A stretch of DNA of 64,000 bases from Aquirufa antheringensis. Lineage in GTDB: Bacteria; Bacteroidota; Bacteroidia; Cytophagales; Spirosomataceae. The notes under the pieces were generated by a model that worked only from the letters and a program-made list of their open reading frames with translations, had not been told where the DNA came from and did not search any database. The translations under genes were made by a program, and so were the position numbers. Numbering within the stretch: the stretch's first letter is position 1; every line of letters starts with the position of its first letter. Of the stretch, positions 1 through 64,000 are shown one piece after another. The stretch covers positions 128,935 through 192,934 of the forward strand of contig NZ_SEWZ01000002.1 of assembly GCF_004307425.1 (NCBI RefSeq), read 5' to 3'.

Positions 1-22
1 TTGCCAGCAACTCGCATGTTAA

Positions 23-202
23 TTAAATATTTTCAACGACAATTAAGTGGTTTACGGCACGAATCATACCTGCAATCGCTGGATTCAATTCTACCTCAAC
101 ACTCTTACGGATTTTACCTAATCCTAAAGCTGTGATCGTACGTTTTTGTACTTCAGGGCGCTTAATTGCACTTTTAACTTGAGTAATTTTAACTTTAGAC
201 AT
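23..202 (-). CDS. rpmD: 50S ribosomal protein L30
   Basis: Large-subunit protein L30, 59 residues, the normal bacterial length. The product starts MSKVKITQVKS and has the compact L30 fold with KRPEVQKRTITALGLGKI in the middle. An open frame continues upstream to 271, but that would overlap the end of rpsE and add 23 unrelated residues, so the ATG at 202 is chosen. It lies 34 nt after rpsE and is the last gene of the ribosomal run visible here; rplO would be expected next, beyond the left edge. Confidence 0.95.
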   Translation of the reverse strand: MSKVKITQVKSAIKRPEVQKRTITALGLGKIRKSVEVELNPAIAGMIRAVNHLIVVENI

Positions 203-236
203 TGTATGTTCTATTAGAGAGGCTTGCGCGCTCTGA

Positions 237-755
237 TTATCCATTAAATACTTTAGCAACTGAAATTCCACGTTGGAAAGCTACTGAGTGTGGAGCTCTC
301 ATCTTCACTAATGCATCGATGGTTGCCTTCACTACGTTGTGTGGGTTAGATGAACCTTTAGACTTAGCTAAGACATCATGAACACCTACTGATTCTAACA
401 CAGCACGCATCGCACCACCGGCGATCAATCCTGTACCTGGAGCAGCTGGCTTAATTAAAACGAAACCACCTGAGAATTTACCTAATTGCTCGTGAGGAAC
501 CGTGTTCTTCAACAAAGGAATTTGGAATAAGTTTTTCTTAGCGTCTTCGATACCTTTTGTGATAGCGTCAGTTACCTCGTTTGCTTTTCCTAAACCGTAT
601 CCTACGATACCAGCACCGTCACCTACGACAACGATTGCTGAGAAACTAAAACGACGACCACCCTTCACTACTTTTGCAACACGGTTGATGGCTACTACTT
701 TCTCCTTCAACTCACCTTCGTTAACCTTTATTGGTTTTGCTTGTAAATGCGACAT
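237..755 (-). CDS. rpsE: 30S ribosomal protein S5
   Basis: Small-subunit protein S5 (172 aa), which acts in decoding fidelity and contacts S4 and S8. The N-terminal S5 double-stranded-RNA-binding domain ([18 protein letters not shown], about residues 30-48) is followed by the C-terminal domain with the [11 protein letters not shown] segment. It sits between rplR (9 nt upstream) and rpmD, the usual spc order. Length and start are typical. Confidence 0.98.
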
Positions 756-764
756 ATCTATTTC

Positions 765-1112
765 TTAAAATTGTAAGCCACCCTCGCGAGCACCTTCAGC
801 TAATGATTTAATTCTTCCGTGATACAAATAACCGTTACGGTCAAAAACTACCTTCTCGATTCCAGCTGCTTTCGCTTTTGCAGCGATCGCTAAACCTACT
901 GTCTTAGCAGCTTCTATGTTGTTGTTCACTTTGTCTTTTGTATAAGATGTAGCTGAGAATAAAGTCTTACCAGCTAAATCATCTACTAATTGTGCATACA
1001 ATGCAGAATTAGAACGATATACAGTTAAACGCGGACGCTCCGCTGTTCCTGCGATCTTAGCACGAATCGCACGTTTAATGCGGGTTCTGCGTAAATTTTT
1101 GGTTGTTGCCAT
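765..1112 (-). CDS. rplR: 50S ribosomal protein L18
   Basis: L18 (115 aa) binds 5S rRNA together with L5 and L25. The basic N-terminus (residues 1-25) and the segment [10 protein letters not shown], followed by the C-terminal [19 protein letters not shown], are family hallmarks. It is placed between rplF and rpsE as in the standard spc operon, with 42 nt to rplF. Confidence 0.98.
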
Positions 1113-1154
1113 TTGTTAACTTGTTTGTGTGGATTTCCGGCCCACGCTTATAAT

Positions 1155-1712
1155 TTATTTTTTACCGCCCGCTTTACCAGCTTTGCGACGTACTTGCTCT
1201 CCTTGGAAACGAACACCTTTACCTTTGTAAGGTTCAACTGGACGTAACGACTTGATCTTCGCAGCTACTTGACCAATTAATTGCTTATCGATCGAATTCA
1301 ATGTAACCATTGGATTCTTACCTTTCTCCATTGCTGTCACAATAGATACTTCTGTAGGAATCGCCATGAAAATCGCGTGAGAGTAACCCAAGCTTAATTC
1401 TAAAATATTTCCTTGATTTGCGGCCTTGTAACCAACCCCGATGATTTCCAACACTTTTTGGTAACCTTCACTCACACCCACGACCATATTATTGATCAAT
1501 GAACGATATAAACCGTGCATCGCTTTGTGACGTTTTTGTTCTGTAGGACGTGCCACAGTTAAAACACCCTCTTCGATAGTAATGATCATATCTTGATCAA
1601 CTTGTTGCGACAAAGTTCCTTTAGGACCTTTTACTGTCACTAAATTACCAGCACTTACGTCTACAGTTACTCCTGCAGGGATGGTGATAATTTTCTTTCC
1701 AATTCTTGACAT
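1155..1712 (-). CDS. rplF: 50S ribosomal protein L6
   Basis: L6 (185 aa) binds 23S rRNA near the sarcin-ricin loop. Two L6 domains are visible; the second ends with the signature PYKGKGVRFQGEQVRRKAGK near the C-terminus. The starting MSRIGKK is typical. Upstream is rpsH, separated by 58 nt. Confidence 0.98.
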   Translation of the reverse strand: MSRIGKKIITIPAGVTVDVSAGNLVTVKGPKGTLSQQVDQDMIITIEEGVLTVARPTEQKRHKAMHGLYRSLINNMVVGVSEGYQKVLEIIGVGYKAANQGNILELSLGYSHAIFMAIPTEVSIVTAMEKGKNPMVTLNSIDKQLIGQVAAKIKSLRPVEPYKGKGVRFQGEQVRRKAGKAGGKK

Positions 1713-1770
1713 TAGACTTTAATTATAGCTTAAATTTCGAGATCGCTCCCCTTTCAGCGTGAAACAATTA

Positions 1771-2166
1771 TTAATATACGTAACAAAGTACTTCTCCACC
1801 TACGTGTAAAGTACGAGCCTCTTTATCTGTGATTACTCCCTTAGAAGTAGACAAGATAGCGATACCTAATCCGTTTAATACGCGTGGTAACTCTTCAGCA
1901 CCATTGTATTTACGAAGACCTGGCTTAGAGATACGAGTCAAGTTAACGATAGCAGGTTGCTTCGTAACTGAGTTGTATTTCAACGCAATTTTGATGGTTC
2001 CCTGTACGGATGAATCATCGAATTTATAGTTTGAAATGTATCCTTTATCAAAAAGTACTTTCGTAATTTCCTTTTTAATGTTGGAAGCAGGAATTTCAAC
2101 TACCCTATGGCGTGCCTTCAAGGCATTTCTCAATCGGGTTAAATAATCTGCTATTGGATCTGTCAT
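1771..2166 (-). CDS. rpsH: 30S ribosomal protein S8
   Basis: S8 (131 aa), a primary 16S rRNA binder and, in enterobacteria, the autogenous repressor of the spc operon. [15 protein letters not shown] is the normal N-terminus, so the ATG at 2166 is chosen although the frame stays open to 2208. The C-terminal [14 protein letters not shown] motif is intact. Spacing to rpsN is 76 nt. Confidence 0.97.
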
Positions 2167-2242
2167 TGTTTTTAAATTTGCCGCAGGTCTTTTAAAATGG
2201 GCCTGCAAAATTACAAAAATGAATTTAATTAATCAAATAATA

Positions 2243-2512
2243 TTACCAGCTTGATTTAGTTACACCTGGAATCAAACCATTGGATGCCATTTCACGGAAC
2301 GTAACACGGCTAATACCGAACTTACGCATGTATCCACGAGGACGTCCTGTTAATTTACAACGGTTGTGTAAACGTACAGGAGATGCATTTTTTGGAAGTT
2401 TATCCAATCCAACGTAATCTCCAGCTGCTTTTAAAGCTGCGCGCTTCACTGCATATTTTGCAACTGCTGCTTCGCGTTTTCTTTCTCTTGCTTTTACTGA
2501 CTCTTTAGCCAT
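2243..2512 (-). CDS. rpsN: 30S ribosomal protein S14, zinc-independent form
   Basis: S14 (89 aa) with the [19 protein letters not shown] core. It has no paired CxxC motifs, so it is the longer C-minus form rather than the 61-residue zinc form; this matters for zinc-responsive ribosome remodelling, since no swap partner is seen here. It lies between rplE and rpsH. Confidence 0.97.
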
Positions 2513-2555
2513 TTTGTAAAAATTTAAAGGTTTTTATGAAAGCCTAAAGGGCTAT

Positions 2556-3110
2556 TTATTTTTTTTGATTTGCAAAAGGCATTCCAACCGCTGCTAATAA
2601 AGCATAAGCTTCTTCATCTGTTCCAGCAGTCGTCACAAACGTGATGTCCATACCAGAGATCTTGCTTACTTTATCGATTGAAATCTCAGGGAAGATGATT
2701 TGCTCTTTCACCCCTAAGGTATAGTTTCCACGACCATCAAATCCTTTTTCAGAGATTCCTTTAAAGTCACGAACACGTGCTAAAGAAACTGTTGTTAAAC
2801 GATCTAAGAATTCGTACATCTTATCTCCACGTAACGTTACTTTCACACCGATAGGCATATCTTCACGTAACTTAAAGTTCGAAATAGCTTTCTTTGAGAT
2901 CGTAGCTACCGCCTTTTGACCAGCGATTTGTGTGATTTCTTCGATTGCGATATCGATTAATTTTTTGTCCGACACTGCGGCTCCTACACCCTTGTTGATT
3001 ACGATTTTAGTAATCTTAGGCACTTGCATGATAGACTTGTACTGAAACTTTTCTTTTAAGCTTGGTACAACCTCCTTAACAAAACGTTCTTTTAATCTAG
3101 GTACTGCCAT
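2556..3110 (-). CDS. rplE: 50S ribosomal protein L5
   Basis: L5 (184 aa) binds 5S rRNA and contacts the P-site t[13 protein letters not shown] at 3110 is the expected start; the frame is open ten residues further upstream (to 3140) but that extension lies in the intergenic spacer. Conserved [15 protein letters not shown] and the C-terminal [15 protein letters not shown] are present. Upstream gene is rplX, 43 nt away. Confidence 0.97.
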
Positions 3111-3153
3111 TGTAGTATATTTTGTGGATTTCCGACCCACGGTTAAGTTCTAA

Positions 3154-3489
3154 TTATGCGATAAATTTACCAGTCGCTTTAGAATAGCGTTGTAATTTAC
3201 CTTTCTCGTTCAATTTACGACCTGTACGTACAGGCTTTCCATTTTCTACTACCATTAAGTTAGAGATGTGGATTGAACCTTCACGCTTTTCGATTCCTCC
3301 TTGAGGATTAGCTGCAGATGGCTTAACGTGCTTCGTTTGCAAGTTAGCTCCTTCTACGATTGCACGAGATTTTTCAACAATCACTTGTGTGATAACTCCT
3401 GTCTTGCCTTTCGCGTTACCTGCGATCACTTGAACAGTATCTCCTTTTTTAACGTGCAATTTTGCTGGTTTACTTGTATTTTTTTCCAT
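3154..3489 (-). CDS. rplX: 50S ribosomal protein L24
   Basis: L24 (111 aa), an assembly-initiator protein of the large subunit. The KOW motif (KKGDTVQVIAGNAKGKTG, about residues 14-31) is clear, followed by the IHISNLMVV segment. Upstream is rplN, 41 nt away. Confidence 0.97.
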   Translation of the reverse strand: MEKNTSKPAKLHVKKGDTVQVIAGNAKGKTGVITQVIVEKSRAIVEGANLQTKHVKPSAANPQGGIEKREGSIHISNLMVVENGKPVRTGRKLNEKGKLQRYSKATGKFIA

Positions 3490-3530
3490 TGTATGATTAT
3501 TAAATTGGGTACACCCAATATCTCATCTAA

Positions 3531-3899
3531 TTATAAAACTTCAGGGGCTAGGGAAACAATTTTCATGAATCCTGCATCACGCAATTCACGCGCAACTGGC
3601 CCGAAAATACGAGTTCCTTTCGGCTCATCATTTGCGTTTAATAAAACGGCTGCGTTATCTTCGAAACGAATGTAAGAACCATCTTTACGACGAATTTCTT
3701 TCTTCACACGAACAACTACTGCTCTTGAAACGGTTCCTTTCTTCATACTAGAAGAAGAAAGAGCAGACTTCACAGAAACGACAATCTTATCTCCAATAGA
3801 AGCGTATCTTTTGCCAGTACCGCCTAATACGCGAATGACTAAAACTTCTTTTGCTCCAGAATTATCCGCTACACCCAATCTTGATTCTTGCTGTAACAT
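3531..3899 (-). CDS. rplN: 50S ribosomal protein L14
   Basis: L14 (122 aa), the intersubunit-bridge protein. [19 protein letters not shown] and the C-terminal [13 protein letters not shown] are diagnostic. It sits at the S10/spc junction between rpsQ and rplX, with no visible terminator between them, so both parts are probably one transcript here. Confidence 0.98.
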
Positions 3900-3944
3900 T
3901 ATATTTGATCTTTAAATTTTAAATTTTGAATAACAATCTTAGAA

Positions 3945-4202
3945 TTATTTCGCTTTTGCGATTACTTCTAATAATCTCCAACACTTGTTTTTAGAAAGAG
4001 GACGTGTCTCCATTACTTTCACTGTGTCACCGATTCCGCACTCGTTGTTCTCATCGTGTGCCATCAATTTTGTTGTCTTTTGTACGAACTTTCCGTACAA
4101 TGGGTGCTTAACCTTACGGTCAACGGTGATGGTGATAGACTTATCCATCTTGTTACTCACCACTTTCCCAATTCTTACTTTTCTCAGGTTTCTTTCTTCC
4201 AT
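3945..4202 (-). CDS. rpsQ: 30S ribosomal protein S17
   Basis: S17 (85 aa), a primary 16S rRNA-binding OB-fold protein. The conserved [19 protein letters not shown] and [13 protein letters not shown] segments are visible. Last S10-type gene before rplN; 67 nt after rpmC. Confidence 0.97.
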
Positions 4203-4269
4203 GGTTGTTGGATTACTTGTTAAACAATTGGCCGATAGCGTAGTTGAATCAGCCTATTAAAATTAATAC

Positions 4270-4461
4270 TTATGCTTTTGTTGCCGCGCTTAGAGCAGTT
4301 TCTAATTTCGCGATCAATTTGCGGTTTTGACGAATACGCATCGGATTTTCAATCGGTGAAATAGCGTGAGCTAATTTCAAACGAGAGATATTCTCTTGCT
4401 CAGCAGCGATCTGCTTCTTTAATTCTTCAACTCCTAATTTTTGTATTTCTGCGTTTTTCAT
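4270..4461 (-). CDS. rpmC: 50S ribosomal protein L29
   Basis: L29 (63 aa), a small two-helix protein at the peptide exit tunnel that helps dock trigger factor and SRP. The motif LGVEELKKQIAAEQEN and the C-terminal NPMRIRQNRKLIAKLET match the family. It lies between rplP and rpsQ. Confidence 0.96.
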   Translation of the reverse strand: MKNAEIQKLGVEELKKQIAAEQENISRLKLAHAISPIENPMRIRQNRKLIAKLETALSAATKA

Positions 4462-4502
4462 AACAATGTTATTTGGATGTATTAAACTGTGGGTTTAATA
4501 TC

Positions 4503-4922
4503 CTATTCTGAATAATCTCTACGAACAACAAACTTCGTACGCATTGGCAACTTCTGTGCTGCTAAACGTAAAGCCTCTTGAGCAACCGCCAAAGGTACAC
4601 CTGACGATTCAAACAAGATAGTTCCTGGGCGAACATTAGCTACCCAATACTCAGGAGCACCTTTACCCTTACCCATACGAACCTCTGCAGGCTTCTTAGT
4701 GATAGGTTTGTCAGGGAAAACACGGATCCAAACTTGTCCTTCACGTTTCATAGCACGGGTTACCGAGATACGAGCTGCTTCAATTTGACGAGCGGTGATA
4801 CGACCTGGCTCTAAAGATTTAATAGCGAATGATCCAAAATCAATCTCGTGGCCACGGGTTGCAACACCTCTAACGCGACCTTTTTGTTGCTTACGAAATT
4901 TCGTTCTTTTTGGTTGTAACAT
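4503..4922 (-). CDS. rplP: 50S ribosomal protein L16
   Basis: L16 (139 aa) binds near the peptidyl-transferase centre and the A-site tRNA elbow. [16 protein letters not shown] at the N-terminus and [15 protein letters not shown] are the standard signatures. 41 nt upstream of rpmC and 35 nt after rpsC. Confidence 0.98.
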
Positions 4923-4957
4923 CTTCTTATAAGTCTAATATCTAATTCAAATATATT

Positions 4958-5776
4958 TTATCGCTTTCCACCACGGCCACGGTTCGCACCGCCAGCACCT
5001 GGTTTGTTACGGTCTCCACCTTGATCTGCTCCTTCTGGACGACGGCCACGACCACGGTCATCACCACGTCCACGAGGTCCACGATCACCACCGCGAGAAT
5101 CCGCTGCAGTTGATTGTAATCCCATGTTTGCATTAGGAGATAAATCTGGCTTACCGAAAACTTCTCCACGGAACACCCATACCTTGATACCGATCTTTCC
5201 GTAAACAGTTAAAGCTTCAGAGATAGCGTAATCTACGTCAGCACGAAGTGTGTGAAGAGGAATACGTCCTTCTTTGTATCCTTCAGAACGTGCCATTTCA
5301 GCACCACCTAAACGACCTGATAATTTTAATTTAATTCCTTGTGCTCCTACACGCATTGCTGACGCGATTGCTTGCTTCATCGCACGACGGAAAGAAATAC
5401 GAGCTTGTAATTGTTGAGCGATAGCTTCACCGATTAATTTCGCATCGATTTCTGGACGCTTAATCTCAAAGATGTTGATTTGAACATCCTTACCAGTGAT
5501 TTTCTTTAACTCTTCTTTTACTTTATCTACCTCAGCACCTTGCTTACCGATAACCACACCAGCACGAGCTGTGTTGATTGTCAAAGTGATGCGCTTTAAG
5601 GTACGCTCAATAATAACTTTTGAGATAGATCCTTTTGGAATACGAGCGGCTACGTACTTTCTGATTTTCTCGTCTTCGACAAGCTTATCAGCGAAAGTTT
5701 TACCTCCGTACCAATTAGAATCCCAACCTCTCACGATACCTAATCTTAATCCAATAGGGTTAATTTTTTGTCCCAT
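4958..5776 (-). CDS. rpsC: 30S ribosomal protein S3 with RG-rich tail
   Basis: S3 (272 aa), part of the mRNA entry-channel helicase site. An N-terminal KH domain with the [14 protein letters not shown] loop (about residues 78-92) is followed by the S3 C-terminal domain, which ends near [12 protein letters not shown]. After this comes a roughly 50-residue, low-complexity tail rich in Gly, Arg and Asp (from about residue 225 to the end, with repeated RGRG and GGDR). E. coli S3 is shorter (about 233 aa); Bacteroidota often carry basic S3 extensions, but an RG tail this long is noteworthy. Confidence 0.97.
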
Positions 5777-5799
5777 TTCTTGTTTTATCTAATAGTCTA

Positions 5800-6174
5800 T
5801 TATTCTGCTGAACTGGTTACTAAAGCGGGAGCCTCAGAAGAAGCCACTACAATAGTGATGTGATTTGAACGCTTCAAGATGCGGTGACCTCTTCCTTGCG
5901 GAGCAGGGCGTAAACGCTTAATCGAAGCACCTCCATCTACGAAGATCGTCTTGATAAACAAGTCAGCTTCCTCAATTTTAGCATCGACATGCTTGTTTTG
6001 CCAGTTAGAAACCGCAGAGAGTAATAATTTCTCTATCGATTTAGCACCAACTTTGGGCTCAAATTTTAAGATACCCAACGCTTTGGATACTTTCTGTCCA
6101 CGTACCATGTCTGCGACAATACGCATTTTCTGCGGCGACGTAGGAACATTTCTTAATTTAGCAATTGCTTCCAT
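5800..6174 (-). CDS. rplV: 50S ribosomal protein L22
   Basis: L22 (124 aa), whose beta-hairpin lines the peptide exit tunnel and can confer macrolide resistance when altered. The segment RVPTSPQKMR-like NVPTSPQKMRIVADMVRG and the hairpin-tip region IKRLRPAPQGRGHRI are present. The ATG at 6174 (MEAIAKLRN) is chosen over an in-frame TTG two codons upstream. Confidence 0.96.
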   Translation of the reverse strand: MEAIAKLRNVPTSPQKMRIVADMVRGQKVSKALGILKFEPKVGAKSIEKLLLSAVSNWQNKHVDAKIEEADLFIKTIFVDGGASIKRLRPAPQGRGHRILKRSNHITIVVASSEAPALVTSSAE

Positions 6175-6209
6175 TTTCAATATTGATTAAGACCCGAGAG
6201 TCTATCTAA

Positions 6210-6488
6210 TTACCTTTTACCTTTGTCTTTTTTCGCCACGTGACCACGGAAGTTACGTGTGGGAGAGAACTCACCTAATTTGTGACCAACCATATTCTCT
6301 GTTGCAAATACAGGGATAAATTTATTCCCGTTGTGAACTGCGAATGTGTGACCTACGAAATCTGGAGAGATCATTGAACGTCTAGACCATGTTTTAATCA
6401 CGGATTTCTTTCCGGATTCGTTCATAGCCTGAACCTTGTTGTCAAGGCGGTAATCAATGTAAGGACCTTTTTTTAGTGAACGTGCCAT
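6210..6488 (-). CDS. rpsS: 30S ribosomal protein S19
   Basis: S19 (92 aa) in the head of the small subunit, partner of S13. [15 protein letters not shown] and the C-terminal [13 protein letters not shown] are family signatures. Only 4 nt separate it from the rplB stop, suggesting tight translational coupling. Confidence 0.98.
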
Positions 6489-6492
6489 CTAA

Positions 6493-7320
6493 CTATTTTT
6501 TTCTTCTACTGATGATAAGACGATTTGTGTTTTTCTTTGGATTACGAGTTTTCTTACCCTTAGCCAATAAACCGTTACGAGAACGTGGGTGACCTCCTGA
6601 AGAGCGACCCTCACCACCACCCATTGGGTGATCGACTGGGTTCATTACAACACCACGAACACGTGGACGACGACCTAACCAACGGTGACGTCCTGCTTTA
6701 CCTAAGTTCACGTTCATGTGATCCGAGTTAGATACTGTACCGATTGTCGCAAGACAACGAGCAAGTACCATACGCATCTCACCTGAAGGCAATTTCAAGG
6801 TTGCATATTTTCCATCACGTGCTAACAATTGAGCGTACGTTCCAGCAGAACGAGCCATTTCAGCTCCTTTACCAGGTTGTAATTCGATTGCGTGCACTAA
6901 TGTACCTAATGGGATGTTTGCCAAAGGCAATGTATTTCCCACCTCTGGAGCTACTTTCTCTCCTGAGATAACTGTTTGGCCTACCTGGATACCAGCTGGT
7001 GCCAAGATATATGATTTTTGACCGTCTGTATACTCAATAAGAGCGATACGAGAAGTACGGTTTGGATCGTATTCTACTGTTAATACCGTTGCAGGAACGT
7101 CCATTTTAGCACGAGTGAAATCAATCACACGGTAACGACGCTTGTGACCACCACCGATATAACGCATCGAGCGACGACCATCTGCATTTCTACCACCCGT
7201 TCTTTTGATCGGCTCTAGTAAAGGCTTGTACGGTTTGTCCGTAGTAATCTCCTCGAACGTCGGCGCGATGCGGTGACGTTGTCCTGGAGTTGTTGGTTTA
7301 ATTTTTTTAATTGCTGCCAT
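6493..7320 (-). CDS. rplB: 50S ribosomal protein L2
   Basis: L2 (275 aa), required for subunit association and peptidyl transfer. The N-terminal RNA-binding domain holds [20 protein letters not shown], and the C-terminal domain has [20 protein letters not shown] with the conserved histidine of the GGGEGR region. Full length; 45 nt after rplW. Confidence 0.98.
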
Positions 7321-7365
7321 TTAATTAGTTCAATTTATCGGGATGAACCCCCTTAGTTTTTTTAA

Positions 7366-7653
7366 TTAGATTCCTTGGTAGAAGTCAATTACTTCACCTG
7401 GAGCTACTGTTACAATTGCTTTCTTGATCGTAGAAGTACGTCCAGAAGTGACTTTCGTACGTGTAGACTTGGATTTTACTTTTCCAATCTGACGCATTGT
7501 TTTCACATCTTGAACATCAACACCGTACATCTTCTTCACCTCTTTGGCAATCTCAATCTTATTTGCTGTCAACTCAACAACAAACGTGTATTGGCCTTTC
7601 TCTTGCATGGCTTGCGACTTTTCAGTCAAGGCCGGACGTTTAATAATGCCCAT
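7366..7653 (-). CDS. rplW: 50S ribosomal protein L23
   Basis: L23 (95 aa) at the exit-tunnel rim, docking site for trigger factor. Starts MGIIKRPALTEKS and contains VELTANKIEIAKEVKKMYGV, the expected beta-alpha segment. Standard position between rplD and rplB. Confidence 0.97.
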   Translation of the reverse strand: MGIIKRPALTEKSQAMQEKGQYTFVVELTANKIEIAKEVKKMYGVDVQDVKTMRQIGKVKSKSTRTKVTSGRTSTIKKAIVTVAPGEVIDFYQGI

Positions 7654-7689
7654 TTTTATTTTCGTTTATAACAGAAAAACTTCTGTCAA

Positions 7690-8319
7690 TTAGTTACTGA
7701 ATGATGACTCAATTTTTTCAATCGCTGCAGTCGTGATTAACAACTTACCTGCGTTCACTAAATCGTATGTGTTCACATCTCCTGCGGTTGTTACCTTAGT
7801 CTTAGGAACGTTACGACCAGATAATACAACATTCTTGTCTACTTCTGGAGTGATCAATAATGTCTTAGTGTTATCTAATTGAAGCGCCTTTAACATCGCT
7901 AAATACGCTTTCGTTTGTGGTGTTGCGAAAGAAACTGAATCCAAGATCGCGATATCTCCACTTTGAGCCTTAGCAGCTAAAGCTGATTGGCGTGCCAATG
8001 CTTTCACTTTCTTGTTCAACTTGAAGTGGTAATCACGTGGGCGTGGTCCGAAGATACGTCCACCACCTTTCATCAAAGGAGATTTCATTGAACCTGCACG
8101 CGCACCACCCGTACCTTTTTGTTTCTTAATCTTGCGAGTCGAGCGAGAAACTTCTGCACGCTCTTTCGCTTTGTGTGTTCCTTGACGTTGGTTAGCTAAA
8201 TATTGCTTCACATCTAAGTAAACCACATGCTCGTTAGGAACGATACCAAAGATTTCGTCAGAAAGAGTAATTTTCTTTCCGGTATCTTTTCCTGCTATGT
8301 TATATACTGATAATTCCAT
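7690..8319 (-). CDS. rplD: 50S ribosomal protein L4
   Basis: L4 (209 aa), exit-tunnel protein; in E. coli it also represses its own S10 operon through the leader RNA. The conserved tunnel loop KKQKGTGGARAGSMKSPLMKGG (about residues 68-90) is intact. Since this operon has a long leader (see 8975-9336), an L4-type feedback is possible but not shown by the sequence. Confidence 0.98.
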   Translation of the reverse strand: MELSVYNIAGKDTGKKITLSDEIFGIVPNEHVVYLDVKQYLANQRQGTHKAKERAEVSRSTRKIKKQKGTGGARAGSMKSPLMKGGGRIFGPRPRDYHFKLNKKVKALARQSALAAKAQSGDIAILDSVSFATPQTKAYLAMLKALQLDNTKTLLITPEVDKNVVLSGRNVPKTKVTTAGDVNTYDLVNAGKLLITTAAIEKIESSFSN

Positions 8320-8356
8320 GTTTCAGAATGTCTATTGTTTAGGCTAGGCCCAATTT

Positions 8357-8974
8357 TTAATTTTCAATGATTACGTATGAGTTCTTAGCTCCAGGTACTG
8401 ATCCAGAAACTACTAATAAGTTTTTCTCTGGATAGATTCTCAAAACTTGTAAGTTTTGAACCTTTACACGATTACCACCTGTACGACCCGCCATGCGTAA
8501 GCCTTTAAATACACGAGATGGGAATGAACACGCACCAATTGAACCCGGGTGACGACCGCGGTTATGCTGACCGTGAGTTTGACCACCCACACCGGCAAAT
8601 CCGTGACGCTTAACAACACCCTGGAAACCTTTACCTTTAGAAGTACCCACTACGTCAACGTAAGTGTCTAGCTCTAACATCTCAACAGTTAAAACATCCC
8701 CTAATGCAAGAGGTTGCTCAAACGTGCGAAATTCTACCAATTTCTTCTTGGGAGTTGTATTTGCTTTTTTGAAGTGACCCAACAAAGATTTTGTTGTGTG
8801 CTTTTCTTTTTTCTCACCGTAGCCGATTTGAACAGCGTTATAGCCTTCTTTCTCTACAGTTTTCACTTGTGTAACCACACAAGGACCGGCTTCAATTAGC
8901 GTACATGGAACAGCTTTACCGTCTTCCATGTATAGGCTAGTCATTCCGACTTTTTTACCAATAATTCCTGACAT
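8357..8974 (-). CDS. rplC: 50S ribosomal protein L3
   Basis: L3 (205 aa), an early assembly protein near the peptidyl-transferase centre. [13 protein letters not shown] at the start and [17 protein letters not shown], with the Gln that can be methylated in E. coli L3, are clear. It is the first gene of the run: no rpsJ (S10) lies upstream, where Bacteroidota usually have it directly before rplC. A strong promoter motif sits about 370 nt upstream. Confidence 0.98.
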
Positions 8975-9336
8975 AATATGTTAATATTTAAAATATAAAT
9001 ATGCTTACAAGGCTATCGTGGCTTGTTGTAAGACTTTTATTCAAAATCATCGTTCAACTGAACGTGATATAGGAATCTAAACAATAAAAAAAAGCAGAAT
9101 TGGTATAAGGCGACAAGATGAGTCCACTGTGGATAACAGTGAAAAAACACCTTGTGTAGCTTAATATTTAATTAATGGGCTGGGCATTCAGCGGTCATCA
9201 ATCAATACCAGTTCTAACACAAAAATCAAGCTTTCCTCGATTTAAGACCTGTTTGACATGCATTTTATGTGTTTTAAATAAATTCGGGAAGTTCTGCCAA
9301 CCTCTCTCTGAATAAAAAACTGCGTTTGTCGAACGG
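8975..9336 (-). other. Long 5' leader of the ribosomal operon
   Basis: About 360 nt between the inferred transcription start and rplC, with no open frame of note. It contains at least two hairpins: 9004-9032 (CTTACAA paired with TTGTAAG, about 30 nt before the rplC ATG) and 9125-9141 (CACTGT paired with ACAGTG). The second overlaps a perfect DnaA-box sequence TGTGGATAA at 9128-9136. A leader of this length on a ribosomal operon suggests autogenous control, but no known leader class was recognised. Confidence 0.5.
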
Positions 9337-9341
9337 GAGTG

Positions 9342-9368
9342 CAAAGGTAGGAAAAAAAATAATACAAA
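9342..9368 (-). promoter_or_regulatory. Promoter of the rplC-rpmD operon
   Basis: On the minus strand, TACCTTTG (9349 to 9342) is a perfect TAnnTTTG -7 element of the Bacteroidota type. A TTTG at 9368-9365 lies 15 nt upstream, slightly closer than the usual 17-20. Start of transcription would be near 9336. Confidence 0.6.
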
Positions 9369-9407
9369 CAAGGGGGTGGGTAAAAATATTTTGAGAATCA
9401 GGAGATT

Positions 9408-9439
9408 AGTCGCTAGTCACTAGTCGGGAGTCGACAGTG
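9408..9439. repeat. AGTC-family heptamer repeat (short)
   Basis: Four to five consecutive 7-bp units of the form AGTCGCT, AGTCACT, AGTCGGG, AGTCGAC. Same family as the larger arrays at 18872-19010, 19121-19204 and the in-gene array at 58858-58944. Confidence 0.75.
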
Positions 9440-9461
9440 AAAATGGGGAATGGATAGGGAA

Positions 9462-9610
9462 AGAGCATAAAGAATAAAGCACAAAGCATAAAGGAGATAG
9501 TAGATTAGAGAGTATAGAGTAGAGATAGCGTTTACAGCATTTCATGAGACCCTAAAAACGCTTAGCGTTTTTAGCCAACTTTATTCTTTATGCTTTGTGC
9601 TCTATGCTTT
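9462..9610. repeat. Inverted pair of AAGCATA-type heptamer arrays
   Basis: The left arm (9462-9493) reads as 7-bp units such as AGCATAA, AGAATAA, AGCACAA. The right arm (9579-9610) is the same family on the other strand; the arms share a 16-nt reverse-complementary core. The roughly 85 nt between them belong to the first copy of the 209-bp duplication. A similar inverted pair lies at 56471-56502 and 56630-56664. Confidence 0.75.
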
Positions 9611-9928
9611 AAATCAACTAGAATAAAGATGGTAAATGGTGAATGGTGAATGGTGAATAGTAGATTATAAAATCCTCCGGACTTCGGACTCATTCCCTTC
9701 GGACTCCTTTAGAGTATAGAGTATAGAGTAGAGATAGCGTTTACAGCATTTCATGAGACCCTAAAAACGCTTAGCGTTTTTAACCAACTTTATTCTTTAT
9801 GCTTTGTGCTCTATGCTTTAAATCAACTAGAATAAAGATGGTAAATGGTGAATGGTGAATGGTGAATAGTAGATTATAAAATCCTCCGGACTTCGGACTC
9901 ATTCCCTTCGGACTCCTTTAGAGTATAG
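9511..9928. repeat. 209-bp tandem duplication
   Basis: Copy 1 (9511-9719) and copy 2 (9720-9928) are nearly identical; by eye the only clear difference is a G-to-A change after the hairpin (9574 versus its partner). Each copy contains a hairpin AAAAACGC-TTA-GCGTTTTT, a reversed AAGCATA array, a GGTGAAT heptamer run and a CTTCGG-rich segment. No gene is present. Near identity indicates a recent duplication. Confidence 0.9.
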
Positions 9929-9995
9929 ATTATAGAGTAGAGAGTATAGATGGTAAATAGTGAATGGTAAATGATCCTCGGACTCATTCCCTCCG

Positions 9996-10166
9996 GACCA
10001 AGCCGCAAAGCGGCGACTAAATCGCGCAGCGATGACTAAGCCGCAAAGCGGCGACTAAATCGCGCAGCGATGACTAAATCGCGCAGCGATGACCAAGCCG
10101 CAAAGCGATGACCAAACGACGCAGTCGTGACCAAGCCGCAAAGCGGCGACCAAACGACGCAGTCGT
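9996..10166. repeat. Hairpin-unit array A (nine 19-bp units)
   Basis: Nine exact 19-bp units, each GACYAA followed by a 13-nt mini-hairpin. Stems are of three types: GCCGC/GCGGC, ATCGC/GCGAT and ACGAC/GTCGT. Unit 6 (10091-10109) is a hybrid, with the left arm of the first type and the right arm of the second, so it cannot pair fully. A tenth, partial unit (GACTAAATT) leads straight into the Pho-type promoter of the next gene. Confidence 0.9.
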
Positions 10167-10175
10167 GACTAAATT

Positions 10176-10219
10176 TGACACTCCCATAACATACTTCCCC
10201 CCTGGCTTATCTACTTTAG
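10176..10219 (+). promoter_or_regulatory. Candidate Pho-box promoter of phosphoesterase A
   Basis: Half-sites TGACA (10176) and TAACA (10187) are 11 bp apart; 25 bp after the second begins TACTTTAG (10212), one mismatch from the -7 consensus TAnnTTTG. The ATG follows at 10240. The same spacing recurs at five other promoters of the window. Confidence 0.55.
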
Positions 10220-10239
10220 CAGAAACATTTCCTATACTT

Positions 10240-12915
10240 ATGAGAAAATACGGACTTCTACTTAGTTTATTATTCACCATCACTTCAGCTCAGGCGCAGC
10301 AGATTCTGGAAGTGCCAGGCATAAACGAATTTGCGAAGATTGATACCAATGGACATTCAGTGCTTCCAAGCGGACGTTATGTGACGCCGGCGGGAAAAAC
10401 GATTCGTATTACGGATGATCCGTTTGGGTTATCGATTAGTCCAGACAAGAAATGGGCGGTTACGATTCACAATGCGGCGTTTACGCGGGTGGATTTGATT
10501 AATCATACGTCGAAGCGTTTCCCGGATTTTGGAACATCTGATAAAGTTTCTCCATACGGAAAGAGTTCCTTTCTAGGTATTGTGTTTGCCTCAGATAGCC
10601 AAAGCTTTTACCTCAGCGGCGGGGATGCCGGAAATGTGCATCAAGTGGATATTTTAACGGGTAAGGTGATTAGAACCATTTCACTAGATGGGAAAATAGG
10701 CGAAAAGACCTTTAAAGATAGTTTTGCATCGGATATGGCGCTCATTTCCGAAAAAAACGAATTACTGGTGTTAGACCAGGCGAATTACCGAATTGTCCGC
10801 ATTGATTTAGGTACGGGAGGATTGAAATCGAGTACGGCGACGGGACGCTTGCCTTTTGGCATTACCTTAAGTCCAGATCATCAGTTTGCTTTCGTGGCGA
10901 ATGTGGGCATGTATGCGTATCCGATTGTGGAGGGAACGACGCCGGAAAATATTCAATCGCAGTATATTCCATACCATCCGTATGGAAATGATACGAAAGA
11001 ATCGCGGGAAGGGACCGTGATAAATGGTAAGAAAATTCCAGGCCTGGGCGATCCGAGAGCAGATGAGGCGATGAGTGTCTTTCAAATTAATCTTCAGACG
11101 AACCAAACGGAGAAAATATACAAACCTGGTTTTCAATTAGGTGAGATGGTAGAAGAAATGGAAGTTGTGGGTGGTTCTAGTCCAAATTCCATCGCGGTGG
11201 GTTCCCAATTTATTTATGTGAGTAATGCGACGAACGATAACATCGCGGTAATCGATTATAAATCCAAAAAAATCAAGACACACATTCCTATTCAGTTTTC
11301 TACTTTGTTAGATAAGCGCAGAGGGTATTTGCCGTTCGGTTTGACCTTAAGTAAAGATGAGAAAACCTTGTATGTGACGTTATTAGGATTAAATGCAGTT
11401 GCGGTGATCGATGTAAAATCGGCCATCACAAAAGGATTCATTCCTACGGGTTGGGGACCTACACGTGTGAAATTATCAGCGGACGAAAAGATGCTATATG
11501 TGACTTCATGTCGTGGGTATGGTGCAGGGCCTAATGGCGGTGCTGGATACAAGGCGCCTAAACAAGGAACCTACATAGGCGATGTACAATTAGGCACGTT
11601 CCAAGCGATTCCGATGCCTTCGGCGACAGGTTTAGCGGCTTTAACCACACAAGTTAAAAACAACACCTTTGTCGTAAAGGACGGATCGAAAAGAGGCAAT
11701 GCCACCTTCTCGATCGCGAAACCGGGTCAATCTCCCATCAAGCACATCGTTTACATTACGAAAGAGAACAGAACGTATGATGAGTTTTTTGGCCAGTTTA
11801 AAGGGGCGAATGGGGATTCGACGATTGCGCGTTTTGGACTTAATCGAACGGTTTATGAAAAAGGCAAAACCTTTAAAAATGTGGACGTTTCCCCTAATCA
11901 CCACCAAATCGCCAAGGCATTCTCGATGAGTGATAACTTCTACTGTGATTCAGATGCGTCCATTCATGGCCACCACTGGATGATGGGGGTGATTCCGAAC
12001 GAATGGGTGGAGACGAATTCGAGTGTTTCTAAATCCGCTAACTACTTCTCTGAAGCGCCAGGACGTCGTTTCCCAGGTTCAACGGGCAGTATGGATCCGG
12101 AGGATTATGCAGAGATTGGCGGGATTTGGGAGGCTTTAGAGCGCAAGAATATCCCGTTCTATAATTTTGGAGAAGCGAATGAGACTGGGCACGTGCGTGA
12201 ATCATGGTCAGATACGCTAACGGGGGCCGGTCACATCGTGATGGTGCCCATGCAAAAAGCTTTGTTTAAAAATACAAGTCATAATTATGCGGGTTTTAAC
12301 ACCAGCATTCCAGATCAATTCAGAGCAGAACAATTCGAAACAGAGTTCACCGAGAAGTGGCTGAGCGGCAAAGAAAAAATGCCCGCTTTGGTGACTATTC
12401 AGCTGCCGAATGACCACGGTGGGGATTTGGATTCTACAGCTGGATTCCCGTACCGCTCCTCTTTTATGGCCGATAATGATTTAGCGCTAGGCCGCATGTT
12501 ACAATTCTTATCGCATACGCCGTATTGGAAAAATATGCTGGTGATTGTTACGGAAGATGATCCGCAGGGAGGTGTCGATCACATCGATGCACACCGCAGT
12601 ATTTTGATGATGGCCGGACCGTATGTGAAAAGGGATTATGTGTCGCATCGCCACGCGAATTTTGGGTCGATTCTACGCGTGATTTATACGCTTTTAGGTA
12701 TTCCTGCGGTAAACCATTACGATCAAACGGCGAGCATATTAGATGATTTCTTTACAGAAACACCTAATTTCAAGCCCTATGAATTTAGCTTCCCGGATAA
12801 ACGGATCTTCGATGCGGACAAGACGATGATTCGCTACAATCGCACGATTGATTGGCGTAAAATCAAGAAGACCGTAGAGATGGATAATGAGGAGGACCAA
12901 AGAAAAAACCATTAA
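10240..12915 (+). CDS. YncE-type propeller / phosphoesterase fusion protein A
   Basis: An 891-residue exported protein. The start at 10240 gives a signal peptide (MRKYGLLLSLLFTITSAQAQ); the frame stays open upstream into the repeat array, which is spurious. About residues 25-480 form a YVTN/YncE-like beta-propeller with repeated 'T-L-Y-V-T' and 'PFGLTLS' strands. About 500-870 is an alkaline-phosphatase-superfamily phosphoesterase (PF04185 type), with the entry motif KENRTYDEFFG and the metal-ligand motif EDDPQGGVDHIDAHR near residue 770. It probably cleaves a phosphate mono- or diester in the periplasm; substrate unknown. It ends exactly where the convergent TonB receptor gene ends. A paralogue lies at 14895-17321. 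Confidence 0.85.
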   Translation: MRKYGLLLSLLFTITSAQAQQILEVPGINEFAKIDTNGHSVLPSGRYVTPAGKTIRITDDPFGLSISPDKKWAVTIHNAAFTRVDLINHTSKRFPDFGTSDKVSPYGKSSFLGIVFASDSQSFYLSGGDAGNVHQVDILTGKVIRTISLDGKIGEKTFKDSFASDMALISEKNELLVLDQANYRIVRIDLGTGGLKSSTATGRLPFGITLSPDHQFAFVANVGMYAYPIVEGTTPENIQSQYIPYHPYGNDTKESREGTVINGKKIPGLGDPRADEAMSVFQINLQTNQTEKIYKPGFQLGEMVEEMEVVGGSSPNSIAVGSQFIYVSNATNDNIAVIDYKSKKIKTHIPIQFSTLLDKRRGYLPFGLTLSKDEKTLYVTLLGLNAVAVIDVKSAITKGFIPTGWGPTRVKLSADEKMLYVTSCRGYGAGPNGGAGYKAPKQGTYIGDVQLGTFQAIPMPSATGLAALTTQVKNNTFVVKDGSKRGNATFSIAKPGQSPIKHIVYITKENRTYDEFFGQFKGANGDSTIARFGLNRTVYEKGKTFKNVDVSPNHHQIAKAFSMSDNFYCDSDASIHGHHWMMGVIPNEWVETNSSVSKSANYFSEAPGRRFPGSTGSMDPEDYAEIGGIWEALERKNIPFYNFGEANETGHVRESWSDTLTGAGHIVMVPMQKALFKNTSHNYAGFNTSIPDQFRAEQFETEFTEKWLSGKEKMPALVTIQLPNDHGGDLDSTAGFPYRSSFMADNDLALGRMLQFLSHTPYWKNMLVIVTEDDPQGGVDHIDAHRSILMMAGPYVKRDYVSHRHANFGSILRVIYTLLGIPAVNHYDQTASILDDFFTETPNFKPYEFSFPDKRIFDADKTMIRYNRTIDWRKIKKTVEMDNEEDQRKNH

Positions 12916-14892
12916 TTACCACTGGTATCCGATTTGCAAATGGAAACTTCTTCCCATGCCATCGATTCCAGAACCATGCATTCGATAAGGAACATCTCCT
13001 AGATTCACACCCTGCATTCCTAGTTGAATGTGGGGTGTCATTTTATAATTGGCTTGCAGCTGTAGAATTCCCCAGCCAGCTGTTCCGTCCGGATTCATCC
13101 GGTTATCGGATTTGTCACCGGCGCTCAAGCGATCTTGGCGATCCGCAAAATTCCAAAGTAAGGCAATGTTTCCTTTGGCTAGGTGGTAGTTCAGTGAAAC
13201 ATTTCCATTCAAAGGGGGAATGCGGCGCATGGGTTCGTTTTGTGTTTGGTTTTGGCCCAAAACATAAGAAATCGAATTCCCTATCCTAAAGTGTTCGCCT
13301 AAAGTCAGCGTTTGCGACCACTCAAAACCATACAAATAAGCCTGATCCACATTTTCCTTTCGATATACGGGATAACCCTGTAAGATTTCTGCCGTTTTAA
13401 CACGAGTAATTAAATTAGTTAAAGAAGTATGGAATGCCGTCCATTCTGCCCTGTAACGGCGACTTTGAACACGAAATCCAACGTTTTTCGTCAACGAATA
13501 TTCCGGCTTTAACTGGTAAGCTGGCTGCTCATAACGAAAGTCAACGATGCCCAAACTGCCCAAATCATCTAAATTTGGCGCCCGAAAACCGGATGAAACC
13601 GAGCCAAAAACAGTCACCTGCGGACTTATCGCGAAAGAAATACCGCCGTCATACACCAGCGCTCCTAGCGAAATAGTGGCATTCCCCACCGTCGTATCTG
13701 GTAAAAACGCAGACGTATGTTGGTAACGCAATCCAGCGTGCACTTGCCAGGCGCGGTAGGCGAATTCATGCAAACTAAAGGCAGAAAGCGAAGTGTATTG
13801 CGATTTATCCGGATACAAGGCACGTAACGCAGACGTTTTTGTAGCTATATCTTCACGACTACTTCTTACCCCATCTGCATAATATTCAAGGCCAGTCATG
13901 CTGTGAAGGCCAGGGATGAACTCGCTTTTGATTTGGCCTATAATTCCAATAGTACGTACTTGATCCTCCTCTTTACGCAAAGTCACACTCCCTTTTTTCT
14001 GAAGAGCTCTCTGCTCGAGACTCTCTTGGAAAGAGGCTGTGAGCTCCGCAGACTGCATCCAAGATTGATCACCCAAATACAACAGCCGTGAAAAAGCCCG
14101 GCGATAAGACTGCAAGGTCATCTCATGTAAGGCGAAATTTTCCAATTGAATTTTATGGTATACTGGAACATGATCCTGTGTATTTTGCTGGACTAAGTTT
14201 TCTAGCGTCCAATGGTTACCTAATTTTGCGCGGTATTGTAGCTGCACATTTTGTTCCTCATAGCCAGTAGGGCGCTGAAAAGAGCCGCCTCCGCCTCGGG
14301 TAATATCGCCAAAGGTTTTCTTCCCCGCTACAATGGAAAAGGACTTACGCTCGGATTGAAAATTAACTTGAGCTAAACCACTCAATTCCATTCCTTGGCT
14401 GATTCCTCGTCCCAGGATTTGGCCTGACCAATCCTTTTTCCCAAAGGAGGGCTTTTTAGAGATCAAATGCACGGCTCCGCTCAAGGCATCAGATCCATAT
14501 TGTACCGAACCCGAACCGCGAACCACCTCGATTTGGTCCAACGAAAAGGGATCAATCGTATTTAAATATTGATTAGGTCCGTAGCGAAAAGTGGAATTAT
14601 TGAAGCGAATCCCATCTAATACTAAGAGCGTTTGATTTCCTGTGAGACCGCGGACAAAAGCAGAGCCTCCGCCCTGGTTCGTACGTTGCAAAAAGACACC
14701 CGGCGCACTCGAAAGTAGTTCAGGGGTATTCATTAAAGTGTTGCTTTTTACTTTCGCGGCATATACCGGAATGGCTAAACGCTGCGTCGCCACGGGTTGC
14801 CTGCTAGCGCTGACCACCACATTTACTAAAGTGTCCGAAAGGTTAGAAAACGCCAATCGGACACCAATTACTGTTACAAGAAATAAATTCAT
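12916..14892 (-). CDS. TonB-dependent receptor
   Basis: Outer-membrane TonB receptor of 658 aa. A plug domain (about residues 40-150) contains NTPELLSSAPGVFLQRTNQGGGSAFVRG, typical of cobalamin/siderophore-type receptors (BtuB-like), and a barrel follows, ending in an aromatic C-terminus (LQIGYQW). No N-terminal carboxypeptidase-regulatory domain is present, unlike the SusC-type receptors elsewhere in the window. It starts 2 nt after phosphoesterase B stops, so the two are an operon. The ligand is unknown; the context suggests an organophosphate or a metal cofactor of the phosphoesterase. Confidence 0.85.
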   Translation of the reverse strand: MNLFLVTVIGVRLAFSNLSDTLVNVVVSASRQPVATQRLAIPVYAAKVKSNTLMNTPELLSSAPGVFLQRTNQGGGSAFVRGLTGNQTLLVLDGIRFNNSTFRYGPNQYLNTIDPFSLDQIEVVRGSGSVQYGSDALSGAVHLISKKPSFGKKDWSGQILGRGISQGMELSGLAQVNFQSERKSFSIVAGKKTFGDITRGGGGSFQRPTGYEEQNVQLQYRAKLGNHWTLENLVQQNTQDHVPVYHKIQLENFALHEMTLQSYRRAFSRLLYLGDQSWMQSAELTASFQESLEQRALQKKGSVTLRKEEDQVRTIGIIGQIKSEFIPGLHSMTGLEYYADGVRSSREDIATKTSALRALYPDKSQYTSLSAFSLHEFAYRAWQVHAGLRYQHTSAFLPDTTVGNATISLGALVYDGGISFAISPQVTVFGSVSSGFRAPNLDDLGSLGIVDFRYEQPAYQLKPEYSLTKNVGFRVQSRRYRAEWTAFHTSLTNLITRVKTAEILQGYPVYRKENVDQAYLYGFEWSQTLTLGEHFRIGNSISYVLGQNQTQNEPMRRIPPLNGNVSLNYHLAKGNIALLWNFADRQDRLSAGDKSDNRMNPDGTAGWGILQLQANYKMTPHIQLGMQGVNLGDVPYRMHGSGIDGMGRSFHLQIGYQW

Positions 14893-14894
14893 TA

Positions 14895-17321
14895 TTAATC
14901 GATATCAGTTGTAGCTAAAATCGCCGCTCTGCGGGGTGCTGGCATCACAGAGTCCTCTCCTTTCACCGCTTTCCAAATCACCTCACTGAATTCTAAATCA
15001 GGAATTGAATCCTCCTTTTTGAAATCAAATTTCGCACTTTTTTGAGCACTGGGCGTATTTTTAACGTTCAGCTCAAACAAATTTGTACGGGGCAATTCAT
15101 GGATAAATGGGGTCTCATTAGGAGTGGCTGTAAAACTTCGGAACATAGGAGTAGCCGCCGCATCGTATTGGCTCATCGGAGGCAAGCCTAAAATTAATTC
15201 CATCGTACGCAACATCGACGAAGTCGAATACGGCGTGTGATCCACGAATCCGCGCTTCACAAATCCACCTGCTAAATAAGCCGTCGTGCGGTGAGCGTCA
15301 ACGTGGTCTGGGCCGTTTTGGGCATCATCTTCTACGATGAAAACCGCTGTTTCTTTCCAAATAGGGGATTTCGATAAGTGTTCCATAAACAAACCGATGG
15401 CGTAATCATTGTCAGCCACGTAAGCAAATGGGGTCTTTTTACCTAGTCGCTGCCCTTCTGTGTGGTCATTAGGGAAGTGCATGGAATTAAAGCGAGGGAC
15501 TTGGTTCAAAGCAAGCAAACGATCAAAATCTCTTTTCCAAGCGTGGAAACGCGTCGTGTCCATGACGTTTTGGTCAAAAGAAGCGAAATCAGGACAGAAA
15601 TGATCTGCAATGACCGGAATATTGGGCTTGAAATTATCCGCAAACTCCCCGTAGGTGCGGTACGAAACACCCGCACGCTTGCAGTAATCCCAGATAAAAC
15701 CATTCTTCGGATTCGCAATCGCGCGGTTCCCTTCGCCATCGTATTGACCGCCGCGTCCACCATAAGAAGTAGGCCACGTTTTTTCTAAATAATCTGTCGC
15801 ATGCGCAGAAGTAGACCAGTTGTGTCCATCTGAACTCACTTCGCCATCCACATAGAAATTATCTAATAGCACGAAATCCTTTACCAACTTGTGTTGATTA
15901 GGCGTGTATTTTTCGCCAAACAAAAGCAAGGTTGTATCCCCATTTCCTCCTGCCACATCGGACAACACTTGGTCATAGGTACGATTCTCTTTCAAAATAT
16001 AGAAGACGTATTTAATGGGCGAAGCGTCCCCCACTTTCATGGGAATGGGATTCCCTTTTTCCCCCAAAGCGTTTAGTTCACGCTCCTTCGTATACGGCGT
16101 ATTTTGATAAACCACCGCGGATAAAATGGCTAATTCTTTTTCAGATGGCTCATTGAAAACGGACATCGTTCCTTTCATTAAACCTCCAATGTATTCGCTG
16201 CGAACATTGGGATTGTTATCTGATTTTTGATAGGTCACCGTTTGTTTCTTTTCGATAGGATTAGGGCCATTCGGGTTAGCAAAAGAAGAAAAACCCTTGC
16301 CGTTCGCGACGAATAACTTCCCTTTGACCACCTGAATAGAAGTAGGATACCAACCTACGGGAATGAAACCTAGGGACTTCGATTGCCCCGGCTTTTCAAC
16401 TTCAAAAACCGCTAAGCAATTATTATCAGCGTTAGAGATATACAAACGTTCTTCGTTTGCAGACAAGGCCAAACCATTTGTCGAACTCCCCTCCAATGCA
16501 TTAGGTACTAAAGCGGCATTCAAAACCTCCACTTCCTTCCCTGCACGGGTATCCACCACTGAAACTGAATTGTCATTGCCATTCGCAACATATAAGGTTG
16601 CCCCATTCTTAGTTAACAATAATTCATTCGGATGATCGCCCACCGCAATGGCCGGCAAAAATTGTTTTGTTCCCGTTTGAAAAGGTAACACCTGACGTGC
16701 TCCCCACACCGAGATATACAACAAGTCTTTCTTTTTATTCAACAAACACGTGAAAGCCTCCGCAGGCAAAGCGTGCACAGAAAGTACTGACTTCGTTTTA
16801 GCATCCACCACATACAAGGAATTGTTTTCCTTTGTCACCACATATAACAAGCCACGCGCGTCATCTAATTCAATTCCAGCCGGAGAGATGACCGCTTTCT
16901 TGTCTGTTGTCAGTGCTATTTTATCTTTTTCTACGAGCTTACCCGCAACGATTTCAAAGACCAAGATACAATTATCATTTCCTCCAGAGGCATAAACGGT
17001 CTTATTATCCGCAGCCACTTTTAAACCATACCAAGACTTTTCTAGTTTCTTCGAATCTAAGACCTGCTGAGAGGCTGCATCGATTAACTGCAAGCTTTGT
17101 ACACTTTGGCCGTTATTGGTTACCAACAGGTATTTCTGGTTAGGTGAAACTGCCACGTGCAAAGGCAAATCTCCTAACGCGATTGAAGAACCATGTGGAG
17201 ATAATTTCCAGCCATTAGGCAAAGTGACTTGTTTCGCTTTTAATTCAGATGGCAAATCTGACTGGGCAAAAGCTCCACAGCTGATGCCTAAGAAAAGAAG
17301 GGATAAGAAGGTTGTTTTCAT
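14895..17321 (-). CDS. YncE-type propeller / phosphoesterase fusion protein B
   Basis: An 808-residue paralogue of the protein at 10240, with signal peptide (MKTTFLSLLFLGISCGAFAQS), a seven-bladed YncE-like propeller over about residues 30-400 (repeats such as KTVYASGGND and ERLYISNADN), and a phosphoesterase domain with KENRTYDQ near 445 and EDDAQNGPDHVDAHR near 664. It heads an operon with the TonB receptor downstream. Upstream, TAAAA and TAACC are spaced 11 bp but without a correctly placed -7 element, so Pho control is less certain than for paralogue A. Confidence 0.85.
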   Translation of the reverse strand: MKTTFLSLLFLGISCGAFAQSDLPSELKAKQVTLPNGWKLSPHGSSIALGDLPLHVAVSPNQKYLLVTNNGQSVQSLQLIDAASQQVLDSKKLEKSWYGLKVAADNKTVYASGGNDNCILVFEIVAGKLVEKDKIALTTDKKAVISPAGIELDDARGLLYVVTKENNSLYVVDAKTKSVLSVHALPAEAFTCLLNKKKDLLYISVWGARQVLPFQTGTKQFLPAIAVGDHPNELLLTKNGATLYVANGNDNSVSVVDTRAGKEVEVLNAALVPNALEGSSTNGLALSANEERLYISNADNNCLAVFEVEKPGQSKSLGFIPVGWYPTSIQVVKGKLFVANGKGFSSFANPNGPNPIEKKQTVTYQKSDNNPNVRSEYIGGLMKGTMSVFNEPSEKELAILSAVVYQNTPYTKERELNALGEKGNPIPMKVGDASPIKYVFYILKENRTYDQVLSDVAGGNGDTTLLLFGEKYTPNQHKLVKDFVLLDNFYVDGEVSSDGHNWSTSAHATDYLEKTWPTSYGGRGGQYDGEGNRAIANPKNGFIWDYCKRAGVSYRTYGEFADNFKPNIPVIADHFCPDFASFDQNVMDTTRFHAWKRDFDRLLALNQVPRFNSMHFPNDHTEGQRLGKKTPFAYVADNDYAIGLFMEHLSKSPIWKETAVFIVEDDAQNGPDHVDAHRTTAYLAGGFVKRGFVDHTPYSTSSMLRTMELILGLPPMSQYDAAATPMFRSFTATPNETPFIHELPRTNLFELNVKNTPSAQKSAKFDFKKEDSIPDLEFSEVIWKAVKGEDSVMPAPRRAAILATTDID

Positions 17322-17409
17322 GTGTTGTTTATAGAAGAATAAATATACGTTCCTGCGGGTGAAATACTGTCTTGGGTTATTCAGATTTTACAATTTGATG
17401 ATATTAGGT
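17322..17409. other. Spacer upstream of phosphoesterase B
   Basis: AT-rich spacer between the phosphoesterase B start and hairpin array B. It should hold the promoter of the minus-strand operon. Half-site-like TAAAA and TAACC 11 bp apart are seen on the minus strand, but no confident -7 element. Confidence 0.4.
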
Positions 17410-17686
17410 GTCGCCGCGTTGCGGCTTAGTCGTCAATGCGTGACTCAGTCGACTTCGTCTTAGTCATCGCTTCGCGATTTGGTCGCCTGCGGCCTAGTCG
17501 TCACTGCGTGACTTGGTCAAAAAGTCGTGACTAGATCGCGCCAGCGATGACCAAGCCGCAAAGCGGCGACTAAACGATGCAGTCGTGACTAGATCGCGCC
17601 AGCGATGACCAAGCCGCAAAGCGGCGACTAAACGACGCAGTCGTGACCAGATCGCGGCAGTGACGACTGAGTCACGCAGTGACGAC
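17410..17686. repeat. Hairpin-unit array B (head-to-head inverted)
   Basis: About twelve mini-hairpin units. The left half (to about 17515) is written as hairpin plus TTAGTC, the right half as GACTAA plus hairpin, so the two halves point at each other with only a few bases between. Unit lengths are 19 bp, with 15-bp forms (9-nt hairpins GACTTCGTC, GCCTGCGGC) and 20-bp forms (ATCGCGCCAGCGAT). Stem types include GCCGC/GCGGC, GTCAC/GTGAC, ATCGC/GCGAT and ACGAC/GTCGT. It ends 40 bp before the fba promoter. Confidence 0.9.
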
Positions 17687-17702
17687 TTTGGCCCTTCCTC
17701 CC

Positions 17703-17733
17703 TTCGAAAAATCAATAATAATTCGTATTTTTG
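17703..17733 (+). promoter_or_regulatory. Promoter of fba
   Basis: A perfect -7 element TATTTTTG (17726-17733) with a TTCG (17703-17706, one mismatch from TTTG) 19 bp upstream. The expected start near 17738 gives a leader of about 54 nt. Confidence 0.6.
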
Positions 17734-17791
17734 GGCTTTAGTTGCTGAAAATCAGGCAGTTTTTATTTATTTCCCAAGAAAAAAAAGCATT

Positions 17792-18874
17792 ATGTCAAGT
17801 TTATCCAATCAAACAGGAGTGTTGCACGGAGATGCGGTTCAAGAGTTATTTGAAATCGCTAAGAAAAATCAATTCGCTTTACCAGCGGTTAACGTAACAG
17901 GTACAGATACGGTGAATGCCGTATTAGAAGCAGCGAAAGCGGTGAATTCTCCGGTAATCATCCAATTTTCTAACGGTGGCGGTATTTTCTACGCTGGAAA
18001 GACGCTTTCTAACGAGAATCAAGCAGCGGCAATCGCTGGTTCGATCTCTGGCGCTTACCACGTTCACCAAATGGCGAAAGCATACGGTGTTCAAGTAGTT
18101 TTACACACAGACCACTGTGCGAAAAAATTATTGCCTTGGATCGACGGTTTATTAGATGCGGGTGAGAAATTCTTCGCTGAGACAGGACAACCTTTGTTCT
18201 CTTCTCATATGATTGATTTGTCGGAAGAGCCTTTGGAAGAAAACTTAGAAATCTGCGCTAAATATTTAGAGCGTATGTCTAAAATGGGCATGACCTTAGA
18301 AATCGAATTAGGTGTTACAGGTGGCGAAGAAGATGGCGTGGATAACTCTGATGTAGATTCATCTAAATTATATACACAACCGGAAGAGGTGGCTTATGCT
18401 TATGAAGTATTGTCCAAAATCTCTCACCGTTTCACGATCGCTGCGGCATTCGGTAACGTACACGGAGTTTACAAGCCGGGTAACGTGAAGTTGCAACCAG
18501 TAATTTTGAAGAACTCACAAGAATTCATCAAAGAGAAGTATAGCTTAACAGCTGAGAAACCAATCAACTTCGTATTCCACGGTGGTTCTGGTTCATCTCG
18601 TGAGGAAATCCGTGAGGCATTATCTTATGGTGCGATCAAAATGAATATCGATACAGATACGCAATGGGCGTTCTGGGAAGGTATCTTAGGATTCTACAAA
18701 GCAAATGAGGCTTATTTACAAGGCCAAATCGGTAACCCAACAGGTGACGATTCTCCGAACAAGAAATACTATGACCCACGTGTTTGGTTACGTAAGGGCG
18801 AAGAGACTTTGGTAGCTCGTTTAAAAACAGCTTTCGAAGACTTGAACGCGACGAATGCGAATCAATATTTATAG
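17792..18874 (+). CDS. fbaA: Class II fructose-bisphosphate aldolase
   Basis: Zinc-dependent aldolase (360 aa, matching the E. coli class IIA length) that interconverts fructose 1,6-bisphosphate with dihydroxyacetone phosphate and glyceraldehyde 3-phosphate. Seen are the zinc motif HTDHCAKK (about residues 108-115), the family segment LEIELGVTGGEEDGVDNS, the NVHGVYKPGN motif and the phosphate loop FHGGSGS. MSSLSNQ at 17792 is the start; the upstream open frame runs into repeats. The stop TAG is itself the first three bases of an AGTC-heptamer repeat, so the array begins inside the stop codon. Confidence 0.96.
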   Translation: MSSLSNQTGVLHGDAVQELFEIAKKNQFALPAVNVTGTDTVNAVLEAAKAVNSPVIIQFSNGGGIFYAGKTLSNENQAAAIAGSISGAYHVHQMAKAYGVQVVLHTDHCAKKLLPWIDGLLDAGEKFFAETGQPLFSSHMIDLSEEPLEENLEICAKYLERMSKMGMTLEIELGVTGGEEDGVDNSDVDSSKLYTQPEEVAYAYEVLSKISHRFTIAAAFGNVHGVYKPGNVKLQPVILKNSQEFIKEKYSLTAEKPINFVFHGGSGSSREEIREALSYGAIKMNIDTDTQWAFWEGILGFYKANEAYLQGQIGNPTGDDSPNKKYYDPRVWLRKGEETLVARLKTAFEDLNATNANQYL

Positions 18875-19010
18875 TCGATAGTCAATAGTCAATAGTCGAT
18901 AGTCAATAGTGATAAGTCAATAGTCGATAGTCAATAGTCGATAGTGATAAGTCAATAGTCGATAGTGATAAGTCAATAGTCGATAGTCACTAGTCACTAG
19001 TCGCTAGTGA
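18872..19010. repeat. AGTCGAT-family heptamer array
   Basis: About 140 bp of 7-bp units AGTCGAT and AGTCAAT, with interspersed AGTGATA-AGTC forms that make a higher-order pattern, ending with AGTCACT and AGTCGCT variants. It starts inside the fba stop codon and precedes the fba terminator. Its reverse-complement partner is the CTACCGA array at 19121-19204. Confidence 0.9.
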
Positions 19011-19028
19011 TTAAGTCAGTGGTCAAAT

Positions 19029-19061
19029 GAGCTGGAACTTTGTTCTGGCTCTTTTGGTTTT
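19029..19061 (+). terminator. fba terminator
   Basis: Stem GAGCTGGAAC paired with GTTCTGGCTC (10 bp with two G-U pairs), loop TTT, then TTTTGGTTTT. It lies about 155 nt after the stop codon, beyond the heptamer array. Confidence 0.7.
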
Positions 19062-19120
19062 ATAGCGTATTAATTAAATTCAAATCACCAGAATTACTTA
19101 ACTTTAGCGCTTAGACTTTA

Positions 19121-19204
19121 CTACCGACTACCGACTACCGACTACCGACTACCGACTACCGACTACCGACTACCGACTACCGACTACCGACTACCGACTA
19201 CCGA
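19121..19204. repeat. (CTACCGA)x12 satellite
   Basis: Twelve perfect tandem copies of CTACCGA (reverse complement TCGGTAG, the AGTCGGT form of the AGTC family). A perfect satellite is expected to change copy number easily. It ends 9 nt before the pirin start codon, so it occupies the place of the promoter or ribosome-binding region. Confidence 0.97.
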
Positions 19205-19213
19205 CTACTGCTT

Positions 19214-19933
19214 ATGAAAACCGAACTACACCCTGCCTCCTCTCGCGGAACAGCCGATCACGGCTGGTTAAAGACCGCCTTTAGTTTTAGCTTTGCTGGT
19301 TATTATAATCCGGCGCGCATTCATTTCGGTGCGTTGCGCGTACTGAATGATGATTTTATTGCGGCGGGGATGGGTTTTGGCAAACATCCGCATGATAATA
19401 TGGAGATCGTAACCATTCCGATGAAAGGCGCGGTGGCGCACGAGGATTCGATGGGAACGAATGGCATTATTAATGCGGGGGATGTGCAGATTATGTCTGC
19501 AGGCTCTGGGATTTACCATTCGGAGTTTAATGCGAGTCAAACAGAAGGTTTGGAACTGTTCCAAATCTGGGTCATGCCTAAGCTGAAAAATATCACTCCG
19601 CGCTACGATCAGCGCACGTACAATCCAGCCGATTTTAAGGGACAATGGAAGACGGTGGTTTCGCCACTGGGCACGGACATTGATTCATTGCAGGTAAATC
19701 AAGATACGTATTTTAACATGACTGAAATTTCGGAAGGTGAGAGCCTGAGTTATGCGTTGCATGGCGCACAGCAAGGGGCATTTGTCTTTGTGATTGAAGG
19801 CGGAATTGAAGTGGCTGGCGAGAAACTGGGACGCAGGGATGCCATCGGGATTTCCGAAACAGAAACCATTGAAGTAAAGGCTTCAACAGCGGGCACGAAG
19901 GTGTTGTTGATTGAGGTACCAATGGTTTGGTAG
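19214..19933 (+). CDS. Pirin family protein
   Basis: Bicupin protein of 239 aa. The N-terminal cupin carries GFGKHPHDNMEIVTIPMKG and SAGSGIYHSEFN, with the metal-binding His residues of pirins (His in HPHDN and IYHSE). Some pirins have quercetinase activity, others act as redox sensors; no function can be assigned here. The start codon lies 9 nt after the (CTACCGA)12 satellite, so repeat-length changes could alter expression. Confidence 0.9.
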   Translation: MKTELHPASSRGTADHGWLKTAFSFSFAGYYNPARIHFGALRVLNDDFIAAGMGFGKHPHDNMEIVTIPMKGAVAHEDSMGTNGIINAGDVQIMSAGSGIYHSEFNASQTEGLELFQIWVMPKLKNITPRYDQRTYNPADFKGQWKTVVSPLGTDIDSLQVNQDTYFNMTEISEGESLSYALHGAQQGAFVFVIEGGIEVAGEKLGRRDAIGISETETIEVKASTAGTKVLLIEVPMVW

Positions 19934-20010
19934 ATTTAACAATAGAGTAATATTCTCTTAATAGGGAGGTTAAAGTGATGGCCTATTTTTGGTAAACCAA
20001 ATAGGCAAAC

Positions 20011-20811
20011 ATGGGCCATCATTCTCAACCCACCTACAAAACGATCGTTATCTCAGACTTGCATTTAGGTAGCAAGGGAGCTAAAGCAGCCGAGGTAAAC
20101 GAATTCTTACGCGCACATTCGTGCCACCAACTCATCTTAAACGGCGATATCATCGACGGCTGGCAACTAAAAAAAGGAGGCAGCTGGAAGAAGAAGCACA
20201 CGGCCTTTTTCCGTTGTGTGTTAAAGATGATGGACAAGTGGGATACGGAGGTGATTTATTTGCGTGGGAATCACGATGATTTCTTGGAGCAAGTGCTTCC
20301 GTTGAAGATTGGAAAGCAGTTTTCGATTCGCCAGGATTATATGTTGAAGAGTTTTGGCAAGAAATACTTCATTACACACGGCGATATTTTCGACAGCATT
20401 ACCAGCCAAATGAAATGGCTAGCCTACCTAGGCGACATCGGCTACACGTTCTTGTTGTGGCTGAATAAATGGTATAATCAATACCGCAGCTGGCAAGGAA
20501 AGCCTTACTATTCTTTATCGCAGGTGATTAAGCAGAAAGTGAAGGCGGCGGTGAATTTCATATCGGATTTTGAGGAGAAACTAGCGGAGTTAGCGAAGGC
20601 CAAAGGCGCGGATGGCATCATCTGTGGCCATATCCACAAGGCAGAAATCAAAATGATCGACGGAATCGCCTACATGAATTCTGGCGATTGGGTGGAATCA
20701 TTGACGGCCTTAGTGGAAACACACCAGGGGGAATGGCAAATCATCGAATTCCCGCTGTATAATTTGAAAGCAGAGTTAAACGAAATTTTAGGCGAGGCAA
20801 TCGCTGTGTAA
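20011..20811 (+). CDS. UDP-2,3-diacylglucosamine diphosphatase-like metallophosphatase
   Basis: Calcineurin-like metallophosphoesterase (266 aa) with all metal motifs: SDLHLGS (about residues 16-22), NGDIIDGW, RGNHDD and CGHIH. Similar Bacteroidota proteins are annotated as LpxH-type enzymes, which release UMP from UDP-2,3-diacylglucosamine in lipid A synthesis. The gene is followed after 1 nt by a glycosyltransferase, an arrangement that fits envelope biosynthesis. The exact substrate is inferred. Confidence 0.8.
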   Translation: MGHHSQPTYKTIVISDLHLGSKGAKAAEVNEFLRAHSCHQLILNGDIIDGWQLKKGGSWKKKHTAFFRCVLKMMDKWDTEVIYLRGNHDDFLEQVLPLKIGKQFSIRQDYMLKSFGKKYFITHGDIFDSITSQMKWLAYLGDIGYTFLLWLNKWYNQYRSWQGKPYYSLSQVIKQKVKAAVNFISDFEEKLAELAKAKGADGIICGHIHKAEIKMIDGIAYMNSGDWVESLTALVETHQGEWQIIEFPLYNLKAELNEILGEAIAV

Positions 20812-20812
20812 G

Positions 20813-21982
20813 ATGGGAAAGTTCATATTTACCGTACAAGGCGAGGGTCGCGGACATTTAACGCAGGCGATCTCTTTCACACAAATTGCACGCGAGGCGG
20901 GTCACGAAGTGATCGGTTATGCAGTGGGATCTTTTCAAGGGCGTAAAATCCCGTCGTTTTTCCTCGACTTTATTGGAGATACGCCGGTGCTACAATACGA
21001 GAGCCCGTCCATTATTTTTGGGAATGGGAAATCGGTACAGCTTTTTAAAACAGCGGCGCAGGCCTTCACGAATTTCAAGACTTTTTGGAAAAGCGCTACA
21101 CAACTAGAGGCGTTTATAAATGAGCTAAAACCAGATGGAATCGTAAACTTCTACGAGTCTATCACGGGTTTATATAAATTAAAATCGGGATCCAAAATCC
21201 CAACGATGTCTGTGGGGCATCAATACTTGTTACTAAATAAGAACTTCGAAAGTATTCCAGAGAAGAAGATCGACCGAATGCTTTTAAATATGAATACGAT
21301 GATCACGTCGATCGGTTCGAAGAAGCTGTTAGGCTTATCTTTCCGACCAATCGATAACGACGCGAAGATTGAGGTTGTGCCTCCCCTGTTGCGTCAGCAA
21401 GTAAAAAGCATTGTCCCTCAAGCGGGTGAGCGTTGGTTAGCGTATTTAACGCACTTCCGTTTATCAGAAGATATCATGAACTGGTCAAATGCGAATCCGG
21501 AGGTAAAGTTAGATTGCTTTTGGGATAATCCAGCGCGCAAAGAGACGTATCACTATTCTGACTCCTTGACTTTCCACCCGATTGATGCGGAGAATTATTT
21601 AGCGAAAATGACGGAATGTGCTGGCTTAATTTCTACCGCCGGTTTTGAATCCGTTGCTGAGGCGATGTACCTAGGCAAACCAGCGATGATGGTTCCGGTG
21701 CCTAATCACATTGAACAAATGATCAATGCGTTTGACGGCGAGATGTCAGGCGCAGGAATTGGTGCCACTTCTTTCGATTTAAGCATTTTCAAGAACTACC
21801 TACCTTCTCACGTTTCAGTGAAAGATCAATACCAAGAATGGGTGGACAAATCCCAAAGCTTAATGGCGGGTCATTTAAGTGATTTAATTGCTCAGCCAGT
21901 TTATGTGGCAAACTTTGGCCAAAACCAAGGAACGGGTTTATCCGGGATGCTGGGCAGACGAAGATTCCGCTGGTCACAGTAA
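20813..21982 (+). CDS. GT-B glycosyltransferase
   Basis: Glycosyltransferase of 389 aa with the GT-B fold: an N-terminal glycine-rich motif QGEGRGHLTQA (about residues 8-18), as in MurG/UGT-like enzymes, and a C-terminal nucleotide-sugar site around ISTAGFESVAEAMYLGKPAMMVPVPNH (about residues 270-300). It starts 1 nt after the metallophosphatase stop and is translationally coupled. Acceptor and donor are unknown; a cell-envelope glycolipid is likely. Confidence 0.8.
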   Translation: MGKFIFTVQGEGRGHLTQAISFTQIAREAGHEVIGYAVGSFQGRKIPSFFLDFIGDTPVLQYESPSIIFGNGKSVQLFKTAAQAFTNFKTFWKSATQLEAFINELKPDGIVNFYESITGLYKLKSGSKIPTMSVGHQYLLLNKNFESIPEKKIDRMLLNMNTMITSIGSKKLLGLSFRPIDNDAKIEVVPPLLRQQVKSIVPQAGERWLAYLTHFRLSEDIMNWSNANPEVKLDCFWDNPARKETYHYSDSLTFHPIDAENYLAKMTECAGLISTAGFESVAEAMYLGKPAMMVPVPNHIEQMINAFDGEMSGAGIGATSFDLSIFKNYLPSHVSVKDQYQEWVDKSQSLMAGHLSDLIAQPVYVANFGQNQGTGLSGMLGRRRFRWSQ

Positions 21983-21990
21983 ATTAAAAA

Positions 21991-22016
21991 GGCCAGCGAA
22001 ATCGCTGGCCTCTATC
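21991..22016. terminator. Bidirectional terminator
   Basis: Perfect hairpin GGCCAGCGA / TCGCTGGCC (21991-22010) with A residues before and T-rich sequence after, between the convergent glycosyltransferase and porin genes. Confidence 0.75.
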
Positions 22017-22018
22017 TA

Positions 22019-23212
22019 TTAGAAGTTAACCTGAGCTTGCAAGCGGAGCATGTTCCCTGATTGCAAGTTTTCTTGTAGTTTGAAATCCTCTGCTCGTTTT
22101 GTCGCCATGGTATACATGGCAACTAGCTCAAAGTTTTTGTTTGGTTGCCATTCTACACCTAGTTCTGTTTCATCCACGCGGTAACTACGTGCATCTAATT
22201 CGTGCTTTTTCCCTCCCTCATAATGCTGAACACGTACGAATGGGATTATCACCTGTTTTTTCCAATCTATTTTATAGGATGCGGTCACGTAGCCACCAGA
22301 TAATTTTTGATTCTCAATAGCATCAGTTGCTTTGTTAAATTCTGGTCCTGTACCCACATTGTATTCAGCTTGAATTCCAAAGGGCTTAGGGTATAGCACA
22401 AAACTCGCAGCATAACGCTCATCTAAATATGATTTGTCAGCCTTTGCTTTCACCCCTGCACTTAATTGATCAGAGGCCATTACCCACTGACCAGAATAGC
22501 CTTGAATACTCGCTTCAATGATTTGATTTTTGATCTGAACCGGATAAGAAAGGCGTGCTGCAATATGAGGCGCGTCGTTTAATTCAGGCTTGTTCGCTGT
22601 TTGGCCATTATAAGCACCTAAACCAAAAACGCCATAATCACCTGACCCTTTTAATCCATCCGCTACTAATGAAGAATATAATTTACGAACAGATGCTGGC
22701 GCCCAGTAAAAGAATACTCCTAAATCACGTTCGTTAGATACGGCACTATTCAAGGCATCGTTACGGTCCAATGGCAAACGATTTTGAGAGGATTGCATGT
22801 TTTCAAAGCCAAAAGGGACCTTACTTTGTCCTACTCTAAAACGAAATTCGTTTTTTGCATCTAAACCTAGATCAAAATAAGCATCCCGAATCTGTCCAAA
22901 ATGAAGAGAAGTAGAAGAGGCGCTACTCGCAAAATCCGGTTGGATGTAGAAATATACACGCTCACTTACTTGGCCACTAAATATGATTCGAAGACGACGA
23001 ACAAAAAACCCTCCATTATCACCAATGCTTTTATCGCCTTGTTCTGATTTTAGATTCGGATTTGTTTCAAAAAGTCGGTTGTAGCGAACTTGTGCATAAC
23101 CGCGAATGGAGAAAGAATCGTACCATTTTTTAGGGGCTGGAGCAGTTTGTGCCTGGGCAGAAATCAGGCAAAGGCAAGCCAAGACTCCTGTTAGGAGAAG
23201 ATTTTTTTTCAT
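22019..23212 (-). CDS. Porin, phosphate-selective O/P family
   Basis: Outer-membrane beta-barrel porin (397 aa) with signal peptide (MKKNLLLTGVLACLCLISAQAQ) and the OprP/OprO-type start: IRGYAQVRYNRLFE, then GGFFVRRLRIIFSGQVSERVYFYIQPDFA, then VGQSKVPFGFEN. It ends with an aromatic terminus (LQAQVNF). It lies 59 nt downstream of a PiT phosphate transporter on the same strand, with an attenuator-like hairpin between. An outer-membrane phosphate pore supplying PiT is the natural reading. Confidence 0.88.
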   Translation of the reverse strand: MKKNLLLTGVLACLCLISAQAQTAPAPKKWYDSFSIRGYAQVRYNRLFETNPNLKSEQGDKSIGDNGGFFVRRLRIIFSGQVSERVYFYIQPDFASSASSTSLHFGQIRDAYFDLGLDAKNEFRFRVGQSKVPFGFENMQSSQNRLPLDRNDALNSAVSNERDLGVFFYWAPASVRKLYSSLVADGLKGSGDYGVFGLGAYNGQTANKPELNDAPHIAARLSYPVQIKNQIIEASIQGYSGQWVMASDQLSAGVKAKADKSYLDERYAASFVLYPKPFGIQAEYNVGTGPEFNKATDAIENQKLSGGYVTASYKIDWKKQVIIPFVRVQHYEGGKKHELDARSYRVDETELGVEWQPNKNFELVAMYTMATKRAEDFKLQENLQSGNMLRLQAQVNF

Positions 23213-23229
23213 GATATATTGGTGTTTGT

Positions 23230-23260
23230 AAAAAAGAGGGGGATCCTATTCGAATCCCCC
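23230..23260 (-). terminator. Terminator or attenuator between PiT1 and porin
   Basis: On the minus strand GGGGGAT pairs with ATCCCCC (23260-23238) and is followed by CTCTTTTTT. It could end PiT1 messages or set a lower level for the porin. Confidence 0.65.
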
Positions 23261-23271
23261 CTTGAATTTTA

Positions 23272-24729
23272 TTATGCGGCTATCCAGCGGAATAAAACGA
23301 ATAAGGTAGCAGATAAAATAATCGTTACCGGCAAGGTTAAAACCCAAGCTAAAACAATGCTCTTAACAGTTCCTCCTTGTAAGTTCTTAATACCTTTTGA
23401 AGCTACCATCGTTCCAGCGATACCTGAAGACAAAACGTGTGTCGTAGAAACTGGCCACTTATAAGCTGTTGCTAAACCAATCGTTAAGGAAGCGATTAAT
23501 TCTGCTGATGCACCTTGCGCAAAGGTTAAGTGATTCTTTCCGATTTTCTCGCCTATCGTTACTACGATACGTTTCCAGCCGACCATTGTACCTAAACCTA
23601 AGGATAAGGCAACCATCCACATCACCCAAGCTGGTGCGAAATCCGTCACTCCAGCAATTCCAGATGAAGAGGAATTTCCATAACTAAAGAATGGAGCCTT
23701 GTCACCTTGCGTAGCTTTCTTTAATGCTTTCTTATCTCCAGAGGATAAAGCCACTGATTCGCTTTCTAGTAATTTCTTTGATTGTTTATTGATCGTCAAA
23801 GCTGCATTACGAATGTCGAACTTTTGAGTTGTAGTCAATGTTTTAGGTGTTACTCCTGTAGCGATAATCGCGCTCAATGCAGTAGAAGACTTGACTAATT
23901 TATGGTAGCTCTCCCGTTCTTTTTCTGACAACGGGATGGTATCAATTTTAGCTGTGATCGTTTGCACTGTGGTTAAACTTTCCTTCACTTGAACCAAGTC
24001 AAGATTTGTATTGACAGCAAAATAGCCTGGCAAGAAAGCGATCAAAATAACCATCACTAAACCGATTCCCTTTTGGCCATCATTACGACCATGAAAGAAC
24101 GAAACTAACGTACAGGTCGTAATTAAGATCGCACGAATCCACATGGGTGGAGGTGATTTCTTCTTAGGCTCTTTGAAGATCTCTTTGTTTTTAACAGTTT
24201 TCTTTAAGATATACATCAAAATGATAGCCGCGGCAAAACCGAATAATGGCGACAAAAGTAGTGCTTGTCCAATTTCAATAGCCTTGTCCCAGTTAATAGA
24301 CGATATTCCTTTATTTGAAGCTTCTGGCAATAAGGCATGTCCTACTCCGATACCAATAATTGAACCAATGAGCGTGTGTGAGCTTGAAGCAGGGATACCA
24401 AAATACCAAGTTCCCACATTCCATAGAATCGCAGAAAGCAATAACGCTAATGCCATGGCCATGGAATGGTATACATCAGCGTCCATGAGAAGTTCGGTGG
24501 GCAATAGCCCAATAATGCTCATGGTCACTCCTACACCTCCCGTCAGAAGACCTAAGAAGTTCATGAAACCAGACCAAACTACAGCTTGCGTAGGTTGCAA
24601 AGAATGCGTGTAAATAACAGTGGCTACTGCATTTGCTGTATCGTGGAATCCGTTTACGAATTCAAAGGCACAGGCCGCAAAAAGGCAGAAAAACAGTAGA
24701 AATACGAGCGTTGGGTCTAATCCGAACAT
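23272..24729 (-). CDS. Inorganic phosphate transporter PiT (copy 1)
   Basis: PiT-family phosphate permease (485 aa). Both family signatures are seen: N-terminal FVNGFHDTANAVATVIYTHSL (about residues 24-44) and the internal repeat copy, with GRNDGQKGIG near the middle and STTHVLSSGIAGT near the end. A soluble insert lies between about residues 240 and 345, mostly helical and Lys/Ser rich. A second copy of equal length is at 35673-37130. The Pho-type box at 24791-24817 lies upstream; the porin follows downstream. Confidence 0.95.
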   Translation of the reverse strand: MFGLDPTLVFLLFFCLFAACAFEFVNGFHDTANAVATVIYTHSLQPTQAVVWSGFMNFLGLLTGGVGVTMSIIGLLPTELLMDADVYHSMAMALALLLSAILWNVGTWYFGIPASSSHTLIGSIIGIGVGHALLPEASNKGISSINWDKAIEIGQALLLSPLFGFAAAIILMYILKKTVKNKEIFKEPKKKSPPPMWIRAILITTCTLVSFFHGRNDGQKGIGLVMVILIAFLPGYFAVNTNLDLVQVKESLTTVQTITAKIDTIPLSEKERESYHKLVKSSTALSAIIATGVTPKTLTTTQKFDIRNAALTINKQSKKLLESESVALSSGDKKALKKATQGDKAPFFSYGNSSSSGIAGVTDFAPAWVMWMVALSLGLGTMVGWKRIVVTIGEKIGKNHLTFAQGASAELIASLTIGLATAYKWPVSTTHVLSSGIAGTMVASKGIKNLQGGTVKSIVLAWVLTLPVTIILSATLFVLFRWIAA

Positions 24730-24762
24730 GTTTAAAGGTTAATATTGGTGCTAATTGCAATG

Positions 24763-24817
24763 CAAAAATAAGGAACCCCATCTAATCCAATGTTAAGGAA
24801 TTGTTAATTGAATGTTA
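24763..24817 (-). promoter_or_regulatory. Candidate Pho-box promoter of PiT1
   Basis: TGTTA at 24791, 24802 and 24813 on the plus strand (TAACA three times on the coding strand, exact 11-bp period). The perfect -7 element TATTTTTG (24770-24763) begins 24 bp after the last TAACA. Best example of the motif in the window. Confidence 0.7.
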
Positions 24818-24888
24818 CGTAATTATTAATCACTCCAAAAAGCCAATATTAAATTTTCTGTATTTGATTAAAACTTACTGCATTAAAG

Positions 24889-24919
24889 TTTCTTTTCCTG
24901 AAATCTTTACATAAGTTTG
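24889..24919 (+). promoter_or_regulatory. Promoter of the 24943 gene
   Basis: A perfect -7 element TAAGTTTG (24912-24919) with TTTC 19 bp upstream (24889-24892). Short leader of about 20 nt. Confidence 0.55.
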
Positions 24920-24942
24920 AAGACAACTATAATCCCAATAAA

Positions 24943-25329
24943 ATGAGTGAGGATAATAAAAAATTAACCGACCAACTAGTTCAAGCCATTCTTCCAAAGC
25001 TGAAAGGTTTAACTGAAAAGAACGCCAAAAAAGTCCTTAATGAGACGGAAAAATCCATTACTTCGGTCGTCAAAAAATATAGCAAACTGATCGCAGAACA
25101 AGAGAAAGAAAAGGCTAAAGCGAAACATAAAGCAGAGAAAGATGCTAAAAAGAAAGCAGAAAAAGCAGCTAAAAAGAAAGAGAAGGAGGCTAAAAAACTA
25201 GCAAAAGCAAAATTACTTGCTGCACTTATTGCAAAAGAAAAACCTGATGCACCAGCAGCGCCTAAAAAGGCACCTGTAGTTAAAGCTCCAGCGAAACCTA
25301 GAGCAAGAGCACCAAAAGCAAAAAAGTAA
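24943..25329 (+). CDS. Small Lys/Ala-rich basic protein
   Basis: A 128-aa protein without a recognised family. Residues 1-45 look like a folded helical domain (MSEDNKKLTDQLVQAILPK). Residues 46-90 are an almost unbroken Lys/Ala/Glu helix with repeated AEKAAKKKEK-type units, and residues 95-128 are a Pro/Ala/Lys tail (APKKAP, APAKPRARAPK) resembling histone H1 tails. Nucleic-acid or nucleoid binding is a reasonable guess, but not shown. It has its own promoter and terminator and is divergent from PiT1. Confidence 0.75.
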   Translation: MSEDNKKLTDQLVQAILPKLKGLTEKNAKKVLNETEKSITSVVKKYSKLIAEQEKEKAKAKHKAEKDAKKKAEKAAKKKEKEAKKLAKAKLLAALIAKEKPDAPAAPKKAPVVKAPAKPRARAPKAKK

Positions 25330-25341
25330 TTTGAGATAATA

Positions 25342-25374
25342 AAAAAAAGGAGGGACAATGTCCCTCCTTTTTTT
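25342..25374. terminator. Bidirectional terminator
   Basis: Hairpin GGAGGGAC / GTCCCTCC flanked by an A-run on the left and a T-run on the right, between the basic-protein gene and the convergent SusD gene. Confidence 0.85.
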
Positions 25375-25390
25375 GTACCAGAATCATCGA

Positions 25391-26989
25391 CTATTTGTTC
25401 AACCACATGACGTCGTTGATGTCATCCTTACCAGCGTATTGGCTAGTAATTGCAGCGGTGTAATTCGTTGCATTCGCCGTTCTCTCTGTTGCTGGATAGA
25501 TCCAACGCTGAGCGATGCGATTCGAGTTTCCATTTCCTACTCCTGAAGAGAACGCTGGGAAACCTGTTCTTCTCCAGTTAAAATAAGCTTCCATTCCTGA
25601 GTTCATGAAGAAGGCTGCGTATTTCTGAGAAACAATTTTCTGGATCGCATTCGTTGCGTCATACGCTACAGCTGACTGTGCATAATAAGTATCGAAGTTG
25701 AAGTTCACTGTGTACTTCGTTTGGTCAGCGGCGTCTTTTGTACCCGTTTTAGAATACGTAAACGTGTTAGCTCCCTCTACGATTCCGTAGAAAGCGTGCG
25801 ATGCCTTGATACCTTTCTTGTACCAATCTTCAGCAGAACCTGTAGCCCAACCACGTGCATATCCTTCAGCGATGTTAAAGCATAACTCAGGATACCCTAC
25901 TAGAAACGTGTTTTCTCCTGTGTAGTTTTGGTAGTAGCGGGAACGGCTTTGGAAAGAATAGATACCTGGAGCAAAACCTGCACCATTCGATAAACCCGCA
26001 TTCTTAGCCATGTCATCAATGTTATCACCTGAACCTGCACCGCGGTAGGCCGTGAAGTCAGATGGCAATTTACCTGCTTTCAAATCTGAACCAGCTGGCT
26101 CACACGTAACCATCACACGTGGATCTTGTGTAGAAGACAAGAAACCTACGTAAGTAGAAGCCATGTTTTGACGCGTCGCATCGAAACCGAAGTTATCCGG
26201 GTTTGAAGGATATTTGTTGAATGAGTTCCAAACAAATTGTAAAGACTCTGCATTTGACCCTAATAATGGATACTTTGTAGGATTACCTACCATCTCAGCA
26301 AATTTAGTTTTAACGCCTAATTCAGCATCTGTATCTTTCTTAGACAAAGTGATCAACACACGTAAACGGTATGCGTTTACTACTTTTTGCCATTTCTTCA
26401 AATCTCCACCGAAATAGAAATCACCTGAAACTGTTTCACCTCTTGCGATTACTGTAGCTAAATCTGCGTTTGCATCATCTAACCATTTCAAGATTTGAAC
26501 GTAGATCACTTTTTGAGAATCGTATTTAGGAGCTGTGTTCGTGATTCCTTTCAAGGCATCAGTCATAGGCAAGTCACCTACGCGCTTCGACATTTGATCA
26601 AAGAAATAGGCGCGGAAGAATTTACCTAAAGCAGAGTAACCGTTCACGTCTGGCAAACCTAATTTCTTTGCTTCCTCCTCCATCTTTACGACGTTTTTCA
26701 AGGTCGTATATTGGTTAGGCATTTGGCCTAAATTATACTCATTATTTGCATAATAGTTATAGTTAGAGCAATAGAACTGGTTCCAACGCATCTCCGCAGA
26801 GAATGGACGACCATTATCATTCATCACATTGTATTCCACTGCTTGCAAAACTAAAGAAGCAGGAACTTGCACCGCGCGGTTAGAATCTTTCTCTAACTGA
26901 TCGAAGGTCTTCTCGCAGCTAGTTAAAGCTAATACCGAGAAGCTCAACAGGCCTAAGATTATATTTTTAATTTTCATTGTTTGACTCAT
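25391..26989 (-). CDS. SusD/RagB-family outer-membrane lipoprotein
   Basis: Surface substrate-binding lipoprotein of 532 aa (528 if the ATG at 26977 is used). The lipobox is at VLALTSC, followed by SusD-like TPR helices; the sequence belongs to the SusD-like nutrient-binding type with ARGWATGSAEDWYKKGI near the C-terminal half. It follows SusC by 18 nt, forming a classic SusC/D pair. Substrate unknown; the surrounding phosphorus genes suggest an organophosphorus compound rather than a glycan, and no glycoside hydrolase is nearby. Confidence 0.9.
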   Translation of the reverse strand: MSQTMKIKNIILGLLSFSVLALTSCEKTFDQLEKDSNRAVQVPASLVLQAVEYNVMNDNGRPFSAEMRWNQFYCSNYNYYANNEYNLGQMPNQYTTLKNVVKMEEEAKKLGLPDVNGYSALGKFFRAYFFDQMSKRVGDLPMTDALKGITNTAPKYDSQKVIYVQILKWLDDANADLATVIARGETVSGDFYFGGDLKKWQKVVNAYRLRVLITLSKKDTDAELGVKTKFAEMVGNPTKYPLLGSNAESLQFVWNSFNKYPSNPDNFGFDATRQNMASTYVGFLSSTQDPRVMVTCEPAGSDLKAGKLPSDFTAYRGAGSGDNIDDMAKNAGLSNGAGFAPGIYSFQSRSRYYQNYTGENTFLVGYPELCFNIAEGYARGWATGSAEDWYKKGIKASHAFYGIVEGANTFTYSKTGTKDAADQTKYTVNFNFDTYYAQSAVAYDATNAIQKIVSQKYAAFFMNSGMEAYFNWRRTGFPAFSSGVGNGNSNRIAQRWIYPATERTANATNYTAAITSQYAGKDDINDVMWLNK

Positions 26990-27007
26990 TTATAAGAGTG
27001 AAAAAAA

Positions 27008-30000
27008 TTAGAATGTGAAGTTTAAGTTAACTCCGTAGCTTCTAACAGAAGGAGTTTGAGTACCTGTAGCTCCGTCCGTCAAATACTGAGATAAATCTGT
27101 ATCCTTAGCTTCAGCGAAGTACAATAAGTTACGACCTACGAAAGAAACGTTTGCGCCAGAAACTGCTTTACCAAACCATTTAGTAGGAAGTTTCACACCT
27201 AAAACAACTTCTTTTAACATTCCGAATGAACGGCTCATTAAGTTACCTTCGTTCGTGTTGTAGTAACGACCTACGTAATCTTGTACGAACGTTTTCACTG
27301 TGTTAGGAGCGAATTGCAATTCAGAGAAGTTCGTTACTTTACCGTTTGCATCGTACTTGATCGCAACACCGTTAGAAACGACTACTCCTTGACCTACAAA
27401 TGCTTTCACACCTAAAGCGTCTTGAGGACGAGCTGCTGCGAAGATTCCTTGTGTCGTACCGATGTGGCGACCACCACGGTAAGCTTGTTGTTGCGTGTAG
27501 TTGATGATTTTACCACCGATACGTCCATCAAATAAGATGCTTAAGCTTACATTCTTGTACGTGAATTTGTTATTCAAACCAAAAACGAAGTCAGGGTTTG
27601 CATTACCTAAATATTGCGATTGTGTTCCTGTTAAACGCTCTGGAATACCACCTGAGGTATTAATGATTTGGCCATCTGGTGTACGAACGAAAGCAGAACC
27701 ATAAATTTTATCCGTACGATCACCCACTTTTAAGAAGGTATTTAAGCTCGTAATACCTGGATAAATTTCTGTCAAACGTTGCTCAAAAGTAGAGTAGTTT
27801 GCTAACACATCCCAGCTAAAGTCAGCCGTTTGAACAGGAGTTCCAGTTACCGAGATTTCATATCCTTTCTTCTGAGTCTTGATACCATTCACTAAAGCTG
27901 ATGTATAACCTGAAGTAGAAGAGATAGGTAAAGAGAAGATCGAAGGACCATCATTCGAGATGAAGTACGCTGCATCGATTCCGATCTTGTTTTTAAACAA
28001 GCGTAAGTCCATACCAAATTCAATCTGAGATGTTTCAGATGGATTCAAGTTCGGGTTGCTCAATTCGTTACCATACGTTGCACCTGTTTGGTTATTGTAA
28101 TAGAAACCAGTAGAGTAAACCGTGTTGTTTTGGTAAGATGGACCATCGTAAGGAGAGTTATAGTTTTCTCCAGAATACGTTCCTGCACGGTTATCAATCG
28201 TAGAGGATGTTAAACCATCTTTTACGTTAGCATACGATCCACGGAATTTCAAGAAAGAAACGACCTCTGGTAAATTCACATAATCAGATACCACTGATAC
28301 AGCTCCGAAAGAAGGATAGAAGAAAGAGTTCTTTCCAGCTGGTAACGTAGATAATTTATCCAAACGACCTGTAGCAAATACCGTTAAATACTTCTTGTAT
28401 GAAAAGTCTGCAGAGTAGTAAGCAGAAAGAACATTCATTTCTGAACCAAAGTTAGCTACCTGAACTGGAAGAGCCGAGTTCGAGAAGTTGTATAAACCTG
28501 GAACGTTCAAATAATTCGTAGAAGCGAAGATCGACTTGTATTGGAATACACGTTGAGATGCACCTGCGTTAATTTTCGTATTAAAGCCTGGTAACAAGTC
28601 TTTATCGAATGTTAATAACAATTCCGTATTGTTCTCAAATAAAGAACGGCGATCCTCCCGGTAATCACCACGACGCTCATCACGACCATAAGTACCTGCA
28701 GAGTAAGGAAATTTCTCTGTACGCACCATGTCCCAAGTTGTTACTTGCGTACGTGCTAATAAGTTCAAGTTCTCGTTAAACGTGTAACGCAACGCCGCTT
28801 GACCTACGACATCTGTCTTGTAGTGAGAACGTAACCATTCGTAAGACATGAAATACGGGTTATTGTAACGTTGGTATTCCGCATAAATCTGTTGAACACC
28901 TTCTTTCCCTTTTTGCCAGTAGTTACGCATATCATCAATATTCCAGTCAGCACCTGCCCAATACACGATGTTGTAAATGATTGAGTTAGGACCGTAGTTC
29001 ACATCTGGAATGTTAGGTGTGTATTGACGGTTGTATTGTAAGTTCGACTCAAACTTCAATTTGTTTGAGAACTTATAATCAGCCGTGATATTGAAGTTCG
29101 TCATATTCAATTGGGTGTTTGGAACAATCCCTTTTTGATAGATATGAGAAGTAGAGAAACGCAAGTTGTATTTCTCCCCTGTAGCTGCTACTGAAACGTT
29201 ATTCGTAGACAAGATACCTGTCTCTAAAAAACGCTTCAAGTTGTCTTTTCCGCGTGCAACCCATGGCGTCTTCGAACGAATGCCTGTAATCGGATCAACT
29301 GGGGAATCATATTGAGAAATTAATTGTCCGTTAAAACGAGGACCCCAACCACCGTCGTAGTCACCATCGTTCAAACCACCCCCTTTACCATCACCAAAAG
29401 AATAGTTACCGTGATCACCGGGACCGTATTCATCTTGCACTTCTGGAATAGCATAGAAACCTGATTGCAATTGCGTAGAAGAGTTCACCTCCACAGAGAA
29501 ACCGCGCTTATCAGCTGAACCACGTCTTGTCGTGATTAAGATCGCACCGTTTTTACCGCGGAAACCATACAAGGCAGAAGCAGATGCTCCTTTTAATACC
29601 GAATAGGTTTCGATATCATCTGGGGAGATATTCCATGTATCTGAGTTAATAGGCACACCGTCTACAACATAAAGAACAGTCGAGCTACCACGTAACGAGA
29701 TATTCGGTTTACGTAATAATTCCGGTTGAGCTCCGATCGTTAAACCAGCGACGCGACCTGACAATGCGTTAATCGCATTTGGCTCACGTGCTTTGATCGT
29801 GTTAGCTCCATCCACCGTTTGGATAGCAACCCCTATTTTACGTACGTCTTTCTTAATACCCAAGGCCGTTACAACTACTTCTTGTAATTGTTTTTCGTCT
29901 TGAGATAATACGACATTTAATTCCGAAACGTTTCCAACGGCTACTTCTTTAGATATGTAGCCAATCATGGAAAATTGTAAAACTTCATTTCCTGATACGG

Positions 30001-30229
30001 AGATCGAATAAGCACCTTGTGCATCCGTTAACGTACCTTTAGAACTACCCTTCACCCGGATAGTAACACCTGGAACACCTGATTTCTCCTCTGTAGAAGT
30101 AACCGTTCCTTTCAAACTACGCGACTGACCGAAAGCAGTCATACTTACCGTAGTGATCATTGCAAAAACCAGCCAAATCAACGATTTAGGGCTCATTTTA
30201 GCAAAAAACATTTGTACATTGTTTTTCAT
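27008..30229 (-). CDS. SusC/RagA-family TonB-linked outer-membrane protein
   Basis: TonB-dependent importer of 1073 aa: signal peptide, an N-terminal CarboxypepD-regulatory-like domain (SLKGTVTSTEEKSGVPGVTI, about 38-58), a plug with SusC features (KDVRKIGVAIQTVDG, then SGRVAGLTIG and LRGSSTVLYVVDGVPI), and a large barrel ending NLNFTF. It forms the channel for the SusD lid encoded downstream. Its promoter has a perfect TACTTTTG -7 element (30263-30256). Confidence 0.93.
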   Translation of the reverse strand: MKNNVQMFFAKMSPKSLIWLVFAMITTVSMTAFGQSRSLKGTVTSTEEKSGVPGVTIRVKGSSKGTLTDAQGAYSISVSGNEVLQFSMIGYISKEVAVGNVSELNVVLSQDEKQLQEVVVTALGIKKDVRKIGVAIQTVDGANTIKAREPNAINALSGRVAGLTIGAQPELLRKPNISLRGSSTVLYVVDGVPINSDTWNISPDDIETYSVLKGASASALYGFRGKNGAILITTRRGSADKRGFSVEVNSSTQLQSGFYAIPEVQDEYGPGDHGNYSFGDGKGGGLNDGDYDGGWGPRFNGQLISQYDSPVDPITGIRSKTPWVARGKDNLKRFLETGILSTNNVSVAATGEKYNLRFSTSHIYQKGIVPNTQLNMTNFNITADYKFSNKLKFESNLQYNRQYTPNIPDVNYGPNSIIYNIVYWAGADWNIDDMRNYWQKGKEGVQQIYAEYQRYNNPYFMSYEWLRSHYKTDVVGQAALRYTFNENLNLLARTQVTTWDMVRTEKFPYSAGTYGRDERRGDYREDRRSLFENNTELLLTFDKDLLPGFNTKINAGASQRVFQYKSIFASTNYLNVPGLYNFSNSALPVQVANFGSEMNVLSAYYSADFSYKKYLTVFATGRLDKLSTLPAGKNSFFYPSFGAVSVVSDYVNLPEVVSFLKFRGSYANVKDGLTSSTIDNRAGTYSGENYNSPYDGPSYQNNTVYSTGFYYNNQTGATYGNELSNPNLNPSETSQIEFGMDLRLFKNKIGIDAAYFISNDGPSIFSLPISSTSGYTSALVNGIKTQKKGYEISVTGTPVQTADFSWDVLANYSTFEQRLTEIYPGITSLNTFLKVGDRTDKIYGSAFVRTPDGQIINTSGGIPERLTGTQSQYLGNANPDFVFGLNNKFTYKNVSLSILFDGRIGGKIINYTQQQAYRGGRHIGTTQGIFAAARPQDALGVKAFVGQGVVVSNGVAIKYDANGKVTNFSELQFAPNTVKTFVQDYVGRYYNTNEGNLMSRSFGMLKEVVLGVKLPTKWFGKAVSGANVSFVGRNLLYFAEAKDTDLSQYLTDGATGTQTPSVRSYGVNLNFTF

Positions 30230-30255
30230 ATGAGTTTGTTTAATATTATTTGCTG

Positions 30256-30341
30256 CAAAAGTAAGCTGCTCATTTAAAGGGGAAGAATCAGAAAAAACAA
30301 GAAATCGTTAAGAAAATGCCCCATGTGTTACGAACATGTTA
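30256..30341 (-). promoter_or_regulatory. SusCD promoter with possible distal Pho half-sites
   Basis: TACTTTTG (30263-30256, minus) is a perfect -7 element followed by CA, as in strong Bacteroidota promoters. Two TGTTA half-sites 11 bp apart lie at 30326 and 30337, but about 75 bp from this -7 element, so their role is unclear; they may act at the divergent promoter region instead. Confidence 0.45.
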
Positions 30342-30404
30342 TGTAACGTTTTTAAAATAAATTTTTCGTTAGTAAATCTTTGAAAAATACCATATTTCAA
30401 AGCG

Positions 30405-30459
30405 TAACAATTTCATAAAACGAGCTTAACCACTAGGTAATCTAAGGGTCGTAATTTCG
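30405..30459 (+). promoter_or_regulatory. Candidate Pho-box promoter of the phosphonatase operon
   Basis: Four degenerate half-sites TAACA, TAAAA, TAACC and TAATC at 30405, 30416, 30427 and 30438 (exact 11-bp period). TAATTTCG (30452-30459), one mismatch from the -7 consensus, begins 25 bp after the third. The ATG is at 30463, so the message would have little or no leader. Confidence 0.5.
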
Positions 30460-30462
30460 TAC

Positions 30463-31158
30463 ATGAAAAAGATCAAATTAGTCGTTTTAGACATGGCCGG
30501 CACCACGGTGATGGACCAGCATGAAGTCGAATATTGCTTTAAGCAAGCGGCCATTAAAAACGAGCTACATGCAAGTGACGAGCGTATCCTAGCTTTACAA
30601 GGCTATGCTAAATTGTATGTATTTACTTTATTGTGGACAGAGCAATTAGGGGAAGGCGATCCACGCATAACCGAACTAGCCGCGCAGTCGTATGCGGATT
30701 TTAAAACCATCTTAGAAAATCATTACCGGACACAACCCGTCTATCCTACAGAAGGATGCTTGGCATTATTCGATGCCTTGCATCAGAAGGGAATTAAAAT
30801 TGCGCTTACCACCGGTTTTTACCGCGAGGTAGCGGATATTATTTTAGGTCGCCTTGGCTGGGTGGCTAACTTGGAATCCTCGACAAGCATTCATCTTTCG
30901 GTGACACCGGACGAGGTAAATGGCGAAGGAAGACCCTCTCCTGCGATGATACACTATGCCATGAAGTCACTAGGTATTACGGATCTAGAAGAAGTAATTA
31001 ATGTGGGTGACACACCGGTGGATTTGCTTTTTGGCAAAAATGCAGGCGTTCGCTACGCCTTAGGAGTATGCAATGGGACACACACGCGGGAGCAATTAGC
31101 GGCACATCCAAACGATGGACTTGTAGAGAAAATTTCTGATCTCATCTCTTATGTATAA
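30463..31158 (+). CDS. Phosphonatase-like HAD hydrolase (PhnX-like)
   Basis: HAD-superfamily hydrolase of 231 aa. The nucleophile motif is VVLDMAGTT (Asp10). The cap carries QGYAK with Lys50, which by eye aligns with the Schiff-base lysine of phosphonoacetaldehyde hydrolase (the GLLK segment of PhnX). The SVTPDEV...GRPSPAM stretch and GDTPVDLLFGKNAG acidic motif are also PhnX-like. Expected reaction: phosphonoacetaldehyde to acetaldehyde and phosphate, or a close analogue. It overlaps the next gene by 8 nt, heading a three-gene operon. It might instead act on another phosphonate aldehyde. Confidence 0.82.
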   Translation: MKKIKLVVLDMAGTTVMDQHEVEYCFKQAAIKNELHASDERILALQGYAKLYVFTLLWTEQLGEGDPRITELAAQSYADFKTILENHYRTQPVYPTEGCLALFDALHQKGIKIALTTGFYREVADIILGRLGWVANLESSTSIHLSVTPDEVNGEGRPSPAMIHYAMKSLGITDLEEVINVGDTPVDLLFGKNAGVRYALGVCNGTHTREQLAAHPNDGLVEKISDLISYV

Positions 31159-32308
31159 AAATAGAAAATACGATTTAGTCATTGTAGGCGGAGGAATCAT
31201 CGGCACTTTTTGTGCCTACCACGCACTTAGAAGAGGAAAATCAGTCTTGTTATTGGAGAAAGATGCGCAGCCTTACGAAGCAAGTTTTCGTAATTTTGGG
31301 CAAGCGGTTCCCTCCGGTCAAGCCTTAGATTCCTGGTTCGATTACGGCAGAAAATCCTTGAAAATCTACAAGGATCTACAAGAAGAAGTGGATATCTCCG
31401 TAGTAAAAAACGGTTCTTGGTACGTTGCCTCGGATGACCAAGAAATGACCTTGCTGGAAGAAATGATGCAACTTTTTAAAGACCGTGATTATACCTCACG
31501 CCTGTACACTGCCTCAGAAACGTTAGAGATTAATCCCCATTTCAAAAAGGAGTACGTGAAAGGGGGATTGTTTATTCCGGAGGAAGCTTCGCTGAATCCT
31601 TTGGTGATGGTGCACCGCGTTCGCGAGTTTATGATTAAAAATCTAGGCCTGCATTACCATCATTTGTGCCCCGTCATTGCAGTGGAAAAAAAGCGCGGCA
31701 TTGCGATGATTACGACTTCGAAAAAGCAAACGTTTTGGGGAGATCAAGTGATCCTGGCGAATGGTAGAGACACCCAATTTTTATTACCGGAACACTACCC
31801 TACAGCCGAGCTAAAAATCAGCAAATTGCAGATGTTGCGATTAGCGCCTCAGAAGAAAATACTCAAATCGAATATCCTAACTGGCTTAACGATTCGTCGC
31901 TACGATAGCTTCAAATCTTGCCCATCATTTTCAAAGATTTATACGTCTTCCGAGCAAAAACAATTACAGGCAAAAGGCATACACATCTTGTTTAAACAAG
32001 CAGATGACGGCTCGATTATTTTAGGGGATTCGCACGAATATGTACCGGCAGGAGAACAGGCTAATTTTGGTTTTGAAGTCTCTTCTGAAATCAATGAGAT
32101 GATGCTAGCGGAAGCGAAGCGAATCACATCGCTTGAGAACTGGACCGTCGATTCGACCTGGGCTGGTTTCTATTTACAAGGAACTCAGTCAGAGGTATTC
32201 ACGAAAGTCGTGGATGACGTGATCCATATTATCAACGGAATTGGTGGCAAAGGGATGACCACCTCGCCAGGTTTCACTGCAGAATACATTCAAAAACTAT
32301 ATTCATGA
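31151..32308 (+). CDS. FAD-dependent oxidoreductase of the phosphonate-associated type
   Basis: DAO/glycine-oxidase-like flavoenzyme of 385 aa: the N-terminal dinucleotide motif DLVIVGGGIIGTFCAYHALRR (about residues 8-28), then ASFRNFGQAVPSGQ, and the C-terminal FAD-contact GIGGKGMTTSPGF. This matches the family linked to phosphonate catabolism (TIGR03364 type), some members of which oxidise 2-aminoethylphosphonate or its N-methyl forms to phosphonoacetaldehyde. That is the substrate of the PhnX-like enzyme encoded just upstream (8-nt overlap). It overlaps the alkaline phosphatase gene by 4 nt. Confidence 0.82.
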   Translation: MYKNRKYDLVIVGGGIIGTFCAYHALRRGKSVLLLEKDAQPYEASFRNFGQAVPSGQALDSWFDYGRKSLKIYKDLQEEVDISVVKNGSWYVASDDQEMTLLEEMMQLFKDRDYTSRLYTASETLEINPHFKKEYVKGGLFIPEEASLNPLVMVHRVREFMIKNLGLHYHHLCPVIAVEKKRGIAMITTSKKQTFWGDQVILANGRDTQFLLPEHYPTAELKISKLQMLRLAPQKKILKSNILTGLTIRRYDSFKSCPSFSKIYTSSEQKQLQAKGIHILFKQADDGSIILGDSHEYVPAGEQANFGFEVSSEINEMMLAEAKRITSLENWTVDSTWAGFYLQGTQSEVFTKVVDDVIHIINGIGGKGMTTSPGFTAEYIQKLYS

Positions 32309-33357
32309 AAAAAATCATAGCTCTGTGCTTGTTAAGCGCAAGTTTAATGGGCCAAAAAGCCCCTAAAAATGTCATCCTTTTAATAGGTGACGGAATGGGT
32401 GTCAGCCAGATTTATGCGGGATTAACCGCTAATCGAGGACATCTCAATCTGGAACGCGTGAAGGTAATCGGTTTCCATAAAAACCAAGCATCTGATAATT
32501 ATGTGACTGATTCCGCCGCAGGAGCCACAGCTTTTGCCACAGGAAAGCAAACTTATAACGGGGCTATTGGATTAGATTCGTTGAAAGTTCCTTCTGTCAC
32601 TCTACTAGAAATGGCGGAACAAAAAGGTTTAGCAACGGGACTTGTTTCTACCTGTGATATTACAGACGCCACTCCGTCCTCGTTCATTGCGCATCAATTG
32701 AAACGCTCGATGCACGAAGAAATCGCATTGGATTTTATGAAAACGCCGGTCGATGTGGTCATCGGTGGTGGAAGAAAGTATTTCGAGAAGCGAAAAGACG
32801 GCCTGAATCTGTTAGATACCTTGCGCAAAAAAGGCTACCAAGTTCAATCGACGTTGGATGTAGATGGTATCACTAGAGGCCCACTTGTCGCACTGTACGC
32901 GGAGGAAAATCCAATCAAAGTGATGGAAGGTCGCGGCGATGCCTTATTGAAATCAACTAAAAAATCACTCGAGATTCTGCACCAAAACAAAAAAGGATTT
33001 TTCGTCATGATCGAAGGTTCCCAGATTGATTGGGGTGGCCACGCGAACGATACGGACTACATCATTACAGAGATGGTGGATTTTGATAAGAGTATCGGAT
33101 ATGCCCTAGATTTTGCGGCAAAGGACAAAGAAACCTTAGTCGTTATTACGGCAGATCACGAAACGGGTGGATTCGCTTTAATGGGCGGAAATATGAAAAC
33201 AGGTGAAGTAAAAGGAGCCTTCACGACGAAAGGACATACGGGTCAAATGATTCCGGTATTTGCTTTCGGTCCGGGCGCTGAAGTTTTCGGAGGCATCTAC
33301 AATAACTACGATATTTTTACCAAAATCAAGTTAGCCTTGAAACTAGGTCAAAAGTAA
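32305..33357 (+). CDS. Alkaline phosphatase (PhoA type)
   Basis: Exported alkaline phosphatase of 350 aa with signal peptide (MKKIIALCLLSASLMGQ). Catalytic features: metal site LLIGDGMGVSQ (about residues 25-35), the nucleophile region VTDSAAGATAFATG with the phosphorylated Ser, TADHETGG, and the His motif GHTGQMIPVFAFG. It is shorter than E. coli PhoA (about 450 aa). Third gene of the phosphonatase operon (4-nt overlap); its 3' end overlaps the convergent PhnO-like gene by 10 nt. Confidence 0.92.
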   Translation: MKKIIALCLLSASLMGQKAPKNVILLIGDGMGVSQIYAGLTANRGHLNLERVKVIGFHKNQASDNYVTDSAAGATAFATGKQTYNGAIGLDSLKVPSVTLLEMAEQKGLATGLVSTCDITDATPSSFIAHQLKRSMHEEIALDFMKTPVDVVIGGGRKYFEKRKDGLNLLDTLRKKGYQVQSTLDVDGITRGPLVALYAEENPIKVMEGRGDALLKSTKKSLEILHQNKKGFFVMIEGSQIDWGGHANDTDYIITEMVDFDKSIGYALDFAAKDKETLVVITADHETGGFALMGGNMKTGEVKGAFTTKGHTGQMIPVFAFGPGAEVFGGIYNNYDIFTKIKLALKLGQK

Positions 33358-33788
33358 ATCGTAAACTTTTCATGCGAATTCAGGAAGCCCACGGATTGAT
33401 AAAATGCGTGGGCTTCTTTACGCCTTTTGTTCGAGGTAACTTCTAACGACTTAGCTCCTAGCTGCGCTAATTCAGGCTTTAATGCAGCGATTAATTGACG
33501 ACCCACTCCTCTACCCTGGTGCGACGCGGTCACGATCAATTCTTGAATCTCAAACACGAGACCTTCATGGTGTAAAAGGGATTGCCCCTTGCATGAAATG
33601 AAACCGACGATTTCATCCTCACCATGGACGGCAACCTGCATAAGCGTTAAAGGAGTATGCAAGTATTCCGCATAAATACGATCGAAAATTCCTTGGTCAA
33701 ATTCGCGATTTTCTAACTCCTCCAGCAAGCATTTTACGGATGAAGCATCGGATTGTTCTGCCTTTCTTATCGTATAGTTTTCTTCCAT
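33348..33788 (-). CDS. PhnO-like aminoalkylphosphonate N-acetyltransferase
   Basis: GNAT acetyltransferase of 146 aa. Beyond the acetyl-CoA loop (SHQGRGVGRQLIA), the sequence follows E. coli PhnO closely along its length as I recall it: ELENREFDQ, the SLLHHEG region, EIQELIV, SNKRRKEAHAFYQSVGF and SHEKFT. PhnO acetylates aminoalkylphosphonates, a step before C-P lyase or detoxification. It is divergent from the PhnZ-like gene, which strengthens the assignment. A generic GNAT remains possible. Confidence 0.75.
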   Translation of the reverse strand: MEENYTIRKAEQSDASSVKCLLEELENREFDQGIFDRIYAEYLHTPLTLMQVAVHGEDEIVGFISCKGQSLLHHEGLVFEIQELIVTASHQGRGVGRQLIAALKPELAQLGAKSLEVTSNKRRKEAHAFYQSVGFLNSHEKFTIYF

Positions 33789-33891
33789 ATTATCAAATAA
33801 TTACCCCTAGGTAAAATCTCCTTTAAATAGCCTTATTCGCCTTTTATTGGCCTTTTATAAGCCCTAATTTAACATAAATAATTGACAAGCC
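33789..33891. promoter_or_regulatory. Divergent phnO/phnZ promoter region
   Basis: Only 103 bp separate the two divergent starts. The plus strand shows CCTTA, TTTTA and TTTTA at 33831, 33842 and 33853, an 11-bp period that reads TAAAA, TAAAA, TAAGG on the phnO strand. No correctly spaced -7 element was found, so Pho-type control is only a possibility. Confidence 0.35.
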
Positions 33892-34440
33892 ATGGCTAAA
33901 GACATCATCGATAAAATCATCACCCTATTCCAAGAACAAGGGGACTCTGAATATGGTGGAGAGCCGGTGACACAGGGGGAACATGCGTTACAGGCTGCGC
34001 ATTTAGCCTTTGCAGAACAGGCGTCTACTAGTTTAGTGGTTGCCTCCTTGTTGCACGATGTGGGCCATTTATTGCACGCCCTTCCGGATGACGCGCCGGA
34101 GCAGGGAATTGATGATTTACATGAGGAATTAGGCCATCGTTTTTTGATTAAATACTTCACGCAAGCCGTTTCAGAGCCGGTACATTTGCACGTAGCTGCG
34201 AAGCGCTATTTGTGTGCGGTGGAACCGGACTATTTTGCGCTATTGAGCGAGCCGTCGGTTATCAGCCTGCACTTACAAGGCGGACCGATGTCAGCGGAAG
34301 AATGCCAGGCTTTTGAGGCGAATCCCTATTACCGGGACGCCGTTCAGTTGCGTCGCTATGATGATATGGCCAAAGTCCCTAACCTACCTGTTCAGCCCAT
34401 AGAATTTTACGCCTCGATGCTACGGGAGCACTTGAAATGA
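33892..34440 (+). CDS. phnZ: PhnZ-like HD-domain phosphonate oxygenase
   Basis: HD-domain protein of 182 aa that matches the mixed-valence diiron oxygenase PhnZ, which cleaves the C-P bond of 2-amino-1-hydroxyethylphosphonate to glycine and phosphate. Expected ligands are all seen: His31 (QGEHALQ), His55-Asp56 (LLHDVGH), His77 (HEELGH), His100 and Lys104 (HVAAKRYLC), and Asp157/158 (RRYDDMAK). Tyr21 and Glu24 (YGGE) match the substrate-gating pair. No PhnY dioxygenase is encoded in the window, so the hydroxylated substrate must come from elsewhere. The stop overlaps the transporter start (ATGA). Confidence 0.88.
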   Translation: MAKDIIDKIITLFQEQGDSEYGGEPVTQGEHALQAAHLAFAEQASTSLVVASLLHDVGHLLHALPDDAPEQGIDDLHEELGHRFLIKYFTQAVSEPVHLHVAAKRYLCAVEPDYFALLSEPSVISLHLQGGPMSAEECQAFEANPYYRDAVQLRRYDDMAKVPNLPVQPIEFYASMLREHLK

Positions 34441-35699
34441 TCCAGACAGATGTAAAGAATTGGAAATGGCATCCTGCCTGGTCCATGATCGCCGCTTTTG
34501 GTTGTTATTTCTGTGTCTATGGATTTCGCAAGCCGTTTACAGCAGGCACTTATGAGGAACAATTTTTCATGGGCATCCATTGGAAATCAATTCTCATATC
34601 ATCTCAAATCGCGGGTTATATGCTTTCGAAATGGTGCGGCATTTTCTTCGTCTCCTCCATCACCTGGGAAAAACGAGCGAGGGCTATTATCATGAGTATT
34701 CTAATAGCGGAGTTAGCGTTGTTGGGATTTGGGTTAGTGCCAAAGCCCTATAATTTGATCTTTTTATTATTGAATGGTCTCCCGCTCGGGATGATTTTCG
34801 GTTATATCCAAGGTTTTTTAGAGGGCAAAAAGAATACCGAATTATTCATCGCTGCCTTGGGGAGCAGTTTTATTCTAGCCGATGGCGTATCTAAATCGGT
34901 AGGTGTTTCCTTATTGAATTGGGGCGTCGCTGAGAACTGGATGCCCTTTGCGGCTGGCTTACTATACGCGCTTCCTTTTTTGTTTTTTGTCTGGATGTTG
35001 ACGCAGATTCCGCGACCTACTGCGCAAGAAGTGGCCGATCGAGCAGAACGTCAACCTATGACCCAGAAAGACCGCATTCAGCTGGTAAAGCAACTTTGGC
35101 CGGGCATTTTAACGATCTCCTTATTGTATTTGTTTGCCTCTTTGTTACGCGGCATTCGATCGGATTTTGCGCCGGAAATTTGGCATTATTTAGGGTATGA
35201 TGGAGTGCCTTCAATATATTCCCAAACAGAGATCTGGGTCACCATTGGAATCCTCGTGATTAACGGAAGTTTAGTCTTAATCAAACGAAATTACCTCGCG
35301 TTTTTTATTAGCCTAAGCGCCATTGCAACCGGCTATTTATTACTGGTCATTGCTGGCTTGTGGGGCGTGCATTCGATGAATAGTTTTTGGCTGATTGTAC
35401 TGACCGGATTTGGCATATACTTGCCCTATTTAACCATCACAACGTCCGTGTTTGAGCGCATGATCGCGATCACCAGACACAAAGCGAATATCGGTTTCTT
35501 GATGTATATCGTAGACTCGATTGGCTACTTAGGATACAATGTGTTATTAATTGCGGCAGGTTTTATTTTTCCAAACTGGAACCTGCCGCAACTCTTTTTC
35601 TCTTGGATCACGATCTTAGGATTGGCAGGACTTGCCCTATCCGCCGCATCGTGGATCTATTTTAAAGGAAAACTATCCCGTAATCCAACGGAAGAATAA
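34437..35699 (+). CDS. DUF5690-type major facilitator transporter
   Basis: Integral membrane protein of 420 aa with about 12 hydrophobic segments and an MFS-like N-terminus (YFCVYGFRKPFTAGTY), as in organophosphate:phosphate antiporters (GlpT/UhpT-like start). It belongs to the family annotated DUF5690. Translationally coupled to the PhnZ-like gene (4-nt overlap), so import of an organophosphonate or its precursor across the inner membrane is likely. Its 3' end overlaps the convergent PiT2 gene by 27 nt. Confidence 0.8.
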   Translation: MIQTDVKNWKWHPAWSMIAAFGCYFCVYGFRKPFTAGTYEEQFFMGIHWKSILISSQIAGYMLSKWCGIFFVSSITWEKRARAIIMSILIAELALLGFGLVPKPYNLIFLLLNGLPLGMIFGYIQGFLEGKKNTELFIAALGSSFILADGVSKSVGVSLLNWGVAENWMPFAAGLLYALPFLFFVWMLTQIPRPTAQEVADRAERQPMTQKDRIQLVKQLWPGILTISLLYLFASLLRGIRSDFAPEIWHYLGYDGVPSIYSQTEIWVTIGILVINGSLVLIKRNYLAFFISLSAIATGYLLLVIAGLWGVHSMNSFWLIVLTGFGIYLPYLTITTSVFERMIAITRHKANIGFLMYIVDSIGYLGYNVLLIAAGFIFPNWNLPQLFFSWITILGLAGLALSAASWIYFKGKLSRNPTEE

Positions 35700-37130
35700 G
35701 AACAATACAGCAGAAAGAATAATCGTTACAGGCAAGGTTAAAATCCAAGCCATAACGATATTTTTAACGGTCCCACCTTGTAGATTTTTAATACCTCTTT
35801 GCGCCACCATCGTTCCCGCAATACCAGAACTTAATACGTGAGTCGTACTCACTGGCCATTTGTAAGCCGTCGCTAAACCAATCGTAAGTGAAGCAATTAA
35901 CTCTGCAGAAGCACCTTGTGCATACGTTAAGTGATCCTTTCCAATTTTCTCTCCAATGGTCACCACAATACGTTTCCAGCCGATCATCGTTCCTAAACCT
36001 AGTGAAAGAGCCACCATCCACATCACCCAGTTAGGGGCAAAATCGGTTACGCCAGCCATTCCCGTACTAGAAGAAGCCCCAAAAGTAAAGAAAGGTGCCT
36101 TGGATCCAGCTGTCGCTTTTTTCCAGACGGATTTATCTGTTTCGGATAGAGCCACCGATTCGCTTTCAATTAACTTTTTAGAGAATTTATTTATGGTAAG
36201 TGCTGCTTTTCGAATCGCAAATTTCTGATCCGTTGAAAGCGTCGATGGATTTAAGTTTTGCGCCGTGATCACCGCTAATTCGCCAGCTGACTTCTTTAAA
36301 GCAGCGAGCCCCTCACGTTCTTTTTCGGACAAAGGAATGGTATCAATTTTAGCGGAAATCGTTTGAACAGTGGCTAAGCTTGACTTCACCATCTGCATAT
36401 CAAGAGTCGTGTTGATCGCAAAATAACCTGGTAAGAAAGCGATTAAGATAACCATCACTAATCCAATTCCTTTTTGGCCATCATTCCGTCCATGAAAGAA
36501 CGAAACAAGGGTACAAGTTGCGATTAAAAGGGAGCGAATCCACAAGGGAGGCGGCGATTTTTTCTTAGGTTCTTTGAAAATCTCTTTATTGGTAACCGTC
36601 TTCTTTAAGATGTACATTAGGATAATGGCCAAAGCAAAGCCAAACAATGGCGATAACAACAAGGCTTGACCAATTTCAATTACTTTATCCCAATTCAAGG
36701 CAGAAATACCTTTATTCGATTGCTCCGGCAACAAGGCGTGACCTAATCCAATTCCAATAATAGAACCAATTAAGGTATGAGAACTAGAAGCCGGAATACC
36801 AAAATACCAGGTGCCCAGATTCCACAAAATTGCTGAAATCAATAGGGAAAGGGCCATAGCCATCGAATGATAGACATTCGTGTCGACGAGCAACTCCGTG
36901 GGGAGTAGACCGATAATACTCATTGTAACCCCTACACCACCGGTCAATAAACCTAAAAAGTTCATAAATCCAGACCAAACAACTGCCTGCGTAGGACGCA
37001 AGGAATGTGTATAAATTACGGTGGCTACTGCGTTAGCTGTGTCGTGAAAACCATTAACGAATTCAAAAGCACAAGCGGCTAATAAACAGAAGCACAGTAA
37101 GAAAAACAGTGTAGGATCTAATCCGAACAT
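35673..37130 (-). CDS. Inorganic phosphate transporter PiT (copy 2)
   Basis: PiT permease of 485 aa, the same length as copy 1 and very similar along its whole length, including FVNGFHDTANAVATVIYTHSL, GRNDGQKGIG and STTHVLSSGIAGT. Differences concentrate in the soluble insert (about residues 240-345). MFGLDPT at 37130 is chosen by comparison with copy 1; the frame is open 9 residues further. It has its own Pho-type box. The 3' end overlaps the convergent DUF5690 gene by 27 nt. Confidence 0.95.
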   Translation of the reverse strand: MFGLDPTLFFLLCFCLLAACAFEFVNGFHDTANAVATVIYTHSLRPTQAVVWSGFMNFLGLLTGGVGVTMSIIGLLPTELLVDTNVYHSMAMALSLLISAILWNLGTWYFGIPASSSHTLIGSIIGIGLGHALLPEQSNKGISALNWDKVIEIGQALLLSPLFGFALAIILMYILKKTVTNKEIFKEPKKKSPPPLWIRSLLIATCTLVSFFHGRNDGQKGIGLVMVILIAFLPGYFAINTTLDMQMVKSSLATVQTISAKIDTIPLSEKEREGLAALKKSAGELAVITAQNLNPSTLSTDQKFAIRKAALTINKFSKKLIESESVALSETDKSVWKKATAGSKAPFFTFGASSSTGMAGVTDFAPNWVMWMVALSLGLGTMIGWKRIVVTIGEKIGKDHLTYAQGASAELIASLTIGLATAYKWPVSTTHVLSSGIAGTMVAQRGIKNLQGGTVKNIVMAWILTLPVTIILSAVLFLFFRWITG

Positions 37131-37161
37131 AAAACTATTTTTAAAATAAAAATTCAATTTA

Positions 37162-37205
37162 CTAAGGTAAGTTTCATTTACAATACCTATGTTAAGGAAT
37201 TGTTA
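37162..37205 (-). promoter_or_regulatory. Candidate Pho-box promoter of PiT2
   Basis: TGTTA at 37190 and 37201 (11-bp period), TAACA on the coding strand; TACCTTAG (37169-37162), one mismatch from TAnnTTTG, begins 25 bp after the last. A 16-bp stretch around the box is identical to PiT1, although the rest of the two upstream regions has diverged. Confidence 0.6.
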
Positions 37206-37211
37206 AATCCC

Positions 37212-38276
37212 TTACTTTACCTCGCTTTTAAAAGATACTCCGATGGCCTTGGCTGCCTTGTGAATTAAGTCTTTTTGATAGACCTTTTCTGCCGTTTTCA
37301 CCTCCCCAAAGGCAGGAACATTAGCTCCTATCATCGCATACCAAATCTGATAACAGTCTTTTACTCTTTCCCCGTGGGATGTCCATTGCGTCTTGATGGC
37401 ATCGCCACGACCATGATCAGTTGTTATTAACAAGGTAGTTTTACCTTTGTAATCTGGATCTGTATTCACAAAATCCCAAATCTCTCCTACCCACGCATCA
37501 AATTGATGTGCTGCATCCAGGTAATGATTATAGGCTCCTTCGTGCGCAAATTCATCCGTTTCTCCGTACGAAATGTAGAGTGCTTTCGGCTTGTTCTTCT
37601 TTAAATAATGCATCGCCTTGAAATGCGTAAATACATCAATTGATTCAGCCATGCCAAAGGGCTTGAATGATTCTTTTAACATCTTTGCTATCAGCTGAGT
37701 CTCTGGATCTTTCTCTAATTCTGGATACGAATCAAAGGCATTAACCACCGGAAAACCAGCTCTTTTCTCATTCATAATGCGATCAAAGGCATCCCATGCA
37801 CCGAATGCAGCTACCTTACCTTTATAGGCTGGCAAGGAATTTAAGTACTCAAAAAAGTTTGTATTCGGATTAGGCTTATACTCATTTGAATTAACAGACG
37901 TATCCACCTGCCCAGTTAGAATTTCACTGTATCCTGGATAGGAAAACCAATACGGATTTGCGTTATCCACTTGACTTCCTTCTTTTCTATTTCCATGCAA
38001 CTGGCCAGAAGCAGCTAATTTACCCCAGAAAAAAGGCATCAATTTTTTACGTCTTTCTTGTAAAGAAGGAGACCAATACTGGGCAATTAACCGAGCAGAG
38101 TCACCGTGGTGAAAGCGCTTCATTTTCACAAGGGAAGTATCGATACCGTTGAATAATTCTTGCCAGCGATAACCATCCGTAGTGATAACGATGACACGTG
38201 CATCTGGGTCTTTTTGAGCTGAGGCCGTAATAGAAACGGCAAATAGAAGGAATAGTAAAGTGTGTAGTTTGTTCAT
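37212..38276 (-). CDS. Alkaline-phosphatase-superfamily phosphodiesterase
   Basis: Exported metalloenzyme of 354 aa with signal peptide (MNKLHTLLFLLFAVSITASAQ). Seen: first metal site VIVITTDGYRW (about residues 28-38), the putative nucleophile in SYPGYSEILTG, and the second metal site LITTDHGRG (about 282-290) with a later His in TSHGERV. The family includes nucleotide pyrophosphatases and PafA-like phosphatases; the precise substrate is open. Preceded by a Pho-type promoter with TAGCTTTG. Confidence 0.82.
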   Translation of the reverse strand: MNKLHTLLFLLFAVSITASAQKDPDARVIVITTDGYRWQELFNGIDTSLVKMKRFHHGDSARLIAQYWSPSLQERRKKLMPFFWGKLAASGQLHGNRKEGSQVDNANPYWFSYPGYSEILTGQVDTSVNSNEYKPNPNTNFFEYLNSLPAYKGKVAAFGAWDAFDRIMNEKRAGFPVVNAFDSYPELEKDPETQLIAKMLKESFKPFGMAESIDVFTHFKAMHYLKKNKPKALYISYGETDEFAHEGAYNHYLDAAHQFDAWVGEIWDFVNTDPDYKGKTTLLITTDHGRGDAIKTQWTSHGERVKDCYQIWYAMIGANVPAFGEVKTAEKVYQKDLIHKAAKAIGVSFKSEVK

Positions 38277-38294
38277 ATTTCTTGTTTAGAAAGC

Positions 38295-38338
38295 CAAAGC
38301 TAAGATATACAAATAATCAGATTGTAAACACGACGTTA
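38295..38338 (-). promoter_or_regulatory. Candidate Pho-box promoter of the 38276 phosphatase
   Basis: On the coding strand TAACG (38338-38334) and TTACA (38327-38323) are 11 bp apart, and the perfect -7 element TAGCTTTG (38302-38295) begins 25 bp after the second. Half-sites are degenerate; the spacing supports the call. Confidence 0.5.
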
Positions 38339-38356
38339 TCAAATCAATAAAACAAG

Positions 38357-38386
38357 AAATGCCGATGAGAATCTCACCGGCATTTT
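38357..38386 (-). terminator. Terminator of the TonB receptor-lipoprotein operon
   Basis: On the minus strand a 13-bp stem (AATGCCGGTGAG with one G-U pair) with loop ATT, followed by CTTGTTTT. It reads as perfect only in the minus-strand RNA, which fits its use by the 39618 gene. Confidence 0.75.
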
Positions 38387-38409
38387 CTGTATTACACCAA
38401 TATATTATC

Positions 38410-39618
38410 TTATTGACCTTTTACTGGGAAACGTGTCCAGCCTGTAGTCCAGCTTGGTTTTTCCAGTTTCAAGATCTCGGCATCTGTCGATTCGATTTCC
38501 GAATTACCATCAGCTAAAGCCTTCGTCTTTACATCAGCAGAAGTAATGACAGCTGACTTACTGATAAAATTCAAAGCTGCATTAGGCGTATAAGTGCCAA
38601 TCTTGTTGTTCTTGAAAGTAGAAACTCCATCCTTGTAGGCTTGTGCCGTTTCGATACTTTCTAAACTGAATCCACCTTTCATATATCCAATGAATGTGGA
38701 ATTGCTTACTTCGAATTGAGTAGCACGTCTCCAACGCATCGCTAAATTATGATTAGAAAGTGCTGCTGCATTGTTTGGCCCAATTAAAGTCATATTATCT
38801 AGAACTGGACGTGTGAATGGAGTAGCGACAGAACCTGTTCCATCATTATCACATTCGATTCCATTACCCGCATCACCCGTGTCTACAAAAGCTGGGTCGC
38901 GTCTTGAAATAGAGAAGGATACTTTACCTGTAAAACCAAAATCAAAGTCAAAATCGTCATCAGCTGTCGCAAAAGCGTACAAATACTTAGGAGAAACCGT
39001 TCCTCCGAAGAATTCAAAGGCATCATCATTCGCATAGATTGTCTGCACGTTCTCGATGATCGTCTTGCTACCTACAGCACCGAAAGTCAAGGCATTGATT
39101 TCAGAGTTAGGCAATGCCGCGATACCTGCGTATTCAATACGTACATATTTCATCACGCCACTGTTATCTTCGTTATCCGTTCCACCATAGGCACGACCAA
39201 TACCGCCCTCGATAGTAGGCTCAGAGGTACGGTTCGTCTTCGCTCTTCCTAAGATGACAATGCCACCCCAATCTCCCGGAGCACGCTCGCCAGCTGCCTT
39301 ACCAGACGTAAAGACGATAGGCTTCGCAGCTGTTCCCTCTGCTTGAATTTTTGCACCTCTTTCGATACATAAGGCGCCTTTTTCTGAGATGTCACTTTTG
39401 ATAACAGTACCCGGTTGAATAATAAGGGTAGCTCCATCGGTTACATAAACGTATCCTTTTAATGTCCATTCCTTATCCGCAGTTAAGGTTGTAGTTGCCG
39501 TAATGTTTCCACTTAAAGTCGTAGTAGAGGGTACGTTAATAGGTGCTACATCGCCACCTAAATCCTTTGAACAGCCAAATGTTGCTAAAGCTGCTACGAT
39601 AACTAGTAATTTTTTCAT
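38410..39618 (-). CDS. Beta-helix-like surface lipoprotein
   Basis: Lipoprotein of 402 aa: MKKLLVIVAALATFGC with lipobox Cys16. The body repeats short beta-strand turns (LIIQPGTVIKSD, ERGAKIQAEGTAAKPIVFTSG, GDWGGIVILGRAKTN, EYAGIAALPNSEINALTFGAVG), typical of a right-handed beta-helix with many Asp/Asn. It contains a DDDFDFDFGFTGK acidic run that might bind calcium. It follows the TonB receptor by 1 nt. Its role as an external partner of that receptor is inferred from the operon; family function unknown. Confidence 0.75.
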   Translation of the reverse strand: MKKLLVIVAALATFGCSKDLGGDVAPINVPSTTTLSGNITATTTLTADKEWTLKGYVYVTDGATLIIQPGTVIKSDISEKGALCIERGAKIQAEGTAAKPIVFTSGKAAGERAPGDWGGIVILGRAKTNRTSEPTIEGGIGRAYGGTDNEDNSGVMKYVRIEYAGIAALPNSEINALTFGAVGSKTIIENVQTIYANDDAFEFFGGTVSPKYLYAFATADDDFDFDFGFTGKVSFSISRRDPAFVDTGDAGNGIECDNDGTGSVATPFTRPVLDNMTLIGPNNAAALSNHNLAMRWRRATQFEVSNSTFIGYMKGGFSLESIETAQAYKDGVSTFKNNKIGTYTPNAALNFISKSAVITSADVKTKALADGNSEIESTDAEILKLEKPSWTTGWTRFPVKGQ

Positions 39619-39619
39619 G

Positions 39620-42118
39620 TTAGAAATTGAAATTAACGGTGAGTGAAACTGATGTTTCGTTGTTTGTTTTAATTAAATCACGTGAAGGCTTTTGGTAGAA
39701 AGTAGTAGGCTGAGCTAAGATGTCGCTCACCGCTAACTTAATTTCTCCTTTTGAAAACTTATGTAAGAAAACGATATCAATAACGTCTCTTGAATTTTCA
39801 AAAATATCTGGGTAACCTTGGAAACCTACGGAAGCGATGCGATCGCCTACTCGGTTATAGGTTAAATTCATCGTATTGTTTCCTTTGTGGAAGTTCAAAC
39901 CTCCATTCAATGCATAATTAGATTGGCCTTGAAGCTGGCGTTTTACCCCTTGAACTTCTACCTCCGATTGAATCAACGCCATGTTAGAGTATAAATCTAA
40001 CCAAGAGTTAATCGCTTTTCTAAATTCCATTTCCAAGCCATAGACTAATGCAGATGGTGGATTCGTATACGTTAAAGCTAGATTAGAAGGAACAGAACCA
40101 TCCGCTACAATTTGCTCAATAGGCTTAATGAATTTCTTACCAAAAACACCCACTGAGAAGATTTCTCCTGCTTTTGGATATAATTCCCATTTGAAATCAA
40201 TGTTGTAGATATCTGACTTTTCCAAATCCTTATTACCCAATAACTGCGCATTACGTACGAAGTCATAGTAAGCAAAATTCGCAACTTCACGGAACTCTGG
40301 TCTCGCTAAGGTTTTGCTAAGCGATGTTCTCCATTTCGTTTTTTCCGTCGCAGAGTAGGTTAAGTTTAAGGATGGCAAAAGATCTAAGTATTCTCTTTCC
40401 ACATTCACTTTTTGACCACTAAAGTCAGCCGTTGCGATATTAAAGAGGTTATACTCTGTACGAAGACCCGTATTCAACTTGAATAATCCCATCTCTTTTT
40501 CATACATCACAAATCCATTCGCTAAGTCGAAATCAGCCGTATAGCGATCCGTATTATTCGTTACCTCACCTAACATATCAATGGTTTCGTAACGGAATAC
40601 ACGGGCTTTGAAGTTTCTGTATTTCTTCAAGTATCCTACCCCTACTTTGAAATCCCCTAAGGATTTATTAATCGCTGCATTTCCCGCATTTTCATCCATC
40701 ACGCTCCAGAAACGGTAAGTGTCTCTCCAAGCAGTCAAATAAGGATTGCCTGAGTTTAAATACGAAGCAGTAGGATTAACTCGGTAATCAGGTTGATCAC
40801 GAAGCATTAAATTATATCCGATGTTAAAATCCCAAGTCTTGATTTTTGCGTCAAACTGCGTATTAACCACCATTTTACGGATGGCATTAGATGAATTACT
40901 GTAGATGTTCTGTACGTTATCGTAATTTTCACCCGTTCTATTCAAGAAATAATCCTCTGTTTGGTAGTTAGCTAGAGTCTTCCAGCTGTAACGGTTTTGG
41001 CCCAAATAAACCACATTCAATAAGCCACTTAGGGACTTCGTTTGCGAGAAGTTAATATCCTTGTATTTGTAAGCTAAGTCAGTGGAAGATAAGTAATCAA
41101 TACGCTCTGTCGTAGAGGAAGAAAACGTGTTTCTCGCTGTAGAGCTAAATAATACGTTCCAGTTATTTCTTTTTACACCAAAAGCCACACTCCCATTGAA
41201 GTTAGGAAGGCTAGAAGACTCTGTAATACCAGGAGTCGCAATCAACTTCGTATATGCTCGCTTGTCACCATTTCCACTAATTCTGAAAGCGTTTGTGGAA
41301 GGGAAAGTAGAAGGGAATTCAACAGATTCAATTAATTTGAAATCCTTGAAAGTAGAAAGAGAGCCATAGCTTACACCTAAAGAAGCAGAGGCAAAATCGC
41401 CTGAAACTTCTTTGGTCGTGATTTGTACTAAACCGCCTGCAAAATCACCAGGAAGGTTTGCTGCAGCGCCTTTGTTAATAATAATGTTATCAATTAAAGC
41501 AGTAGGAATAATGTCAAATGAAAAGGCACGACGATCTGGCTCTGTGGAAGGCAATTGTGTCTTATTCAATAAAGCAGAGTTATAACGATCCGCTAAACCA
41601 CGTACTAATACGAATTTATCATTTTGAATGGTTACACCACTCACACGCTTCAAGGCATCACTCACATTTCTATCGGGTGTCTTCTTAATAGACTCAATGG
41701 AAAGACCATCCGCCACGATGAAACTAGATTTTAATGTATTGATCAAGGCAGTAGCCGTTTCTTTTTTAGCCACCGTCTTCACTACGACATCCGCTAATAA
41801 CTTACTGTCTTCTTCTAACTCAATCGTAACCGAAACCGGTTCATTCGCTACCTTAAATGCAGCATTTGCATACTCTTTAAAACCAACATAACTAGAGCTT
41901 AAGGTATAAGTTCCTGGGGCTACATTAGCAAAAGTAAACTTTCCGTCGATGTCAGTAGATGCTCCTTGATTTTTACCTGTTGATGGATTTTTCAACCAAA
42001 CGGTTACTCCTACTAGGGTTTCTTTAGAAGATTTAACTACTCCGGTCACATTTACCTGAGAAAACGCGATAAATGGAAATAGTAGAACTAAAATGAGGCA
42101 CTTAAATGACTGTTTCAT
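39620..42118 (-). CDS. TonB-dependent receptor with carboxypeptidase-regulatory domain
   Basis: Outer-membrane receptor of 832 aa. Signal peptide (MKQSFKCLILVLLFPFIAFSQ), CarboxypepD-like domain (VTGVVKSSKETLVGVTVWL, about 23-41), plug (RNVSDALKRVSGVTIQNDKFVLVRGLADRYN, about 150-180, and LPGDFAGGLVQITTKEV), then a barrel ending VSLTVNFNF. Start at 42118 gives a proper signal peptide; the frame is open to 42160. It is co-transcribed with the beta-helix lipoprotein and preceded by a three-repeat Pho-type box, so an organophosphorus ligand is suggested. Confidence 0.9.
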   Translation of the reverse strand: MKQSFKCLILVLLFPFIAFSQVNVTGVVKSSKETLVGVTVWLKNPSTGKNQGASTDIDGKFTFANVAPGTYTLSSSYVGFKEYANAAFKVANEPVSVTIELEEDSKLLADVVVKTVAKKETATALINTLKSSFIVADGLSIESIKKTPDRNVSDALKRVSGVTIQNDKFVLVRGLADRYNSALLNKTQLPSTEPDRRAFSFDIIPTALIDNIIINKGAAANLPGDFAGGLVQITTKEVSGDFASASLGVSYGSLSTFKDFKLIESVEFPSTFPSTNAFRISGNGDKRAYTKLIATPGITESSSLPNFNGSVAFGVKRNNWNVLFSSTARNTFSSSTTERIDYLSSTDLAYKYKDINFSQTKSLSGLLNVVYLGQNRYSWKTLANYQTEDYFLNRTGENYDNVQNIYSNSSNAIRKMVVNTQFDAKIKTWDFNIGYNLMLRDQPDYRVNPTASYLNSGNPYLTAWRDTYRFWSVMDENAGNAAINKSLGDFKVGVGYLKKYRNFKARVFRYETIDMLGEVTNNTDRYTADFDLANGFVMYEKEMGLFKLNTGLRTEYNLFNIATADFSGQKVNVEREYLDLLPSLNLTYSATEKTKWRTSLSKTLARPEFREVANFAYYDFVRNAQLLGNKDLEKSDIYNIDFKWELYPKAGEIFSVGVFGKKFIKPIEQIVADGSVPSNLALTYTNPPSALVYGLEMEFRKAINSWLDLYSNMALIQSEVEVQGVKRQLQGQSNYALNGGLNFHKGNNTMNLTYNRVGDRIASVGFQGYPDIFENSRDVIDIVFLHKFSKGEIKLAVSDILAQPTTFYQKPSRDLIKTNNETSVSLTVNFNF

Positions 42119-42164
42119 AAAATTGGTGTGATACGAATAATGTTGACATGTTTTAATCATGGCA

Positions 42165-42230
42165 CAAAATTAGATCTCACCCAATCTGAATTGATTAAGC
42201 CATTGTTAGGCTATTGTTATCTACTTGTTA
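42165..42230 (-). promoter_or_regulatory. Candidate Pho-box promoter of the TonB receptor-lipoprotein operon
   Basis: TGTTA at 42204, 42215 and 42226 (exact 11-bp period; TAACA on the coding strand), then a fourth, weaker TAATC half-site in the same phase, and the perfect -7 element TAATTTTG (42172-42165) 25 bp after that fourth site. Confidence 0.65.
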
Positions 42231-42379
42231 AATAGAAGTGACTTTCTTAATAATTCCGTAACATAGAGATTTTTCGAATAAAATTTCACTTTTCTACACT
42301 GTTTTATGGTACTATTTCAAGTTTTTGCATTTTTTATAGAAGAGCTTTCTTAGAAAAGTGAAAATTAACACGGATTTAA

Positions 42380-42409
42380 TTTGCGGGTAATGCGAAAGCA
42401 CTAGTTTTG
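42380..42409 (+). promoter_or_regulatory. Consensus promoter of the 42459 gene
   Basis: TTTG (42380-42383), 18 bp, TAGTTTTG (42402-42409): a perfect match to the Bacteroidota -33/-7 consensus with no Pho half-site pair. Expected leader about 45 nt. Confidence 0.7.
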
Positions 42410-42458
42410 GGTCAACAAACGGAAATCATTCCGCCTAAGTTTATTAAAATCAAGCATT

Positions 42459-42797
42459 ATGAAAAAGTACACATTTGCTGCCCTATTTTTCGCAGCCAGC
42501 CTGTTTGTCGTTTCTGCCGCTACTGGAGCAGAATTATCGCTTCCCGTGAACATCGAATCTGTAGGTAAATTGAAATATATGGTGTCTGTCAAAGCAGGAG
42601 CCACGGTCGTCATCTACGATGGAGAAAATAACGAGATTCACAAGGAAGCTATCACAACGCAAAAATTGTTCAATTTAGCGGGATTATCTGACGGAAGCTA
42701 CCGTATGGTCGTGTTAGATATGCGTAAAAACGTGATCACTTCTAAGTCGTTTACGATCAAAACGGAAGTGAAGCGCGATATCGTCGCGATGAACTAA
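42459..42797 (+). CDS. Small secreted beta-sandwich protein
   Basis: A 112-aa exported protein with signal peptide (MKKYTFAALFFAASLFVVSA). The mature part, about 90 residues, alternates short strands (KLKYMVSVKAGATVVIYDG, FNLAGLSDGSYRMVVLDM) like the C-terminal sorting/secretion sandwich or DUF3244-like domains of Bacteroidota. It has no passenger domain, so it is not a normal type IX cargo. The consensus promoter and strong terminator suggest high expression as a single-gene unit. Function unknown. Confidence 0.8.
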   Translation: MKKYTFAALFFAASLFVVSAATGAELSLPVNIESVGKLKYMVSVKAGATVVIYDGENNEIHKEAITTQKLFNLAGLSDGSYRMVVLDMRKNVITSKSFTIKTEVKRDIVAMN

Positions 42798-42838
42798 TTT
42801 ACCCAACATCAACAAATTATAGTGAAAGATTAAGGGGT

Positions 42839-42872
42839 AAAAAGGCGGACCAGTGGTTCGCCTTTTTCTTTT
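42839..42872. terminator. Terminator after the 42459 gene
   Basis: AAAAAGGCGGACC paired with GGTTCGCCTTTTT (one G-U pair), loop AGT, followed by CTTTTT. It lies between convergent genes and can serve both. Confidence 0.85.
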
Positions 42873-44059
42873 TAACTGAGTTCTTTGCTCTTGATTTTAT
42901 GCAATAAAAACACGGCGACCAGGATTGGAAGCGAGAAAATTAAGAATCGACCTGCCACGGACATGCCGGAATCTGTCAGTAGGCCAAAGACGGTGGGTCC
43001 CAAAATTGCTCCAAAACGGCCCGCCCCCATCGCTAATCCCACCCCCGTCGAACGGATTGCCGCTGGGTAAATGCGTGTTGCGGCTGGATAGAAACTATTA
43101 AATCCGCCTTGCACTAAAAAGCCGATGAAGAAGACCAGTGTCAGGTTTATCACATAATCCAGCTTCACATTTCCATAAAAATTCATCAACACAAAGGCGA
43201 TGATGAAGAAAAGAGTCATCGTTTTCTTGATGCCAATTTGACTAATCGCTAAACCCATCACAAAAACGCCTGTAAAGGCCCCAAAATTCAAGGTCATCCC
43301 CACGTAGGTGGCGAGTTCGAAGGGCATGCCGGATTGTTTGGCGAGCGTAGGTACCCAGCTGATCAAAGTGTATAAAGTCAAAAAGCCGAAGAAAATGGCC
43401 GTCCAAAGTAAGAGCGTGGAGGTTCTGTATTCTGGAGTAAAGAGTTCTTTTATCTTCGTCTTACTGTGTTTCGATTCCGGCACGAATCCCGGGGATTCTG
43501 GCAGGAAGAAATAGACTAAGAGTAAAAGTGCAAACGAGAATGCACTCGCGATCAAAAAGGTCGCGCGCCAGCCTAAAAGCGGAAACACCCAGGCCACCAC
43601 AAATCCAGTCAAAATCGCTCCCAAAGGCCAACCTCCTTGCACAATCCCCACATTGAAATCGCGGGTTTTATCGGTGGAAAACTCAGAGGCAACCGTGGCT
43701 AAATTAGGAAGAATCCCGCCGATGCCTAGACCGGTGATGAATCTGAAAATCAGCAATGCATTTAATGATGGAGCAAAATAAACGAGTAACATGCCCACAC
43801 TAATTAATAACAAGGAGCCTAAAAACACCTTACGCCTTCCCCACTGATCCCCCAAAGGTGCAATCAAGAAACAGCCCGCCGTCATACCCGCTAATCCAGC
43901 TGAAAAAACGTAACCTAGCTGCGCATTGTTCAATCCCCATTCTTTCATGATGTGCTCGCCAGCAAAGGAGACAAGCAAAACGTCTATTCCGTCGTTGAAA
44001 TTGAGCAAAAAGCAGAGGGAGACTACGCCTATTTGGAGCCAGGACATCGAGTTTTTCAT
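42872..44059 (-). CDS. MFS transporter, aromatic/sugar-acid symporter type
   Basis: Major facilitator of 395 aa with 12 predicted membrane segments. DGIDVLLVSFAGEHI in helix 1 and GDQWGRRKVFLG after helix 2, and RFITGLGIGGILPNL in helix 4, resemble the aromatic acid:H+ symporter group and related sugar-acid carriers. Last gene of an operon with a zinc dehydrogenase (4-nt overlap) and a VOC protein, which suggests import of a polyol, sugar acid or aromatic acid oxidised by the dehydrogenase. Confidence 0.82.
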   Translation of the reverse strand: MKNSMSWLQIGVVSLCFLLNFNDGIDVLLVSFAGEHIMKEWGLNNAQLGYVFSAGLAGMTAGCFLIAPLGDQWGRRKVFLGSLLLISVGMLLVYFAPSLNALLIFRFITGLGIGGILPNLATVASEFSTDKTRDFNVGIVQGGWPLGAILTGFVVAWVFPLLGWRATFLIASAFSFALLLLVYFFLPESPGFVPESKHSKTKIKELFTPEYRTSTLLLWTAIFFGFLTLYTLISWVPTLAKQSGMPFELATYVGMTLNFGAFTGVFVMGLAISQIGIKKTMTLFFIIAFVLMNFYGNVKLDYVINLTLVFFIGFLVQGGFNSFYPAATRIYPAAIRSTGVGLAMGAGRFGAILGPTVFGLLTDSGMSVAGRFLIFSLPILVAVFLLHKIKSKELS

Positions 44060-45024
44060 ACGATTTGAACGACTATTTTTCCCGGATGTCCATCCGTGGC
44101 CAGTTGTAAACCGGCCTGAACTTCCGCTAAAGGGATGTATTTTGAAATGATTTTATGCGGTTGAATTTTTCCGTCTTTGATCAGCTGAATCACAGACTTG
44201 AAATCTTCTGGATGATCGTAAATTAAAGATCCTTGGATCGAAATGCCTCGGCGAACTAAATCCAAGGGGGTAAAGCTAGCCTGCTTTTCGGATAAGCCTA
44301 AGAGAATCACACTGGCACCTCGCGGAGCATCAGCAATAAGCTGTGTAGTAGCAGCCGCTGAACCCGTACATTCGAAAATCACACGAATGTCTTGCGCTTT
44401 CCAATCACCGTTTAGGGCCCCGAATTCATATGCTTTCTCCTGCAAAACGGGATTCAAATCATTCGCGAAGACGTGTAAACCTTGCTCTACCGCGAGATGT
44501 GTAATTAACATTCCAATGGCTCCAAGGCCTAGGACGTAGATGGCATCGCCTTTCGTGAGCGACGCTTTTTTTAATGCATTGTAAGCAACAGCCGTGGGTT
44601 CGATGGTCACAGCATCTTTCGAGGTAATAGAGTCTGGCAGTTTGTGAGCGAAATCTGCCGGAATCAGCACGTATTCCGCGAAACAACCGGGGGCGTTTAG
44701 ACCGATGGTGCGTTTATTCGGGCATACCGTAGCTTGTCCGCGGGCGCAATAGCTACATTCTCCGCAAGGCGCATTAGGGTCTATGACGACTCTTTCGCCT
44801 AGTTCGCGATTCACGCCCTCACCTAGCGCGTCGATGTAGCCCCAGCCCTCATGGCCGATGATGGTGGGTTCAGGCAACGGACGATGGCCCCCAAAATAAT
44901 GTATATCCGATCCGCAAATGCCCACTTCCTGCAAGCGAATACGCAGCTGGCCGGGACCTGGATTTGGGATAGGATGATCGCCTAGTTCGATTTGCAAAGG
45001 TTTTACGAGAACGGCCGCTTTCAT
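44056..45024 (-). CDS. Zinc-dependent alcohol/polyol dehydrogenase
   Basis: Medium-chain dehydrogenase of 322 aa. Catalytic zinc ligands Cys37 (GICGSDIH), His58 and Glu59 (IGHEGWG); structural zinc Cys87, Cys90, Cys93 and Cys101 (CGECSYCARGQATVC). The Rossmann motif VLGLGAIGML lies near residue 165. The GICGSDIHYFG start is closest to sorbitol/threonine-dehydrogenase-type enzymes. It overlaps the MFS gene by 4 nt and the VOC stop by 1 nt (TAATG). Substrate unknown. Confidence 0.88.
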   Translation of the reverse strand: MKAAVLVKPLQIELGDHPIPNPGPGQLRIRLQEVGICGSDIHYFGGHRPLPEPTIIGHEGWGYIDALGEGVNRELGERVVIDPNAPCGECSYCARGQATVCPNKRTIGLNAPGCFAEYVLIPADFAHKLPDSITSKDAVTIEPTAVAYNALKKASLTKGDAIYVLGLGAIGMLITHLAVEQGLHVFANDLNPVLQEKAYEFGALNGDWKAQDIRVIFECTGSAAATTQLIADAPRGASVILLGLSEKQASFTPLDLVRRGISIQGSLIYDHPEDFKSVIQLIKDGKIQPHKIISKYIPLAEVQAGLQLATDGHPGKIVVQIV

Positions 45025-45437
45025 TACAGGATCTGATTGAATTCGATGATCTCGCCGTTCGGGCCTTTGACATTAAAAAAGCGTGTGCCGTTTTTCCAAA
45101 AAGCTAAAAAAGTGGGCTCTTTCTCGATAATATCAAATCCTGCCTTCTTCAAGGCTTCGAACGCGTAATCTACATCCTCTACGTCGATCGCGAAATGGTC
45201 GATGTGACCGACTTTGCGTTGTTTGATTTCGGCTAATTGCTTTTCCGGCATTTGGTATAACTCCACGATCACCTCCTGATTTTTCATCATCACGCACGTC
45301 CCAAAACCACCGTCAAACTCAAAGGGCGATTCCATCACGTTCTCGAAACCGAGGCGTTCGTAGAAGGGAATGGAAATTTCCATGTTATGCACGGGAATCC
45401 CGATGTGTTGGATTTTTTGGATAAAGTTGATTTTCAT
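45024..45437 (-). CDS. VOC-family (glyoxalase-like) protein
   Basis: Vicinal-oxygen-chelate protein of 137 aa with two beta-alpha-beta-beta-beta halves: IQHIGIPVHNMEISIPFYERLGF, then HIDHFAIDVEDVDYAFEALKKAGF and the terminal GPNGEIIEFNQ. The expected metal ligands are the His in QHIGIPV, the Glu in VIVELYQ, the His in IDHFAI and the Glu in IIEFNQ. The frame is open upstream to 45662, but MKINFIQK at 45437 is the natural start. First gene of the VOC-dehydrogenase-MFS operon. Confidence 0.85.
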   Translation of the reverse strand: MKINFIQKIQHIGIPVHNMEISIPFYERLGFENVMESPFEFDGGFGTCVMMKNQEVIVELYQMPEKQLAEIKQRKVGHIDHFAIDVEDVDYAFEALKKAGFDIIEKEPTFLAFWKNGTRFFNVKGPNGEIIEFNQIL

Positions 45438-45519
45438 AGCTTTTGGTATTTGTTGCAAAATACTAAATTTTGAAAACTTAACACTGTTAATTAACTTTAC
45501 GGTGTAATTTTTCAAAAAA

Positions 45520-46137
45520 ATGGGAATAGTCGCGAGAAAAGAGAAACAAAAACAGGAGATTCGATCCTTGATTCTAGAAGAATCGATGAAATTGTTCGTG
45601 GAAGAGGGCTTCAGCAAAGTGTCCGTCCGGAAGATTGCTGAACGCATACAATATAGCCCCACGACGCTATATCTGTATTTTAAGGATAAAAACGAGATCT
45701 TATTTTACTGCTGCGAGTCAGGATTTAAGAAGATGTTGGAGCAAAATATCGCTTTGGCCTTAATCAGCGATCCTATCGAACGCTTGCACCAGATGGGTGT
45801 GAATTACCTGAATTTTGGCCTAGAATATCCGGAATATTATGATTTGATGTTCATTCAGGAGGCCCCCATGTCCGCCTTAATCGATATGGGCGCAGGTTGG
45901 TCGAGTGGCGATCAGGCGCTAGAGGCCTTGAAAATGATCGTACAAGATGCGATGGACAAAGGATTAGTAGTCCCTGCCAAAGTGGAAACGGTGGCGATGG
46001 CGGTTTGGAGTATGGTGCACGGCCTGGTTTCCCTCGCGATTCGCCAGCGATTAGACAAATTAGTGCCAGCGGAGGACGTGGAAAAGACGATGCACGAGTC
46101 GCTGGATTGGTTATTGAAAACGATGAAAAAAGCCTAA
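45520..46137 (+). CDS. TetR/AcrR-family regulator
   Basis: Repressor of 205 aa with an N-terminal helix-turn-helix (about residues 14-60: LILEESMKLFVEEGFSKVSVRKIAERI, then SPTTLYLYFKDKNEIL) and a ligand-binding C-terminal domain. It starts 1 nt upstream of the TolC gene's operon (stop 46137, next ATG 46139), so it most likely controls the efflux system encoded downstream. Confidence 0.92.
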   Translation: MGIVARKEKQKQEIRSLILEESMKLFVEEGFSKVSVRKIAERIQYSPTTLYLYFKDKNEILFYCCESGFKKMLEQNIALALISDPIERLHQMGVNYLNFGLEYPEYYDLMFIQEAPMSALIDMGAGWSSGDQALEALKMIVQDAMDKGLVVPAKVETVAMAVWSMVHGLVSLAIRQRLDKLVPAEDVEKTMHESLDWLLKTMKKA

Positions 46138-46138
46138 C

Positions 46139-47461
46139 ATGAAATATTTATTACTCCTTTTTGCCCTGCCTGTTTTTGGCCAAAAGTCCGTCCTCGACGA
46201 ATATGTTGCTACGGCCTTTCAACAAAACATCACGCTGCAACAGAAATCCATCCAGGTGGAAAAGGCGATGATCGCCCTGAAAACAGCCCAAAGCCTCTAC
46301 CAACCCAGCGTCGCCTTCCAAGGTGGCTACCAAAGTGGTGAGGGTGGTCGTAGCATCGCTTTCCCGGTGGGAGATTTATTGAATCCGGTGTATTCCACGC
46401 TGAATGCGTTGACGAAAAGCACAGCCTTTCCACAGATTGCGAACGTGGAGACGAATTTCTTTCCCCGCGACTTCTACGATGTGAAAGTGCAAACGACGAT
46501 GCCATTGTATAACAAGGACATCAGCTACAACAAGCAAATCCAAGAGCAATCCCTCAGCCTGCAACGCGAAGACGTTTCGCTGTACAAGCGCGAGTTAGTC
46601 AAGCAAATCAAGACGGCTTATTATAACTATTTGCTCAGCTTAGGTTTAGTGAAAGTCTACGAAAACAGCCTCAATCTAGCGCTAGAAGGCAAGAAAGTGA
46701 ACGAAAAGCTGTTAGCAAACGGCAAAGGTTTACCCGCCTATTTATTGCGTTCAGACAGTGAAATCGCCACGATTCAAGCACAAATCGCGGATGCAGTGAA
46801 ACAAAATCAGACAGCACAATACTATTTCAATTTCTTATTGAACCGCGAATTGCGCGCTGAAATTCGCATCGATTTTGAAGTCGAAAAAGCGGTGGCCGGA
46901 GTCTACTCGGTTGTTCCCGGCGTTCGTGAGGAATTAACCTTACTTTCTAAATCGATCAACATCCAAGAGACGGTTTTGAAGATGAATGAGTCCTTTTACC
47001 TGCCTAAGTTAAATGGTTTCGTGAACCTGGGATCGCAGGCTACGTTAAATAACATCAGCTCGAAGAGTGGCTACTATTTCTTTGGCCTACAAATGGACAT
47101 TCCCATTTTTTCGGGGAAGCGAAACCTATACAAGGTAAAACAGACGCAATTAGATATCGCCTCCGCGAAAAATGCGTTGGATTTGAGCACAAAGCAATTT
47201 AATATGGCTACCGAAATCGCCCAAAAGAACGTACAATCTTCGATCGTTAGCTTTCAGGCCTCCACGAAATCCTACGAGGCGGCCTCCGCTTATTTACGCC
47301 TCATCGAAAAGGGCTATAAAGAGGGCGTGAGCACCTATTTAGAAACGGTGGACGCCAGAAATCAATGGATGAACGCCCAAATCAACTACCAATTAAAACA
47401 ATTCAACGTATTAATCGCCGCTGCCGCCTACGAGCGCGAAGCTGCCAGCTACCCACTCTAA
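46139..47461 (+). CDS. TolC-family outer-membrane efflux protein
   Basis: Outer-membrane factor of 440 aa with signal peptide (MKYLLLLFALPVFG) and long alpha-helical hairpins with the internal duplication typical of TolC (KALMALKTAQSLYQPSVAFQ-like first half; KGYKEGVSTYLETVDARNQWMNAQINY near the C-terminus). Its stop TAA overlaps the next ATG (TAATG). Second gene of the TetR-RND operon. Confidence 0.9.
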   Translation: MKYLLLLFALPVFGQKSVLDEYVATAFQQNITLQQKSIQVEKAMIALKTAQSLYQPSVAFQGGYQSGEGGRSIAFPVGDLLNPVYSTLNALTKSTAFPQIANVETNFFPRDFYDVKVQTTMPLYNKDISYNKQIQEQSLSLQREDVSLYKRELVKQIKTAYYNYLLSLGLVKVYENSLNLALEGKKVNEKLLANGKGLPAYLLRSDSEIATIQAQIADAVKQNQTAQYYFNFLLNRELRAEIRIDFEVEKAVAGVYSVVPGVREELTLLSKSINIQETVLKMNESFYLPKLNGFVNLGSQATLNNISSKSGYYFFGLQMDIPIFSGKRNLYKVKQTQLDIASAKNALDLSTKQFNMATEIAQKNVQSSIVSFQASTKSYEAASAYLRLIEKGYKEGVSTYLETVDARNQWMNAQINYQLKQFNVLIAAAAYEREAASYPL

Positions 47462-48504
47462 TGAAAAAGATCTGCCTACTTATTTCCCTTATCGCGGTAT
47501 TCTCCGCTTGTTCTTCGAAGAAGAAGGAAGCCGCGGCTACCACAGCCAGCGAAGTCATCCCGGTTTCCGTGATTTCCTTGCAACAAGAAACCATCACCCG
47601 CCCCATCCAGGCTTCTGGCGTCTTCACGACCGAAGATGAGACCTATTTAGGTTTCAAAATAGGCGGCGTGATTCAGCACGTATTCGTAAAAGAAGGCGAT
47701 GCCGTGAAAGCGGGTCAATTATTGGCCAGCCTAAACCTGACCGAAATCAAGGCGCAGGTGCAACAAGCGCAAATTATGTTAGAAAAAGCACAACGCGATC
47801 ACGCGAGAGCGAAGAACTTGTACCGCGATAGCGTGGCGACTTTGGAGCAATTTCAAAATGCCAAAACCGGCCTAGAGATCGCACAGCAGGCCTATAATGC
47901 GGGTGCGTTTAACCAAAGCTATGCTGAAATCAGAGCCGTAAAATCCGGTTTCGTATTGAAGAAATTAGCCAACGATGGCCAGGTCGTGGGACCCGGAACT
48001 CCGGTCGTTTTGTTGAATGGAGCAAACAAAGGAAATTGGGTGTTAAAAGTGGGTTTGATCGATCGTGATTGGGCGGCGACGCAGGCAGGAGATCCAGCGG
48101 AGATTACGCTGGATGCGGCTGACGGGAAGACTTTTAACGCGTCCGTTTTAGCCAAATCCGAGGGAGTCGATCCGGTGACGGGAACGCTTTGGGTGAGTTT
48201 GCGCATCAGTGGTACGCCGACAGCGCAGCTGGCGGCGGGGCTTTTTGGGAAAGCGAAAATTCGTCCGCGGAAACAGATTAAATCCTGGGTGATTCCATAC
48301 GATGCGATTTTGGATGGAAATGCGACGGAGGGTTATGTGTTCATCACAAAAGACGGTAAAACGGCGGAGAAAGTGAAGATTCAGATCTCGAGTATTGACC
48401 ACGGGAAGGTATTTGTTTCTGCAGGTTTGGAAGAAGCAAAATCACTCATCACCAGCGGAAATGCCTATTTAGACGCAGGTTCAGCCATTAAAATCGTCCG
48501 CTAA
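47461..48504 (+). CDS. RND efflux periplasmic adaptor (membrane fusion lipoprotein)
   Basis: HlyD/AcrA-like adaptor of 347 aa with a lipoprotein signal (LISLIAVFSAC, Cys17). Barrel-sandwich (lipoyl-like) halves are GFKIGGVIQHVFVKEGDAVKAGQLLASL and the later IRAVKSGFVLKKLANDGQVVGPG, with an alpha-hairpin between. Start at 47461 is chosen over a longer frame because it gives the lipobox. It links TolC and the RND pump. Confidence 0.92.
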   Translation: MKKICLLISLIAVFSACSSKKKEAAATTASEVIPVSVISLQQETITRPIQASGVFTTEDETYLGFKIGGVIQHVFVKEGDAVKAGQLLASLNLTEIKAQVQQAQIMLEKAQRDHARAKNLYRDSVATLEQFQNAKTGLEIAQQAYNAGAFNQSYAEIRAVKSGFVLKKLANDGQVVGPGTPVVLLNGANKGNWVLKVGLIDRDWAATQAGDPAEITLDAADGKTFNASVLAKSEGVDPVTGTLWVSLRISGTPTAQLAAGLFGKAKIRPRKQIKSWVIPYDAILDGNATEGYVFITKDGKTAEKVKIQISSIDHGKVFVSAGLEEAKSLITSGNAYLDAGSAIKIVR

Positions 48505-48506
48505 TT

Positions 48507-51500
48507 ATGAAGATAGCTAACTACGCGGTAAAGAATTACCAATTTACGCTCACGATGTTTTTAATGGTCGTGGTCGTGGGGATTGTCACGATTATGACAA
48601 TGCCCCGGGCGGAAGATCCGGACATGAATGCCCCTCAATTCCCTATTATCGCTGTTTATCCGGGTACAAGTCCGGATGACATGGAGGAACTAGTGGTGAA
48701 GCCGGTCGAGAAAAGATTGTACGAACTGGAGAACGTGCGCAAGATCAACACGACGATTAGTGATGGTCTAGCGGTGTTTGCAGTCTATTATAAATACGGC
48801 GTAAACGTAGACGAGAAATATTCAGAAATCGTCCGCGAATTGAATAGTCTCAAAGGGGAATTACCTAAAGAGGTCATCAAACTTGAGGCTCAAAAAGCCA
48901 CTCCATCCGGCACGAACGTGTTGCAGATGGCGCTGATTTCGAACAATGCATCTCTAGACCAACTGAAAATCACGGCTGAACGTCTTCAAGAGGATCTGGA
49001 GAAAGTCACTGCCTTGAAGAAAGTGACGATTTCTGGCTTGCCAGAATCGCAGGTGAAGATCGATTTGAACATCGAAAAGATGGCGCAGATGCAGGTATCG
49101 CCAGACCGCGTGTTGCAAGCAATCCAAAGCGAAATCGCGAACATTCCCGGCGGAAGTATCGTGGAAAATTCGAAGTCTTTTAATATCCTCACATCAGGGA
49201 ATTACCAGAACATCGACGAGATCAAAAATACGATCGTCTTCTCGTATCAAGGGAAAAACGTACTGTTAACGGATGTGGCCAAAGTCTATTTCGACTACGC
49301 CCCCGAAAATCACATCACGCGCTTGAACCAGAACCGCTGTCTTTTCGTGACCGCCGCCCAAAAATCCGGCGAAAACATCGCGAAAACCCAGGCCGCTTAC
49401 GAACCGGTGATCGCCCAATTCAAGAAGACTTTGCCGAAGAACATCGACTTAGTCGTGAATTTCGACCAAGCCGAAAACGTCAATACCCGCCTTAGCGGCC
49501 TATTGAAGGACTTTATCATCGCCATTTTATTAGTGGCATTAACTTTATTGCCGCTCGGCTTACGCGCCGCTTCCATCGTGATGATTTCGATCCCGCTATC
49601 CTTAGCGATCGGAATTATCCTCTTGAACATCATGGGCTACAGCCTTAACCAGCTGAGTATCGTGGGTTTAGTGGTCGCTTTAGGTCTTTTAGTAGATGAC
49701 AGTATCGTGGTGGTGGAGAATATTGAGCGCTGGATGCGCGAGGGACATAGCCGTTTGGACGCGACCTTAAAGGCGACGAATCAGATCGGGATGGCTGTTT
49801 TAGGTTGCACGGTGACCTTGATTATTGCCTTTTTGCCTTTGGTCTTTTTACCAGAAGCGTCTGGCGAATTCATCCGCAGTCTTCCGATGGCGGTGATTTT
49901 CTGTATCGTTGCTTCCTTAGTCGTGTCTTTAACGGTAGTACCGTTTTTATCAAGCCGTATCCTGAAATCCCACCAGGGAAATCCAGAGGGAAATTTATTC
50001 ATGCGGGTGTTGAAAAAGCTGATCTCGGGGTCTTATTCCCGTTTGTTAGATTGGGCTATTATTCGCCCTAAAACGACTTTGCTGATCGCCCTTGTCATCT
50101 TTGCGGCTTCGTTGCGACTCTTCCCTGTCGTAGGATTTAGTCTTTTTCCGGCGTCTGAAAAACCGCAGTTTATGGTTAATATTTTCAGTCCTTTGCAGTC
50201 GAATATGGCCTACACGGATTCGGTTTCCAAACTGATCGAAAGCGATCTGCGCAAGCTGCCCGAGGTGAAATATGTCTCTGCAAACGTGGGCAAAGGAAAT
50301 CCACGTATCTATTATAATGCGATTCCGCTGAATGACAGAACTGATTACGGCAACTTGTTCGTCCAATTACAGGATGACCTGGGTGCAGACGAGAAAATCA
50401 ACCTCATCGAAAAATTGCGCACGAAATACACGAACTATCCAGCAGCGACCATCGAAGTGAAAAACTTCGAGCAAGGCCCGCCGGTGGTGGCCCCTGTGGA
50501 GGTGCGTATTTTAGGGGATAACGTAGATACGCTACGCCAAATCGCCAGCCGCGTCGAAACGATGCTGAAGAATACGAAAGGCACGATATACGTGAAGAAC
50601 CCGTTGAAAAACCTGAAATCGGACATCAAATTCGATATCAACAAGGAAAAAGCCAGCATGCTAGGCATCCCAACGGTCAGCATCGACCGGATGATTCGCT
50701 TGGTGGTGGCCGGTTTTGATTTGGGCAAAATGACGGACAAAGAAGGCAAGGAATATGCGATTGTGGTTTCGAAGCCACATCCAAAACACCCGAGTCTGGA
50801 AGTATTCGATAACCTATATGTGAATAACGTGCAAGGAACTGCGATTCCTTTGAGCCAGGTGGCTTCGGTCAGATTGCAAACGTCGCCTGTGAGCATTAGT
50901 CACTTGAATAAGAATCGTTTGGTGTCAGTGAGTTCATTTGTGGAGAAAGGATTTTTGAACAACGAGGTGATCGCGGAGACTGAGAAAAACCTGGAGAAGA
51001 TGGCACTTCCAGCCGGATATCATTTCGAGATGGGTGGAGAAGTAGAGAGCGCGAACGAGAGTTTCAGTGGTTTTGGGACGATCATTTTAGTGACTATTTT
51101 CTTCTTTATCGCGGTATTAATTCTCGAGTTTGGAACGTTCAAGAGTACCTTAATTGTACTTTCCGTGATTCCATTAGGGATCGTGGGGGCACTTTTAGCA
51201 CTATGGTTTACCGGAACGCCGCTTTCCTTTGTGGCGACGGTGGGACTGATTGCGCTCGCGGGTATAGAGGTGAAAAATACGATCTTGTTGGTGGATTTCA
51301 CAAACCAGCTACGCGCAGAGGGCATGCCGATGGAACAAGCCATCCGCGAGGCCGGCGAAGTTCGCTTTTTACCGATAATTTTAACAACTTTGACAGCGAT
51401 AGGGGGCCTTATCCCCATCGCGATATCCACAAATCCCCTTATTTCACCGCTTGCGATCGTGATGATCGGTGGACTGATTAGCTCCACCCTCCTATCCCGC

Positions 51501-51545
51501 ATCGTGACCCCGGTAGTTTACAAATTAATCCCTCCAGCGATATGA
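48507..51545 (+). CDS. RND-family efflux transporter (AcrB-like)
   Basis: Inner-membrane proton-driven pump of 1012 aa, with 12 membrane segments and two large periplasmic loops. Signature GLVVALGLLVDDSIVVVENIERWM (about residues 388-411), holding the proton-relay Asp pair, and the second-half equivalent LIALAGIEVKNTILLVDFTNQLR are present. It resembles AcrB/MexB-type drug pumps of the HAE1 group. Cognate TetR, TolC and adaptor genes lie directly upstream. Confidence 0.95.
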   Translation: MKIANYAVKNYQFTLTMFLMVVVVGIVTIMTMPRAEDPDMNAPQFPIIAVYPGTSPDDMEELVVKPVEKRLYELENVRKINTTISDGLAVFAVYYKYGVNVDEKYSEIVRELNSLKGELPKEVIKLEAQKATPSGTNVLQMALISNNASLDQLKITAERLQEDLEKVTALKKVTISGLPESQVKIDLNIEKMAQMQVSPDRVLQAIQSEIANIPGGSIVENSKSFNILTSGNYQNIDEIKNTIVFSYQGKNVLLTDVAKVYFDYAPENHITRLNQNRCLFVTAAQKSGENIAKTQAAYEPVIAQFKKTLPKNIDLVVNFDQAENVNTRLSGLLKDFIIAILLVALTLLPLGLRAASIVMISIPLSLAIGIILLNIMGYSLNQLSIVGLVVALGLLVDDSIVVVENIERWMREGHSRLDATLKATNQIGMAVLGCTVTLIIAFLPLVFLPEASGEFIRSLPMAVIFCIVASLVVSLTVVPFLSSRILKSHQGNPEGNLFMRVLKKLISGSYSRLLDWAIIRPKTTLLIALVIFAASLRLFPVVGFSLFPASEKPQFMVNIFSPLQSNMAYTDSVSKLIESDLRKLPEVKYVSANVGKGNPRIYYNAIPLNDRTDYGNLFVQLQDDLGADEKINLIEKLRTKYTNYPAATIEVKNFEQGPPVVAPVEVRILGDNVDTLRQIASRVETMLKNTKGTIYVKNPLKNLKSDIKFDINKEKASMLGIPTVSIDRMIRLVVAGFDLGKMTDKEGKEYAIVVSKPHPKHPSLEVFDNLYVNNVQGTAIPLSQVASVRLQTSPVSISHLNKNRLVSVSSFVEKGFLNNEVIAETEKNLEKMALPAGYHFEMGGEVESANESFSGFGTIILVTIFFFIAVLILEFGTFKSTLIVLSVIPLGIVGALLALWFTGTPLSFVATVGLIALAGIEVKNTILLVDFTNQLRAEGMPMEQAIREAGEVRFLPIILTTLTAIGGLIPIAISTNPLISPLAIVMIGGLISSTLLSRIVTPVVYKLIPPAI

Positions 51546-52582
51546 CTTTGAGCACGATTTTACTGCTTCCGCAACTGATTATTGGTTCGTATACGTCCAA
51601 AGGCAACCCCGGCATCGAGGTGTTCAATTGGGATGCGAAGACAGGTAAAGCTTCCAAAAGCTATACGTTAAACTCTCCTGCGGCGTCCTACCAGGCTATT
51701 TCAGGGGATTACCTATTCTCCGTTTCGGAAGAAGGCGACGGCAAAGCAAGTGTCTCGTCTTTCCAAAGACGCAATGGAAAATACGAGGCCATCAACACGG
51801 AATTAAGTCGTGGTGATCACCCCTGTTTCATCCTGTACCGCGAAAAATCACAAACGGTTTATACCGCGAATTATTCGGGCGGAAGTGTGAGCGTTTTCCA
51901 AACAGTGGCCGGGAGACTGAACCCTCTCTCCCAATACATCGCCTACTCAGGTTCCAGTATAAACAAGGACCGCCAAAACAGTGCCCACGCTCACATGGTA
52001 GCTCTTTCTCCTGATCAAAATACGTTATTTGTGACGGATTTAGGCTCGGATAAGATGTATGCACACCGCATTTTGGCAAACGGACTTTTAGCAGAAAGTC
52101 CCCAAGAAATAAACATCACCCCAGGCAACGGCCCACGCCACATTCGTTTCAATGCGAAAGGCGATCGCGCTTATTTATTGAATGAATTGAGTTCGGATGT
52201 GGATGTCTTCGCCGTGAAAGGTTCGCAATTGAATAAAATTCAAAGCATCCCAGCTGATACTTCTGCCGCTAAAGTAAAAGGCTCCGCGGACATCCATATT
52301 TCGCCGAACGGAAAATGGTTGATGGCCTCTAACCGCATCTCTAGCAATCAAGTCGTGGTATTTAAGATCGAAGCAGATGGAAAATTAACCCGGGTATTCC
52401 ATCAAAACGTGGCCAAAATCCCCCGCAACTTCACCTTCGATCCTTCGGGCAAATTTGTGTTAGTCGCGAGTCAAGAAGAAGACCGCGTGCAGGTGTTTCA
52501 CTTCGACGACAAAACTGGATCACTAAAAGACAGCCACCAAGATATTTTGGTCAAATCACCCGTTAGCTTGCTAATTCGCTAA
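51542..52582 (+). CDS. Lactonase-family beta-propeller protein (YbhE-like)
   Basis: Seven-bladed propeller of 346 aa of the 6-phosphogluconolactonase (Pgl/YbhE) type: IIGSYTSKGNPGIEVFNWD at the start, DHPCFILYREKSQTVYTANYSGGSVSVF, the signature HAHMVALSPDQNTLFVTDLGSDK and RHIRFNAKGDRAYLLNELSSDV. It overlaps the RND stop by 4 nt, so it is the tail of the efflux operon, an unusual partner. A short hydrophobic N-terminus may export it. Its 3' end overlaps the convergent aminotransferase gene by 20 nt. Confidence 0.88.
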   Translation: MTLSTILLLPQLIIGSYTSKGNPGIEVFNWDAKTGKASKSYTLNSPAASYQAISGDYLFSVSEEGDGKASVSSFQRRNGKYEAINTELSRGDHPCFILYREKSQTVYTANYSGGSVSVFQTVAGRLNPLSQYIAYSGSSINKDRQNSAHAHMVALSPDQNTLFVTDLGSDKMYAHRILANGLLAESPQEINITPGNGPRHIRFNAKGDRAYLLNELSSDVDVFAVKGSQLNKIQSIPADTSAAKVKGSADIHISPNGKWLMASNRISSNQVVVFKIEADGKLTRVFHQNVAKIPRNFTFDPSGKFVLVASQEEDRVQVFHFDDKTGSLKDSHQDILVKSPVSLLIR

Positions 52583-53801
52583 TTGCCTTTACTAAAACGT
52601 CCAGTTCTTTCGGCGTCGTGAAAACATTAGGGGTAATTCTGCAGCCGTGGATATTGCCTCCGTCGATGGCTACGGTGAAGATCTTGTATTCTTTCATCAA
52701 GCGCTCAGCCAAAATCGATGGCTTAATACCCTCAATCCCCACATTCGCAATCGCACAAGATTTTGTGGGATCTGCCGGATGGTGCAATCGAACACGCGGA
52801 ATAGCGCGCACTTTCGTGGTCCAGTAATTTTGTAAATAACGTAAACGCTCTTCCTTGCGAGCAGGGCCCAGTTTTTCGTAGAAATCGATGGCGTCATCCA
52901 CGGCTAAATCCGTGTAAACAGGAATCGTTCCTACGTGATTTAAGTGTTTAATGTCTGTCAAAGGAACTCCCTCCTCCGCTAACAATGGCCAGATTTGCGA
53001 GATCTTTTCTTTTCGAACATGCAAGATCCCTACCCCTAACGGTACGGCCAGCCACTTGTGCAAACTCGCCCCATAATAGTCACAGTTTAAGTCTGAAATT
53101 TTGAATTGAATTTGCGCCACGGCGTGTGCGCCGTCGACCATCACTTCCACACCGCGGGCGTGTGCCATGTCGCAGATTTGGCGAATGGGATTGATTTGGC
53201 CGGTCACATTGACCATATGACACACCATGATGAGCTTGGTTTTGTCGGTGATGGCTTTGGCATATAAATCGACAATTTCCTGATCAGAAGCAGGGTTAGT
53301 AGGCAATGAAATGACTTTCAAAACGATCCCCTGACGTCGAGCGACCTGCTTGAACATGTCTTGCATCGCGCCATAATCCTGGATCGCAAAGATGGCCTCA
53401 TCACCCGCTTTCCAAGGAAAACCGCTGATGATGGTGTCGAGGGATTCGGTGGTATTTCGCGTTAAAACAAGGGTGTCTTCCGGGCAACCGACAAGTCGAG
53501 CAACGCGTGCTGCGATTCGTTTTTTATTTTCAAATTGCACCGTCCGCATGTAATAGGCTCCTTGGGCGTTAACTTTGCGGATGTGCTGAAAGTATTTCTC
53601 CAAAGTAGACTCCGGAGTGATATTATAATAACCACTTTCCAGGTTAATGAAGTCTGGACTTAGCTTATATCCTCCGCGGATTCCCTCCCAAAAATCTTCG
53701 TCTGAAGCGAGTGATTCGACTGTTTGGGTTTTGGCATACGAAAACCAAGGCGCCGAAGCCCCCAAAAGTGTGCAGGCTTTAAGGAAAGTGCGTTTATTCA
53801 T
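52563..53801 (-). CDS. Exported class V aminotransferase-fold PLP enzyme
   Basis: PLP-dependent enzyme of 412 aa (isopenicillin-N-epimerase/cysteine-desulfurase-like). N-terminal Tat-like leader MNKRTFLKACTLLGASAPWFSYA indicates export, rare for PLP enzymes. Seen: RNTTESLDTIISGFPWKAGDE, the Asp motif EVMVDGAHAVAQIQF and the PLP lysine in GASLHKWLAVPLGVGIL (about residue 250). It is divergent from a gluconate-dehydrogenase-like pair. The substrate is unknown. Confidence 0.85.
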   Translation of the reverse strand: MNKRTFLKACTLLGASAPWFSYAKTQTVESLASDEDFWEGIRGGYKLSPDFINLESGYYNITPESTLEKYFQHIRKVNAQGAYYMRTVQFENKKRIAARVARLVGCPEDTLVLTRNTTESLDTIISGFPWKAGDEAIFAIQDYGAMQDMFKQVARRQGIVLKVISLPTNPASDQEIVDLYAKAITDKTKLIMVCHMVNVTGQINPIRQICDMAHARGVEVMVDGAHAVAQIQFKISDLNCDYYGASLHKWLAVPLGVGILHVRKEKISQIWPLLAEEGVPLTDIKHLNHVGTIPVYTDLAVDDAIDFYEKLGPARKEERLRYLQNYWTTKVRAIPRVRLHHPADPTKSCAIANVGIEGIKPSILAERLMKEYKIFTVAIDGGNIHGCRITPNVFTTPKELDVLVKAISELAS

Positions 53802-53914
53802 GGTAGAAAATTAGCAAAAAAATCACATTTTGCCCTTGAATAATGAAGAATGTGATTAAATTTGTTTTCCGCCTCATATTAGGCGAATACCTAGAACAAT
53901 TTAACATAAAACTC

Positions 53915-54520
53915 ATGATGAAAAGAAGAGATGCCATCTCTCAAATCGCCTTGTTGTTAGGAGGTGCTTTCACAGCTCCTACCTTAATGGCCATGGATGT
54001 GAGAAAAGGCAATACCTCCATCGTTGCAGCAGATTTTAGCCTAACAGATGCGCAACGTCAAATCGTCTCAGCTGTCGCTGAACATATTATTCCAAGAACG
54101 TCTACGCCAGGTGCTATCGATGCAGGTGTTCCCGCTTTCATCGAAATGATGTTAAAAGATTGCTACAAAAAACCAGAACACAACAGCTTCCTAAAAGGGG
54201 TGAACGACTTAGCGAAAGCTAATTTCTTAGCACAACCTGCGGCAGGCCAAGTGGCGATGTTGACTTTACTAGAGGCAAACACAAAAGATTTAATGAAGAG
54301 CTATTCTCAGAAGAAAATCAAAGTGGGCGATAACGTGGATAAAGAAACACTAGAAGGCGCTAACGGTGTTCCATTCTGGAGATTAATGAAAGAATTAACG
54401 CTTTTAGGATACTATACATCTGAAAAAGGCATTGAAGCTTCTTTCGTTTACGAGCCAGTTCCTGGCAAATTTGAGTTGATTACGGATATGAAGCCGACTC
54501 AAAAATCTTTCGTGTATTAA
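53915..54520 (+). CDS. Gluconate 2-dehydrogenase subunit 3-like protein
   Basis: Protein of 201 aa with a Tat-like leader (MKRRDAISQIALLLGGAFTAPTLMA; starts at either 53915 or 53918) and the subunit-3 core LTDAQRQIVSAVAEHIIPRTSTPGAIDAGVPAFIEMML. The open frame extends to 53843 but the twin-Arg leader decides the start. It accompanies a GMC oxidoreductase 18 nt downstream, the standard small/large subunit pair that oxidises sugars or sugar acids in the periplasm. Confidence 0.9.
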   Translation: MMKRRDAISQIALLLGGAFTAPTLMAMDVRKGNTSIVAADFSLTDAQRQIVSAVAEHIIPRTSTPGAIDAGVPAFIEMMLKDCYKKPEHNSFLKGVNDLAKANFLAQPAAGQVAMLTLLEANTKDLMKSYSQKKIKVGDNVDKETLEGANGVPFWRLMKELTLLGYYTSEKGIEASFVYEPVPGKFELITDMKPTQKSFVY

Positions 54521-54538
54521 TCTGAAAAATTAGAAAAA

Positions 54539-56254
54539 ATGAATCTGAATATAGATGCAATTAAAGGCCAAACGTTTGACGCAATCGTCATCGGATCCGG
54601 TATCTCCGGAGGTTGGGCTGCAAAAGAATTAACAGAAAAAGGCTTAAAAGTAGCGGTTTTAGAGCGTGGTCGCGAGATCAAGCACATCGAAGGCTACGAA
54701 ACGGCGAATAAAAACCCGTGGGAATTCGATCACCGTGGTCGTCCTACGAATATGGCTGCTGAAGAGTATTGGGCAGGTATGCGTACAGGCTATACGGCAA
54801 ACGAAGAGCACCGCTACTTATTCGAAAACGATAAGCAAAACCCTTATTTAGAGAAAAGAGGCGGATTCGACTGGACTCGTGCTTACCACACAGGTGGTAA
54901 ATCGTTGTTATGGGGTCGCCAAACATACCGTTGGAACCGTGAGGATTTCTTAGCAAATGAAAAAGAAGGTGTAGGTACACCGTGGCCTATCGGCTATGAT
55001 GATTTAGCGCCTTGGTATTCATATGTAGAGAAATTTGCAGGTATTTCAGGGCAAGCTGAAGGCTTAGACGTATTACCGGATTCTGAATTCATGCCGGCGA
55101 TGCAGATGACTGCTCCAGAGACTCACTTTAAAAATGCAGTGAATAAGAAATTAGGTCGTGCCGTGACCGTAGGTCGCGTAGCGCACTTAACAAACCCAGG
55201 AAAACAACATACCGCTTTAGGACGTTCGTCTTGTAATTACCGTAACAAGTGTATGCGTGGTTGCCCGTATGGCGCGTATTTCTCCTCTTTATCAGCGACT
55301 TTACCTGCAGCGATGCGCACAGGTCGTTTAACGATGGTTCACAATGCGATTGCCGCTGAAATCATTTATGACGAAGCTACGCAGAAGGCCAAAGGTGTTC
55401 GCGTGATTGACCAAATCACGAACGAGTCGAAAGAATATTTCGCTAAAATCATCTTCGTGAACGCGGGTGCGATCCAGTCTACTTCGATCTTAATGAACTC
55501 GAAATCGAATCGTTACCAAAACGGTTTAGGAAACGACTCGGATCAATTAGGCCGTAACATCATGGACCACCACTTAGGGGTAGGTGCAAGTGCGACCGTG
55601 GAAGGTTTTGAGAAAGATTACATGTTCGGAAATCGTCCAAATGGTTTATACATTCCTCGTTTCCAAAACTGGGGCAAAGACAAGCGTGCTTATTCACGTG
55701 GTTTCGGATACCAAGGTGGCGCGAGCCGCGAGGGTTGGGGCCGTGGCGTGGGAGCGGATGGCTTTGGTGCAGATTTCAAAGAGAGCTTAACACACCCAGG
55801 ACAATGGACGGTTGGTTTTGGTGGTTTTGGAGAAATTCTTCCAAACCCAGAGAACCGTTTCGTTCTTAGTGCACAAAAAGATAAGTGGGGCTTACCAGTA
55901 TTGGAATTCTCTGCAGACTTTGGCCAAAACGAATTACAAATGCGCGAGGACATGATGAACGAGGCAGCGACTATGTTAGAGGCGGCTGGCTTCAAAAACA
56001 TCAACGCGTACAACAAGCAAGATACTCACATCGGCTTAGGTATTCACGAAATGGGTACGGCTCGTATGGGTACGTCTGTGAAGAACTCAATCGTTAACAA
56101 GCACAACCAAGTTCACGAGGTGAAAAACGTGTTCATGACGGATGGTGCGGCAATGGCTTCCGCTTCTTGTGTGAATCCTTCGTTAACGTACATGGCGATG
56201 ACAGCTCGTGCAGCTGACTTTGCGGTGAGCGAGTTGAAGAAGAGGAATTTGTAA
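54539..56254 (+). CDS. GMC-family oxidoreductase (gluconate dehydrogenase-like large subunit)
   Basis: FAD-dependent GMC enzyme of 571 aa. FAD motif IVIGSGISGGWAAKEL (about residues 16-31), substrate-site RGGFDWTRAYHTGGKSLLWGRQTYRW, the Cys cluster SSCNYRNKCMRGCPYGAYF (about 231-249), HEMGTARMG and the terminal VNPSLTYMAMTARAADF. No signal of its own; export on the partner's Tat leader is likely. The stop TAA is followed immediately by hairpin-unit array E. Confidence 0.92.
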   Translation: MNLNIDAIKGQTFDAIVIGSGISGGWAAKELTEKGLKVAVLERGREIKHIEGYETANKNPWEFDHRGRPTNMAAEEYWAGMRTGYTANEEHRYLFENDKQNPYLEKRGGFDWTRAYHTGGKSLLWGRQTYRWNREDFLANEKEGVGTPWPIGYDDLAPWYSYVEKFAGISGQAEGLDVLPDSEFMPAMQMTAPETHFKNAVNKKLGRAVTVGRVAHLTNPGKQHTALGRSSCNYRNKCMRGCPYGAYFSSLSATLPAAMRTGRLTMVHNAIAAEIIYDEATQKAKGVRVIDQITNESKEYFAKIIFVNAGAIQSTSILMNSKSNRYQNGLGNDSDQLGRNIMDHHLGVGASATVEGFEKDYMFGNRPNGLYIPRFQNWGKDKRAYSRGFGYQGGASREGWGRGVGADGFGADFKESLTHPGQWTVGFGGFGEILPNPENRFVLSAQKDKWGLPVLEFSADFGQNELQMREDMMNEAATMLEAAGFKNINAYNKQDTHIGLGIHEMGTARMGTSVKNSIVNKHNQVHEVKNVFMTDGAAMASASCVNPSLTYMAMTARAADFAVSELKKRNL

Positions 56255-56306
56255 GCGACGAAGTCGCTGGTCGGCGCGAAGCGCCTTAGTCGCCTGCGGC
56301 TTAGTC
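56255..56306. repeat. Hairpin-unit array E
   Basis: Three units in the TTAGTC orientation starting at the base after the GMC stop codon: stems GCGAC/GTCGC, GGCGC/GCGCC and the short GCC/GGC (GCCTGCGGC). It lies between the stop codon and the terminator at 56325. Confidence 0.85.
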
Positions 56307-56324
56307 AAAGAGTCCGGAGGAAAT

Positions 56325-56359
56325 AAAAAGGGTGGCAGATTCTGTCACCCTTTTTATTT
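56325..56359 (+). terminator. Terminator of the GMC operon
   Basis: 14-bp stem AAAAAGGGTGGCAG / CTGTCACCCTTTTT (one G-U pair), loop ATT, followed by ATTTTAT. Located 70 nt past the stop, beyond array E. Confidence 0.85.
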
Positions 56360-56664
56360 TATGTGGTTTGCTGCTCTGTAGGGCATTTTTGAGTGAAAAT
56401 AAGCGCGAGGCACTCAAGCGGCTTTTCGGGTATTGACAACTTTTGTCAAGAGTCGCTGCTTCGCAGCTCCAAAGAGCAAAGCAAAAAGCACAAAGAATAA
56501 AGTTTGATCTAGATTTACTTATATCATCGCTCCTCGATTTAGTCGCCTACGGCTGAGTCAAAGAGTCCTGAAAAGACATTCACCACTTACCATTCAATCA
56601 CTATACTCGTCCCCTGCGGGGGACTCCAACTTTATTATTTGTGCTTTATGCTTTGTGCTTTCTT
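56360..56664. repeat. Mixed repeat region before madM
   Basis: No gene. It contains a single hairpin unit (56455-56467, GCTGCTTCGCAGC), an AAGCATA-type heptamer array (56471-56502), two hairpin units (56526-56559), a reversed GGTGAAT segment near 56578 and the reversed AAGCATA array (56630-56664) that abuts the madM stop codon. The two AAGCATA arrays form an inverted pair around about 127 bp. Confidence 0.75.
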
Positions 56665-57423
56665 TTAAAGAATCGCTCGCATCAAAAAATACAACACCGA
56701 CGGGCACATCAAACAACCCAATCCCGTATAGAAAGTAGCCGTCATGGCTCCATAGGGTACTAATTTAGGATCTGTGGCAGCGAGACCGGCAGCTGTTCCG
56801 CTGGTGGTTCCCATGAGTCCACCAAAAATCATCGCCGATTGGGGAGTCTTCAATCCAATGTAAGGGGCGATTAAAGGGGTTCCGATCGTTACCAAAATCG
56901 ATTTTACTACACCAGCCGCGATACTGATGGCAATGATATCGGAACTTGCACCTAAGGCTGTTCCGGTTACGGGGCCTACGACGAAGGTACAGGCGCCGGC
57001 ACCGATGGTGGTGAGGCTTTCGGCGTCTGTGATTCCCATGGCATAGGCGATGATGACGCCAGCTGCGAAGGAAATGATGACACCTAAAAATAAGGATAGG
57101 ACTCCGATGGGGCCGGTCTTTTTGATAATGGCAAAGCTGGCGCCCATCGCGGTAGAGACGATGGCGAAGTCGCGGAACATGGGGCCGCCCATGATTTCGA
57201 AGCCGGAGAAACCGGGAATGTCGGCGATACCTTTTTTGCCTAGGGTTTCAAGGCCAGCGAAATAGGCCAAAACTAAGCCCATGAAGATGGAAATGGCGGA
57301 GCCTGGGATTTTGCCGCGGGTCAGGGTTTTCGAGATTCTCTCCGAAAAATACATGATGAGGCCTGTGATGAGGAAAGCGAAGACTAGGCCGTTTTTGTCG
57401 AGGAAGGTGATGATGTATTCCAT
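56665..57423 (-). CDS. madM: Malonate transporter MadM subunit
   Basis: Membrane protein of 252 aa with about eight hydrophobic segments, matching the MadM subunit of the sodium-dependent malonate uptake system: the conserved EIMGGPMFRDFAIVSTAMGASF, GAGACTFVVGPVTGTALGASSD and GGLMGTTSGTAAGLAATDPKL. It starts within the stop codon region of madL (1-nt overlap). Its stop abuts an AAGCATA heptamer array. Confidence 0.92.
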   Translation of the reverse strand: MEYIITFLDKNGLVFAFLITGLIMYFSERISKTLTRGKIPGSAISIFMGLVLAYFAGLETLGKKGIADIPGFSGFEIMGGPMFRDFAIVSTAMGASFAIIKKTGPIGVLSLFLGVIISFAAGVIIAYAMGITDAESLTTIGAGACTFVVGPVTGTALGASSDIIAISIAAGVVKSILVTIGTPLIAPYIGLKTPQSAMIFGGLMGTTSGTAAGLAATDPKLVPYGAMTATFYTGLGCLMCPSVLYFLMRAIL

Positions 57424-57782
57424 TAGTCTTTGGGCGCTAGTTTAGATAAAAGGGGCATTAAGGCGAGGCAGGCGATGACGGGAATGATGCCTGCCAAAAG
57501 GGCGAGTAGGCCATTAGAGAAGGCGACGCGGACGTTTTGGACGGATGACATGGCCACGATGATGGGGATGTACATTTTGGACCAAAAGTGTACGCCCTCC
57601 CCCATTTCGAGGTGGAAGAGGCCGCGTTTTTCGAGCTCGTTTTGGGATAAAATCAGGAAAAGCATCGCAAATCCGACACCTCCTACGTTTGCTTGGATCC
57701 CCAAAAAACGACCGAGGGTTTCCCCCAGGATTTGGCCTGAAACAAAACAGGCAGCTAATAAGGCAACTCCGCGTAATAGCAT
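57423..57782 (-). CDS. madL: Malonate transporter MadL subunit
   Basis: Small membrane protein of 119 aa with about four hydrophobic segments, matching MadL: LGRFLGIQANVGGVGFAMLFLI and the loop HFWSKMYIPIIVAMSSVQNV. Encoded between the acyl-CoA ligase (1 nt upstream) and MadM, so the three form one operon for malonate uptake and activation. Confidence 0.92.
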   Translation of the reverse strand: MLLRGVALLAACFVSGQILGETLGRFLGIQANVGGVGFAMLFLILSQNELEKRGLFHLEMGEGVHFWSKMYIPIIVAMSSVQNVRVAFSNGLLALLAGIIPVIACLALMPLLSKLAPKD

Positions 57783-57783
57783 G

Positions 57784-59313
57784 TTAGTTTTTGATTAGGT
57801 TAACGACGTCTTTTTTCGTGACTTTGCCCATCGCGTTGCGAGGTAATTCAGGCAAACGGTAGTACGCCCGAGGGGTTTTATACGCGGGCATTTGTTCGCG
57901 CATCCAGGCATTTAAGGCTTTCGTGTCGAAATCATCTTGGCAGACAATGGCGGCGCTTACGAGTTCGCCCCATTCGTCATTTTCGACGCCCACGACGCAG
58001 CAATCCTCGATTCCGGGGTAGGTGCGGAGAACTTCTTCGATTTCCAAAGCGGAAATTTTATAGCCTCCAGATTTAATGATGTCGACGGAGTTTCGGCCCA
58101 AAATCCGGTAGCCTCCCAGCTCGTCCATCGTCGCGATGTCCCCAGTTTTGAAGAAACCATCCTTGGTAAATGACTCCGCGGTGGACTCTGGTTTTTGCCA
58201 GTATTCATTGAAGACGTTTGGCCCTTTGACCTGAATCTCCCCTATCTCTGTACCCGGAATGACGTTATCTTGTTCATCCGCTAATCGCACTTGAACGCCC
58301 GGAAGTGGATATCCCACGTGACCCGGCACACGAGGGCCATCGTAGGGATTACTCAAGGCCATCCCGATTTCGGTCATCCCATAACGCTCCAAAAGGCTAT
58401 GTTCACTAATCGTCTTCCAGCGCTCCATCACGGAAACCGGTAACGCGGCAGAACCCGAGATCATGAGTCTGAATTTGGACATAATGTGGGTCATCTCTTT
58501 TTGGTCCACCTCAGACAACGATTCCCAATGCGTAATCAACTTATAATAGATGGTCGGAACGGCCATAAAGACGTTCAACTGACCTTTTTTAAAGATATCA
58601 AACAGCGCTTCCGCCGAAAAACTAGGCAAAAACTGGCAAGTCGCCCCCGCCCAAAGCGAGCAAGAAACGATATTAATCACCCCGTGAATGTGGTGCAGCG
58701 GCAAAATACAGATCGAATAATCCGCCGAAGTCCAACGCCAAGCATCGATCAAAGTCGAAATTTGCGCATTCAAATTCGCGTGAGTGGACACCACACCTTT
58801 GGGCAAATTCGTCGTACCAGAGGTGTAGAGCATCATGGCGCGGCGGGAAGCAGAAACAGTCGGGAGTCGATAGTCGAGAGTCGCTAGTCGAGAGTCGATG
58901 GTCGTCAATTGGGAGTCGCTAGTCGCTAGTCGAGAGTCACTAGTCGTCAGTAGACGTAATCCTAGCTCTTCGCATAATGGTTTGAGTAATTCTTCGAATT
59001 CCGGGGAAACGACCACGATGCTCGAGCCAGAATTCTCAATCGTATAGCGCAAAGAGGGCAACGGGTAGGTCAAACAAAGCGGAACGGCCACGCCGCCAGC
59101 ACGCCAAATCCCCCACTGCACCCGCACATAATCAAAACCAGGGTTCACCATGTAGGCGACTCGGGCTTCATTTAGGTCTGTATTTTTATCTAATAAGGTC
59201 GAAGCGAAGGCTTTCGAGGCGTCTAAAAGCTGTGAATAAGTATAATTTGTACCATCCGAAATTATGGCGGTCTTCTCCAGGTGCTTTTCAGCTTGGGCAA
59301 AAATGGATATCAT
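57784..59313 (-). CDS. Acyl-CoA ligase, probably malonyl-CoA synthetase, with in-frame repeat insert
   Basis: AMP-forming ligase of 509 aa with P-loop LYTSGTTNLPKG (about residues 162-173), RYGMTEIGMALSNPY, and the C-terminal GRNSVDIIKSGGYKISALEIEEVL with the catalytic region PRNAMGKVTKK. The Mad genes downstream imply malonate as substrate (MatB-like), giving malonyl-CoA, ADP-free. Residues 124-152, just before the P-loop, are a seven-residue repeat (TSDSRLA, TSDSQLT, TIDSRLA, TLDYRLP) encoded by the 7-bp AGTC-family satellite; MatB homologues have an ordinary short linker here. No malonyl-CoA decarboxylase gene is nearby. Confidence 0.85.
   Translation of the reverse strand: MISIFAQAEKHLEKTAIISDGTNYTYSQLLDASKAFASTLLDKNTDLNEARVAYMVNPGFDYVRVQWGIWRAGGVAVPLCLTYPLPSLRYTIENSGSSIVVVSPEFEELLKPLCEELGLRLLTTSDSRLATSDSQLTTIDSRLATLDYRLPTVSASRRAMMLYTSGTTNLPKGVVSTHANLNAQISTLIDAWRWTSADYSICILPLHHIHGVINIVSCSLWAGATCQFLPSFSAEALFDIFKKGQLNVFMAVPTIYYKLITHWESLSEVDQKEMTHIMSKFRLMISGSAALPVSVMERWKTISEHSLLERYGMTEIGMALSNPYDGPRVPGHVGYPLPGVQVRLADEQDNVIPGTEIGEIQVKGPNVFNEYWQKPESTAESFTKDGFFKTGDIATMDELGGYRILGRNSVDIIKSGGYKISALEIEEVLRTYPGIEDCCVVGVENDEWGELVSAAIVCQDDFDTKALNAWMREQMPAYKTPRAYYRLPELPRNAMGKVTKKDVVNLIKN
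58858..58944. repeat. AGTC heptamer satellite inside the acyl-CoA ligase gene
   Basis: About twelve units of the form AGTCGAT, AGTCGCT, AGTCGAG and AGTCACT inside the coding sequence. Three 7-bp units equal 21 nt, so the protein repeats every seven residues and the reading frame is kept. Same family as 18872-19010. Confidence 0.92.
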
Positions 59314-59500
59314 GAGGTTGAATAGGTTTGTTCAAAGATAGGGAAAGAATGGTAAATGGAGGATAGTGAATGGCAAGAACAATGGTAAATGGTGAATGGT
59401 AAATGGTAAATGTGCGACTGCGGTTCAGAATCAAAGAGTAAAGTTCATTGGGAATCATTTACCATTCACCACTTACCATTCACCATTTTAAGAAAGCTCC
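59314..59500. repeat. Inverted pair of GGTAAAT heptamer arrays
   Basis: Between the ligase start and the recF stop. GGTAAAT/GGTGAAT units run forward in 59351-59412 and on the opposite strand in 59456-59488, enclosing about 43 bp. The right arm ends 12 nt from the recF stop codon. This must also hold the promoter of the malonate operon, which was not identified. Confidence 0.8.
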
Positions 59501-60583
59501 CTACAAAGAGATATAATGTATATTCCCCTTCAAATCTTTCAGCAATTTCTTGGTCCTTTCCGGTCTGGCATCGGTGATGAAGACTTGGCCAAAGTGTTCT
59601 TCGGCCATCATTTGGACCAAACGCTGGATGCGGCGGTCGTCGAGTTTGTCGAAGATGTCGTCGAGGAGCAAGAGGGGTTTGCGGGGTTTGGCGGCTACGA
59701 GGGAGTCGAATTGCGCTAGTTTTAGCGCGACGACGAAGGATTTTTGCTGCCCTTGGGAGCCAAATTTGCGTAAGGAATAGCCATTGATTTTAAAATCAAA
59801 TTCATCTCGATGAATTCCGATGGATGTCCGCTGCGCGGACAAATCCAGCGGTTCCGCGGCGCGAAGCGCCGCGTCAAAGCCCCCAGCTTCGAAAGTGGTT
59901 TCGAGCTGAATATCGACGTCCTCGCGGTCGTCTGAAAGTTTGGAATAATGAAACTTGAAACTAGGCAAAAAGACCTCCAAGAATTGCTTTCTAGCTTTTG
60001 CCAGCGATTCCCCCAGTTCTACTAAGGGTGCGTGGTAACTATCTAAATGGAGGCGATCGACCTGACCGCGTTCTGCAAATTGCTTTAATAATACGTTGCG
60101 CTGCTGGACGATACGGTTATAGCGTAGTAATTGATCCAGGAAGTTGCGGTCAAGCTGGGACATCATGCCGTCAAAGAAACGGCGGCGCTCTTCACTTCCC
60201 TCGCGCACTAAATCGGTATCATGTGGATCCATTAAAACCACCGGGAAGTGGCCAATGTGGTCCGCTAAGCGGGGATAGGGTTTGTCATCGCGGAGGAATT
60301 GCTTTTTGGCCCCCTTCTGAAAAACACAAGTAATCTGGGTTTCGCGATCCTGGGTATCAACAAAATCCCCCTGTACTCGAAAAAATTCTTGTGTATGTTT
60401 GATGCAAAGCTGATCCGAAATTCCCCGCGCACTTTTCGTCATCGAAAGGAAATGAATCGCATCCAAGAGATTCGTTTTACCAATGCCGTTCTCCCCCACA
60501 ATGCAATTAATCTCCGAAATAAAGCTGAATCTAGCCTCCTCATAGGATTTAAACTGATTAACCTGAAGAGATTTGAGGTGCAT
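59501..60583 (-). CDS. recF: DNA replication and repair protein RecF
   Basis: SMC-like ATPase of 360 aa (E. coli 357) that loads RecA at single-strand gaps with RecO and RecR. Walker A GENGIGKTNLLDAIHFL (about residues 34-50), signature motif GSQGQQKSFVVALKLAQF and Walker B LLLLDDIFDKLDDRR near residue 310. It is not beside dnaA, dnaN or gyrB here. The coding sequence includes two strong hairpins at 59826-59840 and 59855-59873 (see findings). Confidence 0.95.
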   Translation of the reverse strand: MHLKSLQVNQFKSYEEARFSFISEINCIVGENGIGKTNLLDAIHFLSMTKSARGISDQLCIKHTQEFFRVQGDFVDTQDRETQITCVFQKGAKKQFLRDDKPYPRLADHIGHFPVVLMDPHDTDLVREGSEERRRFFDGMMSQLDRNFLDQLLRYNRIVQQRNVLLKQFAERGQVDRLHLDSYHAPLVELGESLAKARKQFLEVFLPSFKFHYSKLSDDREDVDIQLETTFEAGGFDAALRAAEPLDLSAQRTSIGIHRDEFDFKINGYSLRKFGSQGQQKSFVVALKLAQFDSLVAAKPRKPLLLLDDIFDKLDDRRIQRLVQMMAEEHFGQVFITDARPERTKKLLKDLKGNIHYISL

Positions 60584-60630
60584 GGATGTAGGAATGCGAT
60601 TAAAAGCGTGTAAAAATAAAGATTTTGTAC

Positions 60631-60638
60631 TAATTTTG
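60631..60638 (+). promoter_or_regulatory. Likely -7 element of pdhA
   Basis: TAATTTTG followed by CA, a perfect TAnnTTTG element 60 nt before the pdhA ATG. No good TTTG was found 17-20 nt upstream. Confidence 0.45.
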
Positions 60639-60697
60639 CAGGCATATAGGCTGGAATTAATGCTGGCTTACCGCTTTAAAAATATTCTATCAAGAAG

Positions 60698-61708
60698 ATG
60701 GCAAAGAAAAACGCAGACGCGCCCAAGTATTCTAAAGAGACTTACAAGTATTGGTACGAATCCATGCAATTACAACGCAAATTCGAAGAGAAATGCGGTC
60801 AGTTGTACGGAATGCAGAAAATTAAAGGCTTTTGTCACTTATATATTGGACAAGAGGCTTGTTCTTCTGGTTCCAAATCTGCCCTGATTGAAGGTGATAA
60901 ATACATCACAGCGTATCGTGATCACGGTATCCCTTTGGCCTTAGGAACCTCTCCTAACGCAATTATGGCGGAATTATACGGTAAAATCACCGGCGCTTCT
61001 AAAGGAAAAGGTGGCTCAATGCACATCTTCGATAAAGAAGTAGGTTTCGTAGGAGGCCACGGTATCGTAGGCGCCCAAATCCCGATGGGAGCTGGACTTG
61101 CCTTCGCCGAAAAATACAAGAAAACAGGTAACGTATCTATCACGTATTTTGGTGACGGAGCTACTCGTCAAGGTGCTTTACACGAGGCATTTAACATGGC
61201 GATGCTTTGGAAATTACCGGCAATTTTCGTCGTTGAAAACAACGGTTATGCGATGGGTACTTCCGTAGAACGTACCTCTAACGTAACCGAATTATACAAA
61301 ATCGGTGAGGCATATGATATGCCATCGGAGCCAGTAGACGCGATGAATGTGGAAGCGGTCCATGAGGCAGTTTCACGTGCTGCAGCTCGTGCTCGTGCAG
61401 GAGAAGGTCCTACTTTCTTAGAATTCAGAACATATCGTTACAGAGGTCACTCCATGTCTGATCCACAGAAATACCGTTCTAAAGAAGAGGTAGAGGCTTA
61501 CAAAGACCGTGACCCAATCGAACAGGTGAAGTACACGATCTTAGAGCACAATATCTTAACGCAAGCAGAATTAGACGAGATCGATGCTAAAATCAAGGTT
61601 CTAGTTCAAGAATCAGTTGATTTCGCAGAAACATCTCCATTCCCAGATAAATCAGAGGCTTACAAAGATGTGTATGTCGAAGAGAATTATCCTTTTATAG
61701 AAGAGTAG
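60698..61708 (+). CDS. pdhA: Pyruvate dehydrogenase E1 component, alpha subunit
   Basis: Alpha subunit of the alpha2beta2 pyruvate dehydrogenase E1 (336 aa); it decarboxylates pyruvate with thiamine diphosphate and acetylates lipoyl-E2. TPP motif ITYFGDGATRQGALHEAFNMA...VENNGYAMGTS (about residues 148-189) and the phosphorylation-loop-like RYRGHSMSDPQKYRS are intact. No E1-beta or E2 gene follows; the transcript ends after hairpin array F. The stop TAG is 2 nt from that array. Confidence 0.95.
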   Translation: MAKKNADAPKYSKETYKYWYESMQLQRKFEEKCGQLYGMQKIKGFCHLYIGQEACSSGSKSALIEGDKYITAYRDHGIPLALGTSPNAIMAELYGKITGASKGKGGSMHIFDKEVGFVGGHGIVGAQIPMGAGLAFAEKYKKTGNVSITYFGDGATRQGALHEAFNMAMLWKLPAIFVVENNGYAMGTSVERTSNVTELYKIGEAYDMPSEPVDAMNVEAVHEAVSRAAARARAGEGPTFLEFRTYRYRGHSMSDPQKYRSKEEVEAYKDRDPIEQVKYTILEHNILTQAELDEIDAKIKVLVQESVDFAETSPFPDKSEAYKDVYVEENYPFIEE

Positions 61709-61710
61709 GC

Positions 61711-61843
61711 GCTGCTCCGCAGCTAAGTCGCCTGCGGCTTAGTCACGACTTTGTCGTTTAGTCGCTGCTTCGCAGCCTAGTCAAAAAGTCGCTGCTTCGC
61801 AGCTTAGTCGACTTCGTCTTAGTCATCGCTTCGCGATTTAGTC
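61711..61843. repeat. Hairpin-unit array F
   Basis: Seven units, all in the TTAGTC orientation: stems GCTGC/GCAGC (three times), GCC/GGC, ACGAC/GTCGT, GAC/GTC (GACTTCGTC) and ATCGC/GCGAT. It starts 2 nt after the pdhA stop and ends 7 nt before its terminator, so it is transcribed as the pdhA 3' UTR. Confidence 0.9.
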
Positions 61844-61850
61844 ATTAAGT

Positions 61851-61885
61851 AAAAGCTCATTCGCAAAGTCGGATGAGCTTTTTTG
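61851..61885 (+). terminator. pdhA terminator
   Basis: Stem AAAAGCTCATTCG / CGGATGAGCTTTT (13 bp with one G-U pair) with loop CAAAGT, followed by TTTTG. Confidence 0.85.
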
Positions 61886-62065
61886 TTGCTTTTCAATTAG
61901 TTGATAAAATGGGATGGGAGATATAATCAATTGAAAAATTAATGAGTACCTTTAACGAAGGTTTAATAGTATTAAAACCCCATCTCATGAAAAAAGACAT
62001 CATTTTAGGCTAGGCCTACCAGAATTTTAAATGAACGAGCTTGTGGAAACGCAGGCTTTTTTTAC
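61886..62065 (+). other. Unassigned transcript-like segment with 23-codon ORF and terminator
   Basis: A short frame MSTFNEGLIVLKPHLMKK... (61942-62013, 23 codons) is followed 25 nt later by an intrinsic terminator at 62038-62063 (AGCTTGTG / CGCAGGCT with a GAAA tetraloop, then a T-run). A terminator without a full gene suggests a small RNA, a leader peptide or a decayed gene. No promoter was recognised. Confidence 0.35.
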
Positions 62066-62167
62066 GTCGCTTCGCGACAGTCGTCCTACGGACTAAGTCA
62101 GGACTGCGTCAGTCACTGCTTCGCAGCTTAGTCGACTCCGTCTTAGTCATCGCTTCGCGATTTAGTC
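62066..62167. repeat. Hairpin-unit array G
   Basis: About six units in the TTAGTC orientation with degenerate lengths: GTCGCTTCGCGAC, GTCCTACGGAC, GACTGCGTC, ACTGCTTCGCAGC, GACTCCGTC and ATCGCTTCGCGAT. Its last bases supply the stop codon of the minus-strand four-helix-bundle gene. With array H it forms an inverted pair around that gene. Confidence 0.85.
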
Positions 62168-62534
62168 AATTCAATCGATGGCCGCTTTTATCAAGAATTC
62201 GAATGAAACCTTTAATCAGTAGAGAAATTTCAACCAGATCTTTTTGCAATTGATTAGCCTGTTCATGTGTTATATAGTTTAACTGGCAAGCAATATAAAG
62301 CATCGATTTTACCTCACTAGATGACCCTAATGCAATAAACAAAAAGCGTCGAAAATCCGCATCTGAACCTCTTTCAAAACCCTCCGCTATATTATTAGAA
62401 ATGGAGATTGCAGCCCGCTGGATTTGGTTTTTAAATCCGTAATCTACATTTAACTGAAGTACTTTATAAATCTCAATTGCGACGATTTGAGACTTTTTCC
62501 AAGCCTCAATTTCTTCAAAATGGTATATTCTCAT
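62166..62534 (-). CDS. Four-helix-bundle protein (23S rRNA intervening-sequence type)
   Basis: Protein of 122 aa: FEEIEAWKKSQIVAIEIYK, then GFKNQIQRAAISISNNIAEGFERGSDADFRRFLFIALGSSSEVKSML, the consensus of the S23/IVP four-helix-bundle family (TIGR02436). Members occur inside 23S rRNA intervening sequences and, as Avd, in diversity-generating retroelements; many Bacteroidota genomes carry stand-alone copies of unknown role. Here the gene lies between two hairpin-unit arrays in inverted orientation, and its stop TGA comes from array G. No reverse transcriptase or rRNA gene is near. Confidence 0.9.
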   Translation of the reverse strand: MRIYHFEEIEAWKKSQIVAIEIYKVLQLNVDYGFKNQIQRAAISISNNIAEGFERGSDADFRRFLFIALGSSSEVKSMLYIACQLNYITHEQANQLQKDLVEISLLIKGFIRILDKSGHRLN

Positions 62535-62589
62535 AATTCATCAAGATTACACGATTTTTAATTATTATTGTAACAGCAACTTGATAAAC

Positions 62590-62717
62590 GACTAAATCGC
62601 GCAGCGATGACCAAACGACGCAGTCGTGACTAAATCGCGCAGCGATGACCAAACGACGCAGTCGTGACTAAATCGCGCAGCGATGACCCTTTGACTAAGC
62701 TGCGAAGCAGCGACTAA
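62590..62717. repeat. Hairpin-unit array H
   Basis: Units in the GACTAA orientation: five exact 19-bp units alternating ATCGC/GCGAT and ACGAC/GTCGT stems, an 8-nt interruption, one GCTGC/GCAGC unit (62693-62711) and a final GACTAA. It ends 2 nt before the pxpA ATG. Confidence 0.92.
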
Positions 62718-62719
62718 AT

Positions 62720-63385
62720 ATGACTCTAAACTGCGACCTCGGCGAAGGCATTGGAAATGATGCCGCACTCATGCCCTACATCAACGAAGCAAATATTGCC
62801 TGCGGATTTCATGCCGGGGATGCGTTTACGATGCGCGAAACGGTAGCATTATGTATTCGCCACGGAGTGAAAATGGGGGCGCATCCGTCCTATTTAGATC
62901 GAGAGAATTTTGGGCGAAAAGAAATCGAACTGAGCCCAGAGGAGATCTATTTGCTGGTGAAAAAGCAGATAGAGACGCTGAATCAAATCGTAAAAACTGC
63001 AGGTGGAACGCTAAATCACGTGAAGCCACACGGTGCTTTGTATAATACTTCGGCTAAAAATCCTGATGTCGCAAAGGCTATTGCGAAAGCGGTAAAGGAT
63101 GTGAGTGGAGACTTAATCTTATTCGGACTGAAAGGCAGCCAGTCGATCGAGGTCGCACAGGCAATGGGTCTACAAACAGCAGAAGAGGCTTTTGCCGATC
63201 GTCGCTATGAAAGTGATGGTTCCTTAACTCCACGCAGCCAACCAGGGGCTTGCTTTACAGAAATACAAGATGTGCTAGATCAGGTGGAAAAAATAAAGGC
63301 CGACACCTGGTGTATCCACGGTGACGGCCCACATGCGTTAGAGTTCGCGAAAGCACTGAAAGCGAAGCGCTATACAAAGTCTTAA
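62720..63385 (+). CDS. pxpA: 5-oxoprolinase subunit A (LamB/YcsF family)
   Basis: PxpA (221 aa, somewhat shorter than the usual 245-250), which with PxpB and PxpC hydrolyses 5-oxoproline to glutamate using ATP. Motifs NCDLGEG (residues 4-10), IACGFHAGD, KMGAHPSY, VKPHGALYN and the C-terminal CIHGDGPHA are all present. pxpB and pxpC are not adjacent in the window. The ATG at 62720 lies 2 nt after hairpin array H, so any promoter or ribosome-binding sequence must lie inside the array or be absent. Confidence 0.92.
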   Translation: MTLNCDLGEGIGNDAALMPYINEANIACGFHAGDAFTMRETVALCIRHGVKMGAHPSYLDRENFGRKEIELSPEEIYLLVKKQIETLNQIVKTAGGTLNHVKPHGALYNTSAKNPDVAKAIAKAVKDVSGDLILFGLKGSQSIEVAQAMGLQTAEEAFADRRYESDGSLTPRSQPGACFTEIQDVLDQVEKIKADTWCIHGDGPHALEFAKALKAKRYTKS

Positions 63386-64000
63386 AACTCCACAATAAAT
63401 CCAATCGTAGGTGTTACTTGCGCCCGATCATTTAAGAACTGGATCGGAATGGCGTTGCTCCCGTCTTTCGCAATAGGTAAACCATTCGTCGTCGCAAAGG
63501 CTGAATTATCCTCTAAACGTTTGAAAGTATACGTGGGAATTCCTGGATTCACGGCGATGTACCAGTTGGTCACGTCTAAGAACAAATCGATGGTCGTTTT
63601 CTTCAAATTGTATTTCTTGTCGATACGGACGTCACTCGAATGGAAGTTCGGTAGACGTTGTGTATTGAGACGCGAGTAATCAAAGGTTCCTTGGCCTAAA
63701 GTCAGGTAACTTGACTTAGATGTGGTTTCATCATAAGGTGTGTAGGGTGCGCCTCCTTGGTAACGAAAACGAAGACCTAACTCCCAGTTGCGCGGGAATT
63801 TATAGCCCCATGTCACACTTAACAAGTGTTGGTTATCCCAGCTGGAGGCGATTAAATTGCCATCAAAACCACTGTACATACTGCGGTAATAGGTGTAAGA
63901 CAAGATTCCGAACGATTTGTCGGTCAATTTCTTTTGGGCGAATAACTCAAAACCATAGGCACGACCTTTACCCGTAGTCGTGACATCTTCGTTACCTAGA
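63382..64000 (-). CDS. TonB-dependent receptor, 3' part
   Basis: Partial gene running off the right edge. About 206 C-terminal residues are visible: barrel strands such as GRAYGFELFAQKKLTDKSFGILSYTYYRS and WELGLRFRYQGGAPYTPYDE, ending in the aromatic-type terminus TPTIGFIVEF. The pattern is the final part of a TonB receptor barrel with a regulatory-domain type architecture. It overlaps the convergent pxpA by 4 nt. The true start is outside the window. Confidence 0.85.
   Translation of the reverse strand, partial: LGNEDVTTTGKGRAYGFELFAQKKLTDKSFGILSYTYYRSMYSGFDGNLIASSWDNQHLLSVTWGYKFPRNWELGLRFRYQGGAPYTPYDETTSKSSYLTLGQGTFDYSRLNTQRLPNFHSSDVRIDKKYNLKKTTIDLFLDVTNWYIAVNPGIPTYTFKRLEDNSAFATTNGLPIAKDGSNAIPIQFLNDRAQVTPTIGFIVEF

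Follow-up and report, generated by a model that had tools for sequence, protein, structure and literature searches.

Tandem arrays of a constant spacer and a covarying minihairpin in a freshwater Cytophagales genome and its close relatives

Several described repeats and mutation processes come close to the short tandem palindromes reported here. REP families have stems of 5-13 bp where the tag is GTAG and of 8-9 bp where it is CGTC, and CGTC families without an associated transposase are described (PMC3733652). Hairpin elements are described from mitochondrial DNA, among them those of sponges (PMC2800124) and the double-hairpin elements of Allomyces (cited there and in PMC7218506). Template switching is described as homogenising the arms of inverted repeats (PMC8604942, PMC6357072). 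Extraordinary stability is described for DNA minihairpins of the c(GNA)g type, which have a GNA or GNNA loop and two or more G-C pairs, and a Tm of 78 C is given for the GCGAAGC minihairpin (PMC4686876). Heptamer direct repeats of the sequence TAACTGA are described in Beggiatoaceae, Cyanobacteria and Bacteroidetes (PMC4679880). Among the matches listed in the literature, no genomic repeat family built on the c(GNA)g motif was named, and their titles and opening abstracts held no description of a family that joins a spacer to a minihairpin, which is not proof of absence.

The window analysed here is a stretch of 64,000 nucleotides (contig C2, positions 128935-192934) of the genome G000, which comprises 2.50 Mb in 11 contigs and is 99.55% complete. 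Its main array lies on the + strand at 9996-10166 and consists of nine tandem 19-bp units, each made of a GACYAA spacer and a minihairpin with arms of five and a loop of three nucleotides (5-3-5); the stems are GCCGC, ATCGC and ACGAC and the loops AAA and GCA. The initial annotation had described tandem 19-bp units and taken each of them to be palindromic. The units are present as described and eight are perfect palindromes, while the exception (10091-10109, +) is a chimera that combines the arms GCCGC and GCGAT of two unit types and leaves two positions unpaired. Seven stems had also been listed for the array, and only the three named above occur in it. GTCAC (17500), GCTGC (61791 and 62693) and GGCGC (56273) are found elsewhere in the window, and a spacer-based scan of the window found no GCGAC stem, yet GCGACGAAGTCG follows the stop codon at 56252-56254. 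Having three stems only, the main array taken alone could be copies of three seeds. Just to its left, a 209-bp sequence is present in tandem duplicate (9501-9943, 98% matches) and is itself composed of several heptamer types. A mechanical ORF (10108-12915) begins within the array; translation more likely begins at the ATG at 10240, which is followed by a stretch that by eye resembles a signal peptide.

Units of the same kind recur in the window. A divergent locus at 17413-17683 has six units on the - strand in its left half (17413-17518), 15-bp units among them, and seven on the + strand in its right half (17529-17683), the two being separated by a 10-bp core, AAAAAGTCGT. A two-unit array on the - strand (56273-56306) is situated 18 bp from the stop codon of a + strand gene that ends at 56254. 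In the divergent locus at 61730-62711, eight units on the - strand (61730-62167) and six on the + strand (62590-62711) flank a core of 422 bp, and the right half contains a 38-bp higher-order repeat of ATCGC and ACGAC units. Perfect 5-3-5 palindromes number 130 in the window, compared to about 62 expected with equal bases.

Unit structure was examined in 508 units with a GAC[TC][AG][AG] spacer from five genomes, sampled where the spaced pattern matched (G000, G007, eight stretches of G008, G013 and four regions of G021). The palindrome is 13 nucleotides long in 353 units, 11 in 63, 9 in 80 and of other lengths in 12. A 3-nt loop on a stem of 5 bp (343 units), 4 bp (61) or 3 bp (80) accounts for 484 of the 508, and 15-bp (3-3-3) and 17-bp (4-3-4) units are mixed with 19-bp units in the same arrays. 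The spacer reads GACTAA in 220 and GACCAA in 21 of 241 units, giving AGTC on the opposite strand. Each genome has 12-17 kinds of stem, the same ones recurring, and ATCGC is the commonest in four of the five. Hairpin-free linkers of 8 bp (GACTCTTT, GACCCATT) occur within arrays and at their inner ends at several loci, L075 and L118 for example.

The loops are GNA in 372 of the 484 units with a 3-nt loop and of the reverse type, TNC, in 15, and the closing pair is C-G in 480. GNA is found on 76 of the 80 3-bp stems and 58 of the 61 4-bp stems (about 95%) and on 238 of the 343 5-bp stems (69%), so that the preference is highest on short stems, as expected if these need the most stable DNA loop. 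We know of no equivalent RNA rule for GNA triloops on very short stems. By its loop make-up the folding strand looks like DNA rather than RNA and, as the GNA loops sit on the GACTAA strand, this is the strand that would fold. The DNA energy parameters used here assign one energy to all 64 loops and do not model the GNA bonus. Loop class was rejected as a predictor of stem damage, stems being imperfect in 24 of 244 GNA and 15 of 112 non-GNA 5-bp words (23 of 58 and 15 of 61, respectively, when distinct words are counted).

The double-spacer pattern GACYAA-N13-GACYAA has 73 matches in G000, compared to two for a reversed-pattern control. The 72 matches that were fetched comprise 67 perfect 5-3-5 palindromes, three with one mismatch and two with two; the 73rd, on contig C4, shows no palindrome by eye. 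Without a palindrome requirement, the five genomes gave 356 words, which reduce to 119 distinct 13-mers. Among these, each stem pair is Watson-Crick in 88-92% of words, whereas shuffling the 3' arm gave a mean of 50% (sd 1.8) and a maximum of 56% over 1000 shuffles. The top six column pairs by APC-corrected MI are the five stem pairs plus loop positions 1 and 3. In 196 distinct 25-mers, pairing was 0.941 in register, compared to 0.078-0.494 when the 3' partner was slid by 1-3 columns. Single mismatches in distinct words (12 G-T/T-G, nine A-C/C-A and six others) show no clear G-U excess.

Comparison between species extends this to orthologous positions. Clusters with both flanks shared between species gave 67 pairings, from 59 clusters, so array positions are conserved while the units turn over, and unit number and content vary between species at one orthologous place. 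In 198 aligned orthologous unit pairs from ten species pairs, which like the 67 pairings are not independent events, both-arm changes are seen in 88 of the 911 stem pairs and one-arm changes in 35, compared to 12.2 of the former expected under arm independence. Clean single-pair swaps between orthologues include ATTGC/ATCGC, GTCCC/GCCCC and GAC/GCC. Between G000 and G007 the both-arm and one-arm changes are nearly equal (10 and 11), and both-arm changes predominate in all nine remaining species pairs (12/8 to 7/1 and 5/0), a pattern which suggests that mutation occurs first and compensation or loss follows. At L075, L118 and L124 the stem takes in the last base of the array-adjoining gene's stop codon. 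The codon is TAG with C in the far arm in G008 and G007, whereas G013 has TAA with T, which amounts to a compensated change of the stop codon.

Strong covariation over the 119 distinct words, together with the compensated swaps at orthologous positions, bears out the proposal of the initial annotation that the two arms change together. Independent variation of the arms is not seen, nor are the units copies of one fixed sequence. Sequence data from the five genomes also support the suggestion that the folded strand is a target of selection or copying. These comparisons give good support to a structural constraint on the hairpins, and the loop rule supports its DNA nature; what is passed on seems to be the shape of the repeat more than its sequence. 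Mere slippage of a small number of fixed seeds with random mutation, already thought unlikely in the initial annotation, would be in keeping with the higher-order repeats in arrays and with the three stems at 9996-10166, but it is refuted by the arm covariation across distinct words and orthologous positions and we regard it as barely credible.

Arrays were found in ten of 37 genomes of the genus (G000, G002, G007, G008, G013, G015, G021, G023, G027 and G030), with at least 13 double-spacer matches each, and no more than four matches were found in any of the other 27 genus genomes or of 22 genomes from other families; seven of the ten array-bearing genomes are drafts (73-90% complete), and many genus genomes are incomplete drafts. 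In a collection of one genome per species (84,980 species) the two-unit pattern occurs in 73 stretches. Of these, 71 come from records whose titles read Cytophagaceae bacterium or Spirosoma fluviale MAG; the other two, from the unrelated Acetatifactor and Desulfamplus MAGs, were discounted as about chance, roughly two being expected for 19 fixed letters with equal bases. The MAG titled Spirosoma fluviale (CAMDSI01, about 2 Mb, 85% complete) falls in the same genus and its title may be a mislabel. By record titles, the host range of the family is a freshwater Cytophagales (Bacteroidota) genome and its close relatives. A DNA tree built from ribosomal-protein genes, which covered 22 of the 37 genus genomes plus two others but not the array-bearing G002, G008, G027 and G030, placed the remaining six array-bearing genomes in one clade with 100/100 support. 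In G007, a single contig of 2,505,188 bp, all 63 matches fall between 0.16 and 1.45 Mb or at 2.48 Mb, which leaves a stretch of about 1 Mb (1.45-2.48 Mb) free of pattern matches; dnaA matches at 449. A viral origin was rejected, as IMG/VR holds no match to the two-unit pattern and the array had no phage or plasmid match.

Within loci, 54 recurrences of identical adjacent two-unit blocks were counted, compared to about 3 expected; between loci there were 16, compared to about 13. The excess within loci indicates that arrays grow by local tandem duplication, and block transfer between loci is not seen above chance. HUH single-strand transposases recognise a hairpin together with a constant flank. 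The unit has just this form and might be a relic or non-autonomous product of such an enzyme (RAYT/IS200 or IS91-like) copying hairpin units, and REP families with 5-bp stems, as well as families without a linked transposase, are described (PMC3733652). No RAYT partner of the sort raised in the initial annotation was found, however: PF01797 (Y1_Tnp) has no match in the ten array-bearing genomes, which include one assembled as a single contig, although it matches 12 of the 27 array-free genus members, five of them strongly. PF04986 (Y2_Tnp, IS91-type) is missing from all 37 genus genomes and from 14 control genomes, though the model does find 12 places in two further genomes of the order, and reverse transcriptase (RVT_1) matches none of seven of the ten array-bearing genomes, G000 included, being present in G007, G013 and G021. 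With block sharing between loci at chance level as well, an HUH origin appears very improbable.

The nuclease search, made with the models for SbcD (TIGR00619) and XseA (TIGR00237), matched none of the 37 genus genomes; the two models are above cut-off in 11 and 10, respectively, of 22 other members of the order. The array-free genus members are also without SbcD and XseA matches, so this loss does not explain why only some genomes have arrays.

The orientation of units is strict. Among 87 clusters, 30 have units on the - strand followed by units on the + strand, 29 have - units only, 28 have + units only, and none has the order + then -. All 30 mixed clusters diverge from the middle of the intergenic region. 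A terminator-like core was considered as a general seed of this orientation and rejected, since an A-rich sequence with GTC stands on the left in only 9 of 30 cores and GAC with a T-rich sequence on the right in 9 of 30. Genes taken from simple longest-ORF calls flank 82 of the 87 clusters (five with a missing neighbour were dropped) and are convergent in 39 and divergent in six. The control gaps came from twelve 20-kb array-free stretches of G007, which were placed after the hit list so as to avoid known hits, so that their zero units are no independent test and they serve as a baseline only; of the 202 gaps, 36 are convergent, 34 divergent and 132 tandem, and among the 34 gaps of at least 100 bp, four are convergent and 14 divergent.

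Array-gene junctions (n=112) fall at gene 3' ends in 78 cases and at called 5' ends, with the same geometry, in 34. The stop codon is TAG at 46 of the 78 array-adjoining gene ends, compared to 44 of 190 control genes, and TAGTC is found at 26 of the 78, compared to one of 190; this excess indicates that the spacer, read as TTAGTC, often supplies the stop codon. Hairpins acting in transcripts, as 3'-UTR structures or in termination or mRNA stability, would account for the frequent contact of arrays with gene 3' ends and for the TAGTC stop, and some cores between arrays resemble intrinsic terminators. An RNA-level role nevertheless appears quite unlikely. GNA triloops on 3-bp stems follow the DNA rule, G-T/T-G mismatches (12) are not clearly in excess of A-C/C-A (nine), and the 34 junctions at called 5' ends do not fit. 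There was no Rfam match at gathering score within the window and, by eye, no T-run follows each hairpin, although some inter-array cores have them.

Selection on folded DNA would keep stems, loop, spacer and orientation alike, and a host element of this kind would be recognised by a protein that reads GACTAA beside the folded minihairpin, in a REP/BIME-like role at chromosome boundaries, in supercoil absorption or in conflicts between convergent genes. The constant spacer, the GNA strand bias and the fixed divergent orientation are in its favour, as are the array positions common to species while units turn over (67 pairings) and the enrichment of convergent neighbours (39 of 82 clusters compared to 36 of 202 control gaps). 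We nevertheless consider a host-selected element rather unlikely. A few enzyme families were searched and yielded no candidate protein, 27 of the 37 genus genomes have no arrays, and species differ in how many units, and which, they have at a shared position. The confinement of matches in G007 (to 0.16-1.45 Mb and 2.48 Mb) argues against a general genome organiser, and avoidance of 5' gene ends is also predicted by neutral tolerance.

The reading that we prefer, tentatively and at slightly under an even chance, is that of a clade-specific, locally duplicating DNA-minihairpin satellite, which is kept palindromic by hairpin-templated repair and needs no host function. A unit would fold on its GACTAA strand when this is single-stranded, during replication or through supercoil-driven extrusion, and arrays would lengthen and shorten through tandem duplication, within a locus, of one to several units. 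When one arm changes, fold-back template switching (quasipalindrome correction) would copy the change into its partner arm, and a genus without detectable SbcD or XseA may provide the setting for this. Units no longer able to fold would decay, and arrays would occupy non-coding space up to the stop codon. Four elements of this scheme are inferred, namely that units fold in the cell, that template switching does the compensating, that there is no host function, and any role of the missing nucleases. A broader version is possible but more speculative: the satellite may replicate its shape, with the single-stranded minihairpin fold of the units serving for both their amplification and their repair and no transposase involved, and with fold and spacer inherited while the stem sequence drifts.

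The both-arm changes at orthologous positions fit arm rewriting of quasipalindrome sites, and selection would give the same pattern. We lean, with modest confidence, towards template switching, which would require no host function and fits the local growth of arrays and the missing nucleases, over selection through a DNA-binding protein. A purely mutational process does not account for the constant spacer, for the presence of GNA loops on one strand (372 GNA compared to 15 TNC) or for strict divergence (30 of 30). The recurrence of the same stems also counts against template switching, as there are fewer kinds than free compensatory drift would yield. Template switching should invert loops as well, so the rarity of inversions, found in one of 94 loop-differing pairs with arms shorter than those for which inversion is reported, is a further point against it.

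The other side of the main array's intergenic region carries AGTC heptamers (TAGTCGC, TAGTCAC, TAGTCGG and GAGTCGA) on the + strand at 9407-9434 (C2:138342-138366 corresponds to 9408-9432). They read TAGTC toward the middle and have the divergent layout of the hairpin arrays. Further AGTC heptamer arrays are located at 18871-19008 and 58858-58946. A four-copy heptamer pattern has 220 matches in G000, compared to none for its control; among other hairpin-rich genomes G021 has no match and G007 and G008 have one each. Heptamers are also present in seven hairpin-free genus members (G003, G006, G011, G012, G022, G031 and G035) and in G038, which belongs to another family. The main array lies beside the L3 gene, and at this place the distance from the L3 start to the next start codon is 528-540 bp in ten array-free genomes, where we take the following gene to be fba-like, and 744-1000 bp in five heptamer-carrying relatives. 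In the array clade this place measures 807 bp in G013, with seven units, and 861 bp in G007, with heptamers and no unit; it holds eight units in G000, five in G023 and four in G015, which have a different neighbouring gene there. The L3 intergenic region (L228, L229, L230, L236) has CAGTAGT in G007, CAGTAGG in G021 and TAGTCGC in G013 and G012. By eye, it is as if the heptamer array had been replaced at this place with the 7-bp period kept.

If the preferred reading is true, the arrays provide a natural genome-wide record, hundreds of units and over twenty stems in scale, of selection or templated repair on folded chromosomal single-stranded DNA. As several close species have orthologous arrays, the shares of template switching and selection are directly measurable. 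The family would tie the c(GNA)g DNA minihairpin, a biophysical oddity, to a real repeat family, and it points to an effect of SbcCD and exonuclease VII loss that can be tested.

Compared to described systems, the units resemble REP/BIME palindromes and their RAYT enzymes in being short intergenic palindromes with a conserved tag beside the stem and complementary variation among members. They differ in having GACTAA/TTAGTC in place of GTAG or CGTC, stems of 3-5 bp, a loop nearly fixed at 3 nt and mostly GNA, tandem arrays with one spacer, a strictly divergent layout and no Y1 transposase match. The family therefore fails two defining REP/RAYT features, the tag and the transposase. Mitochondrial hairpin elements are likewise intergenic, sometimes tandem and in some cases marked by complementary substitutions, but they belong to organelle DNA, several have conserved stems and variable loops, the reverse of the units here, and the descriptions drawn on here mention no constant spacer or GNA rule.

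Quasipalindrome template switching (the Ripley model; PMC8604942, PMC6357072) would keep arms complementary without a host function, but as described it is a mutation process at single sites and not a repeat family, and it leaves spacer, loop rule and orientation unexplained. Minihairpins of the d(GCGAAGC) type (Hirao and colleagues; PMC4686876) share the c(GNA)g loop, recognised here from sequence only, and are described as oligonucleotides and parts of aptamers, whereas here the motif is a genomic repeat. Heptamer direct repeats (PMC4679880) are similarly intergenic, tandem and found in Bacteroidota, and the AGTC heptamers have a TAGTC core and sometimes occupy the same intergenic regions as the hairpin units. 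Heptamers have no palindrome, however, and can be dissociated from hairpin units across the genus genomes, and the hairpin units do not have the 7-bp non-palindromic period. REP/BIME palindromes, mitochondrial hairpin elements, quasipalindrome mutation and heptamer repeats are the nearest described kinds.
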